The notes under the pieces are model-generated. The model worked only from the letters and a program-made list of their open reading frames with translations. It did not search any database and was not told where the DNA came from. Below, piece by piece: positions 1-64,000 of a stretch of DNA of 64,000 nt. Position 1 is the first letter of the stretch. Each line of letters opens with the position of its first letter. This stretch comes from Candidatus Chlorohelix allophototropha (lineage in GTDB: Bacteria; Chloroflexota; Chloroflexia; Chloroheliales; Chloroheliaceae), in NCBI RefSeq assembly GCF_030389965.1, contig NZ_CP128400.1, positions 1,860,001 through 1,924,000 of the forward strand. Reading direction: 5' to 3'. The position numbers and the translations under genes are program-made.

Positions 1-2592
1 GCGGAAGATTATGAAGTAGAAAAAAAATATATCGAACAAGTGCAAAACGGTGAAAGCTTCAACTACAGCCTTGAAAAGCGCTATATTCGCAAGGATGGCT
101 CGCCCGTTTGGGTTTTTGTCAGTGTAACATTAATAGCCGGCTTTAACGGTTCACCCGACTACAACATAGCGATAATTGATGATATAGATGCACGTAAGAA
201 AGCCACAGAAGCCTTACACCTTAGTGAAGCACGCTTAGCATTAATCTATGATAATACTTCCGATGCAATGGCTTTAATTGAGGTTAACGGCGATCAACCC
301 GGACGCATACTCAGTGTAAACAAAAGTTATATCAAGGCGCTTAGGAGTCTTAACCTTGATGTAACTGAAGCAGATATTGTCGGGCAAAACCTAGCATCAT
401 TTTTCTCCCAAGTGCTTAGTATAAACGAGGAAGAAAATGAAAGCGAAATCCAACAGTATCGTCAGGTTATACGCGCTAAAAAGCCGCTATTATACGAACA
501 TTATAATCAGCTAGGTAATAGCCAATACTACGGCGAAGCGCAGTTAGTGCCTGTTCTAGACGAAATGGGGGAATGTCGCTTCTTACTATGGTCTTCCCAT
601 GATATTACCGAAAAGCGGTTGGCGGAACAAGCCCGGCGCGAAAGTGAAGTACGCTTATCGCTGATTTTAAGTAACACCTCGGATATGATTGAACTGTATG
701 AAGTTAAGGATGGCATTCCAGACGCTATTGTTTTTGTTAATCAGAGCATTTTAAAGGTAATTCACAGTGTCGAACCTCAAGTTACCATAGAGGATATTAT
801 CGGCAAGGATTGGAAAGTTCTACACTATGCTTCGGGTGTAGGGGTTGACTATATTGAAAATGAGTTGGGGCATTTCCGCCAAGCAATTGAGTCGCGCAAA
901 CCCCACCAATACGAATATTCATTGAAACCGTTAGGGCAAACTTTATACGGGGAAGCCACCATCGTACCAGTGCTGGATGAGAGCGGTAATTGCCGCTATG
1001 TGTTGCGTTCTGCCCGTGACATTACCGAGCGAAAGAAAGCCGAGCTTGCGCTACGTCAACGAGAGCAAGAGTATAAAGCGCTGGTCGAAAATTCGCCCGA
1101 TATTATCGCACGTCTGGATACACAGGGTTTATATCTTTATGTAAACCCGGCTAGTGAACCGATTATAAATCGTCCCGCCGAAACGCTATTAGGTACTGGC
1201 GTTGCAGAACAGGCTTTTAGTCCGAACGATAAAGAAATAATTTACAATGCCATTAATTCTACCCTCGAAACCGGCAAAGAAGCGGTAGTAGAGTTTTCCT
1301 ATCCTTCTCCCACCAAAGGCGAAGTATATTACCAAGCGCGAATAGTGCCAGAATATAACGAAGCAGGAGAGATTGTTTCGGTACTTACTATCGCTCGCGA
1401 TATAACCAGCCTAAAAGAAGCCCAAATTGCGCTTGTGAAAAGCCAAGAAGCGCTCTTTCAGGCGCAAAAACTGGAGTCGGTGGGACGGTTGGCGGGAGGA
1501 ATAGCGCATGACTTTAACAACATCCTGACAGCGATCATCGGCTACGCAAATCTGTTGAGCATTACCTTACCAGAAAACAATTCAAACCGTAGCAATTTGC
1601 TTGAAATCGAAAATGCCGCAAATAGAGCGGCTTCTCTGACACGCCAATTGCTGGCTTTCAGTCGTCGCCAAATGCTTCAGCCTAAATTAATGGATTTGAA
1701 CGCTATAATCCAAGAACTGGATCGGATGTTGCGGCGCCTGATTGGCGAAGATATTATTTTGATTGAGAATCTTGACCCAGATTTGGGCAGAATAAAAGCC
1801 GACCCGGTTCAAATAGAACAGGTCATCCTGAATTTGGTGGTCAATGCCAGAGATGCAATGTTAAATGGCGGAAAACTAGTGTTAGAAACCAGCAATATCG
1901 AAGTTGACGCAACGCTGACAGAGCTTCATAGCGAATTAAAGCAAGGACCTTATGTGCTGATTACCGTAACTGATAACGGAATTGGCATGGATAAGGAGGT
2001 TCTCGATCATATTTTCGAGCCTTTCTTTACCACCAAAGAGCTTGGAAAAGGGACAGGGCTTGGGCTGGCAACCGTGTACGGCATTATCCGACAGAGTGAG
2101 GGAATGATTCTAGTCGATAGCCAGCGTGGGGCAGGCACTACTTTTCAGATTTATCTGCCACGTTTCGAGAGCAGTGGAAACTATGAACCGACACACCCAG
2201 AGGTTGACTCAACAAAAGTAGGCTCAGAAACCATCTTATTAGTTGAAGATGAAGATTTGGTGCGGCGCTTGTCATATACGGTGCTGGTTAAAAAGGGATT
2301 TAAAGTACTGGAAGCAGCTAATGGCAAAGAAGCATTGGATATTTGCCGCCAATACGTCGGAGAAATCCATTTACTGATCAGCGATGTGGTGATGCCCGAA
2401 ATGGGCGGGCTAGAACTGATTGACTATGTGCGGAAACATTTCCCGAAAATAAAGTTAATGTTGATGTCCGGCTACAGTAACGAGATGGTCGAACAGGTGG
2501 TTATCAAGGGCAAAGCCGAATTTATTCAGAAACCCTTCACCCCAACAATTTTATTAAATAGAGTGCGGGAAGTGCTCAACAAGCACCTATAA
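1..2592 (+). CDS. Multi-PAS hybrid sensor histidine kinase with C-terminal receiver (5' partial)
   Basis: The reading frame is open from base 1, so the gene begins outside the window; the GTG at 40 lies inside a PAS/PAC domain and is not a convincing start. Order by nucleotide: end of one PAS (1-215), two paralogous PAS units (about 215-640 and 640-1050, sharing the pattern NTSD...LxxVxQS/NKS), a third PAS (1060-1430), HisKA with the H-box GGIAHDFNN (phospho-His codon 1507-1509), HATPase with NLVVNARDAM and GTGLGLATVYG, then a receiver (about 2230-2590) with phospho-acceptor Asp in LISDVVMP (codon 2383). No membrane segment is visible in this part. By family it autophosphorylates and relays to its own receiver. 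The signal and output partner are not evident. Confidence 0.93.
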   Translation, partial: AEDYEVEKKYIEQVQNGESFNYSLEKRYIRKDGSPVWVFVSVTLIAGFNGSPDYNIAIIDDIDARKKATEALHLSEARLALIYDNTSDAMALIEVNGDQPGRILSVNKSYIKALRSLNLDVTEADIVGQNLASFFSQVLSINEEENESEIQQYRQVIRAKKPLLYEHYNQLGNSQYYGEAQLVPVLDEMGECRFLLWSSHDITEKRLAEQARRESEVRLSLILSNTSDMIELYEVKDGIPDAIVFVNQSILKVIHSVEPQVTIEDIIGKDWKVLHYASGVGVDYIENELGHFRQAIESRKPHQYEYSLKPLGQTLYGEATIVPVLDESGNCRYVLRSARDITERKKAELALRQREQEYKALVENSPDIIARLDTQGLYLYVNPASEPIINRPAETLLGTGVAEQAFSPNDKEIIYNAINSTLETGKEAVVEFSYPSPTKGEVYYQARIVPEYNEAGEIVSVLTIARDITSLKEAQIALVKSQEALFQAQKLESVGRLAGGIAHDFNNILTAIIGYANLLSITLPENNSNRSNLLEIENAANRAASLTRQLLAFSRRQMLQPKLMDLNAIIQELDRMLRRLIGEDIILIENLDPDLGRIKADPVQIEQVILNLVVNARDAMLNGGKLVLETSNIEVDATLTELHSELKQGPYVLITVTDNGIGMDKEVLDHIFEPFFTTKELGKGTGLGLATVYGIIRQSEGMILVDSQRGAGTTFQIYLPRFESSGNYEPTHPEVDSTKVGSETILLVEDEDLVRRLSYTVLVKKGFKVLEAANGKEALDICRQYVGEIHLLISDVVMPEMGGLELIDYVRKHFPKIKLMLMSGYSNEMVEQVVIKGKAEFIQKPFTPTILLNRVREVLNKHL

Positions 2593-2764
2593 AACTTACG
2601 CTTCAAACTAGGGGAATATCAGAACATTTTCCAAATCTGTATTGGCTACTACAACCATACTTAATCAATCTTGCTATAATAACAATGTGCTTATCTACGG
2701 AAACATTTGTTATTTAAACGACAATTACATTTAGGTAGGAAAATCCGAACCTGGAGTGAATACC

Positions 2765-4204
2765 GTGCATACTCATTATGTCAGTGCTACACTGGCTGAA
2801 CAACTGAGCGAAGTGTCAAAACCTGCCCGCAAGTTGCATGTACACTTTATTAATCCCCCCGCGCCGCCCATAACAAAGAGCTTTGCTAAGCTAATAACCT
2901 TCAACACCATTCCTTTGGGTTTACTTTATCCGGCTACTATGCTGAAAGAAGCCGGGCATATAGTGACCATTTGTGATGTGAAATCAGGTGATCCGCTTAC
3001 AATCCCTTCGTCTGCCCATATTGTCGGTATCACAACCGATACAGTGCGCTATCCAGAAGCAATGGAAATTGCTAGGACGGCTAAGAAACTGGGGAAAGTG
3101 GTGATAATGGGCGGTAACCATGTCACTTTTGATGTTGAAAATACCCTCAAGAGTGGTGTAGTGGATTTTATCGTTCGTGGAGAAGGCGAAGTAACCATCG
3201 TGGATTTGGTTAACGCTTTATCCCAAAAAGAGGGTTGCAACCCAACCGACATCAAAGGGATTAGCTGGTATAACAAAAAAGAAAAGGTAGTGGTGAATAA
3301 TCCGGCGCGACCGTGGATTAATGACCTTGACTCGCTGCCTTTCCCCGACCACAGTATCCTCAAGAATCTCAACCTGTACCAGAAAACTTCCTTCAATCAG
3401 GCAGGCAAGCTTGGTAAGCCGCAATTCCAGATAATGGGAAGCCGGGGTTGCCCTTATGCCTGCTCATTCTGTATCGTCAGCGCGGTTAACGGGGCTAAAT
3501 ATCGCGCCCGTAGCCCTGAGAGCCTGCTCAAGGAAGTGGAAATCGCCCTGAAGCTCGGTTTTAGCAATATGTTCTTCGTGGACGATAATTTCAGTATCAA
3601 TTACAAACGTACAATGGCTTTCTGCGAAGAAGTGCTGCGAAGAAATCTCAAGTTTACTTGGACTTGCCAATGTTCATGCGACTCAATTGCCAAGAACCCC
3701 GATATGGCAGAAATGATGCAGAAGGCGGGCTGTGAAGCAATTCTGCTAGGGGTTGAAAGCATGAGTAGCGTAGCCTTGAAATCAATGGGTAAAAAAGCCA
3801 CCGTAGATAATAACTTCGAGGCGGTCAAAGTTCTCAAGAAAGCCGGAATCATATCACTGGCTTCTACCATTGTGGGGCATACTTTTGAAACCCATGAGAC
3901 TATCAACGAAAACTTTGCCTATCTGCTGGAATTAAATCCGGAAATGATGTGGATGAATATCCTAACCCCTTACGTAGGTACAGTGGATTGGGACAAATAT
4001 CAGGATAGGATTTTTGACCGCGATTGGCATCATTACGATGTGTATCACAGCGTTATGAAACTGGATAACCTGACCAAAGATGAATTGGAATTTGCGCACC
4101 GCCGGATGATGGCAATGTACTACACGCGACCAAAGTACGTTTTCGGCACGCTGCCTAATCTTTTTGACAAAAAACCTTGGTCAAGATTCATTTCTAGTAA
4201 CTAA
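2765..4204 (+). CDS. B12-binding-domain radical SAM protein
   Basis: A 479-residue protein: an N-terminal Rossmann-like cobalamin-binding-type domain (about residues 25-150, with LLYPATMLKEAGH and GGNHVTF), then a radical SAM core whose cluster motif is CPYACSFC (CxxxCxxC), followed by VDDNF and a conserved GVES. No DxHxxG cobalamin ligand motif is apparent, so B12 binding is uncertain. The architecture resembles the BchE/HpnP-type superfamily, but no specific substrate can be assigned. Start: a GTG at 2756 is also in frame, but GGAG at 2753-2756 sits 8 nt ahead of the GTG at 2765, which I prefer. It stands alone, with a terminator downstream and Lon convergent. Confidence 0.85.
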   Translation: MHTHYVSATLAEQLSEVSKPARKLHVHFINPPAPPITKSFAKLITFNTIPLGLLYPATMLKEAGHIVTICDVKSGDPLTIPSSAHIVGITTDTVRYPEAMEIARTAKKLGKVVIMGGNHVTFDVENTLKSGVVDFIVRGEGEVTIVDLVNALSQKEGCNPTDIKGISWYNKKEKVVVNNPARPWINDLDSLPFPDHSILKNLNLYQKTSFNQAGKLGKPQFQIMGSRGCPYACSFCIVSAVNGAKYRARSPESLLKEVEIALKLGFSNMFFVDDNFSINYKRTMAFCEEVLRRNLKFTWTCQCSCDSIAKNPDMAEMMQKAGCEAILLGVESMSSVALKSMGKKATVDNNFEAVKVLKKAGIISLASTIVGHTFETHETINENFAYLLELNPEMMWMNILTPYVGTVDWDKYQDRIFDRDWHHYDVYHSVMKLDNLTKDELEFAHRRMMAMYYTRPKYVFGTLPNLFDKKPWSRFISSN

Positions 4205-4238
4205 TTTTCAAGGGTATTCATTCACTCCAGCTAAAATC

Positions 4239-4258
4239 GGGCGCATTACGATGCGCCC
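4239..4258. repeat. REP-like palindrome, GCAT type
   Basis: A perfect 8-bp inverted repeat GGGCGCAT/ATGCGCCC around a 4-base loop, between the convergent radical SAM and lon genes. It has the same hairpin as the repeats clustered at 42.8-53.0 kb, but without the adjacent CTAC/GTAG tetranucleotide. Confidence 0.75.
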
Positions 4259-4290
4259 TTCCTGAATCCCTTTGAAACTGAATCTTTGTA

Positions 4291-4325
4291 ATAAAAAAAC
4301 GCCCCTGCTTTTAGGGGCGTTTTAA
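4291..4325. terminator. Bidirectional terminator between radical SAM gene and lon
   Basis: The stem ACGCCCCT (4299-4306) pairs with AGGGGCGT (4313-4320). A run of seven A precedes it and T residues follow it, so it would give a U-tract on both strands. It lies just beyond the lon stop codon (minus strand) and downstream of the radical SAM gene (plus strand). Confidence 0.85.
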
Positions 4326-4330
4326 TTTGG

Positions 4331-6937
4331 TTAATTCCCTTCGCTATTGGCGATAGGCGGTTCTTGTGTCGGTAAAATCTGCTCCGACAACTCAGAATTA
4401 ATCGGAACTTTTGAATCCTTCGAATTTTGATGAATTGCAGTGGGTTCAGCCGCTGCCATCGGCAAGCTCTCTTCCACCTTTTCGATAAGAGCAGGTGGTA
4501 TATCCTCTACTACAAACACCTCGCGCATTACCTCATCCATGCTATCAACCCAGATCCATTCCAAGTCTTTAAGCACGATTTTGGGTAGTTCCGGCACATC
4601 GCGCCTGTTATCAGCAGAAGTGATGATGCGCTTTATTCCGGCACGATGCGCCGCCAGCGATTTATCTTTCAAACCGCCGATGGGCAATACACGCCCGCGC
4701 AGAGTAATTTCCCCGGTCATTGCGGTGTCGGTGCGCACCCGGCGATGGCTGAGCGCGGAAATAAGCGCCACAGCAATGGTAATACCCGCGCTTGGGCCAT
4801 CTTTAGGGGTTGCGCCTTCGGGCAGATGGATGTGCAAATCGAGCTTTTCCAACGCCGCTACATCAATGCCTAGTTCCTTGCTGCGACTCTTTGCATAGCT
4901 CAACGCTGCTTTCGCCGATTCTTGCATCACTTCGCCCAATCGCCCGGTGACAATCAGATTGCCCCGTCCCGGCATAGTGACAACTTCCACCGGAAGAATT
5001 TCCCCACCGTGTCCGGTTACGCCTAAGCCCAAGGCGATACCGATTTGGTTATGCCCTACTTCGGGAGTCATAGCGAAATATGGGATACCCAAAAATTGCT
5101 CAAGATAGTGCTGGCTTAACGCCAACCGCTTAACTTTGCCTTCCACCATCAAACGGGCGGTTTTGCGGCACACCGTAGCGAGGCGGCGTTCTAGGTTGCG
5201 CACGCCTGCCTCCCGCGTGTAGTTGCGAATGATAGTGCGCATCATTTTCTCAGAAATTTGCAGCGCACTGGATTCAAGCGCGTGCGCTTCCAATTGCTTG
5301 GTAAGCAAGAAACGCCGCCCGATTTGCAACTTCTCTTCTTCGGTATAACCACCGATTTCAATCAATTCCATGCGATCCAACAGCGGGCGCGGAATATTCG
5401 GCACGTAGTTGGCAGTGGTAATGAACAACACCTCAGAGAGATCGAAAGGCAAGTCGATATAGTGATCGACAAAAGTACCGTTCTGCTCAGGGTCAAGCAC
5501 TTCCAAGAGGGCAGCGGTAGGGTCGCCCCTGAAATCGCTGCTCATCTTGTCCACTTCATCCAACAGCATTACCGGGTTGCGCGTTCCCGCTTGCTTGAGG
5601 GCAGCAATCAGACGACCGGGCAGTGCGCCCACGTAAGTGCGGCGATGCCCTCTAACCTCTGCTTCGTCACGCACCCCCCCCAAACTGATACGTACAAACT
5701 TGCGTCCCATGGCACGAGCAATGCTCTGTCCGAGGCTGGTTTTGCCCACGCCCGGAGGACCCGCGAGGCACAAAATCGGGCCTTTCATCCGTTTTTCCGC
5801 CTTGGAAGTCAATTGACGGACTGCCAAAAATTCGAGAATACGATCTTTAACTTTTTCCAGCCCGTAGTGGTCGGCATCCAACACAGACGCAGCATGCACT
5901 ACATCAAGATTGTCATCGGTAGACTCGTTCCAAGGCAGCGCCAACACCCAATCCAAGTAGGTGCGTACCACGTTGCTTTCCGGCGAAACACTGCTCATGC
6001 GTTCAAGCCGATTTAGTTCTTTTAACATCTTGTCGGTAATATCGAAGGGAAGATTCTTTTCTTCAATCTTCTTGCGAATTTCCAGAATCTCGTTACCGGA
6101 CTCGCCCGATAGTTCATCGTGGATGGCTTTTAGCTGTTCGCGCAGGTAAAACTCGCGCTGGTTCTTGTCAATCTGCTGGCGTACTTTGTTGCGAATACGC
6201 CCATCCAGTTCCAACAATTCAATTTCTGTAGCGAGTATCACGCAAATCTGGTTGAGCCGTTCTTCTACATTCACTTCTTCCAGAATAGGCTGCTTTTCCG
6301 GCACAATACGTTCGCTAGAGGCTTTAGGTAAATGAGCCGCGATGTAATCCGCTAGGTAGCCGGAAGAGCGAATACCAGAAGCGTATTCGAGCGATTCGGG
6401 ACTAATACGGCTGTTCAACCCGGCTAGCTGGTTGAATAATTCTTTGGCATGACGCATCATGCCTTCAATTTGGGGCGAGTAGGGTACATTTATCTCTGGC
6501 AGATTTACCGATTCTACCAATTGCACCCGGTTTGGATGCGCACTTAGGGGCAGGAAGCGGGTGATCTTTACCCGGTTTATCCCTTCTACACCGATTTCAG
6601 TAGTACCGCTCGGTTCGGTGGGACGCTGCACGCTGGTTATAGTCACCAACGTCCCGACACGATACAGTTCGTTGCGGTAATCAGCCGGAGTAGGAGGCTC
6701 AAGGTCATTGGTAGGCGGCTTTTCGCGCTGTGCCGCCACCACAATTCTCCCGCCATAATGTTGTTGCGCTTCTTCCAGCGCCACCATACTGCGCGAACCT
6801 ATAACTAGTTTTACCGGTACACCGGGGAAAACTACCACATTTTTCAGGGGAATAAAGGGGAATTCATTTTCTTTTTTAGGTTCTTTCTGCGGCTCTTCCT
6901 CAGTAAGAGGCGGCTCCCCTTGTTCGATGTCACTCAT
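4331..6937 (-). CDS. lon: ATP-dependent endopeptidase Lon
   Basis: An 868-residue Lon protease of usual length for LonA. It has an N-terminal substrate-binding LAN domain ([19 protein letters not shown]), a coiled central segment, an AAA+ module with Walker A GPPGVGKT (about residue 392) and Walker B MLLDEVDK, a sensor region, then the protease domain with the catalytic Ser in DGPSAG (about 713) and Lys in LKDKSLAA (about 756). By family it degrades misfolded and regulatory proteins in the cytoplasm. The start is set at 6937 because AGAGGT precedes that ATG at normal spacing; an in-frame start 15 codons earlier lacks this. The C-terminus has a roughly 70-residue Glu/Pro/Ser-rich tail beyond the protease core. 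It ends at a strong terminator. Confidence 0.97.
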
Positions 6938-7179
6938 TTTTTTACCTCTAGCGCCGCGAATCCTCACCGATTGCAAACGCATATGTAATTACGTAAGGGT
7001 GTTCTAACGTTTCTTACAACTTATCATTTCATCCTCACAATATTATATAGGAGATGAATAATAAAAGAAACTTATTTATCATAATTATGCCCATATGCTA
7101 ACTGGTATAAAGCTAGTTATCGGGTTAAGGAAGGGTAATAAGCATACAAGACTAGGCTCAAGCAATGGGTGCAGTTCAG

Positions 7180-7395
7180 TTACTGCTGGCGGCGTTTTGC
7201 CTCCCAAATCTTTGGCGGGGGATAGATGTATCGAGCAATCGTCGTTGATAACCAACCAATCCAAAAGCCGAAAAAAACATAGACATAACTCTGCGCTTTC
7301 TCGGTACCCCGAATCAGCACCGCTAGGATGAGTGCAAACGCCCAAGCGATGGCGAGTCCGGCGCTGTATGACCAATAGTTTCTCGATCGAATCAT
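7180..7395 (-). CDS. Small two-helix membrane protein, unknown
   Basis: A 71-residue protein with two predicted membrane segments (about residues 9-28 and 36-55) and a basic C-terminal tail (KIWEAKRRQQ). A GGAG lies 6 nt ahead of the ATG, supporting translation. I do not recognise the family. It stands alone between the lon promoter region and the panE-like gene, all on the minus strand, with gaps too large to claim an operon. Overlapping frames on both strands are less protein-like. Confidence 0.55.
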   Translation of the reverse strand: MIRSRNYWSYSAGLAIAWAFALILAVLIRGTEKAQSYVYVFFGFWIGWLSTTIARYIYPPPKIWEAKRRQQ

Positions 7396-7536
7396 TATCT
7401 ACTCCAGTTTCTGATCAGAGTTTGTCTAACCAGATCAAATCCAAGTGCTCAACTCCATAATTAGTGCAACATTAGCAGCAGACTATGCTTTTGTCAAAAG
7501 GCGCTACCCGATAGCAATTCTGATACCCTTGGCGAA

Positions 7537-8508
7537 TTAATTAGAGCCGCCGAATTGCTGCTTCGCTTCCAAAGCGCGTATCAATTGGGTTAGAAGCCGA
7601 TTGACCGGCACAGGGTAGCCCAAACGCTCGGCTTCCGCTACGACAGCCCCATTGAGAGCCTCTATTTCGGTGGGTCGCCCTTTGCGAATACTCTGGCACA
7701 TCGAGGAAATAGTGGCGCGGTTGAGCGAAACCACACGCCGAAACTCGCTCTCAACATCGGGGTAGGGCAGCGCAATCCCCTTGAGTTGCGCCAATTCTGC
7801 TACCTCTTGCCCGGCTTGGGAGGCAACTTGCAAAGCGGGAGAATTAGCCAGAAAGGCTTCATAGGTGAAATCGAGTAGCGCCGAAAGGGCATTGACAGCG
7901 CAATTTATCGCCAACTTTCCCCACACAAGGCTCTCTACCTCGCCGCTAAAGCTGACCGACAAGCCCACTTGTTCGAGCTTTTCGCCAAACCATGCCAGCG
8001 TTCGGTTGCCTGCCGGACTATCCAATATGGGTAAGGAGGTATGCCCTGCCCCGTTGAAGCGGATATGCCCCGCCGCAACCTGTAGCGCCCCGATAGTGGT
8101 TACGCCCTGCGCCAGCCCTTGTCCTGCCAATTTCGGCACGCTTGCCAGCGCGGTGAGATTGCCAAGCCCGTTCTGTAAGCTCAAAACTACGCCGTCCTCA
8201 GCCAGCAAAGCGGCGGCTTGCTCGCCTGCCTCGCGGGTGCGGTAGCTCTTGACCAGCACGATGGCAAGCTGACAGCCCGCCGCCTCTGCCGGATTCTCGA
8301 CCACCCGCACATTCCTAACCGTCACTGCGCCCTCACTGAAAACGGGCAATTGCTGCCGTACCAGTTCTGCCGGTTCAAGCGTAAGAGCGGTATCCGGCAT
8401 GGGGCGGTTGGTGACAAGAAAAATTTCATCCTCTCGCCCTGCTACCAGCCCTAGCAAGCCCGCTACAAGACTACCGAGCGAACCTGCCCCAATTACTGCG
8501 ACCTTCAT
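7537..8508 (-). CDS. Ketopantoate reductase family (2-dehydropantoate 2-reductase)
   Basis: A 323-residue NAD(P)-dependent reductase starting directly with the Rossmann glycine motif VAVIGAGSLGS. The mid-region VKSYRTREA and LQNGLGN, and the C-terminal helical domain with KLAINCAVNALSALL, fit the ApbA/PanE family (K and N of the active site visible). PanE reduces 2-dehydropantoate to pantoate in CoA biosynthesis; many paralogues act on other 2-keto acids, so the symbol is withheld. The start ATG at 8508 is one base past the stop of the upstream gamma-glutamyltransferase-family gene (TAAG-ATG), indicating translational coupling. This in turn suggests a shared amino-acid/amide catabolic role rather than a dedicated pantothenate gene (inference). 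Confidence 0.87.
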   Translation of the reverse strand: MKVAVIGAGSLGSLVAGLLGLVAGREDEIFLVTNRPMPDTALTLEPAELVRQQLPVFSEGAVTVRNVRVVENPAEAAGCQLAIVLVKSYRTREAGEQAAALLAEDGVVLSLQNGLGNLTALASVPKLAGQGLAQGVTTIGALQVAAGHIRFNGAGHTSLPILDSPAGNRTLAWFGEKLEQVGLSVSFSGEVESLVWGKLAINCAVNALSALLDFTYEAFLANSPALQVASQAGQEVAELAQLKGIALPYPDVESEFRRVVSLNRATISSMCQSIRKGRPTEIEALNGAVVAEAERLGYPVPVNRLLTQLIRALEAKQQFGGSN

Positions 8509-8509
8509 C

Positions 8510-10105
8510 TTAAAACCCGGCGGCGGCGCTATCGGCGCGAGGGTCTGCCCCACCCATCAATAGCCCGTTCTCCTGATTAATCACGATGCCCTGCGCGTAA
8601 CCCATCGCAGAATTCCACGCGCCCACTCGTTGAATGGGATGACCCATACGCGACAACGCCCCTAACAGACGCGGGGGAAAACGAGTCTCCACCTGCAAGC
8701 CTTCCGGTTGGTCGGGCATGCCCCTGCCGTGAATCCAGCGCGGGGCTTCAATCGCTTCCTGAATGTTCATCCCGAAATTTATCAGGTCGGTATAAGCCTG
8801 CAAGTGAATCTGAGGCTGACCATCGCCACCCATCGTCCCAAAAATGATTTCGGGCTTCGAGTTGCGGAAAGCCATCGAGGGGATGAGGGTGTGCATAGTG
8901 CGCTTGCAAGGCGCGATACAATTGGCATGTTCAGGGTCGAGCGAGAAGTACGCGCCGCGATTCTGCAATTCGATGCCCCATCCCGGCACAACCAGCCCCG
9001 AACCCACGCCCATATAATTGCTCTGAATCAGCGAAACGGCGTTGCCCTTGCCGTCTGCCGCACACAGGTAAATGGTATCGCCCTCTAGCGAACCGGGCGC
9101 AATGCTCAACATCGGCTTTCGCGGATCAATCAAAGCGCGGCGGGTGGCAATATAATCTTCATCCAGCAAACGCTCAGGCGCAACCTTCATAAAAGCGGGG
9201 TCGGTGATGTAAGCGGCGCGATCCGCAAACGCCAGCTTCTTAGCTTCCACCATAAGGTGAATCGCTTCGGAGGTGGGGAATTTCTCACCAAGGTTTAGCC
9301 CTTCCACCAATTTGAGCATCTGTAACGCGCTCAAACCATGCGTATTGGGCGGCATTTCGTAAATAGTGTAACCGTGATAGGTGATACTCAAGGGGTCAAC
9401 CCACTCGCCCTGATGCGCCGCCAAATCTTCCAGCGTAAACAACCCGCCCTCTTTCTCGGAAAACTCCACCAAAGCGCGGGCGATTTTGCCTCTGTAAAAA
9501 GCGTCACGCCCCTTATCCCCGATTTGAATCAGGCTACGGGCAAGCTCAGGCAATTTTAAGATGCTGCCTTCGGCGGGGGCTTCGCCATTGGGCGCGTACA
9601 CCTCACGCCAAGAGTCGTGACACCACGACTGTTGCAAGATGTTTTCAATCGCGGCATGCAAATTCGGACCTACCCCGAAGCCCTTTTCAGCGTAACGAAT
9701 CGCCGGTTTCAGCACCTTATCCATACTCAACTTGCCGAAGCGGTCAATAGCCATTTGCCAGCCATCCACCACGCCCGGCACTGTCACGGGCAGGATGCCG
9801 CGTTGTGGCATAGTCGTATGCCCGTTTGCCTTGAACCAATCCAGCGTGGCTGCCGCAGGGGAGCGCCCGCTGGCGTTCAAGCCGTAAAGCCCATCGCTCT
9901 TTGCGTCATAGATGAGCATAAACAGATCACCGCCCGTACCACAACCATGCGGTTGCACCACGTTCAAAACGGCATTGGCAGCAATTGCGGCATCAATCGC
10001 ATTTCCGCCCGCATCCATGATACGCACGCCCGCCATCGCCGAAAGATAGTGTGGCGAACTGACCAGCCCGCTGCGCGCCAACGTTACAGACCTTCCCTGT
10101 GACAT
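8510..10105 (-). CDS. Gamma-glutamyltransferase/oxamate amidohydrolase-like Ntn-hydrolase
   Basis: A 531-residue GGT-superfamily protein. It has the N-terminal GGNAIDAAIAANAVLNVVQPHGCGTGGD signature split over the typical region, and a GDTIYLCAADGKGNAVS segment where the autocleavage site lies. The nucleophilic Thr is kept, but the classic TTH of glutathione hydrolases is TIY. SLIQSNYMGVGSGLVVPG and LQNRGAYF follow, a combination I associate with the HpxW/YwrD-like subgroup that hydrolyses amides such as oxamate rather than glutathione. No signal peptide is visible, so it is likely cytoplasmic, unlike secreted GGT. It is co-transcribed and coupled with the downstream ketopantoate-reductase-like gene. 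The exact substrate is not determinable. Confidence 0.88.
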   Translation of the reverse strand: MSQGRSVTLARSGLVSSPHYLSAMAGVRIMDAGGNAIDAAIAANAVLNVVQPHGCGTGGDLFMLIYDAKSDGLYGLNASGRSPAAATLDWFKANGHTTMPQRGILPVTVPGVVDGWQMAIDRFGKLSMDKVLKPAIRYAEKGFGVGPNLHAAIENILQQSWCHDSWREVYAPNGEAPAEGSILKLPELARSLIQIGDKGRDAFYRGKIARALVEFSEKEGGLFTLEDLAAHQGEWVDPLSITYHGYTIYEMPPNTHGLSALQMLKLVEGLNLGEKFPTSEAIHLMVEAKKLAFADRAAYITDPAFMKVAPERLLDEDYIATRRALIDPRKPMLSIAPGSLEGDTIYLCAADGKGNAVSLIQSNYMGVGSGLVVPGWGIELQNRGAYFSLDPEHANCIAPCKRTMHTLIPSMAFRNSKPEIIFGTMGGDGQPQIHLQAYTDLINFGMNIQEAIEAPRWIHGRGMPDQPEGLQVETRFPPRLLGALSRMGHPIQRVGAWNSAMGYAQGIVINQENGLLMGGADPRADSAAAGF

Positions 10106-10170
10106 ATCTGAGATGCTCCCTTTTTTGAAAAAGGCGCGTTGAGCCGCGCCCCTACCACCGAACGGTCGAA

Positions 10171-11163
10171 CTACGCTTGATGCCCCAACAGAGCCGCGCC
10201 TACCACCCCAGAAAAGTCTCCAAGTTTGGCGCGAACAATATCAACGACAGAGGCAGCGCCGGCTAGAGATTCGTGTTTGGCTTCGTCTAGGGTATATTGG
10301 TAAAACATCTCGACTGCTTCAATTAAGCCGCCGCCCAGAATGATACGATGAGGATTGTAGAAATTGATAATCGAGGAAAGACCCAAACCGAGAAACTCCG
10401 CCGCTTCGGTCAGGGTATTTATCACCAGCGCGTCCCCCGCCTGTACCGCTTGCGCAATAACTTTGCTGCGAATCGCTACGCTGGTAGCAGTAGTAGGGTC
10501 TGCAATGCCTTCTGCCGCCAGCAATTCGGTCAAGATACTGATTTTGCCGCGCTTCAATTCGCCCAACAGAGTGCGGGTAATAGCGGTACGGCTGCTATAC
10601 GCTTCCAAATGACCGCGCCCACCGCACCCGCACAAACGCCCTTCCGCGCTCACCACGATATGCCCGATTTCTCCGGCAGTACCGCTCGAACCTCGGTAAG
10701 GCTTGCCATTCTGTACGATACCGCCGCCGATACCCGTACCAACAAAAACGCATACGAAATTATCAAAATCGCGCCCTGCCCCATAATGTAATTCGCCCAA
10801 TGTGGCTACTTCCACATCATTGCCCAAGCGCACCGAACTCTTAAAGCGGTCGGCGATAATTTTGGCTATCGGGTAATTGGGCGGCACACCCAAATTAGGA
10901 GCCGCCACCAAAATGCCCTTTTCACGGTTTACCTGCCCCGCCGCCCCGATTCCTATCGTTTCCGGGCGAATTCCTTGAGGCAATTTCGCCGAACTCAGGC
11001 AATCCTCAATCGCGCTGATAATCCGGTTTCCTAAATCTTTTTCCTTGTTACCAACCGTTCTTTTCTTAGTGTTGGCAATGACCTCCCCGCTCTCAAGGTC
11101 AACTACCGCTGCCAAAATTTTAGTGCCGCCTACATCAACGCCTATCCCATAGCGTTCTGACAT
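10171..11163 (-). CDS. ROK-family sugar kinase (glucokinase-like)
   Basis: A 330-residue ROK kinase: N-terminal ATP-phosphate loop GIGVDVGGTK, second glycine-rich motif FVGTGIGGG, the zinc-site His in GEIGH and the Cys-rich CGCGGRGHLEA, where the usual last Cys is His. It most likely phosphorylates glucose or a related hexose in the cytoplasm. It is on the minus strand and divergent from the rpmF-fab operon. Its stop lies about 65 bp upstream of the GGT-family gene, so joint transcription is possible. A GH1 beta-glucosidase is elsewhere in the window and could supply glucose, but there is no direct linkage. Confidence 0.9.
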   Translation of the reverse strand: MSERYGIGVDVGGTKILAAVVDLESGEVIANTKKRTVGNKEKDLGNRIISAIEDCLSSAKLPQGIRPETIGIGAAGQVNREKGILVAAPNLGVPPNYPIAKIIADRFKSSVRLGNDVEVATLGELHYGAGRDFDNFVCVFVGTGIGGGIVQNGKPYRGSSGTAGEIGHIVVSAEGRLCGCGGRGHLEAYSSRTAITRTLLGELKRGKISILTELLAAEGIADPTTATSVAIRSKVIAQAVQAGDALVINTLTEAAEFLGLGLSSIINFYNPHRIILGGGLIEAVEMFYQYTLDEAKHESLAGAASVVDIVRAKLGDFSGVVGAALLGHQA

Positions 11164-11249
11164 TTATGCTCCCCTTCTCGATGTATAATCCTAACCCTTG
11201 TCAGTTTTAAGTTATATAAATAATACCCTAACGTTCAGTTCCCGGCAAG

Positions 11250-11278
11250 TTGATTTTGAGGTGCAAAAGGACTATAAT
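11250..11278 (+). promoter_or_regulatory. Sigma-70-type promoter of the rpmF-fab operon
   Basis: TTGATT (11250-11255) and a perfect TATAAT (11273-11278) are separated by 17 bp, about 115 bp ahead of rpmF. This is the best promoter match seen in the window. Confidence 0.75.
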
Positions 11279-11393
11279 GTCCCATTGGTTTAACAATCCG
11301 GGCGCGGCTTGTTTTTGATGCTTGCCTATTCCAAAACAGACGCCGGAAATAGCTTATATTAACTTTTTTTTTGAAGGGAGTAGATGATCTAAA

Positions 11394-11588
11394 ATGGGCG
11401 CACTACCCAAATACAAACGTTCACATAGTAAGCAAGGTCGCAAAAGAGCACACCACCACCTAGATGAATTGCAGCTTGTAACTTGCGATAATTGCGGTGA
11501 ACAACGCCTGCCCCATACCGTCTGCAAGGCTTGCGGATTTTATAAGGGCGAACAGGTTATTCAGACACGGCAAAAAACTAAGGTTTAG
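11394..11588 (+). CDS. rpmF: 50S ribosomal protein L32
   Basis: A 64-residue basic protein beginning GALPKYKRSHSKQGRKRAHH, with a zinc ribbon formed by CDNCG and CKACG. This is the Cys-containing form of bL32, part of the large ribosomal subunit. As in many bacteria it heads a fatty-acid synthesis cluster (rpmF then fabH), although plsX, often between them, is absent here. A consensus promoter lies at 11250-11278. Confidence 0.95.
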   Translation: MGALPKYKRSHSKQGRKRAHHHLDELQLVTCDNCGEQRLPHTVCKACGFYKGEQVIQTRQKTKV

Positions 11589-11697
11589 TTTTTTTTGAAC
11601 GATTCCGGCGCGGCTAATAAGGTCGCGCTATCCTTTCTAACTGCTCAACTATCCTAATATTGCTCGAGCCACTTTTTTATATTTATGAGGAAGTTAA

Positions 11698-12690
11698 ATG
11701 ACCCAGAGCGCCTACTATGGGGCAATTACAGGTTGGGGGCAGGGCGTTCCTGCGCGTATTCTCACCAACCATGACCTAGAGCAAATGGTTGATACCAGCG
11801 ATGAGTGGATCACTTCCCGCACAGGAATTCGCCAAAGGCATATCCTGAGCGAAGACGAATCGAACTTTGATATTGCGCTCGCCGCTTCAAAAAAAGCGTT
11901 GGCACAAGCCGGGTTAGAAGGTAAAGACCTTGATTTGATTATCGTGGGTACTTGTACCCCCGATTTTCTTTTTCCCTCCACCGCCTGTCTGTTGCAAGAA
12001 GCGTTAGGGGCAGAGAACGCCGGAGCGTTTGACCTTGAAGCAGCTTGTAGCGGCTTCATCTATGCCCTTAGCGTAGGCACGCAATTTATTAAAACAGGCG
12101 CATACCAGCGCATATTGGTGCTTGGCTCTGAAACTGTCACCCGCTTCATAGATTTTACCGATCGCAATACCTGCGTACTGTTTGGCGATGGCGCGGGGGC
12201 AGTGGTATTGCAGAGCACTATCGAAAAAAGTGGACTAGGCGCGTTCAAGTTGGGCGCATATGGCGCAGGCGGGAAATTGCTGAACATTCCAGCAGGGGGT
12301 AGCCGCACGCCGCCCACCGCTAAAACTGTGCAAGAGCGTCAGCACTTTGTAAAAATGCAGGGCAGTGAAGTTTTCAGGCTGGCAGTACGAGCAATGGTGG
12401 ATTCTTGTGTCGAGGTGCTAGAGCGCGAGGGCTTGACCATTGCCGATGTAGATTTGCTCATCCCGCATCAAGCTAATATTCGCATCATCGAAGCGGTGGG
12501 CAAACGCCTAGAAATTGACCCCTCCAAAGTTTGGATAAATATCCATAATTACGGCAATACCAGTTCTGCCTCTATCCCTATATCTATCAACGAAGCCATA
12601 GAAAGCGGTAGATTGCAACGCGGTATGAAATTGTTGGTAACAGCGTTTGGCGGCGGTATGACTTGGGCGAGCGGTCTTATATATTGGTAA
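11698..12690 (+). CDS. fabH: 3-oxoacyl-ACP synthase III
   Basis: A 330-residue KAS III that condenses an acyl-CoA starter with malonyl-ACP to begin fatty acid synthesis. The catalytic triad is visible: Cys117 in LEAACSGF, His in LIPHQAN and Asn in HNYGNTSSAS. The N-terminal TNxDLExMVDTSDEWITxRTGI pattern is family-typical. The start ATG at 11698 follows GAGGAAG. It is second in the rpmF-fabH-fabD-fabG run. A hairpin (GGGGTTAAACCCC) lies in the 44-bp gap before fabD and may tune read-through. Confidence 0.97.
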   Translation: MTQSAYYGAITGWGQGVPARILTNHDLEQMVDTSDEWITSRTGIRQRHILSEDESNFDIALAASKKALAQAGLEGKDLDLIIVGTCTPDFLFPSTACLLQEALGAENAGAFDLEAACSGFIYALSVGTQFIKTGAYQRILVLGSETVTRFIDFTDRNTCVLFGDGAGAVVLQSTIEKSGLGAFKLGAYGAGGKLLNIPAGGSRTPPTAKTVQERQHFVKMQGSEVFRLAVRAMVDSCVEVLEREGLTIADVDLLIPHQANIRIIEAVGKRLEIDPSKVWINIHNYGNTSSASIPISINEAIESGRLQRGMKLLVTAFGGGMTWASGLIYW

Positions 12691-12734
12691 TGGGGTTAAA
12701 CCCCTTGCATAATTTTTAGGAGGGCGGCTACAAC

Positions 12735-13652
12735 TTGGCAATCGGAACAGAAGCGGTCGCGTGGGTATTCCCCGGTCAGGGGTCGCAGGCGGTCGGCATG
12801 GGGAAAGAACTTGCGGCGCGCTACCCGGAAGTGGCGCACTTGTATGCCGAGGCGGATACTGCGCTCGGCTTTTCTTTGTCCCGCTTATGCTGGGAAGGTC
12901 CAGACGAGCTTTTGACTCGCACCGACCACGCGCAACCGGCTATTCTGGTGACAAGTTTGGCGCATTTGGCAATGTTACGCCAGAATTATCCCGAAGTTAC
13001 AGGCAACCAACCGCTTTTTGTGGCAGGGCATAGTCTGGGAGAATATACCGCGCTGGTGGCAGCGGGAGCATTGGCATTCGCAGACGCAGTAAAGCTGGTA
13101 TATCGGCGCGGGCAACTGATGAACGAAGCCGGGAAGGGCAATAGCGGGATGGTGGCAGTCATCGGCGGCGATGACGCTTTGCTGGAACGGCTTTGCGCCG
13201 AGAGTGGGGCAGAGATGGCGAACTATAACTCGCCCGGTCAAACCGCCATTAGCGGCACAAAAGCCGCGTTGGCAAGTTTCACCGAACTGGCAAAAAGCAA
13301 CGGCATTAAAAAGGTGATACCCTTGCCGGTTAGCGCAGCCTTCCACAGCAGCCTGATGCGCCCAATGGCAGAAGAATTGAGCAAAGCAATCGCGCAGGTG
13401 GAGTGGACAACGGCGCAAATTCCGGTAATCAGCAACGTCACCGGCAAAGCCATAACCGAGGCGCAAGCCATCCGCGCAGATTTGACGCTGCAAACTTACA
13501 GCCCGGTGCGCTGGGTCGAATCGGTGCGCACGATGGCGGCAGGCGGCGCAACCCGTTTCGTGGAAATCGGACCCGGCAAGGTACTGAGCGGGTTGATTAA
13601 GCGCATCGAAAAAGAAGTGGAACTGGTTAACTCGGATGATATTCTCAAATAG
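12735..13652 (+). CDS. fabD: Malonyl-CoA:ACP transacylase
   Basis: A 305-residue FabD that transfers malonyl from CoA to acyl carrier protein. It has the N-terminal FPGQGSQAVGMG, the nucleophile Ser in GHSLGEY and the catalytic His in AAFHSSLM. The start is TTG, chosen because AGGAGGG (12719-12725) lies 9 nt ahead and the protein then starts just before the conserved VFPGQGS. It lies 9 bp ahead of fabG in the same operon. Confidence 0.96.
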   Translation: MAIGTEAVAWVFPGQGSQAVGMGKELAARYPEVAHLYAEADTALGFSLSRLCWEGPDELLTRTDHAQPAILVTSLAHLAMLRQNYPEVTGNQPLFVAGHSLGEYTALVAAGALAFADAVKLVYRRGQLMNEAGKGNSGMVAVIGGDDALLERLCAESGAEMANYNSPGQTAISGTKAALASFTELAKSNGIKKVIPLPVSAAFHSSLMRPMAEELSKAIAQVEWTTAQIPVISNVTGKAITEAQAIRADLTLQTYSPVRWVESVRTMAAGGATRFVEIGPGKVLSGLIKRIEKEVELVNSDDILK

Positions 13653-13661
13653 GAGCGGGGG

Positions 13662-14408
13662 ATGAATCTCGAAGGTAAGGTAGCGCTGGTAACAGGCGGG
13701 AGTAGGGGTATTGGGCGAGCGGTAGCGTTGAAATTGGGCGCACTGGGCGCAAAAGTAGCGGTAAACTATCGGGGCAAGCAGCAAGAAGCGGATGAGGTAG
13801 TAGCTGCTATCAAAGCGGCGGGTAGCGATGCAGTTGCACTGCAAGGCGATGTTTCGGTAGCTGCCGAAGCGCAAAAGCTGGTAGAAGAAACCGTCAAAGC
13901 CTTCGGGCGACTCGATATTCTGGTGAATAATGCCGGAATCACCCGCGACCAACTTATGATGCGTATGAGCGAAGCCGATTGGGATGCGGTGCTGGATACC
14001 AACCTAAAAGGCTCATTCTTGCTGACCAAAGCCGCGCAACGCACTATGCTAAAACAGCGTTACGGACGTATCATTAACATAACCTCGGTGATAGGGCAAA
14101 TGGGCGGGGCAGGGCAGTCTAACTATAGCGCCGCTAAAGCCGGATTAATCGGTTTGACCAAATCGGCAGCACGCGAATTGGGTAGTCGCAGCATTACCGT
14201 AAACGCCGTTGCACCCGGTTTCATTGATACCGATATGACCGGGGGCTTATCCGAAGAAATCAAGAAAAAGGCATTAGAGCAGATACCGCTAGAGCGTTTC
14301 GGCAAACCCGAAGATGTAGCCGAAGCGGTCGCCTTCCTTGCCGGCGATGCCGCCGCCTACATTACCGGGCAAGTATTGGCGGTAGATGGCGGCATGGTGA
14401 TGATGTAA
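13662..14408 (+). CDS. fabG: 3-oxoacyl-ACP reductase
   Basis: A 248-residue short-chain dehydrogenase with the NADP-binding TGGSRGIGRA, NNAG, the catalytic Ser in INITSVIG, and YSAAK (Tyr/Lys). The C-terminal YITGQVLAVDGGMVM is typical of FabG. It reduces 3-oxoacyl-ACP in each elongation round. The start ATG is preceded by AGGAG. The position directly after fabD supports the FabG call over other SDRs. Confidence 0.96.
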   Translation: MNLEGKVALVTGGSRGIGRAVALKLGALGAKVAVNYRGKQQEADEVVAAIKAAGSDAVALQGDVSVAAEAQKLVEETVKAFGRLDILVNNAGITRDQLMMRMSEADWDAVLDTNLKGSFLLTKAAQRTMLKQRYGRIINITSVIGQMGGAGQSNYSAAKAGLIGLTKSAARELGSRSITVNAVAPGFIDTDMTGGLSEEIKKKALEQIPLERFGKPEDVAEAVAFLAGDAAAYITGQVLAVDGGMVMM

Positions 14409-14638
14409 CGCGGAAAATTAGGCAAGGGGTTAAGCCCGTTGTGTCTATGCGCCCACAGTCTCCCTCGCACGGGGAAAAAATAATGTATAATATTACGTGA
14501 TATTGTTCACAGATTTTAAAAAGACAAAGGCTTAAGCCTCTTGTTGGGCAAACCTTGAGTTTTATTAGCATAGCTCATCATCAGTTAGGGTAGTTAGAGA
14601 AAACCAAACAATATAATACCTCCAGTAAAACGGTAAAA

Positions 14639-15988
14639 ATGTTCAAAAAAATCTTAATTGCTAATAGAGGCGAAATTGCTTTGAGAGTGGTGCGAGCGTG
14701 CCGCGATCTAGGCATCCCAAGTGTAGTAGCGTATAGTGAGGCAGATCGCGATTCGCTGGCGGTGCGTCTAGCAGATGAAGCAATTTGCGTAGGACCGGCA
14801 CAGAGCGCGAAAAGCTATTTGCATACCCCCTCTATCATCAGCGCGGCGTTGATTACCGGAGCAGATGCACTTCATCCCGGCTACGGCTTCCTGAGTGAAA
14901 ACCCCTATGTCGCGGAAATCTGCGAGCGGGTAGGCATTACCTTCATCGGTCCTAGCCCAACGGTAATGGAGAAAATGAGCGAGAAAACGGTAGCTCGCAA
15001 GATGATGCAAGATGCCGGATTGCCGATTACCCCCGGCTCGGAAGGGGCGTTGCCAAACCTAGACGTAGCGAAGCGGGTAGCCTCCCAAATCGGTTACCCG
15101 GTGATGCTCAAAGCCTTGGCAGGTGGTGGTGGACGTGGTATCCGCATCATCGAAAGCGAATCCGATTTGGAGCGAGTTTTCCCACTGGCACGCGCCGAAG
15201 CCGACAAAGCTTTCTCTAGTGGCGAATTGTACCTAGAGAAATATATACCCAATCCGCGCCACATCGAAATTCAAATTCTGGCGGACAATTACGGTAATGT
15301 AATACATCTAGGCGAACGTGATTGCTCAATCCAGCGCCGATACCAGAAAATTATGGAAGAAGCGCCCGCGCCTAACCTTACCGAAGCGTTACGCGCTAAA
15401 ATCGGCGCGGCGGCAGTGATAGGAGCGAAAGCAATCGGCTATACCAACGCTGGTACAATCGAGTTCCTGCTCGCCAATACAGGTGAGTTCTACTTTATGG
15501 AAATGAACACCCGTATTCAGGTAGAACATGGCGTAACCGAAGAAGTCACCGGCATTGACCTTGTAAAATGGCAAATTCGTATCGCTGCTGGTGAACGCTT
15601 GACGCTCTCCCAAAAAGACATTAAAATACAAGGATATGCGATAGAATGCAGAGTTAACGCGGAAGACCCGGCAAATAATTTCCGCCCCGATGCAGGTACA
15701 ATTAGTCTATTTGTACCGCCGGGCGGTCCCGGCATACGAGTAGACTCTCATCTATACAGCGGGTACACTGCTCCTGCTTACTATGACAGCTTACTGGGGA
15801 AAATAATCGCCAAAGGAAGCACCCGTGAGGAAGCGCTCACGAGGTTGGAACGTGCCTTGCATGATACGGTTATAAATGGCGTAAAAACCACCATTCCGTT
15901 CCAACTAAAAATACTGGGCGATGAAGAATATCGCGCCGGGCGGGCGTATCTGGATTTTGTGGACAAGAAGATGAGTGGGGGCTGGTAA
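14639..15988 (+). CDS. accC: Biotin carboxylase subunit of acetyl-CoA carboxylase
   Basis: A 449-residue biotin carboxylase: FKKILIANRGEIALRV at the N-terminus, the ATP-grasp glycine loop AGGGGRGI, the HIEIQILAD and GERDCSIQRRYQK motifs, and FMEMNTRIQVEHGVTE. It carboxylates biotin on BCCP using ATP and bicarbonate, feeding malonyl-CoA to FabD. No BCCP (accB) or carboxyltransferase genes are in this window. The roughly 230-bp gap from fabG contains a TATAAT at 14486 but no good -35, so an internal promoter is only possible. The next gene starts 12 bp downstream. Confidence 0.95.
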   Translation: MFKKILIANRGEIALRVVRACRDLGIPSVVAYSEADRDSLAVRLADEAICVGPAQSAKSYLHTPSIISAALITGADALHPGYGFLSENPYVAEICERVGITFIGPSPTVMEKMSEKTVARKMMQDAGLPITPGSEGALPNLDVAKRVASQIGYPVMLKALAGGGGRGIRIIESESDLERVFPLARAEADKAFSSGELYLEKYIPNPRHIEIQILADNYGNVIHLGERDCSIQRRYQKIMEEAPAPNLTEALRAKIGAAAVIGAKAIGYTNAGTIEFLLANTGEFYFMEMNTRIQVEHGVTEEVTGIDLVKWQIRIAAGERLTLSQKDIKIQGYAIECRVNAEDPANNFRPDAGTISLFVPPGGPGIRVDSHLYSGYTAPAYYDSLLGKIIAKGSTREEALTRLERALHDTVINGVKTTIPFQLKILGDEEYRAGRAYLDFVDKKMSGGW

Positions 15989-15999
15989 AACCAGAGCCT

Positions 16000-16338
16000 A
16001 TGAGTACAAACGGAAATCCTGAAAAAAAACTCGGCACCGTCAAGGTTGCCCCAAACGTACTTGAAACCATTGTGCATGCCGCTGCCGCAGGGGTAGCAGG
16101 GGTACTTCGGTTGGGAAATGCGCCGCAAAAACGTATTTTCAATCGAGAAGGCAATGATGGAGTTAAGATAGAAATAAAAGAAGGCGCAGTTAGCGCAGAC
16201 CTGTATATCGTGGTAAGCCGTGAAGCGAATATGTTACAGGTTGGAAAATTAGTACAAACTGATGTTTCAAAAGCAGTGCGCTACATGGTAGGCATGCCGG
16301 TTGAACAGATCAATGTGTACATTCAAAACGTGGAATAA
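16000..16338 (+). CDS. Asp23/Gls24 family envelope stress protein
   Basis: A 112-residue Asp23/Gls24 (YqhY-type) protein: GTVKVAPNVLETIVHAAAAGVAGV near the start, and VEQINVYIQNVE at the C-terminus. In Firmicutes the YqhY type sits between accC and nusB and is linked to acetyl-CoA carboxylase homeostasis. The order accC-asp23-nusB is the same here, so a similar role is a reasonable inference. It starts 12 bp after accC, probably co-transcribed. Confidence 0.9.
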   Translation: MSTNGNPEKKLGTVKVAPNVLETIVHAAAAGVAGVLRLGNAPQKRIFNREGNDGVKIEIKEGAVSADLYIVVSREANMLQVGKLVQTDVSKAVRYMVGMPVEQINVYIQNVE

Positions 16339-16385
16339 CGGCAGTAAAGGGACACTGGGCACAACTGCACAATCTCAATGAAAAA

Positions 16386-16814
16386 ATGCCAAGCTTGAGA
16401 AGGTTAGCGCGTACCGTGGCTTTGCAAACCCTGTTCGAGGTGGATGCAACCCAACATGATGCGGATGAGGTATTAGCGCGTCATGTAGAAGATGGTACAT
16501 TAGAAGAAGGAGCCGTTAAGTTTGCCAAGCAATTGGTAAAAGGGGTTATCGGCAATTTAGATAAATTGGATAAAATCATATCCTCAAATGCGCCAAACTG
16601 GCCGATGGATCAGATGGCTAAAATTGACAAGAATATTCTACGTCTTGCAATTTTTGAAATTCTATTTAATAATGAAGTTCCGGTAAAGGCTGCAATCAAC
16701 GAAGCAATTGAGCTTGCCAAAAGCTTTGGAAGTGATAGCAGCAGTCGTTTTGTAAATGGCGTCCTAGGAACTATTGTTTCAAAGGACATTCGTAATACCA
16801 TGAATCCTGTGTGA
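16386..16814 (+). CDS. nusB: Transcription antitermination factor NusB
   Basis: A 142-residue all-helical NusB: RRLARTVALQTLFEVD at the N-terminus, and the characteristic KIDKNILRLAIFEILF, VPVKAAINEAIELAK and FVNGVLG. It acts with NusE in rRNA antitermination complexes. It lies directly after the Asp23-family gene and before acpP. Confidence 0.95.
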   Translation: MPSLRRLARTVALQTLFEVDATQHDADEVLARHVEDGTLEEGAVKFAKQLVKGVIGNLDKLDKIISSNAPNWPMDQMAKIDKNILRLAIFEILFNNEVPVKAAINEAIELAKSFGSDSSSRFVNGVLGTIVSKDIRNTMNPV

Positions 16815-16911
16815 GCGCAGCCATACGCCACTAAAAGTTACAAGCGTGATTTTTGTCAGGAGGATAATAATTAAAGTGACTCGCGTCAACAGCAGAGGGA
16901 GGTGAGTAAGG

Positions 16912-17157
16912 ATGGCAGCAACTGGTGCAATATTCGATAAGCTCAAAGACATCATTGTTGAGCAACTTGCGGTAGATGCAGAAGATGTAACAATTGAAGC
17001 CTCTTTTATTGAGGATTTGAATGCTGACTCCCTCGATTTGGTTGAATTGATTATGGAAATTGAGGAAAAGTTTGGTATCCAAGTTCCTGATGAAGTAGCC
17101 GAAAAAATCGCTACAGTAGGAGATGCCGTAGATTATATCCAGGAACATCAGGAATAA
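16912..17157 (+). CDS. acpP: Acyl carrier protein
   Basis: An 81-residue ACP with the phosphopantetheine attachment Ser in the DSLDLVEL motif and a strongly acidic helix II. It carries growing acyl chains for the FabH/FabD/FabG enzymes encoded upstream. A near-perfect Shine-Dalgarno (GGAGGTGA) precedes the ATG, fitting its expected very high expression. A terminator hairpin follows at 17207-17263. Confidence 0.97.
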
Positions 17158-17206
17158 TTACCTCCAACCGCGAAGTTATACTTCGATTCAGTAGTAGTGC
17201 AGGATG

Positions 17207-17263
17207 TGGGCGTACCGGTTAGCTTTGGCATAATCCGAACCGGTATTGCCCCTGTTTTTTTAT
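17207..17263 (+). terminator. Terminator after acpP
   Basis: The arms ACCGGTT (17214-17220) and AACCGGT (17238-17244), extended by GGGC/GCCC further out, are followed by a run of seven T. It closes the fatty-acid block before the Tat genes. Confidence 0.75.
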
Positions 17264-17355
17264 ACAAGATTATAATTTATTCACTTGCACTAATGCTCTA
17301 AAAAGGTTATGCTAGTTTTTGCGTAACTGGAAGTTTAGTGTAATTCTTAAGGCTT

Positions 17356-18078
17356 ATGGATATTTTTGGTATCAATTTTCCAGAACTTTTTGTAATATTG
17401 ATAGTCGCCACTATCATTTTCGGACCCGACAAACTGCCCGTAATTCTGCGTACTATTGGTCAGTGGGTTGCCCAATTGCGGAAATTATCTGAAGATGTGC
17501 GCACCGAAGTTTCACGCGAGTTGGATATTTCCGATTTCAAGGACATTAAAAAAGACCTTAAAGAGGCGATGGATAACACCACCAAGGAATTAACCTCGGC
17601 TAGCACCACTTTTCGGGAAACCGTTAAAGAAGCTCGTGAGCAATATACCTACTCGGTAGAAACTATCGCCACCGCCGCTAAATCTGCCACTTCTAACACC
17701 CCCCTGATCGAAGCGCCCGCCGTTGAACCGGCGCAAAATCAGGTAGCCGCCGAACCGGATAATTCCGAGCTAATCAAACAAGTGGTGGAAGAAAGCCATA
17801 GCCAGCCTGAACCTGTAAGCGAGAATAATTACGCCTACTCCGAGCCTGTAATTGAGGAAAAGCAAAATTACCTTGAACCTGTAAGCCCTGAGCCTGTAGC
17901 CAGTAGTGCGCCTATGGGGGTTTACGAGTTTGACGAAGCTACTTTTAGCTGGCAAGATGCGCTTATGAGTAATGCGCCAGCCAAACCGCTATGGCGTGGT
18001 CCTAAAGAGCTAAACCCGGAAAATAATCAGGCTGAAATCGCCGCTACTGCCCGTTCCGCAAGCCATCAGGAAGTCTGA
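17356..18078 (+). CDS. Sec-independent protein translocase TatA/TatB-type subunit
   Basis: A 240-residue protein. The N-terminal membrane helix (about residues 6-22) is followed by the hinge FGPDKLP, then an amphipathic helix, a charged helical region (to about 110) and a long Glu/Pro/Val-rich tail that is likely disordered. The start MDIFGINFPEL and the FGP hinge fit TatB more than TatA, but the two cannot be separated safely. Together with TatC, encoded 5 bp downstream, it exports folded twin-arginine proteins. Confidence 0.88.
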   Translation: MDIFGINFPELFVILIVATIIFGPDKLPVILRTIGQWVAQLRKLSEDVRTEVSRELDISDFKDIKKDLKEAMDNTTKELTSASTTFRETVKEAREQYTYSVETIATAAKSATSNTPLIEAPAVEPAQNQVAAEPDNSELIKQVVEESHSQPEPVSENNYAYSEPVIEEKQNYLEPVSPEPVASSAPMGVYEFDEATFSWQDALMSNAPAKPLWRGPKELNPENNQAEIAATARSASHQEV

Positions 18079-18083
18079 AATAT

Positions 18084-18917
18084 ATGCTGATGAACATTGT
18101 ACAGACCGTTCGCAAATTGCGTTTACCGGGTCGAAAAGACAAATCGAAAAAGCCCAAAGTCCAAGCCGGACAAATGACCTTTCTGGAGCATCTCGCCGAA
18201 TTGCGGACGCGCCTGATTTGGGTCACGCTTTCGGTATTGCTCGGAACCAGCGCAACCCTCGCCTTCTCGCACGACATGGTGGGGCTGTTCATTGACCTTG
18301 GCAAAGAAGCCAACCCGAAAATCAATTTTATCAATACCGAACTGGTACACGGCTTCAGCGTCTATTTCTATGTTTCAATCTACGCCGGAATTTTGCTTTC
18401 CAGCCCGGTAATTGTCTATCACCTGATAGCCTTCCTTGCCCCTGCCCTTGAACCCGAATCTGAACCCGGTCAAATAGGATACGAAAACGAAGTAAAGATG
18501 CTGAAAAGCATCAAAAGAGCCTTGATTGTTGCCATCCCAATGGTAGCAGTTTTTTTCGTATCCGGTGTAGTTTTCTGCTATTACTTTGTGCTGCCACCTG
18601 CCATCAAGTTTCTGACCACCTTCGGAGCCGATCAATTCACCCCCACCCTAACCGCTATGAGCTACATCACCACCGTAACTAAGGTGATGTTCTGGACGGG
18701 CGTGGTCTTTGAAATCCCGATTGTGATGTACGCGCTGGCAAAAGCTCAGATCGTAAAGTGGAAAACGTTCGTGAAATGGTGGAAATTTGCCATCGTCTTT
18801 TCGCTGGTTATCTCAGCCTTCATTAACCCTAGCCCCGACCCGGTTATGCAACTAATGATAGCAGGCCCCATCATGGGTCTATACTTGCTGGGAATTCTAT
18901 TCGCCCGCTTCGCCTAA
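18084..18917 (+). CDS. tatC: Sec-independent protein translocase TatC
   Basis: A 277-residue multi-spanning protein with the TatC hallmark MTFLEHLAELRTRLI before the first membrane helix, about six hydrophobic segments, and the conserved SPVIVYHLIAFLAPAL and INPSPDPVMQLMIAGPIMGLY. It forms the twin-arginine signal receptor with the TatB-type protein encoded just upstream. The operon appears to continue into cdd, 14 bp later. Confidence 0.95.
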   Translation: MLMNIVQTVRKLRLPGRKDKSKKPKVQAGQMTFLEHLAELRTRLIWVTLSVLLGTSATLAFSHDMVGLFIDLGKEANPKINFINTELVHGFSVYFYVSIYAGILLSSPVIVYHLIAFLAPALEPESEPGQIGYENEVKMLKSIKRALIVAIPMVAVFFVSGVVFCYYFVLPPAIKFLTTFGADQFTPTLTAMSYITTVTKVMFWTGVVFEIPIVMYALAKAQIVKWKTFVKWWKFAIVFSLVISAFINPSPDPVMQLMIAGPIMGLYLLGILFARFA

Positions 18918-18931
18918 AGGAGAAATAGATA

Positions 18932-19321
18932 GTGGATGAGCTGATAGAGGGGGCGCGGGCAGCGCGAGAGCATGCCTACGCTCCTTATTCTGGCTTCAAA
19001 GTGGGAGCCGCCCTACGTACTCGTAGCGGCAAAGTCTTTTACGGGGTTAATGTGGAAAATGTCTCATATGGGCTGTCCATTTGCGCCGAACGCAGCGCGG
19101 CGGTAGCTGCCGTTCTAGCCGATGAACTAGAATGGGATAGCATCGCGGTGGTTGCCGATACCAAATTACCTACTACCCCCTGTGGCGCATGCCGCCAATT
19201 TCTGGCAGAATTTAACCCCAAGTTAAGCGTAACAATTGCCAATCTGGATAAAGTCCATTACACTATCAGCTTGGCGGAATTACTCCCGCATGCCTTCAAT
19301 ACTGAAACAATTGACAGTTAA
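18932..19321 (+). CDS. cdd: Cytidine deaminase
   Basis: A 129-residue homotetrameric-type cytidine deaminase. It deaminates cytidine/deoxycytidine to uridine forms for pyrimidine salvage. The zinc site is visible: Cys and the catalytic Glu in CAERSA, and the paired Cys in PCGACRQ. The N-terminal AYAPYSGFKVGAAL and NVENVSYGLSICAER motifs are diagnostic. The start is GTG at 18932, supported by AAAGGAG. It lies in a tight run tatC-cdd-NTPase-yggT. Confidence 0.95.
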   Translation: MDELIEGARAAREHAYAPYSGFKVGAALRTRSGKVFYGVNVENVSYGLSICAERSAAVAAVLADELEWDSIAVVADTKLPTTPCGACRQFLAEFNPKLSVTIANLDKVHYTISLAELLPHAFNTETIDS

Positions 19322-19335
19322 AAGCGTATAAATTC

Positions 19336-19920
19336 TTGAATAATAATGTATTACTGGTTGCAGTAGGCTCAAGCAACCCTATCAAAATACGAGCGGTAGA
19401 AGAAGTGCTAGAACGCGCTGTCGAGGGCAAGCTCTTGCCGGGAATTGATAATTATATGGTGCGGAGCGTAGTAGTCGAAAGCGGCGTATCCGCGCAACCT
19501 GTCGGCGATGAAGAAACGATGCAAGGCGCAATGACTCGCGCTGCCTCAGCCCTAGAGTCGTGGCAAGAGGCGCATTGGGGTATCGGGCTTGAGGGTGGCA
19601 TAGTCCATCACAAGGTTGCCGGACTCGATAATGTGCTAACCAACGCATGGTGCGCGATACGTACCCGCGAAGGGGGCTTATCCTACGGGGGTGGGCTATT
19701 GTTGCCGCTACCGCCCGCGATTGTAAAAGACCTCGAAACAGGCTTGGAATTGGGCGATGCCACCGATCGCCTTTTTAGCGTCAAAGATAGCAAACGCGCC
19801 GGGGGAGTGGTGGGCTACCTCAGCAAAGGACTGGAAACACGCCAGCAGGCTTATGAAAGTATCTTTACATATGCGCTGGTCAAGTTTTTAAATCCAGAAC
19901 TATACGAATTACAGGGGTGA
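19336..19920 (+). CDS. DUF84/YjjX-type non-canonical purine NTP phosphatase
   Basis: A 194-residue protein beginning VAVGSSNPIKIRAVEEVL, with VESGVSAQPVGDEETMQGA and WGIGLEGGIV, the pattern of the inosine/xanthosine triphosphatase (YjjX) family. By family it hydrolyses ITP/XTP to keep deaminated purines out of nucleic acids. The start codon is TTG at 19336, placed just before the conserved beta-strand. It is 14 bp after cdd and 3 bp before the yggT gene. Confidence 0.85.
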   Translation: MNNNVLLVAVGSSNPIKIRAVEEVLERAVEGKLLPGIDNYMVRSVVVESGVSAQPVGDEETMQGAMTRAASALESWQEAHWGIGLEGGIVHHKVAGLDNVLTNAWCAIRTREGGLSYGGGLLLPLPPAIVKDLETGLELGDATDRLFSVKDSKRAGGVVGYLSKGLETRQQAYESIFTYALVKFLNPELYELQG

Positions 19921-19923
19921 ATT

Positions 19924-20196
19924 ATGTCTGTCGTTTTTGGAATTGCGCTGGTGTTCCTATATTTTATTTGGGTTATGATGTTCGTGGCAATGATAATGTC
20001 TTGGATTGACCCAAGCCGGCGTTTTACTATTACTCGCTTAGCCTACGATGTGGTTGACCCACTGGTAGCGCCCATTCGCAGAATAATACCGCCTATCGGA
20101 ATGCTGGATATTTCTTTTATAGTCGCCTTTATCCTGCTACGCATCGTCATCAACTTTGTGGCTTCTGCCGGAAGCATCGGCAATTTGCCCTTCTAA
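19924..20196 (+). CDS. YggT family membrane protein
   Basis: A 90-residue protein with two membrane segments (about residues 5-27 and 59-80) separated by the conserved SWIDPSRR and DPLVAPIRRIIPPIGMLDIS, typical of YggT. Homologues are linked to cell division and osmotic tolerance, but the biochemical role is unknown. It is the last gene of the plus-strand run and is followed by a REP-like hairpin. Confidence 0.88.
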   Translation: MSVVFGIALVFLYFIWVMMFVAMIMSWIDPSRRFTITRLAYDVVDPLVAPIRRIIPPIGMLDISFIVAFILLRIVINFVASAGSIGNLPF

Positions 20197-20206
20197 AAAA
20201 ACTAAA

Positions 20207-20226
20207 GGGCGCATTCCGATGCGCCC
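20207..20226. repeat. REP-like palindrome, GCAT type
   Basis: An inverted repeat GGGCGCAT/ATGCGCCC with loop TCCG between the convergent yggT and SPFH genes. It is followed by TTAC, a degenerate form of the CTAC tetranucleotide. It may also serve as a terminator hairpin. Confidence 0.75.
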
Positions 20227-20267
20227 TTACCAAATCCTACCAAAGCCTGAACTTTCCTTCAATGATT

Positions 20268-21284
20268 TTAACCGGGTGGGGTGTTCTGGGAACGAGAAAC
20301 CGCGTAACCCCCTGAATTATAGCCTTCCATTTCGCCCACATTTACACCGGGCGGTGGTGGCGCAACTCTGCCGGATTGCCGAATAGCCTCGATATAACGC
20401 CATGTCAGATAATCGCTAACATTGACTAGACCGAGCGTTTCGCGGATAAGCCGCTCGTTTTGCGCTTCAATCTCGCGAATACGGCTATCGCTGGCAGCCT
20501 TGATTAAGCGAATCTGAGCTTCGGCGCGGGCTTGCCGTTCTGCATCCCACAATTGCAGGGCTTTTTCGTCCGGGCGCACATTTGAAATTGTTAGGCTGGT
20601 AAGTTCCACGCCATAGCCCCTGTAACGCGGATCATCCGGGCGAATACCACGCTTTTTCCGCTCTTCTTCGCTCAAACCGCGAGTCTTTTCATTGACCAAA
20701 GAGGTAAGCGCCTGTGAAATGCGGGGCAGCGGGGCAGGTACGGAAGGGTCGCGGGCGCGCTCTTGCTCAGAACGATAAATCTCTTCGCGATAATTAATAG
20801 TGTTAAAATAGTCCTGTAGAGTCGTCACCGCATCGCGTTTGGAACGCTCTTTCCAGTTATCCACCGAAACTGCCGCTTTGTAAACGTCTTCCTCTGCAAT
20901 CAGAATCTTGTTCCACAGAATAACACGGCGAGGACGGCGAATCTCGGCTTCATCGCGCTTAATCATACGGGGGCGGTAGTGCGCCAACCTAAAGGTGATA
21001 CTAATATCAAGATCAATCAGGGTCATATCCCCGGTAAGCACATTATCAATCTGGATAGTCTCTTCAAACTCTTTAAGCTCTACCATTTTGCTGATGCGAT
21101 CGAGCAAAGGAAAGAGAAAATGGCGACCCGGCGCAAGCACTCGATTAAACTCGCCATTGCGTTCCACAATCGCCACGCTGCCATCCGGTACAATTCTTAT
21201 ACCGCGAGAAAAAATAGTGTAGGCTATGCCGACAATTAGCGCAATAAACAAAATAAAAAATAGAACCGGTAAAACTGCATCCAT
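20268..21284 (-). CDS. SPFH/Band 7 domain membrane protein
   Basis: A 338-residue protein with one N-terminal membrane helix (residues 5-25) followed by an SPFH/prohibitin-homology domain (RGIRIVPDGSVAIVERNGEF... LAPGRHFLFP... VLTGDMTLIDLDISITFRL). A charged helical region rich in Arg/Glu (about 190-300) and a Pro/Gly-rich tail follow. SPFH proteins form large membrane-anchored ring assemblies. It has no adjacent NfeD gene, so it is not an obvious SPFH-NfeD pair. It is convergent with yggT and divergent from the small peptide genes. Confidence 0.87.
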   Translation of the reverse strand: MDAVLPVLFFILFIALIVGIAYTIFSRGIRIVPDGSVAIVERNGEFNRVLAPGRHFLFPLLDRISKMVELKEFEETIQIDNVLTGDMTLIDLDISITFRLAHYRPRMIKRDEAEIRRPRRVILWNKILIAEEDVYKAAVSVDNWKERSKRDAVTTLQDYFNTINYREEIYRSEQERARDPSVPAPLPRISQALTSLVNEKTRGLSEEERKKRGIRPDDPRYRGYGVELTSLTISNVRPDEKALQLWDAERQARAEAQIRLIKAASDSRIREIEAQNERLIRETLGLVNVSDYLTWRYIEAIRQSGRVAPPPPGVNVGEMEGYNSGGYAVSRSQNTPPG

Positions 21285-21526
21285 AAATAGGGACTTCCTT
21301 CAAGCTAAAACATCGAGTCGGGTTGGCATAATTATTAGTTACGTAAAGTTAGATAATTCATTATAACAAATCAATGCAATAGCGCAAAAGTATTTTGCAA
21401 CTGCCCTATCCTTTTAAACTAATTCTCTCACCATGCAGAAATGTGAGGTATCGCATATATCGCGGGGATAGCCCATGTTATGCTTTATACACCGGACAAT
21501 AAATATTTAGCAGGAGAAGCTAGAAA

Positions 21527-21736
21527 ATGAGCAAAGATAAGAAAAATAAGAAACCCGAAGAAACCAAATCAGAGCAGGAACTCACTGAGCAAGATTTGGA
21601 AAGCACCTCCGGTGGCGTTTTAATCGGTTTGAACCAGCCCGGTCTCCAGCAATTCCCAAAACACATAGCAATAGGTAAACCCGCTATGGGTGACGGTTCG
21701 GTATTTCCCACCGATCAGAGAAACGTCAAGCTATAA
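21527..21736 (+). CDS. Short double-glycine leader peptide A
   Basis: A 69-residue peptide with a charged N-terminal leader, then LTEQDLESTSGG (GG at residues 29-30) and a 39-residue tail starting VLIGLNQPG. The leader matches the ELSExDLexVxGG pattern of peptides cleaved after GG by C39-peptidase ABC exporters. The tail lacks Cys. An AGGAG precedes the ATG. It is a paralogue of the next small gene (shared GGV-x-IGL-x-QPG), and each gene has its own terminator. No exporter or modifying enzyme is in the window, so the function (bacteriocin, signal, other) is open. Confidence 0.75.
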   Translation: MSKDKKNKKPEETKSEQELTEQDLESTSGGVLIGLNQPGLQQFPKHIAIGKPAMGDGSVFPTDQRNVKL

Positions 21737-21745
21737 TAAACCTTG

Positions 21746-21778
21746 AAGGGCGCATTGGTAGCGTCCTTTTTTATTTTT
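21746..21778 (+). terminator. Terminator after peptide A
   Basis: AAGGGCGC (21746-21753) pairs with GCGTCCTT (21761-21768, one G-T pair), followed by a T-rich run. Confidence 0.75.
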
Positions 21779-21800
21779 AAACGCCCCTACCCGAATCAGG

Positions 21801-21806
21801 TATAAT
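21801..21806 (+). promoter_or_regulatory. Possible -10 element of peptide B
   Basis: A perfect TATAAT lies 42 bp ahead of the chosen start of peptide B and downstream of the terminator of peptide A. The -35 region is poor (TTAAAC at 18 bp), so this is a partial promoter call. Confidence 0.45.
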
Positions 21807-21848
21807 AGAAGGAGAGAGCAATCCCGCTAGTTGAAGGAGTATATTCGA

Positions 21849-22052
21849 ATGAGCGAAAACAACGTGCGTAATAACCTGAATCGGAAGCCGGACATTGAGC
21901 ATGAGTTGAGCGAGGAAGATTTGGAAAAAGTGACGGGTGGGGTTTATATCGGTTTGTTACAGCCCGGCATCTTCAAGAAATTTTCCGGCGCTCAGAATAA
22001 CCCAGTGCAAGGGGCGATTCCAGATGTGAACGGGTATTCGCCAAAACAATAG
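21849..22052 (+). CDS. Short double-glycine leader peptide B
   Basis: A 67-residue paralogue of peptide A: leader LSEEDLEKVTGG (GG at 30-31), then a 36-residue Cys-free tail starting VYIGLLQPG and rich in Gly, Pro, Asn and Gln. The start is set at the ATG at 21849 because GAAGGAG (21833-21839) lies 9 nt ahead; an earlier in-frame TTG overlaps that ribosome site. The two tails share only IGL-x-QPG near the cleavage site and then diverge, as expected of diversifying secreted peptides. The product is unknown. Confidence 0.75.
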   Translation: MSENNVRNNLNRKPDIEHELSEEDLEKVTGGVYIGLLQPGIFKKFSGAQNNPVQGAIPDVNGYSPKQ

Positions 22053-22057
22053 GCTTT

Positions 22058-22086
22058 AAGGGGCGACCAATGCGCCCCCCTTTTTG
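22058..22086 (+). terminator. Terminator after peptide B
   Basis: GGGGCG (22060-22065) pairs with CGCCCC (22073-22078), followed by CC and five T. It is oriented for the plus strand. Confidence 0.7.
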
Positions 22087-22090
22087 AAAA

Positions 22091-23437
22091 TTACTCAACG
22101 CTGTTCAAAGCAATAATCTCTTTGTAAAGCAGCCCGCTATCCTTGATAATGCGGTGTTGAGTGTCAAAATCCACGTAAACCAGCCCGAACCGCTTGGTAT
22201 AACCCCAAGCCCATTCAAAGTTATCCATCAAGCTCCAGTAAAAATAACCGTTAACCGGAACGCCCTGCTCAATCGCTTTGCCCACTTCCGACAAATAACC
22301 GCGCAAGTATTCCACCCGATCGACATCATGCACCTGACCATCTTCAAGTTTGTCCGGTAGAGCAGCGCCGTTCTCGGTAATATAGATTTTTGGAGGACTA
22401 TACTCATTGTTAACTTCGAGCAATAATTCGCGGATACCCTGCGGATACACCTCCCAATCCATTTCGGTATATTTAGCGTTAGGATTCTTGACGAATTGCA
22501 GATTCACGGGCGGGAAATCAGTCCCATCTTTCACCAGATTCCGGATATAATAATTTACGCCCAGAAAATCCAACGGGGCAGCAATAGCAGCGGCATCCTC
22601 CGGCTCGCGTTTGAGCTGCATCATGTCTAGAATTGGCTCCATTTCTTCCGGGTACGAACCCTTGAAAAGCGGATGCAAGAACCAACGATTCATAAATAGA
22701 GCATGGCGTTTGGTAGCCTCACGCGATTCGTTGCTATCATCGGCGGGCGTTCCCAGCGAGAGGCTCAGAGTGATGCCCACTTCTGCCTCCGGTTCGATTC
22801 TCTCCCGCAAAACCGGAACCGTTAAACCATGCGCCAGCAACAAATGGTGTCCAACTTGAATCGCCTCTCCCAAATTCTTATGACCGGGCGCATGCTCGCC
22901 TACGCCATAACCTAGCACCGCCGAAACCCACGGTTCGTTGAAAGTAATCCAGTGCTTAACCCTGTCACCCAAACGGTCGGCTACAATTCCGGCATACTCC
23001 ACATAAGCCTGCACCGTATCGCGGTTCACCCAACCGCCCTTATCCTGCAAAGCCTGTGGCAAATCCCAGTGATAGAGAGTAACATAGGGGTCAATAGCAT
23101 GGTCTAGCAACCAGTCCACCAGTCTATCGTAGAAATCTAGCCCGTCCTGATTAACTTTGCCGCTTCCATCCGGCAAAATGCGGGGCCAGGATACCGAAAA
23201 ACGGTAGGCGTGCAAACCTAAGTTCTTCATGAGGCTTATATCCTCACGCCACTTGTTGTAGTGGTCGCAGGCAACATCTCCGGTTGAGCCATCTTTAATC
23301 TTGCCGGGAGTATGCGCGAAGGTATCCCAAATGCTCAACCCCTTGCCATCCTCATCCCAAGCACCCTCAATCTGATAACTGGCAGTGGCAGCGCCCCACA
23401 CGAAGCCAGTAGGAAATTTAACCTGTTTTGTAGCCAT
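22091..23437 (-). CDS. Family 1 beta-glucosidase
   Basis: A 448-residue GH1 enzyme: N-terminal FPTGFVWGAATASYQIEGAWDEDGKG, the acid/base Glu in TFNEPW, the nucleophile Glu in YITENGA, and the C-terminal WSLMDNFEWAWGYTKRFGLVYVD. It hydrolyses beta-glucosides (cellobiose or aryl glycosides) in the cytoplasm; no signal peptide is seen. The start is set at 23437: GAGGAAGG precedes that ATG by 9 nt, whereas the ATG three codons earlier abuts the ribosome site. It is convergent with the small peptide genes. Confidence 0.95.
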   Translation of the reverse strand: MATKQVKFPTGFVWGAATASYQIEGAWDEDGKGLSIWDTFAHTPGKIKDGSTGDVACDHYNKWREDISLMKNLGLHAYRFSVSWPRILPDGSGKVNQDGLDFYDRLVDWLLDHAIDPYVTLYHWDLPQALQDKGGWVNRDTVQAYVEYAGIVADRLGDRVKHWITFNEPWVSAVLGYGVGEHAPGHKNLGEAIQVGHHLLLAHGLTVPVLRERIEPEAEVGITLSLSLGTPADDSNESREATKRHALFMNRWFLHPLFKGSYPEEMEPILDMMQLKREPEDAAAIAAPLDFLGVNYYIRNLVKDGTDFPPVNLQFVKNPNAKYTEMDWEVYPQGIRELLLEVNNEYSPPKIYITENGAALPDKLEDGQVHDVDRVEYLRGYLSEVGKAIEQGVPVNGYFYWSLMDNFEWAWGYTKRFGLVYVDFDTQHRIIKDSGLLYKEIIALNSVE

Positions 23438-23624
23438 AAATGACATCCTTCCTCAAAGTTAACAGCTAGGTGAATTTAAGTATATCACTTTAAAAACGAT
23501 AGTAGCAACCAGAATAGAAATTATTTGCCATGCTGAAAGGTAATAGCTATACTAACTTTGCACTTGCGGAAGATGTTTAATTACAGGTAAACCCTGTCGT
23601 TGCAAAGTCGAGGATTAGCAGCTT

Positions 23625-23963
23625 ATGGCGAAAGAAATTATTCTATCAGTCAACAGTGATCCTAAAAGCCCCAAATATCTCATGTGGGCGTTGGACGAAG
23701 TTGAGTGTGAGGCTATACGTCTTGCAATCGGTTCAGACGATGATTATTTCCCCTTGCTTACCACCCTTTCAGACTATAACGAAGATTTTGAGTGTTTGGA
23801 AGAACGGTTGCTTGGCTTGAGCCAAGAAACAATTGACCTTACAATAAAGCTGGAAGAACACCATCGCGACCAACCCACTATCGTCAAATTGTTAACTATG
23901 GTGGGGGGATTGGGTGCGCTGGCACACGATTTCCGCATGAATGTGTATGGATACGCGAATTAG
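23625..23963 (+). CDS. Unrecognised small acidic protein
   Basis: A 112-residue protein, acidic and apparently soluble, with a beta-like start (KEIILSVNSD), a central Asp/Glu-rich part (SDDDYFPLL, DYNEDFECLEERLLGLS) and a C-terminal hydrophobic stretch TIVKLLTMVGGLGALAHDFRM. A GAGGA lies about 10 nt before the ATG. I do not recognise the family. It sits between a divergent beta-glucosidase and an IS4 element, with no operon partner. Confidence 0.55.
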   Translation: MAKEIILSVNSDPKSPKYLMWALDEVECEAIRLAIGSDDDYFPLLTTLSDYNEDFECLEERLLGLSQETIDLTIKLEEHHRDQPTIVKLLTMVGGLGALAHDFRMNVYGYAN

Positions 23964-24026
23964 TAACCACGCAGCAGGGGAAAAGTAACCCTGTGTAGCT
24001 GATGGGATTTTTGAGCAGGGTGGCAA

Positions 24027-24037
24027 GGGGTGTCCCC
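24027..24037. repeat. Target-site duplication, left of IS
   Basis: GGGGTGTCCCC, repeated at 25453-25463 just beyond the right end of the IS. With flanking bases the original site is the palindrome AAGGGGTGTCCCCTT, of which a separate uninterrupted copy lies at 25544-25558. Confidence 0.8.
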
Positions 24038-25452
24038 ATAGGTTACAAGTTAAGGGTTCTAAAGGATTGTCAAGCAAAAAAGAAGCAAAATAGCTTATAA
24101 TTTGAGGTATGAGTACCCAAAATAATAATAAAAAGAATACCAAAACGAGCCATTCACGTCAGACCAGAGCAATAATGTTGGAGCGCTCAAAACGACCCGT
24201 CCCCGCCCCAACCGAGCAGGAAATAGAGCAACTGCTCAATCAGTTGATCGAACCAGCAATTCTAAATCTGACGCAGCATTATCAAAGCTTAGGTTTACGT
24301 TGCCGTACCCTCACCCTACCAGTAATGGTTTGTTTCCTGATTAGTCTAATCTGGCGACAATTGGGTTCGGTCAGTGCCGCGGTTAGAGAACTTAATCAGT
24401 ACGGACAACTGTGGCAACCAGCCCTTAAAGTAAGCCAGCAAGCCGTGAGTGAACGTTTGCGAGAGTTGCCCGCTAGTCTATTTGAAAGTATTTTAAGGGA
24501 GGTCTTGCCAGAAGTACAAAAACGTAGCCAAGCTCGCCAACGTCCCCTCCCGAAAGAGTTGCAAAAGGGACTGGCTGAGTTCAAACAGATAGTGGCAGTG
24601 GACGCTTCCAGTTTGGATGCCTTGATAAAGAAAGTGGGTTTGTTACGGGAAACTGAGCAGACGGTATTAGGTGGGCGAATGTTAGCAATGTTAGACTTGC
24701 GTAGTCAATTACCTACCCAAGTATGGTATGAGGAGGATAGTTACTGCCACGAACAGAACTGGTGGGAACAAATTTGTGAAAGCCTGCCCAGTGGAGCTTT
24801 ACTGCTGTTCGATTTAGGCTTCGTGAATTATGGGCGATACGCTCAGTTAAGCTCAGAAGGCAAATACTTTATCAGTCGGGTCAAGAGCAGAATGGTGCAT
24901 CAAGTTCTCCAGAAGTTAAGCTGGAGAGAGGGGCAGCGTGAATGGCTAATACAAGTGAAAGATGCGGCTAGGCAACCGTTAATATTAAGGCAAGTGGAAA
25001 TAGAATATGCGGGTAAATGGTACAGTTATGTCACCAATGTGCTGGAGCTAGAGCGGTTAAGTGGCACTCAAATCGCCGAACTATATCGGCAACGCTGGCG
25101 GATAGAGGATGCCTTCAAAACGGTAAAACGGTTGCTGGGCTTAGCTTATTTTTATGGCAGTAGCCAAAACGCCATATTATTACAGTTATGGACAACCTGG
25201 TTAATGTACAGTGTCTTGATTGATTTGAGTGATGGGGTGGCGGAGGAATTGGAACTGCCTTTGAGCCGAATTTCGGTAGAAATGGTATATCTGGGGCTGG
25301 GTCATATAAGCCGTGTGAGGGCTAGAGGGCTAGAAGTTAGTGTGGTTCAGTATTTGGCCACTAATGCCAAACTTTTAGGGATTGTCAAACGTCCAAGACC
25401 CAGACCTAAACCTGATTTGACTTTCCCTTTAATTTCTTAACTTGTAACTGAT
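24038..25452 (+). mobile_element. IS4-family insertion sequence, about 1415 bp, complete
   Basis: The ends are imperfect 17-bp inverted repeats (15 of 17 matches) containing GTTACAAGTTAAG, and an 11-bp duplication GGGGTGTCCCC flanks them directly. A single intact transposase gene fills the interior. Intact ends, frame and duplication point to a recent insertion and a potentially active element. Confidence 0.85.
24109..25440 (+). CDS. IS4-family transposase
   Basis: A 443-residue DDE transposase. The first Asp is in VAVDASSL, the second in LLFDLGF, and the third acidic residue lies in YRQRWRIEDAFKTVKR, which matches the IS4 signature Y-x2-R-x3-E-x6-K exactly. The N-terminal part is helical and presumably DNA-binding. 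A TATAAT at 24096-24101 lies within the left end, just before the ATG. The frame is intact. Confidence 0.93.
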   Translation: MSTQNNNKKNTKTSHSRQTRAIMLERSKRPVPAPTEQEIEQLLNQLIEPAILNLTQHYQSLGLRCRTLTLPVMVCFLISLIWRQLGSVSAAVRELNQYGQLWQPALKVSQQAVSERLRELPASLFESILREVLPEVQKRSQARQRPLPKELQKGLAEFKQIVAVDASSLDALIKKVGLLRETEQTVLGGRMLAMLDLRSQLPTQVWYEEDSYCHEQNWWEQICESLPSGALLLFDLGFVNYGRYAQLSSEGKYFISRVKSRMVHQVLQKLSWREGQREWLIQVKDAARQPLILRQVEIEYAGKWYSYVTNVLELERLSGTQIAELYRQRWRIEDAFKTVKRLLGLAYFYGSSQNAILLQLWTTWLMYSVLIDLSDGVAEELELPLSRISVEMVYLGLGHISRVRARGLEVSVVQYLATNAKLLGIVKRPRPRPKPDLTFPLIS

Positions 25453-25463
25453 GGGGTGTCCCC
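25453..25463. repeat. Target-site duplication, right of IS
   Basis: The second copy of GGGGTGTCCCC flanking the IS4-family element (first copy at 24027-24037). Confidence 0.8.
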
Positions 25464-25483
25464 TTGAACTCCTCCCTCTCTTT

Positions 25484-25558
25484 CCCCCTTGAGGGGGTTT
25501 TTGAGCGGGGTTCTCAGGGGTGCAACCCCTGTGCGGGGTGGTAAGGGGTGTCCCCTTT
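25484..25558. repeat. Intergenic palindromes beside the IS
   Basis: Three short hairpins occur in a row: CCCCC-TTGA-GGGGG followed by five T (25484-25502, terminator-like), AGGGGTGCAACCCCT (25516-25530), and AAGGGGTGTCCCCTT (25544-25558). The phrase TTTTTGAGC followed by a G-rich run recurs on both sides of the IS, so this is repetitive filler into which the element jumped. Confidence 0.6.
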
Positions 25559-25641
25559 ATACTTTCCCCCCTTTCCCCCTTGAGGTGGCAGGGGGTGAAT
25601 AGCTACGCGAATCAAAAGCCTATAACCGGGAGAGACCAAAG

Positions 25642-26799
25642 ATGGCAGACAGTATGTTCAATGCAGAACATCAAGAAATGCGTGCAGTAATCCGGCGCTT
25701 TGTTGAAAAAGAACTGGCACCATACGCCGATGAGTGGGAAGCAGCCGAATCCTTCCCTAGCGAAATTTTCCGACGCATGGGTCAACTTGGCTTTCTAGGA
25801 CTGTGGTATCCCGAAGAATACGGCGGAAGCGGCGGCGATTACCTTTACAGCGTAGTGCTGGCGGAGGAAATGAGCCGTTGTCGCAGCGGTGGATTGGGCA
25901 TGGGCTTGGCAGTACATACCGATATGGTATTACCCACCGTCCTAAAATTCGGTACGGAAGAACAAAAGCAGAATTATATCGTGCCCGGTCTTAAGGGCGA
26001 GAAAATCGGTTGCCTCGGTATCACCGAACCCAACAGCGGCAGCGATGTGCAAGCGATTCGCACCGTAGCGCGGCGCGATGGGGACGATTGGGTTATTAAC
26101 GGCTCGAAGATTTATATTACCAACGGGCTACGCGCCGATTTTATCCTACTTGTCGCCAAAACCGAAACCAGTCAGCGCAGTTCTAAAGGCGTAACCCTCT
26201 TTCTGGTGGATAAAACCTTGCCCGGCTTCAGTGTGAGCCGCAAGCTCAAAAAGGTGGGGATGCACGCCAGCGATACCGCCGAACTTGCCTTTCAGGATGT
26301 GCGCGTGCCAAACTCGGCAATTCTGGGCGAGGAGGGCAAAGGCTTCTACCATATAATGTGGGAATTGCAGGTAGAGCGACTCTACGCCGCCGTTGCCGCC
26401 GTTGCCACCGCACAACGCGCCTACGAAATCGCCTTCGACTATGCCAAAGAGCGCATCGCTTTCGGGCGACAGGTAAACCAATTTCAGGTAATCCAGCATA
26501 AGTTCGTGGATATGGCGACCCAAATCGAAGCGGGGCGACAATTGGCGTATTCGGCAGTTCGCAAATATCTAGAGGGTGGCTATCCGGTCAAGGAAATAAC
26601 GATGGCGAAGCTCTTTACCGCGCAAATGTCGAACCGGGTGGTGGATGAAGCCTTGCAAATACACGGGGGCGCAGGCTACATGAACGAATACGAAATCGGG
26701 CGCATCTGGCGCGACCTGCGCTTGAACCGCATCGGGGCTGGCACAGACGAAATCATGAAAGAAGTTATCGCCAAAGAATTGGGCTTCCCCAAGCTGTAA
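25642..26799 (+). CDS. Acyl-CoA dehydrogenase
   Basis: A 385-residue FAD flavoenzyme of the acyl-CoA dehydrogenase family: the LGCLGITEPNSGSDVQ signature (YxITEPxAGSD type), the FAD/helical region RIAFGRQVNQFQVIQHK, and the C-terminal QIHGGAGYMNEYEIGRIWRDLRLNRIGAGTDEI with the usual Glu-containing loop. It oxidises an acyl-CoA to the 2-enoyl-CoA. Chain length (short/medium or branched) cannot be fixed from motifs. It stands alone and has no electron-transfer flavoprotein gene nearby. Confidence 0.93.
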   Translation: MADSMFNAEHQEMRAVIRRFVEKELAPYADEWEAAESFPSEIFRRMGQLGFLGLWYPEEYGGSGGDYLYSVVLAEEMSRCRSGGLGMGLAVHTDMVLPTVLKFGTEEQKQNYIVPGLKGEKIGCLGITEPNSGSDVQAIRTVARRDGDDWVINGSKIYITNGLRADFILLVAKTETSQRSSKGVTLFLVDKTLPGFSVSRKLKKVGMHASDTAELAFQDVRVPNSAILGEEGKGFYHIMWELQVERLYAAVAAVATAQRAYEIAFDYAKERIAFGRQVNQFQVIQHKFVDMATQIEAGRQLAYSAVRKYLEGGYPVKEITMAKLFTAQMSNRVVDEALQIHGGAGYMNEYEIGRIWRDLRLNRIGAGTDEIMKEVIAKELGFPKL

Positions 26800-27114
26800 G
26801 ACAAATTAATAACAGCAGAGGTTTGGGGCTTGCTGGCTTGAGGAGGGGGATAAAACCATACTTCCAACTTTTCGCCCTTCTCCGGCTGTATCTCCCGCGA
26901 ATCATTTTGGATACGCTGCCATTATAGCGTGGCGCGTATTCTCGCATGCTGTTTCCCCATTTTAACAACGAAACTAACTAATACGTGAGCCTTCTTCTCC
27001 ATTCAAAAGGGTTTGCCGACAGTAACCTAAAGCTAGGGGGTTTACGGCACATTTGCTAAATGGCAAAGTTATAGTGGTCTTGCGTTGTGTATTTGAAAGT
27101 AAAAGGAGCAAGAG
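26800..27114. other. Intergenic stretch without a supported gene
   Basis: 315 bp between the acyl-CoA dehydrogenase and an acetyltransferase. Short minus-strand frames here lack ribosome sites and protein-like composition. A clear AAAAGGAG ribosome site for the next gene is at its end. Confidence 0.6.
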
Positions 27115-27615
27115 ATGATAGATAAGGTTAGTAATCTGAGGCTGCGCCCTACGCAGGAAAGCGACCTTGAGTTCGTTTTGGCTGCCGAGCAGGACGAAAA
27201 TAACAGCCCTTATGTCGGTCAGTGGAGTAGGCAACAGCATCTGGATACATTTTCAAATCCCGCATTTTTTCATCTAGTAGCAGAGAATACAGCAGAAAAT
27301 CGACAAATAGGGTACGTTATTTTACAAGATATAAATAGTCCAGACTTGAGCCTTCAACTACGCCGAATCGTCATCACAGAAAAAAGTAAGGGCTACGGTA
27401 CAGAAGTATTAAGGCAGGTTAAGAGACTAGCGTTTAAGCAACTGAGTGTGCATCGGCTTTGGCTGGATGTGATGAGCAATAATACAAGAGCGCGCCGGGT
27501 TTATCAGGCACAGGGCTTTGTGGAGGAAGGCATCCTTCGCGAGTGCCTAAAATTCGGTGATCGTTTTGAATCATTGGTAATCATGTCGATATTGCGACAG
27601 GAGTATAACGCATAG
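27115..27615 (+). CDS. GNAT-family N-acetyltransferase (RimJ/RimL-like)
   Basis: A 166-residue GNAT protein: N-terminal LRLRPTQESDLEFVL, a central beta strand with LRRIVITEKSKGYGTEVLRQV (acetyl-CoA loop Q/RxxGxG/A-like KGYGT) and VMSNNTRARRVYQAQGFVEEG. It transfers an acyl group from acetyl-CoA to an amine substrate; the pattern resembles the RimJ/RimL and spermidine acetyltransferase branch. The substrate is unknown. It is followed 45 bp later by a second GNAT gene. Confidence 0.88.
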   Translation: MIDKVSNLRLRPTQESDLEFVLAAEQDENNSPYVGQWSRQQHLDTFSNPAFFHLVAENTAENRQIGYVILQDINSPDLSLQLRRIVITEKSKGYGTEVLRQVKRLAFKQLSVHRLWLDVMSNNTRARRVYQAQGFVEEGILRECLKFGDRFESLVIMSILRQEYNA

Positions 27616-27659
27616 TCTTGCGCTAATAAAGAATAATATTATGCAGAAAATCCAGACCA

Positions 27660-28208
27660 ATGGTACAAAACAAAAAGTTGAATATTCGTTTGGCTTCACC
27701 TGCCGATGCCAGTTTGGTTGGAGAACTGAGCAACCGCAGCCTTGCTGAAATCGCGGCTGTAGGCGGTAGCTCAGCAGATAAGGAAGCCTACTATGAGGCT
27801 TGCTTAGACAGCGACAAGCACCGCAATGAACTTGCCAACCCTCGCCAGTTCTTTATATTGGCAGAAGTCAAGCAAGGGCCGGTGGGATATGCCAAATTGC
27901 GGGCTAACCACCCAACCGTCAAAATCAATTGCCAACGCCCCATTGAATTAGTGCGGCTGTATGTGCGGCGAGAACTAAACGGCATGGGGGTGGGAGCCGC
28001 CCTATTGCAATCGCTGCTTAAAGAAGCCGAAAACAGGGGTTTCGATACAATCTGGCTGACGGTGTGGGAAAATAATTACGGTGCGCGCGCTTTTTATCGG
28101 CAGTTTGGTTTTGTGGAAGCGGGAACTCAGATTCAAAGCTCTGGTGACGATAAACAATATGACCTATTGTTATACCGTTCTATCCCGTGGCACGCACCCC
28201 AACAATAA
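27660..28208 (+). CDS. GNAT-family N-acetyltransferase
   Basis: A 182-residue GNAT protein with IRLASPADASLVGEL, the acetyl-CoA-binding region LVRLYVRRELNGMGVGAALLQSLL, and WENNYGARAFYRQFGFVEAG. The closest general type is the YkkB/PaiA-like branch. The substrate is unknown. It is probably co-transcribed with the preceding GNAT gene and followed by a hairpin before the convergent methyltransferase. Confidence 0.88.
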   Translation: MVQNKKLNIRLASPADASLVGELSNRSLAEIAAVGGSSADKEAYYEACLDSDKHRNELANPRQFFILAEVKQGPVGYAKLRANHPTVKINCQRPIELVRLYVRRELNGMGVGAALLQSLLKEAENRGFDTIWLTVWENNYGARAFYRQFGFVEAGTQIQSSGDDKQYDLLLYRSIPWHAPQQ

Positions 28209-28232
28209 CGCGCGTAGTAAGAAAGATTTTAG

Positions 28233-28255
28233 ACAAGGGGAATTACATCCCTTGT
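28233..28255. terminator. Possible terminator between convergent genes
   Basis: ACAAGGG and CCCTTGT form a 7-bp stem with a 9-base loop, with TTTCAT after it. It lies between the second GNAT gene (plus) and the methyltransferase (minus). Confidence 0.55.
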
Positions 28256-28281
28256 TTCATGCTTATAATCCGCTTTTTTCG

Positions 28282-28971
28282 CTACCAGACTTTGATGGCA
28301 ACAATTATATGCGCCTCGCCTTGCTCATCCTCGAACATTTCATCCCGCCGCAACAGCCCCACTTCGCGTAATAGCAAATCAAAGCGACCGTAACCAGTAT
28401 TATCGGAAGGTCTGCCGCCATAGCCTAGCACTTGCGTATAGAGCCACAACAGGAAGCGCGCACGCCGATTAAAAGGGTGTAGTTGGGCAGTATCCACAAT
28501 AATCAGCTTGCCGCCCGGATACAGTACCCGTACCACCTCTAATAGAGTCTCAGGTTCCATTATATAAGAGGCAGGGAAGGTGCATACCACCGAAGTAAAG
28601 GTTTCATCGGGAAAGGGCAGTTTATAAGCTTTGGCAAGCGCCAACGCCGGGGTTTTGCCAGCCGCGCGTATCTTGCGCTGCGCCTGTTTTAGCATGGGCG
28701 CGCTGGCATCTACTCCGGTGGTAACACAGCCCCATCTTAGCAGTTCGAGGTACAACGTGCCGGTTCCGCAACCAAGATCAAGCACTTGCTTACCGACCAG
28801 ACGCGGCAATACCGCCCGTTGCCATTTAGCCCACTGACCGAGAAAAGCGATTTCGGCGATTTTATCGTACAAGGGAGCGAGGGGATAATAAAGCGCCTGA
28901 AACGCCAACCTAAGCAAGCTAGTGACCAACAGGCGCAGTAATCGCAACGGGAGCAATAGCGGTTTAGCCAT
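28282..28971 (-). CDS. Class I SAM-dependent methyltransferase
   Basis: A 229-residue protein with an N-terminal hydrophobic/basic helix (about residues 5-35), then SAM motif I VLDLGCGTGTLYLELLRWG, acidic motif II TTGVDASAPML, and the post-motif YPGGKLIIVDT. The fold is that of UbiE/COQ5-like small-molecule methyltransferases; the hydrophobic N-terminus suggests a membrane-associated lipid or quinone substrate (inference). The start lies 2 bp after the stop of the molybdenum oxidoreductase gene (TAG-GA-ATG), so the two are translationally coupled. Confidence 0.88.
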   Translation of the reverse strand: MAKPLLLPLRLLRLLVTSLLRLAFQALYYPLAPLYDKIAEIAFLGQWAKWQRAVLPRLVGKQVLDLGCGTGTLYLELLRWGCVTTGVDASAPMLKQAQRKIRAAGKTPALALAKAYKLPFPDETFTSVVCTFPASYIMEPETLLEVVRVLYPGGKLIIVDTAQLHPFNRRARFLLWLYTQVLGYGGRPSDNTGYGRFDLLLREVGLLRRDEMFEDEQGEAHIIVAIKVW

Positions 28972-28973
28972 TC

Positions 28974-29579
28974 CTACCAGTTATCATCGTTGTAACGTTC
29001 TTCTTTCCACGGGTCGGCGCTATTGCTGTAACCGTTGCGCTCCCAGAAACCGGGCTTATCCTCGCTCATAAACTCCAGACCGCGCAACCACTTCGCGCTT
29101 TTCCAGAAGTATTTCTTAGGAACGAGCAGGCGCAAGGGATAGCCATGATCGCGGGCGAGCGGCTTTCGGTCGAAGCTATGCGCCAGCATCACATCATCAT
29201 CCAGAAAGACTTCGAGCGGTATATTGGCGGTAAAGCCGTGTTCAGCATGCGCCAGCACAAAGTGGGATTCTGGCTTTAGCTTGACGTTTTTCATCAAATC
29301 TTTGACCAGCACGCCCGTCCAGACCGTATCCAATTTGCTCCAGCGCGTTACGCAGTGAATATCGGTGGTGATTTCACTTTGCGGCAACGCCATAAGTTCA
29401 TCCCAATTAAAGCGCACCGGTTCTTCAACAGTGCCGAATATTTTAAAATCCCATTTTGCCAGATCGGTAAAGGGCACCGGCCCATAGTGCAAAACAGGAA
29501 AGCGGTCGGTAAGAGACTGACCCGGAGGTACGCGCTTTGACATATCCGGGTCAGGTTTCTTAAAGAATTGAAAAGCCAT
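28974..29579 (-). CDS. Sulfite oxidase-like molybdopterin oxidoreductase
   Basis: A 201-residue protein containing only the molybdopterin domain of the sulfite oxidase/MsrP (YedY) family: WDFKIFGTVEEPVRFNWDELMALP, the Mo-ligand Cys in TDIHCVTRWSKLD, and GYPLRLLVPKKYFWKSAKWL. No twin-arginine or other signal peptide is visible, so it appears cytoplasmic, unlike exported MsrP. The redox partner is unknown. It is coupled to a methyltransferase gene, which is not a standard partner. Confidence 0.9.
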   Translation of the reverse strand: MAFQFFKKPDPDMSKRVPPGQSLTDRFPVLHYGPVPFTDLAKWDFKIFGTVEEPVRFNWDELMALPQSEITTDIHCVTRWSKLDTVWTGVLVKDLMKNVKLKPESHFVLAHAEHGFTANIPLEVFLDDDVMLAHSFDRKPLARDHGYPLRLLVPKKYFWKSAKWLRGLEFMSEDKPGFWERNGYSNSADPWKEERYNDDNW

Positions 29580-29609
29580 TTATATTTTTAAAACCTCCGA
29601 TTTAAATCT

Positions 29610-30035
29610 TTACCCAAAGAAAAAGCTCCACCAACTATCCCAGCCAGTTTTGCTTTTCTGTTCCAGCGTCGTAGTAGGCGCTTTTTGCCCGGCAGGAGCC
29701 TGCCCCGGACGAATTGCTACCCCGTTGACACCTTGCTGCACAGGCAATATCACGGTCTCATCGGGTCTAGCCAGACCCAAAGCTTGCCGCGCTACCAATT
29801 CTACGTAAAGCATGTACCCCGGTCCCTGTAAAAATTCAAGTTGCTGCTTGAGTTGGGTATTACGATCTTCGTATAAAGCCAGTTCCGCTTTCTTTTGGTC
29901 ACTCTGCTCGCGCATCTCACGAATACGGAAGGATTGACCGATATAAATTGCCACGAAAGCGACAGCCGCTACGACCAGCACGATAATAATTAACCGCGAA
30001 CTCAGCTTGGCTACGAGGGCACTTAGTCGGGTCAT
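29610..30035 (-). CDS. FtsB/DivIC-like septum formation initiator
   Basis: A 141-residue protein with one N-terminal membrane helix (about residues 14-34), a coiled coil (REMREQSDQKKAELALYEDRNTQLKQQLEFLQ), then PGYMLYVELVARQALGLARPDETVILP. This ends with the ARxxLGLxxPxE motif typical of FtsB/DivIC divisome proteins. A short Pro/Gln-rich tail follows. The position beside unrelated enzymes gives no further clue. Confidence 0.85.
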   Translation of the reverse strand: MTRLSALVAKLSSRLIIIVLVVAAVAFVAIYIGQSFRIREMREQSDQKKAELALYEDRNTQLKQQLEFLQGPGYMLYVELVARQALGLARPDETVILPVQQGVNGVAIRPGQAPAGQKAPTTTLEQKSKTGWDSWWSFFFG

Positions 30036-30161
30036 TTCGTTCGCCTTTTACCTACGTTAATGATGAGTTTGCCAGTAATGCCCATTTTAGGGTTACGGGG
30101 TGATTATGTCAACGGGAAAGATATATAAAAAGAAACAAATTAGCCCACTTCGGCAACTTCT

Positions 30162-30536
30162 TCAGTTAGAATTTTCCAAATGAGTGGCTAGTACCTTTAG
30201 GAGGTCATCCAGAGAAAAGGGCTTAATAATGTATTCATCTGCGCCGAGTTCTAGACCGGCTTTGATACTGGATTTTTCAGCTTTGGCGGAGAGTATTATA
30301 AAAGGGGTGGTTTCAAAGCGTTTATCCTGACGCAGCGTTTCTAAAATTGCGAATCCATCCATTTTTGGCAAAAGGATGTCACATATGATTGCGTCTGGTT
30401 GTAATTCCTGCGCCATTTTAAGCCCATCAGCGCCATTTGTGGCGGTAAGAACATCATACCCTTCGGACTGGAGAAATAAAACTATATTTTCCACCAGTAG
30501 TTTTTCATCTTCAATTAGCAAAATTCGTTTTGCCAT
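30162..30536 (-). CDS. Single-domain response regulator (CheY-like)
   Basis: A 124-residue receiver with no output domain: the acidic pair in LLIEDEKLL, the phospho-acceptor Asp in AIICDILLPKMDG, Thr/Ser in FIILSAKAEKS and Lys in YIIKPFSLDDLL. It likely passes phosphate to, or binds, a partner protein. No kinase gene is adjacent; the nearest are the PAS kinases at 38.4 and 44.8 kb. Confidence 0.93.
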   Translation of the reverse strand: MAKRILLIEDEKLLVENIVLFLQSEGYDVLTATNGADGLKMAQELQPDAIICDILLPKMDGFAILETLRQDKRFETTPFIILSAKAEKSSIKAGLELGADEYIIKPFSLDDLLKVLATHLENSN

Positions 30537-31299
30537 TAATAATCCTGACGATTTCTTTTAGCAGATAAAAGCCAAACCACCGAGTATGTGGTTTTGCGGT
30601 TACAGCAAGGGTTAAGGTGATCACTATTAAGATTGTGGTTAGCAAGTAAGCGCACTACTTTATGTCAATTTATTAAATTTTATTTACGGGATTTACAATT
30701 CGAATATAATTAAGTAAGGCATACTCATAAAGTAGCTTGGTAGATTATACAATACAACTTCACACTATACTAATAATACACTACAGCTATTTATATATGG
30801 TAAAAGTTGTCTAAAAAATAGGTGAAAGTTGTCTAACTTTATCGGCATTCAATATTGCCCTGTGTAATGCTTAGGTACATAACGATCATTTTATATACAT
30901 TTTATAGTATTTATTAGCGTGGTGTGGGATAATTTTGTTTATTTATTAATTAATATTTTTATTGGATTTGTGTTAACCAAAATATATTATTCTTGATAGC
31001 AGGCTATATTTTAATTCCAGACTCCCCGGATAGCCTTTTGTTTCACGATTTTAATTCGATTCTTAAGATATAAGTCTCTTGAGAAAGTTATAGTTAAATT
31101 CATCACAATACTGAGTTCGTGAAATGATAAGCAAAACTTCAAGGCAACTACAGATAAAATTACCGATAGCAGAGTTTCGTTTAGAGGAACAGCAAAAGCG
31201 TGGTGTATTATGTAAAGCAACAATAGCAGGGCTGGCATAGTAGCGGCTAACGCTGTGGTTGCCAGCCCCGGAAACTGGAGATTAATTCAATGGAACGGT
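30537..31299. other. Long AT-rich intergenic stretch
   Basis: About 760 bp without a supported gene. It is markedly AT-rich around 30650-31010. One minus-strand frame (31011-31238) is hydrophobic but has no ribosome site or family resemblance. No repeat or structured RNA recognised. Confidence 0.5.
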
Positions 31300-32280
31300 C
31301 TAGCTATCCCCGTTTTGCTCTTTGCGAAGCCGCACGCCCATTTCAATCAACAGGTTGCCGATATCCTTGGTGTTGAGCTTTTCGAAAAAGAGTGTTTCAA
31401 CCTGTGCGCTAAGGTCACGCCGTAGGTTGTTAATACCTTCCTGCAAGTGCCGCTCAATAATGCTGACTTTCTCCAGCATCTCACGGCGGTAGCTCTGCAA
31501 GCGAGCTTCAAGAGCTTCAAAATCCTGCTTGGTGCGTTCTTCCAGCGAATTATAATTGTTTTCTAACGTTGCATGTGAATCTTGCTGGCGGGAGGCAGAG
31601 GTTCGAAACTCTTCGTAAATAGCTTCGAGGCGTGCATCAAACGTCTTGAAACGTCGTTCGGCTTCACGTTGCTGTGAACCGTAAATAATACCACGTAAGG
31701 TTTCTATCTCCTTATCACGGCTAGCTTGTGAATCCTGTTCGAGATCATCGTTTCCGTTCAGGTTTGGGTTGAAACTGGAATCAAGCATCTTAGGTTTTAC
31801 CTCCGCTACAATATTATTGTTCTTGTTTCCGCTTATCTTTTCACTGGTACTAACATTTTTGCCTTGCTCATCAGTGCTAACAGCCTCTAGCTGTTTAGGT
31901 GAGTTGGCTTGTGCAACTTCTAATTTTTGTTCAGGTTCGGTAACGGACTGCGCTTTTACTACTGCTTCTTCCTCAGAATGGGTGGATTCCAATGCGACTT
32001 GGTTCTTCGAATCTTCATCCGAATCTGCCTTAAGTAAATCTGCTTTGGAGGCGGTTATCTCGGCATCAGGTACGGCTGAGGGCTGTTCCGTTTCTACCGC
32101 CGAATTTTCAGGTACTGCTACTGCGTCATCAGCTTCCACCGCACCATCCAAATCAAGTGAATTTAACTGATCGAGACTTGCATCTTCAAGAACCTCAGCT
32201 ACTGCCTCTATTTTTTCAGATTCAGTAGTGCCTGATTTCTTTTCTGACTTAGCCACTTCCGCTTTTTCTTTCGAACTCAT
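31300..32280 (-). CDS. Acidic, coiled-coil protein of unknown function
   Basis: A 326-residue protein in two halves. Residues 1-170 are low-complexity and acidic (Glu/Ala/Val/Ser), probably disordered. Residues 175-326 form a long charged helix/coiled coil (ETLRGIIYGSQQREAERRFK, SLEERTKQDFEALEARL, ISERHLQEG-like), ending with FEKLNTKDIGNLLIEMGVRLR. No membrane segment is present. The start is set at 32280: GGAGG precedes this ATG, while an earlier in-frame ATG lacks a site. It lies downstream of and in the same direction as the giant pseudokinase gene and shares its Glu/Ala-rich style. Partnership is an inference. Confidence 0.7.
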   Translation of the reverse strand: MSSKEKAEVAKSEKKSGTTESEKIEAVAEVLEDASLDQLNSLDLDGAVEADDAVAVPENSAVETEQPSAVPDAEITASKADLLKADSDEDSKNQVALESTHSEEEAVVKAQSVTEPEQKLEVAQANSPKQLEAVSTDEQGKNVSTSEKISGNKNNNIVAEVKPKMLDSSFNPNLNGNDDLEQDSQASRDKEIETLRGIIYGSQQREAERRFKTFDARLEAIYEEFRTSASRQQDSHATLENNYNSLEERTKQDFEALEARLQSYRREMLEKVSIIERHLQEGINNLRRDLSAQVETLFFEKLNTKDIGNLLIEMGVRLRKEQNGDS

Positions 32281-32681
32281 AGTTCCTCCAACTAAAAAGG
32301 AGTGTTTCATTTTGTCGCAAGAATCGAGACAACTATACTAGAGTTTCTCTAATAATTAAAAAAGAACCTGATATATTAACAATCAACTCAGGCGCTAAAA
32401 AATTAAATCGAGCTAAGGATTAATCTTCCTAATATTTGTCCAAACCATTCGGCTCAAACCATTGCACAGTATATTTTGGTATTTGGAGCTAGAAATGCAA
32501 TTTATTTTATCATAATGTGAGGCAAAATAACTGAATCCTTCAGATATTGCCAGAATGGATTTTACCTATCAATATCATCTTTAACCTGAGCAAGCAAACA
32601 GGCTGCAACTTTATTCTCGGCAGCCTTCTCAAAAATTTTCACGCTTTTTATTCTTTAGCGCGATATAAGGAATTTTGCCAC
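32281..32681. other. AT-rich intergenic stretch
   Basis: 400 bp between the giant kinase-like gene and the coiled-coil gene, both on the minus strand. No gene, repeat or clear promoter seen. Confidence 0.5.
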
Positions 32682-35600
32682 CTAGAGTCCGATAATTCGA
32701 ATATCGGAGATGCCAACGCCACCTGTTACGATTCCAATTTTACCCACAGTAATTCCCGGCGGTAAATCGGTTTTGAACAATTTGTATTCACGACTGCCTG
32801 TATAGATATAAAGGGCATTATCCCTAAGCTGAATTATGATAGGTTTGGCGTAACGGGTTTCCTCGTTACAATAGGTATAGCTTGTTGTAACGCTGGTATT
32901 CAATATCTGTTTGCCATCGGTTTTTGTATTTATATCGTATAACAAACAGTTAAAGAAAGAAACGCTGATGTAGCTTTTGGAAGTGTCGAGTGTTCCGTTA
33001 GCGGGTTCGCCATTAACATAGAAGTACAAGCCAAGCGATTTGGTATATACGAATGATTCCGACACCAGCGATACTTCAAAATTCGGAGCCGCCCCTATAT
33101 CGAGCAGCAACGTGCCGGGGCGATTATCTACCGTCTTGAATACGCTGTCTACCACGTTCCATTTGTTATCGATCAGTTTCCACTTGGGGCTATAGCTAGG
33201 CATGAAGTTATCAGCGAATAAGACCGGCAGATTGGTTCTAAGCTCTCGCTCAAGTCGGGGTTGCGAGGTATCAAAAGTAGCCCCTTGAATATTCAAACTG
33301 CTCACCAACGAGGTAAGAGATGAATTGACAGTCGAGGTGGTATTGGGAACGAGCTTAACCGTATTAACCGGCGCTTTTGCTAGAGTAACCAGCAATATCA
33401 GCAATATACCCGCAAATAACAGGATGAAGATTTTAACAACCAGCGGTAAGGAGTGTAAACTGAATGTGGGTTGTTGTACGGTTTTTTCAGCTTCAGGCGC
33501 ACCCGGATGTTGCAGAATGAGCGGAACATCAAGTTGGGCAACCTGATTGGTTTTATCTTCTAGCTGAGAAGCTTGTATCCCTCCAACGTTGCTCTTGTAT
33601 GCCGAAGACCAACCGTTTATTGCCATTGTAGAAGTCTTAAGCTCCAACGGTTTCGTTTCAGGCGCAATTTTTGCGCTCATAAGCGGCTCAGTTTCAAGCG
33701 GAGGCTCAAAAGTGGGCGCATCTGGTTCTGTAACTAGCGTTGCCGCAATTCCCGAAGTGTTTTTCGCCAGTGCTTCATACAGATCAGCTTCATCCATTTC
33801 TATAAGCGGTTCATAGATTTTCACTTTTGTAGGCGCATCCTGTGTAGGTTCGATTTCCGGCGCTACAGCCTCTTCTGCCGCTTCCTCAATCGGATAGGCT
33901 TCCTCTGGCGTTTCTGCTTGCGCTTCGACCTCTAGCGCTTCGGTAGCTCCCTCCGCCTCTTCCGGCGCAAGCTCAGCCTCTTCCAATGCTGACTCTGCCT
34001 CTTCGGTTTCGGTTTCAAGAGCTTCGGCTTCTTCCTCAGCGATGGTTTCAGGGGCTACAGCCTCTTCCGCTGCTAACGCCCGCTCTAACTCTTCTAACTC
34101 TGCCGCCAACCTTGCGGCTTCAGCCTTTTCTGCTGCTATTTCCAGCTCAAGCTCTGCAAAAAACGCTTCTTCCTCTGATAGCTCTGTCGCCGCTTCTTCT
34201 TGCGGTTCTGCTTCTACCGCTTCGATCTCAAGAGTTTCAAGCTCTTCCGCCACTACTTCCGATTCAAGCTCAGCCTCTTCTACCAACTCAGCGACTTCGG
34301 CTTCTATCGTCTCTTCAGCTTCGGTCTCAAGAGGTTCAGCCTCTTCTGCCGCTATTTCCGATTCAGGCTCAGGCGCAAGCTCAGCCTCTTCTAGTTCTGT
34401 CGGTTCTGCTTCAAGAGCTTCAGGCTCTTCCGTTGCTACTTCCGATTCAAATTCAGATTCTTCTAGTTCTACAGTTTCAGCTTCAAGAGCTTCCGGTTCA
34501 GCCACTACTTCCGGCGCAAGCTCAGCCTCTTCTACCAACTCAACGACTTCGAGTTCAGGTGTTACAGCCTCTTCTACCAATTCAGCGACTTCGGCTTCTG
34601 ATTCAGCTTCTAATTCTTCCGCCGCTATTTCTGGCGCAAGCTCAGCCTCTTCTACCAACTCAACGACTTCGGCTTCTGATTCAGCTTCTAATTCTTCCGC
34701 CGCTACTTCCGGCTCAAACTCAGGTTCTTCCGCCGCTATTTCCGATTCAGGCTCAGGCGCAAGCTCAGCCTCTTCTAGTTCTGTCGGTTCTGCTTCTAAT
34801 TCTTCCGCTGCTATTTCTGGCTCAAGTTCAGATTCTTCTGCCGCTTCTTCTTGCGGTTCTAGTTCTATCGCTTCGGTCTCAAGAGCTTCAGCTTCAAGTT
34901 CAGGCTCTTCTGCCGCTTCTACTGGTGCAAGCTCAGCCTCTTCTAGTTCTGTCGGTTCTGCTTCTAATTCTTCCGCTGCTATTTCTGGCTCAAGTTCAGA
35001 TTCTTCTAGTTCTACAGTTTCAGCTTCAAGAGCTTCAGGTTCAGCCACTACTTCCGATTCAAGCTCAGGCGCAAGCTCACCCTCTTCTACCAACTCAGCG
35101 ACTTCGGCTTCTATCGTCTCTTCAGCTTCGGTCTCAAAAGCTTCCGCCTCTTCCGCTGCTATTTCTGGCGCAAGCTCAGGCTCTTCAGCTTCAAGAGCTT
35201 CAGGTTCAGCCACTACTTCCGATTCAAGCTCAGGCGCAAGCTCAGCCTCTTCCACCAACTCAGCGACTTCGGCTTCTGGTTCAGCTTCTAATGCTTCCGC
35301 TGCTATTTCTGGCTCAAGTTCAGATTCTTCTGCCGCTTCTTCTTGCGGTTCTGCTTCTACCGCTTCGATCTCAAGAGGTTCAGCTTCTTCTACCAATTCA
35401 GCGACTTCGGATTCTATCGCCTCTTCAGCTTCGGTCTCAAAAGCTTCCGCCTCTTCCGCTGCTACTTCCGATTCAAGCTCAGCCTCTTCCAGTTCTAACA
35501 TTTCGGCTGCGATCTCAAGAGGTTCAGCCTCTTCCGCCACTACTTCCGATTCAAGCTCAGCCTCTTCTAGTTCTGTCGGTTCTGCTTCAAGAGCTTCAGG

Positions 35601-37463
35601 CTCTTCCGCCACTACTTCCGATTCAAGCTCAGCCTCTTCTACCAACTCCACGACTTCGAGTTCAGGTGTTACAGCCTCTTCTGCCGCTATTTCCGATTCA
35701 AGCTCAGGCTCTTCTAGTTCTACGGTTTCAGCTTCAAGAGCTTCCGGTTCTTCTGCTGTTACTTCCGATTCAAGCTCAGGCGCAAGCTCAGGCTCTTCTA
35801 CCAATTCAGCGACTTCGGCTTCTATCGTCTCTTCGGCTTCGGTCTCAAGAGGTTCAGGCTCTTCCGCCGCTACTTCCGATTCAAGCTCAGGCGCAAGCTC
35901 AGGCTCTTCTACCGCTTCTTCTTGCGGTTCTAGTTCTACCGCTTCGATCTCAAGAGCTTCAGCTTCTTCTACCAACTCTGCGACTTCGGATTCTATCGCC
36001 TCTTCAGCTTCGGTCTCAAAAGCTTCCGCCTCTTCCGCTGCTATTTCTGGCGCAAGCTCAGCCTCTTCTACCAATTCAGCGACTTCGAGTTCAGGTGTTA
36101 CAGCCTCTTCCGCCGCTACTTCCGATTCAAGCTCAGCCTCTTCTAGTTCTGTCGGTTCTGCTTCAAGAGGTTCAGCTTCTTCCGCTGCTATTTCCGATTC
36201 AAGCTCAGCCTCTTCTACCAACTCTACGACTTCGAGTTCAGGTGTTACAGCCTCTTCCGCCGCTATTTCCGATTCAGGCTCAGGCGCAAGCTCAGCCTCT
36301 TCTGCCAACTCAGCGACTTCGGCTTCTGGTGCAGCTTCTTCTTCTGTCGGTTCAGCTTCTAATGCTTCCGCCGCTATTTCCGATTCAAGCTCAGCCTCTT
36401 CTACCAACTCTACGACTTCGAGTTCAGGTGCAGCTTCTTCTTCTGTCGGTTCAGCTTCTAATGCTTCCGGCGCTACTTCCGATTCAAGCTCAGGCTCTGC
36501 CAGTTCTGCCGCTTCTTCTTGCGGTTCTAGTTCTATCGCTTCGGTCTCAAGAGGTTCAGGCTCTTCTGCCACTACTTCAGGCGCAAGCTCGGCTTCTTCT
36601 ACTGCAGCGACCTCCGGTGCAGCTTCAGCCACAGCTAAAACCACTTCTTCAAGCTCAGGCTCGATGGGTTCTTCAACAATCTCAGGTGGGGTGGCAGGTC
36701 TAACCAACTGCTCAAGAAGTTGTTCAGGGCTAACATCGAAATCTAACCCCAACTCAAGCTGCTCTTGCAAGGTGGCAAGATTATAATAACGCTGCTCTCC
36801 GAACTCGTTGAGCGTAGCCGAGATTATGGTACTCAACGCCGGGGTTAGGTTACGATTGAGGGAGAGCGCCGATTGGGACTTTCCGGGACGATATTGCTGG
36901 CAAGTCGCCATCCTATAAAGGATTAAACCCAACGCATAAATATCGGCATCAAGTTTATTCTCATCTTCTGAGGCGGTTGTGCTGGTGCCATAGCTTTTAA
37001 GAAAAGCTTTTTTTGATTTGGTAAGTAAAACATTTTTGGCATTCAAATCCCCATGAAACAGCCCGTTTGAATGCAAAACTTGCAGAGCGGTGCATATATC
37101 CTTAGCAACCGCAGTAATCGTTTGATTATTGAGAGGTCTATTGCGAGAGATAGCTATTTGTTCGTAAAGGCTATCGCCCTCAATAAATTCGTAAACAAAA
37201 TAATGAGTATCATCGGTAGAGCCGTATTCCAACACCGGAATAAGCACGGTGTTACCGACAAGTTGTTTACTGATTTCATACTCACGGAGGCAGGCAACCA
37301 GATAATCGGGGTTGAAATTCGGGTGGGTAGCGGAAATAGCTCTTATAAATACTGTTTGAGTGGTGGAGTTAGCAATATAAGTAAAAACGAAAGATTCAGA
37401 GGTAATAGTGCTGATTACTCTGTATTTTCCTAATATTGGTCGCTCTAATTCATCCACAAACAT
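32682..37463 (-). CDS. Giant membrane protein: pseudokinase domain, poly-Glu repeat, membrane helix, outer beta domain
   Basis: 1593 residues. (1) Residues 1-250 are a Ser/Thr kinase fold. The catalytic loop HGDLNAKN is kept (H137, D139, N144), but the glycine loop is ISTITSES with no Gly, the beta-3 Lys is Arg (VFIRAI, R41) and DFG is SYG (157-159), so it is probably a pseudokinase. (2) About residues 257-1213 are repeats of Glu with Ala, Leu, Val, Pro and Thr, almost free of Lys/Arg and Asp. (3) A linker. (4) A membrane helix at about 1340-1364 (VVKIFILLFAGILLILLVTLA). (5) About residues 1410-1593 are a beta-rich domain (LFADNF, NKWNVVDSVF, IGIVTGGVGISDIRI) resembling concanavalin-like/DUF1080 folds, predicted outside. 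The start ATG follows GGGGAG; an in-frame TTG six codons earlier lies in that site. Confidence 0.85.
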   Translation of the reverse strand: MFVDELERPILGKYRVISTITSESFVFTYIANSTTQTVFIRAISATHPNFNPDYLVACLREYEISKQLVGNTVLIPVLEYGSTDDTHYFVYEFIEGDSLYEQIAISRNRPLNNQTITAVAKDICTALQVLHSNGLFHGDLNAKNVLLTKSKKAFLKSYGTSTTASEDENKLDADIYALGLILYRMATCQQYRPGKSQSALSLNRNLTPALSTIISATLNEFGEQRYYNLATLQEQLELGLDFDVSPEQLLEQLVRPATPPEIVEEPIEPELEEVVLAVAEAAPEVAAVEEAELAPEVVAEEPEPLETEAIELEPQEEAAELAEPELESEVAPEALEAEPTEEEAAPELEVVELVEEAELESEIAAEALEAEPTEEEAAPEAEVAELAEEAELAPEPESEIAAEEAVTPELEVVELVEEAELESEIAAEEAEPLEAEPTELEEAELESEVAAEEAVTPELEVAELVEEAELAPEIAAEEAEAFETEAEEAIESEVAELVEEAEALEIEAVELEPQEEAVEEPELAPELESEVAAEEPEPLETEAEETIEAEVAELVEEPELAPELESEVTAEEPEALEAETVELEEPELESEIAAEEAVTPELEVVELVEEAELESEVVAEEPEALEAEPTELEEAELESEVVAEEAEPLEIAAEMLELEEAELESEVAAEEAEAFETEAEEAIESEVAELVEEAEPLEIEAVEAEPQEEAAEESELEPEIAAEALEAEPEAEVAELVEEAELAPELESEVVAEPEALEAEEPELAPEIAAEEAEAFETEAEETIEAEVAELVEEGELAPELESEVVAEPEALEAETVELEESELEPEIAAEELEAEPTELEEAELAPVEAAEEPELEAEALETEAIELEPQEEAAEESELEPEIAAEELEAEPTELEEAELAPEPESEIAAEEPEFEPEVAAEELEAESEAEVVELVEEAELAPEIAAEELEAESEAEVAELVEEAVTPELEVVELVEEAELAPEVVAEPEALEAETVELEESEFESEVATEEPEALEAEPTELEEAELAPEPESEIAAEEAEPLETEAEETIEAEVAELVEEAELESEVVAEELETLEIEAVEAEPQEEAATELSEEEAFFAELELEIAAEKAEAARLAAELEELERALAAEEAVAPETIAEEEAEALETETEEAESALEEAELAPEEAEGATEALEVEAQAETPEEAYPIEEAAEEAVAPEIEPTQDAPTKVKIYEPLIEMDEADLYEALAKNTSGIAATLVTEPDAPTFEPPLETEPLMSAKIAPETKPLELKTSTMAINGWSSAYKSNVGGIQASQLEDKTNQVAQLDVPLILQHPGAPEAEKTVQQPTFSLHSLPLVVKIFILLFAGILLILLVTLAKAPVNTVKLVPNTTSTVNSSLTSLVSSLNIQGATFDTSQPRLERELRTNLPVLFADNFMPSYSPKWKLIDNKWNVVDSVFKTVDNRPGTLLLDIGAAPNFEVSLVSESFVYTKSLGLYFYVNGEPANGTLDTSKSYISVSFFNCLLYDINTKTDGKQILNTSVTTSYTYCNEETRYAKPIIIQLRDNALYIYTGSREYKLFKTDLPPGITVGKIGIVTGGVGISDIRIIGL
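33840..36690 (-). repeat. Coding tandem repeat array (Glu/Ala-rich)
   Basis: About 2.85 kb inside the giant gene. Imperfect modules of roughly 20-40 residues recur, built from phrases such as ELVEEAELAPE, LESEVAAEE and EALEAEPTELEE. Whole blocks are near-identical at DNA level in several places, pointing to recent unequal recombination. Low complexity on the opposite strand creates very long false frames. Confidence 0.9.
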
Positions 37464-38365
37464 AGCTTGGTAACTCCCCAAAAGGTCCCTAAAAATCGCG
37501 AAGAGAAAAGAAACGGGTAGGTTTAAGGCACAAAATCAGTTTTGTTTATTACAAAACGACTTGCATCAATTGTAATCACTTTCCTCTTAGCTTTACAACC
37601 CATTCTGCACATGAGCGCGACAATATATCTAGCATAATAATGAATTACACGGCATTTTACAAGAGCGTATATTAATTATACTACTACTTGAACCTAAATT
37701 CTTCCTAAAAGATTGCTTAAATTTGGATATAAGTTTCTTAAAAAGAATTGGCATTGTAAATATTTTACCTTTGAAAAGAGCATAATACATAATTGATGTC
37801 AAAGCTTTTTTAAAACTACTATTGCAAATTAAATCAATTATTTATGTTATTACACCTTTTCTCTGAACCCACCACTATCTGAAATAAGCCCATCCTGATG
37901 CGACTTTTAAGCACTAGATAAGGAGCAATAAACGACCTTAAGCTACTCTCAACATGTGTTTATATTATTAAATTTTAATGTATATTATACTTGATATAAA
38001 GTCTATAAAATTATTGGTGGTTTACCTAAAAATCAATAGGAACATGAAGATGGTTTGCTTGGAGATACATCAACAAATAAAATAGTTTGATTTCACGAAG
38101 CCAGATGCCCAATACCAGCTATTTTCAATAGAGATATTGTACCAAAAGCTAATGATTGCGGCAAGCTATAAATTTCACAACCTTGAGGTAGCTAAATATT
38201 ACGGAATGGAAGTAAAATACCTAGATTTTATGGGTTCTTTTTCATATTATAATTAAGTAGTCTCAAACCGTAAAAGTACAAACGGCACAGCTATTTTCAA
38301 TGTAAGCTTTTTACCAAAAATCTTTAGAGTCCCTTACATCACTATATAAACACAGGACGTTTTTG
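37464..38365. other. Long AT-rich divergent intergenic region
   Basis: About 900 bp between the divergent giant kinase-like gene and a PAS kinase. It is strongly AT-rich with no supported gene. The phrase CAGCTATTTTCAAT occurs twice (about 38117 and 38290); it may be a decayed duplication. It presumably holds promoters for both neighbours, but none stands out. Confidence 0.5.
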
Positions 38366-41300
38366 ATGCCACATCTTCCAGTTGCCACAAACCCGGATGC
38401 TACCTACAGCGATATTTTCAATAGCGCCCCTACTTCTATGTTTATTATTAACCGGGATTTCACGCTCGCCGCGCTTAACAACCGCGCAACTGAACGTACC
38501 AAGTTGGCATTGGGCTACGTTCCGACGCTCGGCATAGATGTCCGACCTATCTTAGCAAAGATAGGAATCACGAATTTTGAAAAACATTTGCTAGAAGCCT
38601 ACGCCGGGAAGCTCATTACCTTGGAACAGCCTTACAATAACCCAGAAGTTAGCTGGAAATGGCTAGAAATCAACTATATCCCGGTAAAAAATCCAGAAGG
38701 ATTAATTTTTACAGTCTGCTTTTCTGTGCTGGATATTTCGCGACGTAAATATGCAGAAGAGGCATTGGCTAAGAGTGTTTCCATCAACCTCGCTTTAATT
38801 AAGGCAATCCCGGATATACTTTTACGCATAGACCGAAATGGAAACTTTGTAAATTATCAGGCTGAGACCACTAGTAATAGCAGCGTGGATGCAACCTTAC
38901 AAGCGAAATTGGTTGAGAATGCACTGGCATATATAGAGCTAACCCTGAATAGCGGCAAAACCCAAGTGTTTGATAGCGAACTAGAGGTTGAAGGTAACCA
39001 CAGATTTTTTGAAACCCGACTGCTGATGAACACCGAAAATGAAGTGCTGGCAATTGTGCGGGATGTTACCGAGCGCAAAACGGTAGAAAGAACTTTGCTC
39101 GAAAGCGAACAGCGCTATCGCTTGTTGGCGGAAAACACCATTGATATAGTCGTAGCGTTATCAAAAGATGGGGAATACCTCTATGCCTCCCCCTCATGTG
39201 AAAAGGTCTTGGGCTACACTTCGGAAGAGTTAAAACAACATTGGGAGCAGGAATTGGTGCATCCCGATGAACTACCTCTTATGGCTGCCGCAATAAAATA
39301 TAACCGACTAACACGCGCTAACTACGAAACGGTAGTAATCCGACTTCGCCATAAGCAGGGGCATTATCTCTGGTTTGAAATTGGGGGGCAAATGGGCTTT
39401 TCGGAAAAAACCGGAGAAGCAGAGAACATAATTGTTACCTTGCGCGATGTAACTGCGCGTAAGAGTGCAGAAGCAGCCTTGCAATTCCGGCATGATTATG
39501 AAAAGCTGGTTGCCAATATCTCGTCTAATCTAATGCGCGCCAGTTTCGAAAACATCGACACTGAGATAAACTTTGCGCTTGCCACTATCGGTCAGTTTCT
39601 CGGTGTAGATCGCTGCCAAATTTATTATTACTCCAATGTTGAGAATGAAATCTTCAGAAACTACGAATGGTGCGAGGAAGGTATAACCGCGCTCGGTGTA
39701 GGTAGTAAACATTCCGCGGATTTGTGGGCAATAGAGCGCATCAAAAATGGGGAAGTTATACGATTGGACTCTCTGGCAGATCTGCCCGAAGAAGCAAGCT
39801 CGTTCCGTGCCTTACTTGAAAAAGCGGTTATCCAATCTATGGTGCAACTTCCTATGCGGGTGGATCATGGGGTTATCGGCTTTATCAACTTTGAAACCAT
39901 AACCCGGCAAAAGGTTTGGAGTGATGACGATATTGTGTTGCTCAGAGTAATAGCCGAGGTTTTTGCCAGCGCATTTAAACGCCGTGAAACTGAGCACGCC
40001 CTGATAGAACAACGTGACTTCGCGCGGTTGGTGATGGACAATATGGGGCATGGACTCGCTGTTTCTTGGAAGGTGGAAAATCTTGAATATATTAATCCGG
40101 CTTTAGCCCAAATGACCGGTTTCTCTGTTGAAGAAATGAGGGGTAAAACCCCGCTCGATTATACCCACCCAGACGACCATAAGGTGCTGTTGGAGGCACG
40201 TTGGCAATGGCTCAATGGCAAAACCACCACAAATGAAGTTCGTATGATAACCAAAGACGGGTCGGAGAAATTTGTTTCCATCACCGGAACGCCCTTCTTT
40301 AATAATGACAAACTGGAAGGGGTAATCGCTGTTATCACCGACCTAACCGAACGCCGCAAAGCCGAAGAAGCCTTGCGAAATAGCGAGCAGCTTTTGAGAA
40401 CGGTGGTTTCAAACGCGCCACTGATTCTGTTCGCCTTTGATACCAACGGTAAGCTCACTTTTGTGGATGGCAAGGGGCTTTCCTACTTCAATATTGATCC
40501 CAAAATGCTTGTTGGGCAACATGCGCCGAGCGTGCGAACAGACATTAGCAAATATCTATTGGATAAATTCACCGGGCTTGTAACACGCGCCCTGCACGGG
40601 GAAATTGTTCAGAGCGTCACAAAAATAGGAGAACGCTACTTTGAGGGAGTATATACGCCCGTTAGGGATACAGAGGGGCGGATAACCGGCGTAATCTGCG
40701 TAAGTTTCGATGTTACCCAACGGGTGATAGCCGAGGAAGAACTAACAAAGAATCTCAAAACCGAACGGGAACTGAGCCAACAAAAATCGCTCTTTATCAC
40801 CACCGCTTCGCACGAGTTCCGCACCCCGCTTACCATTATCAACTCATCAGCGCAATTGCTGGAATATTACGGGCATAAGTGGACAGATGAACGCAAGCAG
40901 GAATTATACCAGCGCATTTATCTTTCAGTGGTAAATATGACCGAGCTTTTGGATGATGTGCTGCTGTTAAATAAAGCCGATGCCGGGAAGCTAGAATTCA
41001 ATCCGGTTGAGATGGATTTCAGCCAGTTTTGCGCCACGATGTTGGAGGAGATTCAGCTTGGAATTGGCACAAAACATCAATTTGACCTGCAAATTGAACC
41101 TGCTCCGGTATTGCTACAAGGCGATTCCAAACTACTCCGGCAAATTATCTCGAACCTGTTGACCAACGCCATCAAGTATTCGGCGGAAGGAAGCACGGTT
41201 CATTTCAGGTTAGGTTACGAAACAAATCAGGTTAGTGTAGAAATCGAGGATGAAGGCATCGGGATACCCCCGGAAGGTTTGAAACATCTTTTTGATGTAT

Positions 41301-41452
41301 TCTATCGTGCGAAAAATGTTTCCAGCATCGAGGGAACCGGGTTGGGTATGCCGATTGTAAAGAAATGTTTGGACACACACAAAGGCAGAATAGAAGTAGA
41401 AAGCGAACTGAACAAAGGCACGCTCTACCGCGTGTGGATACCGTTGGGGTAA
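38366..41452 (+). CDS. PAS/GAF sensor histidine kinase
   Basis: A 1028-residue soluble sensor. Order: PAS (about 10-125), PAS (135-240), PAS (245-365), GAF (375-540, with ATIGQFLGVDRCQIYY), PAS (550-665), PAS (670-790), HisKA with H-box ASHEFRTPLT, and HATPase with NLLTNAIKYS, EDEGIGIP and EGTGLGMPIVKKCLDTHKG. No membrane helix and no receiver. It autophosphorylates and presumably signals through a separate regulator. The ATG at 38366 is chosen because AGGAC lies 8 nt ahead. It is not in an obvious operon; the MFS gene downstream is convergent. Confidence 0.93.
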   Translation: MPHLPVATNPDATYSDIFNSAPTSMFIINRDFTLAALNNRATERTKLALGYVPTLGIDVRPILAKIGITNFEKHLLEAYAGKLITLEQPYNNPEVSWKWLEINYIPVKNPEGLIFTVCFSVLDISRRKYAEEALAKSVSINLALIKAIPDILLRIDRNGNFVNYQAETTSNSSVDATLQAKLVENALAYIELTLNSGKTQVFDSELEVEGNHRFFETRLLMNTENEVLAIVRDVTERKTVERTLLESEQRYRLLAENTIDIVVALSKDGEYLYASPSCEKVLGYTSEELKQHWEQELVHPDELPLMAAAIKYNRLTRANYETVVIRLRHKQGHYLWFEIGGQMGFSEKTGEAENIIVTLRDVTARKSAEAALQFRHDYEKLVANISSNLMRASFENIDTEINFALATIGQFLGVDRCQIYYYSNVENEIFRNYEWCEEGITALGVGSKHSADLWAIERIKNGEVIRLDSLADLPEEASSFRALLEKAVIQSMVQLPMRVDHGVIGFINFETITRQKVWSDDDIVLLRVIAEVFASAFKRRETEHALIEQRDFARLVMDNMGHGLAVSWKVENLEYINPALAQMTGFSVEEMRGKTPLDYTHPDDHKVLLEARWQWLNGKTTTNEVRMITKDGSEKFVSITGTPFFNNDKLEGVIAVITDLTERRKAEEALRNSEQLLRTVVSNAPLILFAFDTNGKLTFVDGKGLSYFNIDPKMLVGQHAPSVRTDISKYLLDKFTGLVTRALHGEIVQSVTKIGERYFEGVYTPVRDTEGRITGVICVSFDVTQRVIAEEELTKNLKTERELSQQKSLFITTASHEFRTPLTIINSSAQLLEYYGHKWTDERKQELYQRIYLSVVNMTELLDDVLLLNKADAGKLEFNPVEMDFSQFCATMLEEIQLGIGTKHQFDLQIEPAPVLLQGDSKLLRQIISNLLTNAIKYSAEGSTVHFRLGYETNQVSVEIEDEGIGIPPEGLKHLFDVFYRAKNVSSIEGTGLGMPIVKKCLDTHKGRIEVESELNKGTLYRVWIPLG

Positions 41453-41471
41453 GGCGCAAGTCTAACAACTT

Positions 41472-42692
41472 TTAATACTCCAGCGCGCCCGCTTTCTCCG
41501 GCACATCGGCGGGTTTTGCGGCTGTCCGCAACGACATCGCCAACCCTAACGCCAGCAGCATTACCACGCTACAGCACATAAACGGCACGACCTCGCCAAA
41601 GGTGTTGAAGATGAAGCCGACTGCTAACGGGCCGAGCATACGCGCGAGACTGCCCACCCCCTGCGAGATGCCCAGAATTTCGCCCTGTTCCTGTGCGCCG
41701 CTGGTAATGGAGATGACGGCGGTGCTGGTGGGAGTGGCAATGCCCTGCCCGATTGCCAGAAAGAATAGCACGAAAAAGACCAGCGGCAAGATGTTGCCGA
41801 GCGGGATAAAGACCATCGAAATTGCCAGAATCAGCAAGCCCAACCGCAGCGTTTTGTAATCGCCTAAGCGTTTGACCACCACGCCCACAAAACCGCCTTG
41901 CATGATTATCACCAACACGCCCATATAGGCGAAAAGGTAGCCGTAATCTTGGCTGGTAAAATTGTAGCGGCGTTGCGCGAATAGCGGCATCAAGACTTCG
42001 AAACCGGTAAAGGCTACGTTGAAGAAGAAAAACATCAAGATGGGAAGGCGCAATTCCGCTCGTTGCAAAGCGCGATAGATGTTCTGCAACACGCTTAAGG
42101 GGTTGCTGTCGCGCTTGCTGAGGCTGGCAACCTTGCGCAGTTCTGGCGAAAGCGATTCGGGCAGCATGAACCAGCCCAACCCAAAGTTAATAATAGTTAG
42201 AACCGCCGCCACATAGAAGGGTAGAGATTGGTTGATGCTGCCGAGCGTACCGCCAATCGCGGGCCCGATGACAAAGCCAAGCCCGTATGCCGCACCGAGC
42301 ATGCCCATGCCCTTCGAGCGGTTCTCCGGGGTGGTGACATCGGCGATATACGCGCTGGCTGCCCCCATCGAGGATGAGCCGAAGCCGTTGATGGCGCGTC
42401 CAACAAACAGCACCCACAACGCCCCAGCTACGCCCGTTACCGCAAAGGCGAAGGCATTTACCAACAAGCCAAGCAGAATAATAGGTCTTCGCCCGATGCG
42501 ATCCGACCACGTCCCCATCACCGGGGTAAAAATTAGCTGGCTCAGAGAGAAGGTGGCAGTGAGCGAACCGACAGTAAACGCATCTGCGCCAAAGTGCATG
42601 GCATAGAACGGTAGCAACGGGATGACCATGCCAAAACCGATCAAGTTCAGCAGCACGGTCATAAAAACAATCATCAACGGCGATTTTTTCAT
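41472..42692 (-). CDS. MFS transporter, drug:H+ antiporter (TetA-like) type
   Basis: A 406-residue protein with about 12 hydrophobic segments. The motif after TM2, GTWSDRIGRRPIILLG, is MFS motif A, and the TM5 region GPAIGGTLG is the antiporter motif C-like stretch found in drug exporters of the DHA1/TetA group. It likely exports a small molecule using the proton gradient. The substrate is unknown. Convergent with the PAS kinase; a REP cluster lies at its 5' side. Confidence 0.92.
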   Translation of the reverse strand: MKKSPLMIVFMTVLLNLIGFGMVIPLLPFYAMHFGADAFTVGSLTATFSLSQLIFTPVMGTWSDRIGRRPIILLGLLVNAFAFAVTGVAGALWVLFVGRAINGFGSSSMGAASAYIADVTTPENRSKGMGMLGAAYGLGFVIGPAIGGTLGSINQSLPFYVAAVLTIINFGLGWFMLPESLSPELRKVASLSKRDSNPLSVLQNIYRALQRAELRLPILMFFFFNVAFTGFEVLMPLFAQRRYNFTSQDYGYLFAYMGVLVIIMQGGFVGVVVKRLGDYKTLRLGLLILAISMVFIPLGNILPLVFFVLFFLAIGQGIATPTSTAVISITSGAQEQGEILGISQGVGSLARMLGPLAVGFIFNTFGEVVPFMCCSVVMLLALGLAMSLRTAAKPADVPEKAGALEY

Positions 42693-42800
42693 CTTCTAGC
42701 GCTCTCCTTATAATTTATCCGTTTCAAGATATAACGGAGAAACGCAAAAGTATAGGGTTTAAACTACAACAGTTTAATTTGTTCGGGTAGGCGTGAAAAA

Positions 42801-43216
42801 GGGCGCATCGGAATGCGCCCCCACAAGGTTCGGGATTCGTAGGGGCGTATTTGAATACGCCCGGTATTGATTGCGTGCCGTTGCGCCCAACCCTATGGGA
42901 TACGTGCCAAACCATCGAGGCTAAAACCGGGCGCATCGGAATGCGCCCCTACCCGAACCTCGCTCCACCACCCCCGCATTTACGCCACCCAACGCCGGGC
43001 GTGTCCAGCCACGCCCCTACCCGGTTCGGATTCGTAGGGGCGATTCGCACCCTCTACGGGGCGCAGGCGAATCGCCCTTCTTTATTTGCCTGATCCCTAA
43101 AGATATTGCCCACCCCTCGCGGGCGTGTCGCGTCCTCACCCCAATTTTCGGGCTGTCCACCGAACCGCATCCGAACGAGGCGGGTTTAATTCGTAGGGGC
43201 GTATTTGAATACGCCC
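42801..43216. repeat. REP-like palindrome cluster 1
   Basis: At least five hairpins in about 415 bp: GCAT type at 42801-42820 and 42929-42948, GTATT type (GGGCGTATT/AATACGCCC) at 42843-42862 and 43197-43216, and a long GATTCGC type at 43038-43077 with a loop insert containing CACCCTCTACGGGG. Most are flanked on one side by GTAG or CTAC. Two carry the tail GGTATT(T)GATT. The whole 42693-43233 gap is made of these and their connecting sequence; no gene is supported in it. Confidence 0.85.
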
Positions 43217-43233
43217 GGTATTTGATTCAGAGT

Positions 43234-44682
43234 TCAGAGTGACGCAATAGGAGACGACGCTACCAACCGAAAACCAAAACTGTAGCCACCGAGGTTAGGG
43301 CTGTAGTTTTTGCGGAGCACACAGGACGCATAAGCTCCATAGTTGACGTAAGACGCGCCCCGCAGCACCTTCGGCTGACCATTGTCCAACGCTACATTTT
43401 TCAGGGCAGCATAGTCATTAAGACACCACTCCAATACATTTCCAAGCATATCGTCCGCCCCGCATGCTGCTGCCCCTTGCGGGTACATGCCCACCGCAAT
43501 CGCCCGTCGCAATCGTGCTTCCCTTGTATTGGCGTAGTCCTCTTGCCATGCGCCCCACGGATATTCACGCTGCTGGTTGCCCCCTTGCGCCGCCCACTGC
43601 CATTCCCATTCGGTTGGCAAACGCACCTGCGCGTTATTGCCGATGATTAAAGGGTTGCCTATATCTTCCGAACTGGTCAATTGCCAACCCAACATGTGTT
43701 TGTTCAGCCACCGCCCAAACGCCACCGCCTGATACCACGACATCCTGTCTCGCGGTATGCTCAAGCCTTTTTGATATTGCTCTTTCAGCGTTTGCGGTTG
43801 ATACTCTTTCGGAAAACCTTGCCACCACTCGCGGTTCTGGTAGCCGTCCCCCGCTTTCACAAAGGCTTCGAATTGCGCAAAGGTTACTTGGTATTGCGCG
43901 ATGTAGAAGGGTTGTACCTCAAAGGTCTGTTTTTCGATTGCCAGATTGCCGCCCGGCGTAACCGCCAGCCACGCGATGTCGGGGATACCGTCGGGGCGCA
44001 CGCCTACCCCGCGCCGAGGGTCGCCGATTGCGCTCAACCTATCGCCAATAGCCATGCGGCGGGTGTGTATGGTTTTTGGGTTTGCAATTTCATCGAACAA
44101 GCGTTCCGCTTCGGTTTTGGCAGGCGCGGACGCAGGTTTTGGCTCAACCGCCTTTATTACGGGAGGGGCAGATTTTGGCTCAACCACCCTTGATACGGGT
44201 GGCGCAGGGTTAGGGGCAGCAACGGGCGGAGTGGAAGGCGTTTCGGGTAGGGCGATGCGGAAATTCTTGGCATGGAAGCGCAACCCTTCCAATAGCATTT
44301 CGCGTCCACGCTCATCATAGAACCGCGCCGCTTGCCACCGACTCAACCTTCGCGGAATTTCGCACTCTGCCAGTTTCAAGGGGATGATATTGCTCAGCCC
44401 TTCTGGCATATATTTGGCATAGTATAGCGCGGTTTCTATCTCTGCCTGTACATAGCCAATTTTTGACACCGACTCAGGTGTAAGACACACCAATATGATA
44501 TGGCTTTCTTCCAATGCCTTTTCAATGGCGTACTGCCACGGCTGTCCGGGCAGCAGTTCTTCCTCATCCAGCCACGGGTCAATCCAGCTTTCGGCTTTGA
44601 GGTGGCGATACAGTTCGCGAATCACGGGCTTATCCCCGGAGGAGTGGCACAGAAACACTTTCAGTTTGGCAGGGTCGGGCAT
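43234..44682 (-). CDS. TIR domain-FGE-sulfatase (SUMF1-like) fusion; candidate DGR variable protein
   Basis: 482 residues. The TIR domain occupies residues 1-140 (KVFLCHSSGDKPVIRELYRHL, PWLDEEELLPGQ, a possible catalytic Glu in YVQAEIETAL). A Pro/Ala-rich linker (140-190) precedes an FGE-sulfatase/C-lectin-like domain (230-482) with FYIAQYQVTFAQFEAF, RLPTEWEWQWAAQGG, GNVLEWCLN and VLRGASY...GFRLV. The last segment matches the C-terminal variable region of diversity-generating retroelement targets, and its codons there mostly end in C or T. TIR domains can act as NADases in defence or signalling. No reverse transcriptase or template repeat was found in the window. REP repeats abut its 3' end. 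Confidence 0.87.
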   Translation of the reverse strand: MPDPAKLKVFLCHSSGDKPVIRELYRHLKAESWIDPWLDEEELLPGQPWQYAIEKALEESHIILVCLTPESVSKIGYVQAEIETALYYAKYMPEGLSNIIPLKLAECEIPRRLSRWQAARFYDERGREMLLEGLRFHAKNFRIALPETPSTPPVAAPNPAPPVSRVVEPKSAPPVIKAVEPKPASAPAKTEAERLFDEIANPKTIHTRRMAIGDRLSAIGDPRRGVGVRPDGIPDIAWLAVTPGGNLAIEKQTFEVQPFYIAQYQVTFAQFEAFVKAGDGYQNREWWQGFPKEYQPQTLKEQYQKGLSIPRDRMSWYQAVAFGRWLNKHMLGWQLTSSEDIGNPLIIGNNAQVRLPTEWEWQWAAQGGNQQREYPWGAWQEDYANTREARLRRAIAVGMYPQGAAACGADDMLGNVLEWCLNDYAALKNVALDNGQPKVLRGASYVNYGAYASCVLRKNYSPNLGGYSFGFRLVASSPIASL

Positions 44683-44813
44683 GTTCGCGCTCCAGCGTGG
44701 GGTTTATCAGTAACGCAATCGCGGTTTAATTATAATCAAGATTGTGAATCTTTGCTACTTAGCATGAGAGGTTCTACTACCGCCAAGACTACGGAGAAAA
44801 GTACCCGGCTGGT

Positions 44814-46892
44814 TTACTGCGAAGCCGATAACTCGGTTTGAGCGGATGGGGAATCGACTTGCATCACCGCCTCGATTGCACGCAGCAAGTCCTTCATGTT
44901 AAAAGGCTTGGCTACCATACCCTTGAAACCGTACTCTTGGTAGTGCGCCATCACCGGGTCGGAAGAATAGCCGCTGGAAACGATAACCCTTGCGTTTGCG
45001 TCCACTTCCAGCAATAACTGGATTGCCTCCTTGCCACCCATACCGCCGGGTATAGTCAAGTCCATAAGCACCACATCAAAGGGCTGTTGCGCTTGCTGTG
45101 CCTGCCGATATAGCGCAATCGCTTCTTCCCCGTTTGAGGCTTCCGCCACCGTATGTCCTTCGTGCCGCAATACCCGCCCCACCATTCTCCTGATACCGGC
45201 TTCGTCATCCATTATCAACACCCGCAACCCGGTTCGAACCGACCGAATCGGCTCATTATTTGGCACAATATCTGGGACGATGTTATCCACCGCAGGCAGA
45301 TAAATATGGAAGGTAGCGCCCTTGCCCCGCTCCGATTCCACCACTATATACCCGTTGTGCTTCCTGATAATGGAATAGCTGATAGCCAGTCCCAATCCAT
45401 TTCCACTCTGCTTGGTGGTAAAATAAGGGTCGAATATTTTGGGGAGATTTTCGGGAGCAATACCCGAACCCCAGTCTTGCACCGAAATCCTGACGTACTT
45501 CCCGGCGGTTAGCGGCAGACCCATTTCCTCGCTCAGAATCAGGTTCTGCCCCCGAATCTGAACTTTACCCCCAGAGGGTTGGGACTGGATAGCGTTTATC
45601 ACCAGATTCTGAATTACCTGCCCCAATTGACCCCGATCACCTACCACCCCCCAAAGGTCGGGGGCGAACCAGAACTCCACTTCCACGTTGGAACCGTGAC
45701 TGGCAAACCTGCCGTCCTCACGTAGCATCTGCTCAAGTTGAATATTGCTTCTGAGAGGCTCGCCACCCCTTGCAAAAGTGAGCAGTTGTTGCGCCAAGTT
45801 GGTCGCGCGGTTGGTGGCTTTCTCGGCAGCTTCCAAAGCTTCACCCGATTCCTCGCCATCCAGCCGAGAAGCCAGCGCAATATTGCCCAAGATAACGGTG
45901 AGGATGTTGTTAAAATCGTGAGCAATACCACCCGCCAGCACCCCCAACGATTCGAGTTTACCCGTCTTCTGCAATTCCTGATCCATCAGATAACGAATAG
46001 TAACATCGCGGAAAGCCACCACCGCCCCGATGATTTGGTTAGCCGAGTCACGAGTGGGCGAGATACTACCGGACAGCATTCTTTCCTGCCCTGATAGAAA
46101 AATCTTGTTTTCAAACGACATATGCCGACCGGATTTCAGCACTCGTGCCACATACGCGCCGATAGTAGTTTCACCGTAGTTGACAGGCAGCAATTGTTCC
46201 AGCGTTTTACCTTCTGCCTCCGACAAAGTCATACCGAGCATATTTTCGGCGACCGGATTGAACAAAAGCGGCTTTCCGGTGGCATCAATCGCAATAACAG
46301 CGTCGGTAATCGAACGCAGCACTACTTCGAGTTGTTTCTTCTGGGCGGAAAGCCGCTCCTGCGCTCTTTTGCGATCTAGGGTTGGAATCAGTATCAGCGA
46401 CGAAATCGTCGGGATAAGCAACACAGTAATGATCGAATTGGAGAGTATCACGAGGCTTGGGGAGAGCGATTTAATGGCTGTATCGGGCGCGACTAACGAT
46501 ACATAGAGGATTAAAACCACCGCAATGAATGTGGTTGAGGCGATCAGGATAAGCGACTCGGTTTTTTCCAGCAGCACTACACCCATAATCAGCGGTATTA
46601 AAAAGGTACATGTGAGAAGCGGAAGGTTGTTGCCGAAAGCCATTATGGCAAGAATAACCACCCCTACCAACAGATAAACCATTACGCGCTCTGCCAGTTG
46701 CGGTTGGTTATTAAGCAACAAACCGGAACCAAAGGTAACCCCTAGCAGAGACAGAATCAACATACCCCAGACATAAGCATCCCACACTTGGTAGAAAAGA
46801 AAAGTGGTTACGGTTATGGTGATCATACCAGCCAGTACGGTAATCAACCCAATGGTGCAGAGCTTCTTGAGTAATTGGTTTCTGGCATTCAT
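44814..46892 (-). CDS. Membrane PAS hybrid histidine kinase with receiver
   Basis: 692 residues. The N-terminal part has about six membrane helices (residues 10-175), then a PAS domain (185-300), HisKA with H-box GGIAHDFNN, HATPase (NLVINAIQS, NGLGLAISYSII), and a C-terminal receiver (about 555-670) with Asp in VVLMDLTIPGG and Lys in VAKPFN. Same kinase subtype (GGIAHDFNN plus receiver) as the gene at the left edge of the window. The sensed signal is unknown. Confidence 0.94.
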   Translation of the reverse strand: MNARNQLLKKLCTIGLITVLAGMITITVTTFLFYQVWDAYVWGMLILSLLGVTFGSGLLLNNQPQLAERVMVYLLVGVVILAIMAFGNNLPLLTCTFLIPLIMGVVLLEKTESLILIASTTFIAVVLILYVSLVAPDTAIKSLSPSLVILSNSIITVLLIPTISSLILIPTLDRKRAQERLSAQKKQLEVVLRSITDAVIAIDATGKPLLFNPVAENMLGMTLSEAEGKTLEQLLPVNYGETTIGAYVARVLKSGRHMSFENKIFLSGQERMLSGSISPTRDSANQIIGAVVAFRDVTIRYLMDQELQKTGKLESLGVLAGGIAHDFNNILTVILGNIALASRLDGEESGEALEAAEKATNRATNLAQQLLTFARGGEPLRSNIQLEQMLREDGRFASHGSNVEVEFWFAPDLWGVVGDRGQLGQVIQNLVINAIQSQPSGGKVQIRGQNLILSEEMGLPLTAGKYVRISVQDWGSGIAPENLPKIFDPYFTTKQSGNGLGLAISYSIIRKHNGYIVVESERGKGATFHIYLPAVDNIVPDIVPNNEPIRSVRTGLRVLIMDDEAGIRRMVGRVLRHEGHTVAEASNGEEAIALYRQAQQAQQPFDVVLMDLTIPGGMGGKEAIQLLLEVDANARVIVSSGYSSDPVMAHYQEYGFKGMVAKPFNMKDLLRAIEAVMQVDSPSAQTELSASQ

Positions 46893-47078
46893 TTCTGATA
46901 GTCTCGGTTTTAAATAATAATTAAAATTCTTTAATACTAAGTATTTCGGCTAAGTTTATTCTTCAAGGCAATATTCTTGGTTAAATTATATAAGAATTAA
47001 GTGTTGAAGGAAAGTCCTAAACTATAAATGGGAAGAACAGCAATCGGGGGAAAGGGCGTATGCAAATAAGCCTCCCTT

Positions 47079-47363
47079 TGCCTGTATCCTGAAAGGGACT
47101 GGATGGCGTTTATCGTGGGGGTTGGGGCAACACACGCAATCAATACCGGGCGGTTCGCGAACCGCCCCTACGAACCAAATCTCATGAGAATCGATTGGTA
47201 GGGGCGCATCGGGATGCGCCCGCGATGGGTGGTGTTTATCGGGGGGGGTGGGGCAACAAACGAAGGGCGGGTCACACCCTCTACGGGGCGTAACCCTACG
47301 GGTCACAGGCAGCGAACCGCCCCTACTGCCTGTATCCTGAAAGGGACTGGGTGGCGTTTATCG
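47079..47363. repeat. REP-like palindrome cluster 2
   Basis: A GGTTC-type hairpin at 47148-47167 (reverse orientation, with CTAC after it) and a GCAT-type hairpin at 47202-47221 (preceded by GTAG), separated by a spacer with TCATGAGA. A further degenerate hairpin with the CACCCTCTACGGGG insert lies near 47268-47325. A 37-bp direct repeat (starting TGCCTGTATCCTGAAAGG) occurs at 47079 and again at 47327. The 46893-47373 gap holds no supported gene. Confidence 0.82.
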
Positions 47364-47373
47364 TTTGGGAGAC

Positions 47374-49185
47374 TTAAAACCGATACTCCGGCAGAGCAGG
47401 GTTATAGTAAGCATCAAAATTGGGCTGATTATCGTTCAGGATACGGCTTTGCAAGCGCAAGCGATCATTGCCGAGCAAGCCGAACAGCACAATATCAGGC
47501 TGACCGTTCTTGCCGGGATGTAATTCCATGCGCGTCCGCTCGAAATACTGCACCTGATAAATACCACCATCGTCCGGATTGCGCTCCTCGAATACCCGCG
47601 TTTTGGGCAAACCCACGATGGCAAGCCCACCTTGCTTGTTCCACGCTTGCAAGAATGCGCCGGAGAGCGTGTGCTGCGTCTCGCGGAACCACAACAAATC
47701 TGCCCCGGTGCGGGTGGGCTTCTCTTCGGGCAAGGTTGCGCCCGCAAGAGGCAGCCCGTGCCAGTCCAACCAACCGCGCTCGGTTAAAAGCTGATTGCCG
47801 AGCAAGCCGAATAGTACCTCGCTTGGCGTATTTTTGAACTCAGGGTGATATTCCATGCGCACCCGCTCGAAATATTGCACCAGATAGTATTTATTATCGG
47901 CAGGGTTGCGCTCGTAAAACTGCCCCGTTTTGGGGTAGCCGAACAGCGTCAAGCCGCCCCGCTCCCACGCGCGTTTGAAAACCCCCGTTACGGTGTGGCG
48001 TGTATCATCAAAAATGAGCGTATCGGCGGAAAAAGCAGGACGAAGCGGCAGCGAACGTTTATCGTAATATTTATAGGCATCATAGAAGGGCTGTTTGGGT
48101 ACAAACTCATCGGTGCTTTGCAGGGGACGTTTCCAAAAAATGTCCTGTTTGACCTTCATCAAGCCATACTGCTCTGACTCCCAATCGTGCAGCATATGCA
48201 CATGGGTCATGGTGATAAAGGGGCGCGTGCTGACATAATCAAAAGTCTCTTTCAAACAAGCGGTTTGGTCTTCGGGCGTACCCAACCACCCCACCTCGGT
48301 CAGCCAAATCGGCTTATTTCTGTCGCCGCGCTCTACCATCAATTCGCGCAACCGCTCGACCCCATTAAAATTCAGGCTCACCCGGCTTGCATTTGGGTTC
48401 ATGTGGCACTTTTCGGGGGTATAGGGATGGTAGGCAATCGCATCCCACGGGCGCATGCCAAACACCGCATCGCTGTAATTGTAGAGCCATTGGGTATAGT
48501 CGTAACCGCTCAGGCTGGTTGCTGCCACCAACACGGTTGGGTCGGCACGCTTCACCGATTCATAGAAGATTTTGAGCCATGGCGCATAATCGCTGATGTC
48601 GCGCTTCCCGAAGTTTTGCCACAAATCCGGCTCGTTCCAAAACTCCCAGCTACGAATGAAAGGATAACGCGCTACCGCCGTTTGCGTCACCTGCGCCAAC
48701 CGTTCGGAATAGCGCGAATCGAGGCGGCAAAGCAGATCATCTTTGATACATTGCTCAGGGTTGGTACTTGCCCAGACCGGCACGGTGACAAATTCCACCA
48801 CTACCTCGAAACCCTCGTCTGTCAGGCGGTTCAGGATACGGTCTTCTCGCGAGAAATCATAAACCCCCGCTTGCGGCTCAACCACTTTCCACTCGAAAGG
48901 CAGCCGCACTGTCGTAACCTTCAGGTCTTTATAGTATGCAATAAAGCGATCGAGAAACATGTCGAGCCACCACGGATGCGCGGCAATGCCAAACTTCTGG
49001 CGTGCCGGGGCGGTGGGAAGATTGGTCACATCTGGGTTAAAAGCGGTATCAGGAGCGTAGATGATGGCGGGGGAGATTTCAAGCGCGTCCGCTTCAACCG
49101 GAGGAAACACCATTAAGAGTAGATTCATTGCTAAAAGCGCGAAGAGCAAAACGCAAATCCGGTGCGTGCCAGTAGCAGAACGCAA
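47374..49185 (-). CDS. Secreted clan GH-A glycoside hydrolase with two C-terminal repeats
   Basis: 603 residues. Signal peptide/membrane segment at residues 8-32, then a TIM-barrel (about 60-375) with the acid/base Glu in SWEFWNEPD and the nucleophile Glu in IWLTEVGW, as in clan GH-A (GH39/GH5-like). The C-terminal part has two copies of an 85-90-residue module (from TLIFDDTRHTVTGVF and from LLWFRETQHTLSGAF, each with GYPKT/GLPKT, NPxD, VQYFERxRMExHP and LFGLLGN), a repeat I know from Chloroflexota exported proteins. The start is TTG with AGGAGG 8 nt ahead. Substrate unknown; likely a cell-surface or secreted polysaccharide hydrolase. Confidence 0.87.
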   Translation of the reverse strand: MRSATGTHRICVLLFALLAMNLLLMVFPPVEADALEISPAIIYAPDTAFNPDVTNLPTAPARQKFGIAAHPWWLDMFLDRFIAYYKDLKVTTVRLPFEWKVVEPQAGVYDFSREDRILNRLTDEGFEVVVEFVTVPVWASTNPEQCIKDDLLCRLDSRYSERLAQVTQTAVARYPFIRSWEFWNEPDLWQNFGKRDISDYAPWLKIFYESVKRADPTVLVAATSLSGYDYTQWLYNYSDAVFGMRPWDAIAYHPYTPEKCHMNPNASRVSLNFNGVERLRELMVERGDRNKPIWLTEVGWLGTPEDQTACLKETFDYVSTRPFITMTHVHMLHDWESEQYGLMKVKQDIFWKRPLQSTDEFVPKQPFYDAYKYYDKRSLPLRPAFSADTLIFDDTRHTVTGVFKRAWERGGLTLFGYPKTGQFYERNPADNKYYLVQYFERVRMEYHPEFKNTPSEVLFGLLGNQLLTERGWLDWHGLPLAGATLPEEKPTRTGADLLWFRETQHTLSGAFLQAWNKQGGLAIVGLPKTRVFEERNPDDGGIYQVQYFERTRMELHPGKNGQPDIVLFGLLGNDRLRLQSRILNDNQPNFDAYYNPALPEYRF

Positions 49186-49316
49186 GCCTCAAACCTCCTG
49201 AAAGTGATTTATAACCAAACTACCTAACTATTATAACAGGCGAGCGGGGGCGCGGTTGCGCTTTTACCGCCCGTCGTTTGTTGCCACAACCCCCCTGATA
49301 AAAGCCACCCATCGCA

Positions 49317-49461
49317 GGCGCATCGTAATGCGCCCCTACAAATCGATTTTCATGAGATTTGGTTCGTAGGGGCGGTTCACGAACCGCCCGGTATTGATTG
49401 CGCGTGTTGCCCCAACCCCTCCGATAAACGCCACCCATCGCGGGCGCATCGCGATGCGCCC
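49317..49461. repeat. REP-like palindrome cluster 3 (3' side of RAYT)
   Basis: Hairpins at 49317-49334 (GCAT type, CTAC after it), 49370-49389 (GGTTC type, GTAG before it, GGTATTGATTGCG after it) and 49442-49461 (GCAT type, CTAC after it). The first two share the TCATGAGA spacer of cluster 2, in reverse orientation. The last two form a composite unit like those on the other side of the RAYT gene. Confidence 0.88.
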
Positions 49462-49497
49462 CTACGAATTAATACCATTCCCAACATGGTTGTACCG

Positions 49498-50004
49498 CTA
49501 CTTTTGCCAATTATTATTTAAATCCGTTTCCCATGTCGCCGGATTATTTGCAATATATTCCCTGATACGATCTAAATCGTTATCATTTCGCACAATATGT
49601 TCGTAATAATTACGCTGCCAAATTGGTGTAACAGGAGAATTTCTAATCAGATTAATCTTTTTTGTGGAAACGGTTTTCAAAACTCCAACGATACTTCCTA
49701 AAGTTTTCAGATTCGGTTTGGAAGGTTCAATATCAGTGCCTTTCAAATGAAGAATCCCATGAAAGTGATTAGGCATCACCACGCACATATCAAGTTCTAC
49801 AAAGGTGTATTTTACGGATAACCATTCCCATGTTTCCAGTACAATTTCACCAAATCGATTCAATCTTATTTCATTATTTACAATCTCACCAAATAAATGC
49901 TCACGTTGGTATGTGCAAAGCGTCAAGAAAAAAAGACCTTGATTATAATCGTATCCCTGTACGCGAATTGAATGCCTGTGATGCTTTTCGGGTTCAAAAT
50001 CCAT
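49498..50004 (-). CDS. REP-associated tyrosine transposase (RAYT, Y1/IS200-like)
   Basis: A 168-residue single-domain protein of the TnpA_REP family: GLFFLTLCTYQREHLFG near the N-terminus, the HUH-type metal motif in VVMPNHFHGIL, and the Tyr-containing helix IWQRNYYEHIVRNDNDLDRIREYI. Y1 enzymes nick single-stranded DNA via the Tyr. The start is set at 50004 since GAGGAG (50014-50019) is 9 nt ahead; longer frames run into repeat DNA. REP-like hairpins with GTAG/CTAC feet lie on both sides, which strongly supports the RAYT role. Confidence 0.92.
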   Translation of the reverse strand: MDFEPEKHHRHSIRVQGYDYNQGLFFLTLCTYQREHLFGEIVNNEIRLNRFGEIVLETWEWLSVKYTFVELDMCVVMPNHFHGILHLKGTDIEPSKPNLKTLGSIVGVLKTVSTKKINLIRNSPVTPIWQRNYYEHIVRNDNDLDRIREYIANNPATWETDLNNNWQK

Positions 50005-50037
50005 TTGCATTGACTCCTCAACCCATGAAAATGGTTT

Positions 50038-50228
50038 TGTAGGGCGGTTTGTGAACCGCCCGGTATTGATTGCGCCTATCGCCATCCCCCGATAAAAGCC
50101 ACCCAACCCGGGCGCATCCCGATGCGCCCCTACCAACCCGAACCTCCGAACCCGTAGGGGCGGTTCGTGAACCGCCCGGTATTGATTGCTCTTCTCTGCC
50201 CCAACCCACGATAAACGCCACCCAACCC
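50038..50228. repeat. REP-like palindrome cluster 4 (5' side of RAYT)
   Basis: Hairpins at 50042-50061 (GGTT type, GTAG foot), 50110-50129 (GCAT type, CTAC foot) and 50158-50177 (GGTTC type, GTAG foot). Each GGTT hairpin is followed by GGTATTGATTG and then a conserved connector with CGATAAA(C/A)GCCACCCA. Together with cluster 3 this places composite repeats on both sides of the transposase gene. Confidence 0.88.
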
Positions 50229-50230
50229 TA

Positions 50231-51049
50231 CTAACTATTCAAGCGGTTGGCGGTTTCGTAGGCGGCGTGCTTGATTGTCTCCACCACTTCCATCAATTCG
50301 GTGTGACCGTGCGCCCCTAAACGGCTGGTCGGTCCGCTGATGCTGAGGCACGCTACAATCTGCCCGGCGCGATCCAGAATCGGCGCAGCCACGCAAATTA
50401 CCCCTTCTTCCATCTCCTCATTATCGAAGCTGTAGCCACGTTCGCGAATGGTTTGCAACTCTTTTTTGAGGGCGAGGGGGTCGGTAAAGGTGGCGGGAGT
50501 GCGCGACTCAAGTCGATTCGAAAGCAAATAGCGGTTCAAATCGCGTTCCAGTGCGGCGGGTTCGCTGCCAAACGCCAGAAAGAGCTTGCCGCTGCCGGTG
50601 CAATAGAGCGGGACGCTAGTGCCAACGCGGGTAAACATCCGCATGAGCCTATCCGATTGCACCTGATCAATGTACACAAGCTGATCGCCGCTACGCACCG
50701 AAAGGTTGGCGGTTTCACCGATGACTCGCGCCAGTTGTTGCAAGGCGGGACGTGCCGCGCTTTGCAAATCGCCGCCACCATCCAAGCCGCTTGCCAGCGC
50801 TACCAAACGATTGCCCACGCTGTAACGCCCGGTGGCATGGTCTTGCCGGGCGTAGCCGCGTTCTATGAGAGTGGAGAGCAAGCGATGTACCGTACTGATG
50901 TTGAGGTCAACCTTCGCGCTCAACTCCGAAAGCGTCACCGGGCGTTTGAACTCCGCCAAGGCTTCCATTATATCGAAGGTGCGCTCTACCGATTGGACGG
51001 TATGGCGTTCGCCCTCATTTTCAGGGTCTTTTCTAGGTCTGCCTCGCAT
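50231..51049 (-). CDS. IclR-family transcriptional regulator
   Basis: 272 residues: N-terminal winged helix-turn-helix (TLSELSAKVDLNISTVHRLLSTLIERGYA) and C-terminal effector-binding domain (ETANLSVRSGDQLVYIDQV, GSGKLFLAF, GYSFDNEEMEEGVICVAAPI, ACLSISGPTSRL). A short Arg/Glu-rich extension (RGRPRKDPE) precedes the HTH. IclR proteins usually control catabolic operons in response to small carboxylates. No obvious target operon is adjacent; the next gene upstream is on the same strand and the gap is 220 bp. GGAG precedes the ATG. Confidence 0.94.
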   Translation of the reverse strand: MRGRPRKDPENEGERHTVQSVERTFDIMEALAEFKRPVTLSELSAKVDLNISTVHRLLSTLIERGYARQDHATGRYSVGNRLVALASGLDGGGDLQSAARPALQQLARVIGETANLSVRSGDQLVYIDQVQSDRLMRMFTRVGTSVPLYCTGSGKLFLAFGSEPAALERDLNRYLLSNRLESRTPATFTDPLALKKELQTIRERGYSFDNEEMEEGVICVAAPILDRAGQIVACLSISGPTSRLGAHGHTELMEVVETIKHAAYETANRLNS

Positions 51050-51273
51050 AATTTTTCTCCTGAATTTTCACCAGACGAAAATATATCCGATAGCTTATAT
51101 TTTGTCAAACGAAAATGCTCTTTTGACAGGTGGAAACTCAAGCAACACGTTTTGCAGCTCGAACTATTAAATATCACATTGTGGAATATGGAGAGAAGAA
51201 CAGTTGCTATGAAAGCAAAAGGACACGGGGTGAACCGTATCCTTCTGCTAGCTTGTGCGGGACAATAAATCTA

Positions 51274-52584
51274 TTAGAGGGAGGTGTAAACAATGTTACC
51301 CTGTCCATCCACCTGTACCTTCAAAGCCGGAAGCGCGATACGTCCGGGGCTTCGGGTGGCTGCGCCGGTGGCAGGATCGAAGCACGCGCCGTGCAGCGAG
51401 CAGTATAGTTGCTTCAACCCCTGATTGTACACTAGGTCAAAGGGGCGGTGAGTGCAGATGCCGCTAAAAGCTTTAACCGAACCGTCCGCCGTCCGCGTTA
51501 CAAAAGCCCTTTTGTGAGTGTCGGGCGTAGTAAATTGCTGAACCGTGCCCACCGGCAGCGAAGCGAGAGTGGCAAGCACCGTACCACCTGAAACAGCCGC
51601 AGGAGTAGTGGTTTTCGCTTGGGCGTTCGCTTGAGCGGTAGTTGTAGCAGCGGCAGGCGCTTGAGTCTGTGCGCGCTGAGTTTGATTCGAGCCGGGAACT
51701 GGTTGTGTACCGCGCAGTCCGCCATCCCGTCCGTTACCGCGTACTGGTGCAGTAGTAGCAGGCGCGGTGGTGGTGACTTCCGGCGTAAGGTCAGCAACCG
51801 CCGTTTGGCTATTTTCCTTGAAAAGCAGCGGGCGTAGCACCATGCCGCCGCCAAAACCCGCGAGTACCGCCGCACCCATTACTACGACAAAGCGGCGGCG
51901 CATAACATCGCCCTTTGCCTCCACCGGCACAGGCGCACCGTACAACCCGGCGCGGGAACGATCACGCGCCATAAATATTACGATACCAACACCCTGCGCC
52001 AGCAAAGTCACCGCTACCAAGCCTATCAGGACGAGGTAGAGCGTGGTGGCACGCTCGTTGAAAATCAGGTAACCGAGCGTATGCAGCGCAGTCAGACCGA
52101 ACAAGGGGTAATTAAAACGCTGAATAGCTTTCCAGCGTTTCCCCTTCAAATACTTGAGTGAGCGGTTGTTAGAGAACACCAACAGTACCACCGTTATGAG
52201 GGTGGCGAGAAGCCCGGTGTAATTGGCGAAACCAAACGTGTTTATCTGAGGCACGCCATTTTCAAAGAAGTAATAGAGAACACCGTTGTTACTGTAAAGT
52301 TGGAAAGAAATAAGCACATGCACCAGCGCAGTTAGCCCCATCCAAATGCCGAAATCGCGGCGCAGATTCAAGTTAACAGGGTTTTTGCGCTTGCGCAGCA
52401 GGTTGAGGGGCCCGATTGCCAGCGTGGCGACCAGCAAAATTAGCGCACAGTAGCCAAGCCCATCCGTCAGAACCACGTTCAGAGGGGCAGCCCCTTCGAG
52501 TAAAAAGGCTACATAACAGGATAATACCGTGAAAAGTGCCAATCCGGCATGACTCATATACCGGGTTTTACCAAAACGCGCCAT
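51274..52584 (-). CDS. Ferric-reductase-like membrane protein fused to Rieske iron-sulfur domain
   Basis: 436 residues. The N-terminal part has about six or seven membrane helices with His residues (TALVHVLISFQ, FGLTALHTLGYLIF) in the pattern of the ferric reductase-like haem domain (MsrQ/YedZ type). A further anchor (VVMGAAVLAGFGGGMVL), a Thr/Ala/Gln-rich linker (about 270-335) and a Rieske domain with ligands in CTHRPFD and CSLHG follow. The second Cys of the usual CTHxGC box is missing, so the disulfide of high-potential Rieske proteins is absent. It probably passes electrons across the membrane to or from an outside Rieske centre. The start ATG is chosen for GGAG 10 nt ahead. Confidence 0.85.
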   Translation of the reverse strand: MARFGKTRYMSHAGLALFTVLSCYVAFLLEGAAPLNVVLTDGLGYCALILLVATLAIGPLNLLRKRKNPVNLNLRRDFGIWMGLTALVHVLISFQLYSNNGVLYYFFENGVPQINTFGFANYTGLLATLITVVLLVFSNNRSLKYLKGKRWKAIQRFNYPLFGLTALHTLGYLIFNERATTLYLVLIGLVAVTLLAQGVGIVIFMARDRSRAGLYGAPVPVEAKGDVMRRRFVVVMGAAVLAGFGGGMVLRPLLFKENSQTAVADLTPEVTTTAPATTAPVRGNGRDGGLRGTQPVPGSNQTQRAQTQAPAAATTTAQANAQAKTTTPAAVSGGTVLATLASLPVGTVQQFTTPDTHKRAFVTRTADGSVKAFSGICTHRPFDLVYNQGLKQLYCSLHGACFDPATGAATRSPGRIALPALKVQVDGQGNIVYTSL

Positions 52585-53029
52585 ATAAACAAATTTCTCC
52601 AAAGAATAAATACTTCCGCTCTTCAAATATTCAAACAAATTGAGCGGTGATGCCTAGCTTCAGCAATATAAACAGCCAATCTATTAAGAAAAATTATAGA
52701 CTTCAATTATTGGAATCAAATTAAAAAATGTAATTTATTTATTAAATAATCGCAAAGGGTTACTTAAGAAAGGCAGAATAATTGCAAGAAGGAAATTACC
52801 CCCTATAAAATGTTCCTCAAAGGGGGTTCAGGCAACTTGCTCAAGAGGATTAACAATTAAAACCGTAAAACGAGGGTTGGGGTAAGACTTTCGGTAACAA
52901 GGGGCTTAATCTAAAACCGGGCGCATCGCAATGCGCTCCTACCCCGAACCACATCCGTACGAGACGGTTTTAATTCGTAGGGGCGTATTTGAATACGCCC
53001 TTCGTTGGGCTTAACCAAGTCAAGCCGCC
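52585..53029. repeat. Intergenic region with REP-like palindromes (cluster 5)
   Basis: 445 bp between two minus-strand genes. It holds a degenerate GCAT-type hairpin at 52919-52938 and a perfect GTATT-type hairpin at 52981-53000 preceded by GTAG. The part from 52640 to 52800 is AT-rich with no supported gene. Confidence 0.75.
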
Positions 53030-54727
53030 TTAACCGAGTGGCGTTGGTTTCGGTAAGTTACCCAAATCTTTTTTAACGCCCGGTTTGGGGAGATTAAATT
53101 CCATAGCGGCAGTAACTTTAATGAGCTTAGCCATCATCTTAAAGCCGCGCAACAACCAGAACAACAGGTTGAAGGCTACCATCAAGCTGATGGGGATAAC
53201 CAGTAGGACTAAACCCCAGTTAGGCTCTTGCCCTTTGGAATTATGCTCAATCAACTGATTGATACCAAAATCTACCAGATAGGGCAATCCAAAACCAAGC
53301 ACCGTAATTACTGCCAGCAACCACACAAAACGTAATAGCACCTTCTGAATGTAGGTTCGCACCTGAGTCCAGCTAATTTTGCCCGCAAAGCGTTGGCGCA
53401 ATACATCTTGCAAGCGGGATAACACCATAATAAAGGTAATAAGCATTACCACCACACATTCAACCACGAATAACATCATCACCAGCATCGTGAAGGATAA
53501 GAACCCGGAAGCGCCGTCAGCCTGCAAGAAGTTATCCACCCCGGCGTTGACGGTTTCCATCAACATGGCAGCGATCGGATTGAAGAAAAAGACCAGCGCC
53601 AAGCTCATCAAGAAGGCAACTACGGTGATGGCAACGGCGAAAAAGGCAAGCACCTTAACTTCAGTCCACATCAGCTTCTTGGCAATCTCCCGCATCGTCA
53701 GGCTAGAATTTTCTTTCGCGCTGATGATTCCGGCGGCGCGTGAATCGAAATCGGGCAACTTCTTCTTGTAATGTTCCGCTTCCATTACATCCACCGGATA
53801 GGTTAACATCCGCATAACATCCGGTCGGATACGCATTAAGAACAGCAGCAGCAAGACCAAGAAGCTTACCAACGAAATATAGTTAAGGAAAGGCATGACA
53901 AACCCAACCGCATCGCTGGTAAAATTAACCAACGGGTCTTGCTTTAACTGATTAGCATTGTCCAGAATCAAGTCAAAAGCGGCTTTATCCGGGTCGGCGG
54001 TATTCAGATTATCGGCTAGGCTGACAAACATGGTGGTGTAATCTTCCACCAATTGATCGCTCTGGTCGATCAAGTTATTGAGCGCCTCTCGCTGCAAAAC
54101 CACCTGCGGGTTGGAAATCCCCCCTAGAATTCTGCCGTTCAAGAATTGAATTCCCCACAAAGCTGAACCCAATACCAGCAAAATTACGGTCACTACCAGC
54201 GCTTGTGGCAAATAGAACTTATACAGACTACCCAATTTAACGTTGGGAACTCGCTGTGCAATCTTTTTGCGAACTACCAGCGGATAGACCATAAAACCGA
54301 TAAAAGCCAGCACCGGCATCCCAATCACTATTACTAGAAAGACCCAGAAAAGGCGCGTATCGGCGGTTTTTTGAGTTTTCTGGTCGAGCCGCTCAATCGC
54401 TATCGGCACATAATCGCGCACCTTCTGAGCAGCAATAGCTTTGATTTGCTTTATTTCGTCCTCGGAAAGCCCGCCTTTGGCAAGCTCAAGTAACTGGGCT
54501 TTTTCTTCCGCTGTAAAAGCTTCGTCCACCTTAAAGCCATCTTCATCGGTATATTGTAATTGGGTTTGGTCGCCGGGAGTATTCTGACTGTCGGGGGGTG
54601 TTTGCGCAAAAGTATCTCGGCTGGTCAGGCTAAAACAAAGAATTAATATCATAAGACCGGCTACAAAACTACTGCCATATCGCCAGAGGCGAGATCTATT
54701 GAGGGGTTTTGAACTATTTTTCGGCAT
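53030..54727 (-). CDS. Large multi-pass membrane protein, unknown
   Basis: 565 residues. An N-terminal hydrophobic signal/anchor (about residues 18-38, ending near DTFAQ), an acidic outside segment with TAEEKAQLLELAKGGLSEDEIKQIKAIAAQK, then about eight further membrane helices in four groups with long loops. The C-terminal tail is Pro-rich (NLPKPGVKKDLGNLPKPTPLG). I recognise no family. The start ATG is supported by GGAG 9 nt ahead; the in-frame codons before it lack a site. It stands alone, divergent from the CoA-transferase gene with a 350-bp AT-rich gap. Confidence 0.75.
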   Translation of the reverse strand: MPKNSSKPLNRSRLWRYGSSFVAGLMILILCFSLTSRDTFAQTPPDSQNTPGDQTQLQYTDEDGFKVDEAFTAEEKAQLLELAKGGLSEDEIKQIKAIAAQKVRDYVPIAIERLDQKTQKTADTRLFWVFLVIVIGMPVLAFIGFMVYPLVVRKKIAQRVPNVKLGSLYKFYLPQALVVTVILLVLGSALWGIQFLNGRILGGISNPQVVLQREALNNLIDQSDQLVEDYTTMFVSLADNLNTADPDKAAFDLILDNANQLKQDPLVNFTSDAVGFVMPFLNYISLVSFLVLLLLFLMRIRPDVMRMLTYPVDVMEAEHYKKKLPDFDSRAAGIISAKENSSLTMREIAKKLMWTEVKVLAFFAVAITVVAFLMSLALVFFFNPIAAMLMETVNAGVDNFLQADGASGFLSFTMLVMMLFVVECVVVMLITFIMVLSRLQDVLRQRFAGKISWTQVRTYIQKVLLRFVWLLAVITVLGFGLPYLVDFGINQLIEHNSKGQEPNWGLVLLVIPISLMVAFNLLFWLLRGFKMMAKLIKVTAAMEFNLPKPGVKKDLGNLPKPTPLG

Positions 54728-55078
54728 GCTAGGTGACTCCTTCTTCGATGGGTGTGATTTATAGAAAATGCTGCTAAAGCTATTCTTTGCCACCTTTACT
54801 CTTTATAAAGTAAAAGAATGGTTAACAAAGGTAAATATATGACAGAAAAATAGTACATTTTAATGATTAATACAATAGGTTCAGACCGATTATTAGAAAA
54901 CGATAAGAAACTGTAATAATTAGGGTAAGGTCGTATGCCGAGGCGGGCGGTGTTCTGAAAAATAGCTTAAAGCGAAGTAGAATGTTATAATTGTAACAAT
55001 CTTCGGCGTTACAATATCGGTATCAGCCTTTCATGAATGCCGCTAGATTACCTACACAACTCAGAAAGGAAATTCCCA
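54728..55078. other. Divergent intergenic region, AT-rich
   Basis: 350 bp between the unknown membrane protein (minus) and the CoA-transferase (plus). It presumably holds both promoters, but no convincing hexamer pair was seen and no gene is supported. Confidence 0.5.
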
Positions 55079-56596
55079 ATGTCCTCCGGTTCAAGAATAC
55101 TGTGCAGCCAATTGCGCGACAAAATCATGTCCGCAGAAGAAGCGGCTGCGCTTATCCCAACGCATGTCAATATCGGTATGAGCGGGTTTACGGGCGCAGG
55201 CTATCCCAAAGTAACCCCCACCGCGCTGGCAAAGCGTATTATGGATGCTAATTTAGCGGGCAACAAATTTAAAATCGGGGTCTGGACGGGCGCATCTACC
55301 GCCCCGGAACTAGACGGCGCACTGGCTATGGTAGAAGGAATCGAGCTTAGACTCCCCTATCAATCCGACCCAACCTGTCGTAAGCGCATCAACAACGGCG
55401 AAATGGAATATATTGACATACATTTGAGCCACGTAGCCCAATTTGTATGGTTTGGCTTTCTCGGAAAGCTGGATATAGCCCTAATTGAAGTGGCGGGAAT
55501 CCTCGAAGATGGTCGCCTGATTCCCTCCTCCTCGGTTGGCAATAATAAAACGTGGATTGACCAAGCCGATAAAGTTATTCTGGAAGTGAACTCATGGCAA
55601 AGCGAAAAGCTGGAAGGTATGCACGATATCTACTACGGCACAAAATTGCCGCCTGATCGCTTACCTATCCCCATAATTCGCCCGAATGACCGCATCGGCA
55701 CGCCCTATTTTGATTGTCCACCCGAAAAGATAATTGCGATTGTGGAAACCAACTCGCCCGATCGCAACTCGCCCTTCAAAGACCCGGACGCGGACTCCAA
55801 GCGAATCGCCGGACACCTGTTGGAATTTCTGGAACATGAGGTTAAGAAAGGGCGCATCCCGCCTAACCTGTTGCCGCTGCAATCGGGCGTGGGTAACATT
55901 GCCAACGCGGTATTAGCCGGTTTGAGCGAAGGTCCTTTCGAGGGTCTTACCGCTTACACCGAAGTTATACAGGATGGCATGCTCTCTATGATGCTTTCCG
56001 GGAAATTGGAAAGCGCGTCTGCCACCGCTTTCTCGCTCAGCCCTGCCGCTATCAAGGAGATGAACCAGAATCTCGACCTATACCGCGATAAAATTGTGTT
56101 GCGTCCGCAGGAAATCAGCAACCACCCGGAGGTAATTCGCCGTCTGGGCTGTCTGGCAATGAACGGCTTGATTGAAGCCGACATCTACGGCAACGTAAAC
56201 TCTACCCATGTGATGGGAACGCGCATCCAGAACGGCATCGGCGGTTCGGGAGACTTTGCCCGCAACGCTTATCTGTCATTCTTCATGACTCCCTCACAAG
56301 CTAAGGGAGGCGCGATTTCTAGCATTGTGCCGATGGTTTCGCATGTGGATCACACCGAGCATGATGTGCAGATTATCGTGACCGAACAGGGCTTGGCAGA
56401 TTTGCGGGGTCTTTCGCCCAAGCAACGCGCCAAGCAAATCATCGAAAATTGCGCACACCCGGATTATCGCCCGGCATTGCGCGATTATTACCGCCGTTCG
56501 CTAGAGTTATCTCCCGGCAAGCAAACGCCCCATCTATTAGAAGAGGCTTTTAGCTGGCACTTGCGCTACCAACGCACCGGCAGCATGCACGCCTAA
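55079..56596 (+). CDS. Acetyl-CoA hydrolase/succinate CoA-transferase family
   Basis: 505 residues of the AarC/Ach1/Cat1 type: GMSGFTGAGYPKVTPTALA near the start, the active-site Glu in YTEVIQDGMLSMM, and GGSGDFARNAYLSFF plus VTEQGLADLRGLSPKQRA at the C-terminus. These enzymes form a glutamyl-CoA thioester and move CoA between acetate and succinate or hydrolyse acetyl-CoA; the transferase role is likelier for this subgroup. The start ATG is supported by AAAGGA 8 nt ahead; an earlier in-frame ATG lacks this. It is a single gene ending at a strong terminator. Confidence 0.93.
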   Translation: MSSGSRILCSQLRDKIMSAEEAAALIPTHVNIGMSGFTGAGYPKVTPTALAKRIMDANLAGNKFKIGVWTGASTAPELDGALAMVEGIELRLPYQSDPTCRKRINNGEMEYIDIHLSHVAQFVWFGFLGKLDIALIEVAGILEDGRLIPSSSVGNNKTWIDQADKVILEVNSWQSEKLEGMHDIYYGTKLPPDRLPIPIIRPNDRIGTPYFDCPPEKIIAIVETNSPDRNSPFKDPDADSKRIAGHLLEFLEHEVKKGRIPPNLLPLQSGVGNIANAVLAGLSEGPFEGLTAYTEVIQDGMLSMMLSGKLESASATAFSLSPAAIKEMNQNLDLYRDKIVLRPQEISNHPEVIRRLGCLAMNGLIEADIYGNVNSTHVMGTRIQNGIGGSGDFARNAYLSFFMTPSQAKGGAISSIVPMVSHVDHTEHDVQIIVTEQGLADLRGLSPKQRAKQIIENCAHPDYRPALRDYYRRSLELSPGKQTPHLLEEAFSWHLRYQRTGSMHA

Positions 56597-56604
56597 TATA
56601 AAAA

Positions 56605-56636
56605 CAAGGCAGGGGGTTTAAGCCCCTTGCCTTTTT
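56605..56636. terminator. Terminator between convergent genes
   Basis: AAGGCAGGGG and CCCCTTGCCTT form a stem with one bulged base and a short loop, followed by five T. It lies between the CoA-transferase (plus) and the glycosyltransferase (minus). Confidence 0.8.
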
Positions 56637-56643
56637 ACTGAAA

Positions 56644-58176
56644 TTATCCTTCAGGTTGTTTTTCTAACAAAATAAGCTCAAGTATAGACTGCTCTGGATT
56701 CCCATATTGCATTTTGAAAGTGCTTTTGTAGCCGGGTGGTAGATTAGGGAAAATATTATTAATAACCCAGTTTCCATAGCCATCATACAAACTGACCATC
56801 CAAATGCGCTGGCGGTTTTTGAAGATTGATGCAACCTGCTCTTTCACCTTCGCCTGATCGGTAACAGCCAACCGATCGAGGTTGCCGGGTGCCGCTAGTT
56901 GATGAAGGTAGTAATAATCAAAAGAGGGTTGGGTATAATTCCAGGGGTTAGAAAGGAAAATCAGGTCGTTATCCTGCTGATTAGCTACAATATGATTGAC
57001 CATACCCCGCCAATCCTGGTATGAATAATGCTGGGTATAGTTAACCTCAGATATAAGGTTAAGACCGAGCACAGCCAGCAACGCAAGATAAGGAGCATAT
57101 TTCCAATAGCGTGCCAAAACCCAAATTCCTACTGCTACTGTCATTAGAAAAGTTGGGACGCAAAACATAAAATAGCGGATTCCAAAATTTGGTCGAATCA
57201 AACTGCTAAGCCACGAGGTAAATACTGGAAGCAAGCTACTGCAAAATAGAAAAACAGCCATCTTTGCCCGATTTTGCCATACCCATATCAAGCCGATCAA
57301 ATAAAGCGGCAAAAATACTGCCCCTACCAACATTAAATAGCCATTTGGAATAAATTCGCTAGAAAATGCTACTAGAGTAGCTATTAGTTGGCTTGGTCCG
57401 GTATTAGTAAAAAATGTTAAACCGTAGGTAGTTTGCAAAAGAAAATTTGATAGCCACGGAATAAAACAAGCCCCTACCAGCATCAAGCTGACTAACAAAC
57501 GTAAAATATTGCCCCACTGTCTGAAAAAGACAAATAATAAAAATACCGCTTCTGCCAGAATTACGTGAAAACCAAGGTAGTGGGTATAGGGTAGAATAGC
57601 GGCTAATGGAATATAAATTGCCCATCTCCAGAGTTGTGTTGGTCTCTCGCTCACAAACAGCGTTGCACCTAAACTGATTATCACTAGCAAGGCAAACCAT
57701 GAGTAGGGTCTAATGCTTTGAGACCAGAAAAGTTGTAAAGGAGAGACGCTCAAGAAAAGCATAGCGGTAAAAGCTATTTTTCGATCGAGGTATCTTCGCG
57801 CTATATAATAAGTTACCGCAATGGTTATCACGGCAGCTATAACCGAAAGTAACCTTACATTAGCTTCTCCCAAACCTACCAATTTTACCCACAAATGCAT
57901 TACTGGGAATTGCAGAGGAGGGTGTACATCATACTTTGAAAAAATAGTAAAAGTTTCCCAGAAAGGCGTGCGGTGAGCAATATCTAGGTCTAAAGTTTCA
58001 TCATACCAAAGAGAATTTCTAGTAAGGTTAAACAAGCGTAAGCCCAACGCCAACGCCAGAATTAAAACCAGCGCTACCTTCTCTGTAGTAGGATTCCACG
58101 TCATAAGCTTTAGCGGTTTAGGCGCTTCGTAGGTGTAAATTTTCTCTTCTTTGGCAGCTTTGCTAGATATACTCAT
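56644..58176 (-). CDS. GT-C fold membrane glycosyltransferase (ArnT/PMT-like)
   Basis: 510 residues with about 10-12 membrane helices. The first outside loop has LWYDETLDLDIAH, with the Asp-Glu pair typical of polyprenyl-phosphate-dependent GT-C enzymes, followed by YDVHPPLQFPVMHLWVKLVG (HPPL motif). The C-terminal part contains a soluble outside domain (IFLSNPWNYTQPSFDYYYLHQL). By family it transfers a sugar from a lipid-phosphate carrier to a protein or lipid outside the membrane. It is a single gene, convergent with the CoA-transferase. Confidence 0.88.
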   Translation of the reverse strand: MSISSKAAKEEKIYTYEAPKPLKLMTWNPTTEKVALVLILALALGLRLFNLTRNSLWYDETLDLDIAHRTPFWETFTIFSKYDVHPPLQFPVMHLWVKLVGLGEANVRLLSVIAAVITIAVTYYIARRYLDRKIAFTAMLFLSVSPLQLFWSQSIRPYSWFALLVIISLGATLFVSERPTQLWRWAIYIPLAAILPYTHYLGFHVILAEAVFLLFVFFRQWGNILRLLVSLMLVGACFIPWLSNFLLQTTYGLTFFTNTGPSQLIATLVAFSSEFIPNGYLMLVGAVFLPLYLIGLIWVWQNRAKMAVFLFCSSLLPVFTSWLSSLIRPNFGIRYFMFCVPTFLMTVAVGIWVLARYWKYAPYLALLAVLGLNLISEVNYTQHYSYQDWRGMVNHIVANQQDNDLIFLSNPWNYTQPSFDYYYLHQLAAPGNLDRLAVTDQAKVKEQVASIFKNRQRIWMVSLYDGYGNWVINNIFPNLPPGYKSTFKMQYGNPEQSILELILLEKQPEG

Positions 58177-58382
58177 TTCTGCTCTTCCAAGAAATTAAAT
58201 AGCTTTTGTTTAGCACATAAATTTCAAAGTGATAAGAATTAATTTGTAAATCGTTTGGGTTAGACAATTAATAACTTTGAGCTTAGTTTAAGGTATTATA
58301 TATTATGTTTTGAATTAGTAGTTTTTATAACTTGTAATCATGTGAGGCTGAAGTGAAGTAAATAAGTGTTACAGGATAGTAA

Positions 58383-58556
58383 TGGGCGGGCGATGCTTTT
58401 GGCGCGGGGTTGCTGGCGCGAATTGTTGCTGCCGGATTGGACAATTTCGATTATAATAACTTCGCGCAGGTGTCGGAAGCCTGTCGTTTTGCAAATGCAA
58501 CGGGCGCGCTGCCTACTACTCGACCCGGCGCAATTCCGGCGATGCCATCTATCTAA
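58383..58556 (+). pseudogene. Decayed PfkB-family sugar kinase, C-terminal fragment
   Basis: In this frame the DNA reads WAGDAFGAGLLARIVAAG, then SEACRFANATGALPTTRPGAIPAMPSI and a stop. This matches the C-terminal part of PfkB/ribokinase-family kinases: the signature GAGDAF with the catalytic Asp, and FANAxGALxTTRxGA. Stops TAG and TAA lie directly upstream in frame and no N-terminal part exists, so only about 57 codons remain. It is likely a relic of a deleted kinase gene; the GC-rich fragment sits abruptly after AT-rich DNA. Confidence 0.75.
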
Positions 58557-58601
58557 TAGAAAGGTGCGACGCTTTCTCAATAATTTTATGGAGAAGTAAC
58601 T

Positions 58602-59051
58602 ATGTATTGCCATAAATGCCAGTTTGGTTGCGATGAGTCCGATGCCTTTTGCCGCAAATGCGGGGCGGTGTTGGCGCAAGAAGGTCAGTTTAGCGAAACG
58701 ACTGTTACCGCTCTGGAGGTGGTAGAATCGCGCTTGCCAGTCAAAGCCGCCGCCCGCAAATTGCCCACGTATCTAGCGAAGGCGGGAGAGTTGCTTGCCA
58801 GCGAAACCGGGCAGAAGTTGGCAAAGGGCGCGATGGTGGTTGCGCTCAGTGTTGCCGCCGAGATTATTGATCAGGCGGTGAAGCAGGACAAGAAGCGCAA
58901 GTTGGCGCGTATGTCTCCCGGTGATGTGGTGCGTTCGCTTAGTCCGCTCGATAACGGCTTTACTCCTCCCACTTTATCAAACGGTGTGAGTGAAACTTAT
59001 GATTATTTTTATGAACGTTGGATAATTCGCCGCACTATCCGCCGTGATTAA
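58602..59051 (+). CDS. Zinc-ribbon protein, unknown
   Basis: 149 residues. The N-terminal zinc ribbon has YCHKCQ and FCRKCG, followed by an acidic-to-basic helical stretch with repeated Ala/Lys (VKAAARKLPTYLAKAGELLASETGQKLAKGAMVVAL) and a tail with YDYFYERWIIRRTIRRD. The helix KGAMVVALSVAAEII could be membrane-peripheral. Double zinc-ribbon proteins of this kind are common and usually unassigned. A GGAG precedes the ATG. Confidence 0.75.
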   Translation: MYCHKCQFGCDESDAFCRKCGAVLAQEGQFSETTVTALEVVESRLPVKAAARKLPTYLAKAGELLASETGQKLAKGAMVVALSVAAEIIDQAVKQDKKRKLARMSPGDVVRSLSPLDNGFTPPTLSNGVSETYDYFYERWIIRRTIRRD

Positions 59052-59069
59052 AGCTAAAGGCAGGTAGAA

Positions 59070-59594
59070 ATGATTATTGGCGAAAAGATCAATTTGCGCC
59101 CCTATAACCGCGAAGATGTACGACAATTTGCAGCTTTGACAAATGACCTTTCTTATAGTAGTGAATTCAATTTTTTTGGGTTGCGTTCTCCTGAAATGGT
59201 GGAACATTCTTTTGAGGAGGATGGTTTTCTGCATTTCCAACGGGGGCGGTTGGTGGTGACGATACCGGAAGGAACGGTAGTCGGGATGGTCAGTTATCAT
59301 CTGTTAACCTACGGACCAAACGACGGCAGCCGGGTTTATAACATCGGTATCACCTTGATGCAAGAGCAGCGCGGCAGGGGTTACGGCACAGAAGCGCAAA
59401 GCTTGTTGGCACATTATCTGTTGGCGACCTATCCGATTATGCGGGTAGAAGCTACCACCGATGTGGAGAATCTGCCGGAGCAACGTTCGCTGGAAAAAGC
59501 CGGGTTTACCCGTGAAGGTGTGCTGCGGAAGGCGCAATGGCGCAACGGGGAACACCGCGACATCGTAGTCTACAGCAAGTTGAGGGGCGAATAA
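59070..59594 (+). CDS. GNAT-family N-acetyltransferase (RimJ/RimL-like)
   Basis: 174 residues: INLRPYNREDVRQFAALTND at the start, YNIGITLMQEQRGRGYGTEAQSLLAHYLL carrying the acetyl-CoA loop QRGRGYGT, and VEATTDVENLPEQRSLEKAGFTREGVLRKAQWRNGEHRDIVVYS, the typical RimJ/RimL-type end. The substrate is unknown. It starts 18 bp after the zinc-ribbon gene, so the two are likely co-transcribed. Confidence 0.9.
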   Translation: MIIGEKINLRPYNREDVRQFAALTNDLSYSSEFNFFGLRSPEMVEHSFEEDGFLHFQRGRLVVTIPEGTVVGMVSYHLLTYGPNDGSRVYNIGITLMQEQRGRGYGTEAQSLLAHYLLATYPIMRVEATTDVENLPEQRSLEKAGFTREGVLRKAQWRNGEHRDIVVYSKLRGE

Positions 59595-59731
59595 CGCTCG
59601 TTCCTTTTTCCCACAATCCGTTGGAGCAAGCATAGAGGCAAGTAGCAGTTTGGCAGGTTAGCTTACGGCTGTTATACTGGTTAGTGAATTAATTAACAAA
59701 TAGATTTGAACTATAGATGAGGGATTGTAGT

Positions 59732-60232
59732 ATGGGTGCAATTGACGAAGTTCTCAAAGCCAATTTGAATTATGTGCAGAATTTCTCAGGTCAGGACTTG
59801 CCGCTTGAACCGGCACGACATCTGGCGGTAGTGGCTTGCATGGATTACCGGATTAATATCGAGCATGTATTGGGCTTGAAAAACGGTGATGCCAACATCA
59901 TCCGCAACGCCGGGGGCTTGGTGACGGACGATGCGTTGCGCTCGCTGCTGGTATCCACCCATATGCTAGGGGTGGAAGAGATTATGATTATCAACCATAC
60001 CGAATGCGGTATGCTCAAGTTCAAGGACGAAGATTTGCTGTCCCGCTTGCAACGCAATTCCGGCACTGCTACGGTTTCGCCTGCCGCTTTCTATGCTTTC
60101 TCCAATCTGGAAGAGAACGTGCTGAATCAGATGCAACGGGTAAAGTCGCACCCATGGATAGCGAGTGGGATAACAGTGCGCGGCTTCATCTACGATGTAA
60201 AGAGCGGGCGGCTGACCGAGATACGCGGCTGA
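59732..60232 (+). CDS. Beta-class carbonic anhydrase
   Basis: 166 residues. Zinc ligands fit the short beta-CA form: Cys36 and Asp38 in VACMDYRI, His89 and Cys92 in INHTECGM, with RNAGGLVTDDALRSL between. It interconverts carbon dioxide and bicarbonate, which would supply bicarbonate to carboxylases such as AccC (pathway link inferred). The ATG at 59732 is chosen since GAGGGA lies about 8 nt ahead; an ATG five codons earlier is also in frame. Confidence 0.93.
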   Translation: MGAIDEVLKANLNYVQNFSGQDLPLEPARHLAVVACMDYRINIEHVLGLKNGDANIIRNAGGLVTDDALRSLLVSTHMLGVEEIMIINHTECGMLKFKDEDLLSRLQRNSGTATVSPAAFYAFSNLEENVLNQMQRVKSHPWIASGITVRGFIYDVKSGRLTEIRG

Positions 60233-60449
60233 TTATAATAATAATGTACCCTACCAACTCATCTTCTTTTAATAAATGACACAAGTCGATTTAACCTGGT
60301 TTACACTATTGCTGATTTAATTTATAAATACTTAATTTAATTATGTGACTAAACTTATTGCTTATTGTTTGAATTTGAGAGATAATAGAAGGCATATGAA
60401 AACTCCCGGCTAAATGTTATTATAGATAAGCTTTTTTAAGAGTTTCAAA

Positions 60450-63400
60450 ATGCAACACTTTGAACAAACTACAATATCATCAGCAAATAATAAGAAATAC
60501 GAAGACCATAACGCCACTGAGAATATTTCTTCACTAATTTTGCAAGAAGTTTTAGAAAGCACCACCAACCCCTGCTTCTCTTTAGATAGAAATTACTGCT
60601 ATACCAGTTTCAATAAAAGTCACGCCCAACTTATGCAAAGGTTGTATGAGGTTGAAATCCAGTTGGGACAAAACCAGTTGGATTGTATAACCAGCGAAGC
60701 AGATCGCGAGGTTGCCAAATATAATCTCGACCGCGCTTTTAGCGGTACGGCAGGAAAGGTGGAGACTTCTTTCGGCATAGATGAAAATCATCGCCATTAT
60801 TTAAAGGTTATCCATAATCCCATCAGAGATTCTAGCGGGGCAATCATCGGCGTAGTGGTATTAGCGCTGGATTTGAACGACCAAAAACAGATTGAGAATA
60901 ACCATAGGGAAGGTGAAGAACGCCTGCACATGGCGTTGGAGGCGGCAAAACAAGGGCTTTATAATCTGGATTTAGTAACAGGTCAAGGCGTTATCAATCG
61001 CGAATATCTCAGCATGCTTGGCTACGAACCTTCCTCGCTGATTGAAAGCCTAGACTCGTGGGTTAAGCTTTTGCATCCCGATGACCTACAGCATAGCCTA
61101 AAGGTGCTGAACGACTGTATTGTCGGTAAACTCACCGAGTACAGGATGGAATACCGCATGCGCACCAAAGAGGGCAACTGGAAGTGGATTCTTTCGCTCG
61201 GCAAAGTGCTAGAGCGAGATGCGGATGGAAAAGCCACGCGCCTGATCGGTACGCACACCGATATTACGCCGCAAAAAGCGGCTGAAACGCGTATCCTCAA
61301 ATTGAGCAATATGTATGCTGCCCTCAGCCAGACCAATCAGGCGATAATTCGGATTCAAGAGCGTGAAACATTGTTCAAGGAAGTTTGCCGCATTGCCGTA
61401 GAATTTGGCGGCTTGAGAATGGCGTGGATCGGGATGCCTGAACCCGATGGGGAATATATAGTTCCGGTGGCAAAGTTTGGCGAAAGTCTGGCTTACCTTG
61501 ACTCTATTAGGATTGCGGTTAACTCGAACGTACCGGAAGGGCGTGGGCCAGCCGGGGTTGTTTTTCATTCAAACCGCCATTACATTTGTAATGATTTTTT
61601 TAACGACCCTATAACCTTACCGTGGCGCACAAGCGCAGCGACATTTGGGTTCCGGTCTGTAGCTGCCTTCCCGCTGGTATTATCCGACAAGGTAATTGGA
61701 ATATTAACCCTTTATTCCGGCGAAGTGGGGCACTTCGATGATGAAATAGTCCAATTGCTGGATGAGATGGTATTGGACATTTGCTTTGCCTTGACTCATT
61801 TTAAAAATGATGAAGCACGCGCTCGTACCGAAGAAGCTTTGTACAAGAGCGAAAAGCTTTTCCGATTCCTGACTGAAAACGCCGCCGACATGATTTTCCG
61901 CGATAAGCTTGACGGTTCAATTGAATATATCTCCCCGGTTTGCCGCACCTTATTGGGTTACGAACCGGAAGAAATGTTAGGGCGACTATCAACTGACTTT
62001 TTCCATCCTGAAGATAAAGAAGCCATATATAAAAACCTCCGCACCAAAACTTACAGTACCGCGGTAATCCCTCTTAGTCACCGGATGCGGCGTAAAAACG
62101 GCGAATATATCTGGGTAGAAACCAATATTCAGCAGATAGTTGACCCTATTTCCGGCAAACCCTCGTATTTTGTTGGGGCATCCCGCGATATTACCGAGCG
62201 AGTAAAAGCGGAACAGGCATTGCGCGAGAGCGAGGAACGCTTCCGCCTTGTCGCCGCAAGTTCCAGCGATATGATTTGGACGATGGATATGGAGGGCAAT
62301 TTCACCTATGTCAGCCCTGCCATAGTGCAACTTAGCGATTATACGCCTGAAGAAGTTTTAAAACTAAATGTAAAAGACACCATGACCCCCCAATCTGCCG
62401 CAATTATCCAACAGGGTATGATAGAAACTATCAAGTCTGTAAAAAATGGGACTTACAAGAGGCAGGGGAAATTATTCATATTGGAGCAATACCGCAAGGA
62501 TGGCAGTATGGTATGGACGGAGGTTTCTGCCAACCTACTGCTTGATGCGACCGGGAATATCAGAGGCTTTCTGGGTATCACCCGCGACATAACCGAGCGG
62601 TTAAAAACCGATGCTGCCTTGCGAGAGAGCGAGGAACGCTTCCGCCTTGTCGCCGAAAATTCCAACGATGTGATTTGGACGATGGATATGGAGGGCAAAT
62701 TTACCTATGTCAGCCCTTCCGTATTTCAACTCAGAGGCTATACCCCCGAAGAGGTTATGCAACAAACGGCAGACGAATCGTTGACTCCCGAATCTGCCGC
62801 AATTATGCGCCAGCGGTTGACTGAAGTAATTAAAGCTATTCAGACAGGTACTTACAAGAGGCGCAAGAACTTGTATCAGTTGGAGCAGCCCTGCAAAGAT
62901 GGCAGCACCGTCTGGACAGAGGTTTCTGCCTGCGTGATGGTTGATGATACAGGGAATATCAAGGGCTTTCTGGGTGTTTCGCGAGACATTACCGAGCGGT
63001 TAAAAGCTGAAAAAGCCTTGCGCGAGAGCGAGGAAAAATATCGGCAAATTTTCGAACTGGACAATGAAGCTATATTCCTAGTTGAGCAAGCTACCGGCTT
63101 AATTCTGGATGCCAATGATTCTGCCACCAAAATTTATGGTTATACCAAAGAAGAATTTAAGGCTTTACGCAATACTGATATTTCGGCGGAACCGGAAAAA
63201 ACACAGGAACTGACTTCTAACAGAACTTTTGACAGTATGCTAGTGCCGCTGCGCTATCACCGCCGCAAGGATGGCTCAATTTTCCCCATCGAAATGGCGC
63301 TGCGCATCTTTGATTTAAAAGGTAAGTCGGTATTCGTGGTGGCTGCTCGCGACATCAGCGAGCGGTTAAAAGCCGAAGAGGCATTGCGTAACTCGGAAGA

Positions 63401-64000
63401 AAAATTCTCCAAAATCTTTAACGCCAGCCCGGCAGCGATTATAATTACCAGCGCTGAAGGGCAGATTGTCGATATTAACCCTAGCGCACTCAAACTTTCA
63501 GGCTACACTCGCGAGGAAAGTATCGAGCATAACGTCATGGAGCTTGGCACATGGCCTGAGCCTGAGCATAGAGCATACATCGGTAATATGCTGCTTAAGC
63601 AGGGTTATCTTCATCAGGTTGACACTACCTACCGTATAAAAAACGGGGATATTCGCCGTGTGCTGGCTTATTACGAAATCATAGAACTCGCCGGAGTTAA
63701 ACGAATTCTGTCGATGATTAATGATGTGACCGAAATCAAACATGCCGAAGAAGCCCTGCGCAACTCGGAAGAAAAATTCTCCAAAGTCTTTAAATCCAGT
63801 CCCTTGCCCATTATAATCTCAGGGTTGGAAGATGCCCGTATTCTGGATGCCAATCAGCAAGCGCTTGATTTCTTTGGCTACGCTAGAGAAGAATTTATCG
63901 GACATACCGCCGCTGAGCTACAAATGTGGGTAAAACCTGAACTCAGGGATATGGCGGTTGAGCAGATAAAAAAACAAGGCTATATTCATAATTTTGACAA
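60450..64000 (+). CDS. Giant multi-PAS/GAF sensor protein (3' partial)
   Basis: The frame is open from the ATG at 60450 to the window end (1183 codons seen). In order by nucleotide: PAS (about 60520-60890), PAS (60925-61275), GAF (61345-61800; ETLFKEVCRIAVEFGGLRMAW), then six PAS units starting near 61830, 62216, 62615, 63014, 63385 and 63755. The units at 62216 and 62615 are near-identical 399-bp copies, and those at 63385 and 63755 are also alike. No membrane segment is seen. The output (kinase, cyclase or other) lies beyond the window. No clear ribosome site precedes the ATG. Confidence 0.9.
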   Translation, partial: MQHFEQTTISSANNKKYEDHNATENISSLILQEVLESTTNPCFSLDRNYCYTSFNKSHAQLMQRLYEVEIQLGQNQLDCITSEADREVAKYNLDRAFSGTAGKVETSFGIDENHRHYLKVIHNPIRDSSGAIIGVVVLALDLNDQKQIENNHREGEERLHMALEAAKQGLYNLDLVTGQGVINREYLSMLGYEPSSLIESLDSWVKLLHPDDLQHSLKVLNDCIVGKLTEYRMEYRMRTKEGNWKWILSLGKVLERDADGKATRLIGTHTDITPQKAAETRILKLSNMYAALSQTNQAIIRIQERETLFKEVCRIAVEFGGLRMAWIGMPEPDGEYIVPVAKFGESLAYLDSIRIAVNSNVPEGRGPAGVVFHSNRHYICNDFFNDPITLPWRTSAATFGFRSVAAFPLVLSDKVIGILTLYSGEVGHFDDEIVQLLDEMVLDICFALTHFKNDEARARTEEALYKSEKLFRFLTENAADMIFRDKLDGSIEYISPVCRTLLGYEPEEMLGRLSTDFFHPEDKEAIYKNLRTKTYSTAVIPLSHRMRRKNGEYIWVETNIQQIVDPISGKPSYFVGASRDITERVKAEQALRESEERFRLVAASSSDMIWTMDMEGNFTYVSPAIVQLSDYTPEEVLKLNVKDTMTPQSAAIIQQGMIETIKSVKNGTYKRQGKLFILEQYRKDGSMVWTEVSANLLLDATGNIRGFLGITRDITERLKTDAALRESEERFRLVAENSNDVIWTMDMEGKFTYVSPSVFQLRGYTPEEVMQQTADESLTPESAAIMRQRLTEVIKAIQTGTYKRRKNLYQLEQPCKDGSTVWTEVSACVMVDDTGNIKGFLGVSRDITERLKAEKALRESEEKYRQIFELDNEAIFLVEQATGLILDANDSATKIYGYTKEEFKALRNTDISAEPEKTQELTSNRTFDSMLVPLRYHRRKDGSIFPIEMALRIFDLKGKSVFVVAARDISERLKAEEALRNSEEKFSKIFNASPAAIIITSAEGQIVDINPSALKLSGYTREESIEHNVMELGTWPEPEHRAYIGNMLLKQGYLHQVDTTYRIKNGDIRRVLAYYEIIELAGVKRILSMINDVTEIKHAEEALRNSEEKFSKVFKSSPLPIIISGLEDARILDANQQALDFFGYAREEFIGHTAAELQMWVKPELRDMAVEQIKKQGYIHNFD
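62216..63013 (+). repeat. 399-bp tandem PAS duplication
   Basis: Two coding copies offset by exactly 399 bp (133 codons). Both carry ESEERFRLVA, DMxWTMDMEG-type text, YVSP and a PAC ending in RDITERLKxxxALRESEE. The third unit starts at the same spacing but has diverged, so the first two copies are the youngest. Confidence 0.88.

Follow-up and report, generated by a model that had tools for sequence, protein, structure and literature searches.

A predicted membrane-tethered pseudokinase with a roughly 950-residue polyglutamate spacer in Candidatus Chlorohelix allophototropha

What kind of protein carries a kinase-like head that lacks most catalytic motifs on a glutamate-rich chain of about 950 residues, and could it still have a function? 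This question is raised by an open reading frame of Candidatus Chlorohelix allophototropha, a bacterium using light for energy, in a stretch of 64,000 bp which we call the window (NZ_CP128400.1, 1,860,001–1,924,000). The closed genome of Chlorohelix L227-S17 comprises two chromosomes of 2.96 and 2.45 Mb, a 375 kb chromid and plasmids of 241 and 55 kb (PMC10972752). The open reading frame (37463–32682, minus strand, 1593 aa) starts with the ATG at 37463, ends with the stop codon at 32682–32684 and contains the following features.

37474..37479, minus strand: Shine-Dalgarno-like GGGGAG, 10 nt upstream of the ATG at 37463 (sequence read)
32682..37463, minus strand: complete open reading frame, 1593 aa
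36702..37463, minus strand: pseudokinase domain, aa 1–254 (PF00069, E=1.3e-14; AlphaFold2 pLDDT 87, pTM 0.86; Foldseek matches to PknB/Stk1)
37380..37406, minus strand: former glycine loop ITSESFVFT with zero glycines, aa 20–28 (alignments)
37341..37352, minus strand: VAIK changed to VFIR, aa 38–41, with Phe39 at the C-spine alanine position and Arg41 at the beta-3 lysine position (alignments)
37032..37055, minus strand: catalytic loop HGDLNAKN, aa 137–144, Asp139 and Asn144 retained (alignment)
36987..36995, minus strand: DFG changed to SYG, aa 157–159 (alignments)
36951..36986, minus strand: remnant of the activation segment, aa 160–171, about 12 residues vs about 38 in sister kinases, GTxxYMSPEQ missing (alignments; AlphaFold2 confidence drops in this loop)
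33843..36701, minus strand: Glu/Ala/Leu/Val/Pro array, aa 255–1207, diverged repeats spaced by multiples of 3 nt
33444..33842, minus strand: juxtamembrane segment of ordinary composition, aa 1208–1340 (sequence read)
33381..33443, minus strand: single membrane helix, aa 1341–1361 (hydropathy maximum)
32685..33374, minus strand: outer domain, aa 1364–1593

The protein thus consists of a head, an array, a membrane helix and an outer domain. Hydropathy gave one strong maximum at aa 1341–1361 and no strong hydrophobic segment in the N-terminal part, bearing out the single membrane pass claimed in the first-pass annotation. By analogy with the arrangement of PknB, the head and the array should be cytoplasmic, and residues 1364–1593 should lie outside.

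A Pfam scan of the whole protein matched only kinase-like families, with PF00069 at residues 26–168 (E=1.3e-14). The structure prediction suggested earlier for the N-terminal domain was performed with AlphaFold2 on residues 1–254 using a 31-row alignment, and yielded a complete, two-lobed PknB-like domain (pLDDT 87, pTM 0.86), for which the nearest structures in Foldseek were those of Stk1 and PknB (TM 0.74–0.80). Profile match and predicted two-lobed fold place the head in the Hanks-type (PF00069) kinase superfamily.

The catalytic motifs were compared in an alignment of 39 kinase domains including the window protein, most of them from the same genome, and in a second, closer alignment with four canonical relatives. 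Both agree with the first-pass annotation that the glycine loop is lost (consensus IGxGGFGxV replaced by ITSESFVFT), that Arg replaces the beta-3 Lys and SYG the DFG motif, and that HGDLNAKN is kept at the position of HRDLKPxN. Two losses go beyond that description: the VAIK alanine is replaced by Phe39, and the activation segment with its APE motif, present in all 38 other aligned kinases, is deleted, leaving about 12 residues between SYG and the alpha-F motif DADIYALG vs about 38, GTxxYMSPEQ included, in sister kinases. From the motif set of active kinases (GxGxxG, VAIK Lys, HRD Asp, DFG Asp and APE segment), the head keeps the HRD Asp only (Asp139); the alpha-C Glu (Glu61) and Asn144 are still present as well. 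Because the motifs and the activation segment are lost while the predicted fold is complete, the head reads as a pseudokinase, i.e. a kinase fold lacking at least one catalytic motif, which has retained the fold and, judged from sequence and model, lost nucleotide handling and its substrate platform. The first-pass annotation named homologues with an intact Lys and DFG, and an error behind the sequence seen here, as what would refute it. Intact relatives do exist, as separate paralogues, but a sequencing error is implausible, since the entire activation segment is deleted.

The VAIK alanine normally lines the adenine pocket of kinases, and Phe39 stands at this position. Together with the loss of the Gly loop, the Lys, the DFG Asp and the activation segment, this makes it very improbable that the head is an atypical active enzyme. 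Such an enzyme would use the kept Asp139 and Asn144 for another transferase chemistry, as was suggested for the DLHK proteins, pseudokinases in which the Asp is kept as well (PMC12599244); the conserved HGDLNAKN is the element in its favor.

As to origin, the nearest kinases include L055 from a sister genus (G086:C99, 837 aa, 31% identity) and L070 from the same genome (30%), with a collinear C-lobe. On the best tree, the pseudokinase groups with L055, L070 and a further kinase of the same genome, L074, at a support of 37/20 and with an end branch of 3.47. All three resemble the window protein in the short alpha-F/alpha-G region and the collinear C-lobe, and L055 and L074 also have the same order of parts, namely kinase, membrane helix and outer domain. 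Unlike the window protein, they have intact GxGxxG, VAIK, HRD, DFG and APE-type segments, and their linkers span tens of non-acidic residues compared to the acidic spacer of about 950. Since the nearest relatives include canonical kinases of the same family with a membrane helix and a similar outer domain, the window pseudokinase is likely a decayed paralogue of the family's PknB-like receptor-kinase stock.

Within the outer domain, a stretch with VLFADNF at its start (about aa 1414–1441) is similar to the ectodomains of canonical sister kinases, and the outer domains of L055 and L074 and that of the window protein have a common start pattern, LFxDxF...W...W. A comparison with sister-kinase ectodomains by hhalign gave E=3.4e-4 over 28 columns, at a probability of only 38%. 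Within this domain, Cys1506 and Cys1532 could form a disulfide. Structure prediction had been proposed for this region too; the single-sequence AlphaFold2 model reached a pLDDT of 34, too poor for use, and gave no confident fold. Of the outside beta-rich domain described before, the outer domain itself stands, and its beta-rich nature is weakly supported by the profile match. A match to the outer domain in the sister genome G083 (L010/L043) proved to be a chance hit in a surface-protein ORF.

We found no orthologue in 158 genomes of the class using the outer domain as query, and no homologue with degenerate motifs using the kinase domain in 41 relatives, 400 genomes of the phylum and GTDB contigs. 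In each of the 31 kinases checked from the pattern search of GTDB contigs, VAIK, HRD, DFG or DLG and an APE-type motif are intact; the search pattern consisted largely of canonical motifs and would tend to miss degenerate copies. In the sister genomes G083–G085, three genes from the vicinity (28282, 28974 and that for DivIC at 29610) are present in conserved order, but the pseudokinase is absent. A co-occurrence of degenerate motifs and acidic array in homologues, proposed as a check by the first-pass annotation, was likewise found in none of the relatives searched. With no orthologue found, the gene may conceivably be a young paralogue in decay.

Selection on the array can be read from its own repeats. 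A composition count confirmed the roughly 950 residues of Glu, Ala, Leu, Val and Pro reported before: aa 255–1207 contain 396 E, 199 A, 99 L, 74 V, 73 P, 1 K, 3 R and 0 D, giving a net charge of about −393, with prolines spaced by about 10 residues and most Glu standing alone or in pairs. The array is built of tandem and dispersed, diverged repeats, and all high-identity offsets are multiples of three. The repeat offsets speak against an artefact, and a misread frame was rejected as the array is coding sequence that shares its frame with the domains on both flanks. When each codon was compared with the best-matching array copy, we counted 27 synonymous and 40 replacement differences. Only 1 of the 40 replacements involved a residue outside E, A, L, V, P, I, T, S and F; changes involving K, R, G, D, Q, N, H, W, Y, C or M were expected at about 45% from one-step codon changes (1/40 seen, P ~1e-9). 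Since changes toward K, G, D or Q are nearly absent among the copies, the composition of this polyanion, acidic and free of Lys and Gly, looks kept by selection; a counter-point is that the copies are mutually related and may be homogenized by recombination. Across all copy pairs, which are non-independent, 142 differences between GAA and GAG and none to GAC or GAT were found at Glu codons, and 4-fold sites showed 72 transitions vs 69 transversions involving a purine. In a stricter per-codon test, Glu against Asp alone was borderline (P=0.05), and Glu is probably favored over Asp by selection, in line with helix propensity.

These data also bear on the possibility of a decaying or neutral gene, that is, a duplicated receptor kinase without function whose array expanded through repeat slippage and serves no purpose. 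The missing orthologue in 158 class and 400 phylum genomes, the very long branch and the tandem and dispersed repeats would fit such a history. However, we consider it rather unlikely: 4.8 kb have stayed open without a stop, although GAA and GAG are one step away from stop codons, point changes toward K, G, D and stop are filtered out of the array, a complete kinase fold is predicted, and the gene has an intact ribosome-binding site.

An improbable explanation is that the array is the working part and the pseudokinase merely its cap, with the polyanion binding cations (e.g. Fe2+ or Ca2+) or basic proteins, or mimicking nucleic acid at the membrane. The roughly −393 net charges, the apparently selected composition and the growth of the organism with ferrous iron (PMC10972752) suit this idea. 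Yet the exclusion of Asp would be unexpected for a plain charge or metal sponge; the content of Glu, Ala and Leu suggests helix propensity, and the annotated neighbours include no adjacent gene related to metals or nucleic acids.

A similar array was not found in the Chlorohelix genome itself or in 30 relatives, a search weakened by low complexity. Among 145 motif-bearing reading frames compared, the next most Glu-rich was a Streptomyces kinase (L128) with roughly 100 Glu/Pro-rich juxtamembrane residues, and literature searches retrieved no pseudokinase with a Glu-rich juxtamembrane region. The “glutamate brush” of the first-pass annotation holds as a cytoplasmic polyanionic spacer but not as a brush, since there is one chain only. 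A further acidic segment on a kinase was seen in L086 (G109:C344), whose extremely Asp-rich tail, with about 40 acidic residues per 100, lies outside and thus on the opposite side of the membrane from the window protein's array.

Bacterial pseudokinases that combine a membrane tether with a shortened activation loop are already known; what is unusual in this variant is the polyglutamate spacer. EssB/YukC as well as MviN and the ActPs3 family have been described with a degraded Gly loop, loss of the VAIK and DFG motifs and a shortened activation loop (PMC9600267, PMC12599244). EssB/YukC also shares with the window protein the N-terminal cytosolic pseudokinase, the single membrane helix and the outer domain, and its activation loop is much shortened too (PMC9600267, PMC12599244). 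Having lost the same motifs, YukC does not bind ATP, and its pseudokinase domain contacts the FHA region or partner of its machine (PMC9600267). In contrast to the window protein with its spacer of about 950 residues, YukC is without a long acidic spacer, and its kinase-like domain nearly abuts the membrane helix (residues 206 to 220). No T7SSb genes occur among the annotated neighbours, where the scan covered part of the window's ORFs. Because the Pfam scan of the whole window protein returned no match to the EssB/YukC family, the likeness is one of working and not of membership; on the best reading, the window protein would work like EssB/YukC or MviN and have a separate origin. Phe39 is comparable to the Phe of YukC and the Trp of MviN, a multi-pass membrane protein, which occupy the same region.

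The C-spine of MviN is filled by a bulky residue, and MviN and ActPs3 further resemble the window protein in degraded catalytic motifs, an activation-loop deletion and, often, a C-terminal membrane helix (PMC12599244). Measured against the ActPs3 criteria, degradation of all three catalytic motifs together with an activation-loop deletion, the window protein has the activation-loop deletion and has lost Lys and DFG but keeps the HRD Asp, and its nearest relatives are canonical Chloroflexota kinases; ActPs3 has been described mainly from actinobacteria (PMC12599244). ActPs2 likewise shows the beta-3 Lys to Arg change, C-terminal membrane regions and, in most members, a long disordered insert. 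However, in ActPs2 this 250-aa insert is located inside the activation loop and the HRD Asp is changed to Asn (PMC12599244), whereas the window protein has lost the loop and carries its insert behind the kinase domain. The combination that the first-pass annotation did not recognize is therefore partly familiar, from EssB/YukC, MviN and ActPs3 (PMC9600267, PMC12599244) and from the short Glu/Pro-rich segment of L128; an array so long and so pure is what has no precedent in anything searched.

Altogether, we somewhat favor a receptor-type pseudokinase that serves as a non-catalytic docking scaffold on a long acidic spacer and probably decayed from a PknB-like Hanks-type receptor kinase. Pseudokinase, spacer, membrane pass and outer domain of the scaffold proposed before are supported, and the scaffold role is the best reading of them. 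In this scaffold, the outer domain would bind a ligand in the envelope or outside the cell, the one membrane helix would anchor the receptor, and the polyanionic spacer of about 950 residues may let the kinase-like head extend deep into the cytoplasm, roughly 140–340 nm at most (about 0.15 nm per residue if helical and 0.35 nm if extended). Its charge might separate it from adjacent copies and from the acidic membrane. As in EssB/YukC and MviN, the head would dock a partner, for which the most likely candidates are an active sister kinase of the genome, contacted via the N-lobe, and an FHA-domain protein. Against this receptor scaffold count the missing orthologue, the unsupported placement in the tree, the absence of an adjacent FHA or Hanks-type kinase gene and the lack of a confident outer-domain fold. 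A conceivable but doubtful variant is a lineage-specific receptor in which the selected, Glu-only and helix-prone polyanion of about 950 residues acts as an electrostatic spacer or spring, signaling by reach and charge instead of phosphorylation.

The genomic neighbourhood names no partner among the annotated flanking genes, which encode a histidine kinase, a response regulator, DivIC, an MFS protein, a TIR-FGE protein and a glycosyl hydrolase, and neither an FHA gene nor another Hanks-type kinase gene was found beside the pseudokinase. Elsewhere in the genome there are 32 FHA matches, including one next to the sister kinase L074. A gene 371 bp downstream of the pseudokinase and on the same strand (31300–32310, minus strand) encodes an orphan protein with about 200 acidic, disorder-like residues followed by a coiled-coil C-terminus, for which only one weak match was obtained in 61 class genomes. 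Beyond it follow genes for a receiver-domain protein and DivIC, and upstream of the pseudokinase a divergent PAS/GAF histidine kinase is located. Further along the window, 43234–44682 (minus strand) encodes a TIR domain fused to an FGE-sulfatase-like domain, and 62182–63035 contains a 399-bp tandem duplication whose unit looks, by eye, like part of a sensor-kinase PAS domain.

Only a small number of bacterial pseudokinases are understood, and most of the described families belong to actinobacteria, proteobacteria, cyanobacteria and firmicutes (PMC12599244). The window protein adds a membrane-tethered, probably separately derived pseudokinase in Chloroflexota, for which the intact sister kinases of the same genome provide a built-in comparison. 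Its array offers a natural test of a very long polyelectrolyte of a single sign placed between a membrane and a folded domain.

The same genome has about 38 other kinase-domain matches, and kinase decay seems to be recurrent in it, judged from the motifs. In the 39-domain alignment, three further proteins are likely pseudokinases: L082 (G000:C1:33003–33806) with VAIR and HGN, L078 (G000:C2:933441–934109) with HRN and DFK, and L081 (G000:C3:336532–337134) with GFG for DFG. Long spacers behind the kinase domain recur in Chlorohelix as well. At L064 (G000:C3:362000–375274), a 1399-aa protein combines an intact kinase with about 600 residues of coiled coil, a TIR-like part (by eye), a membrane helix and an outer domain, and a second kinase at this locus has a long coiled coil and, by eye, an FGE-sulfatase-like end.
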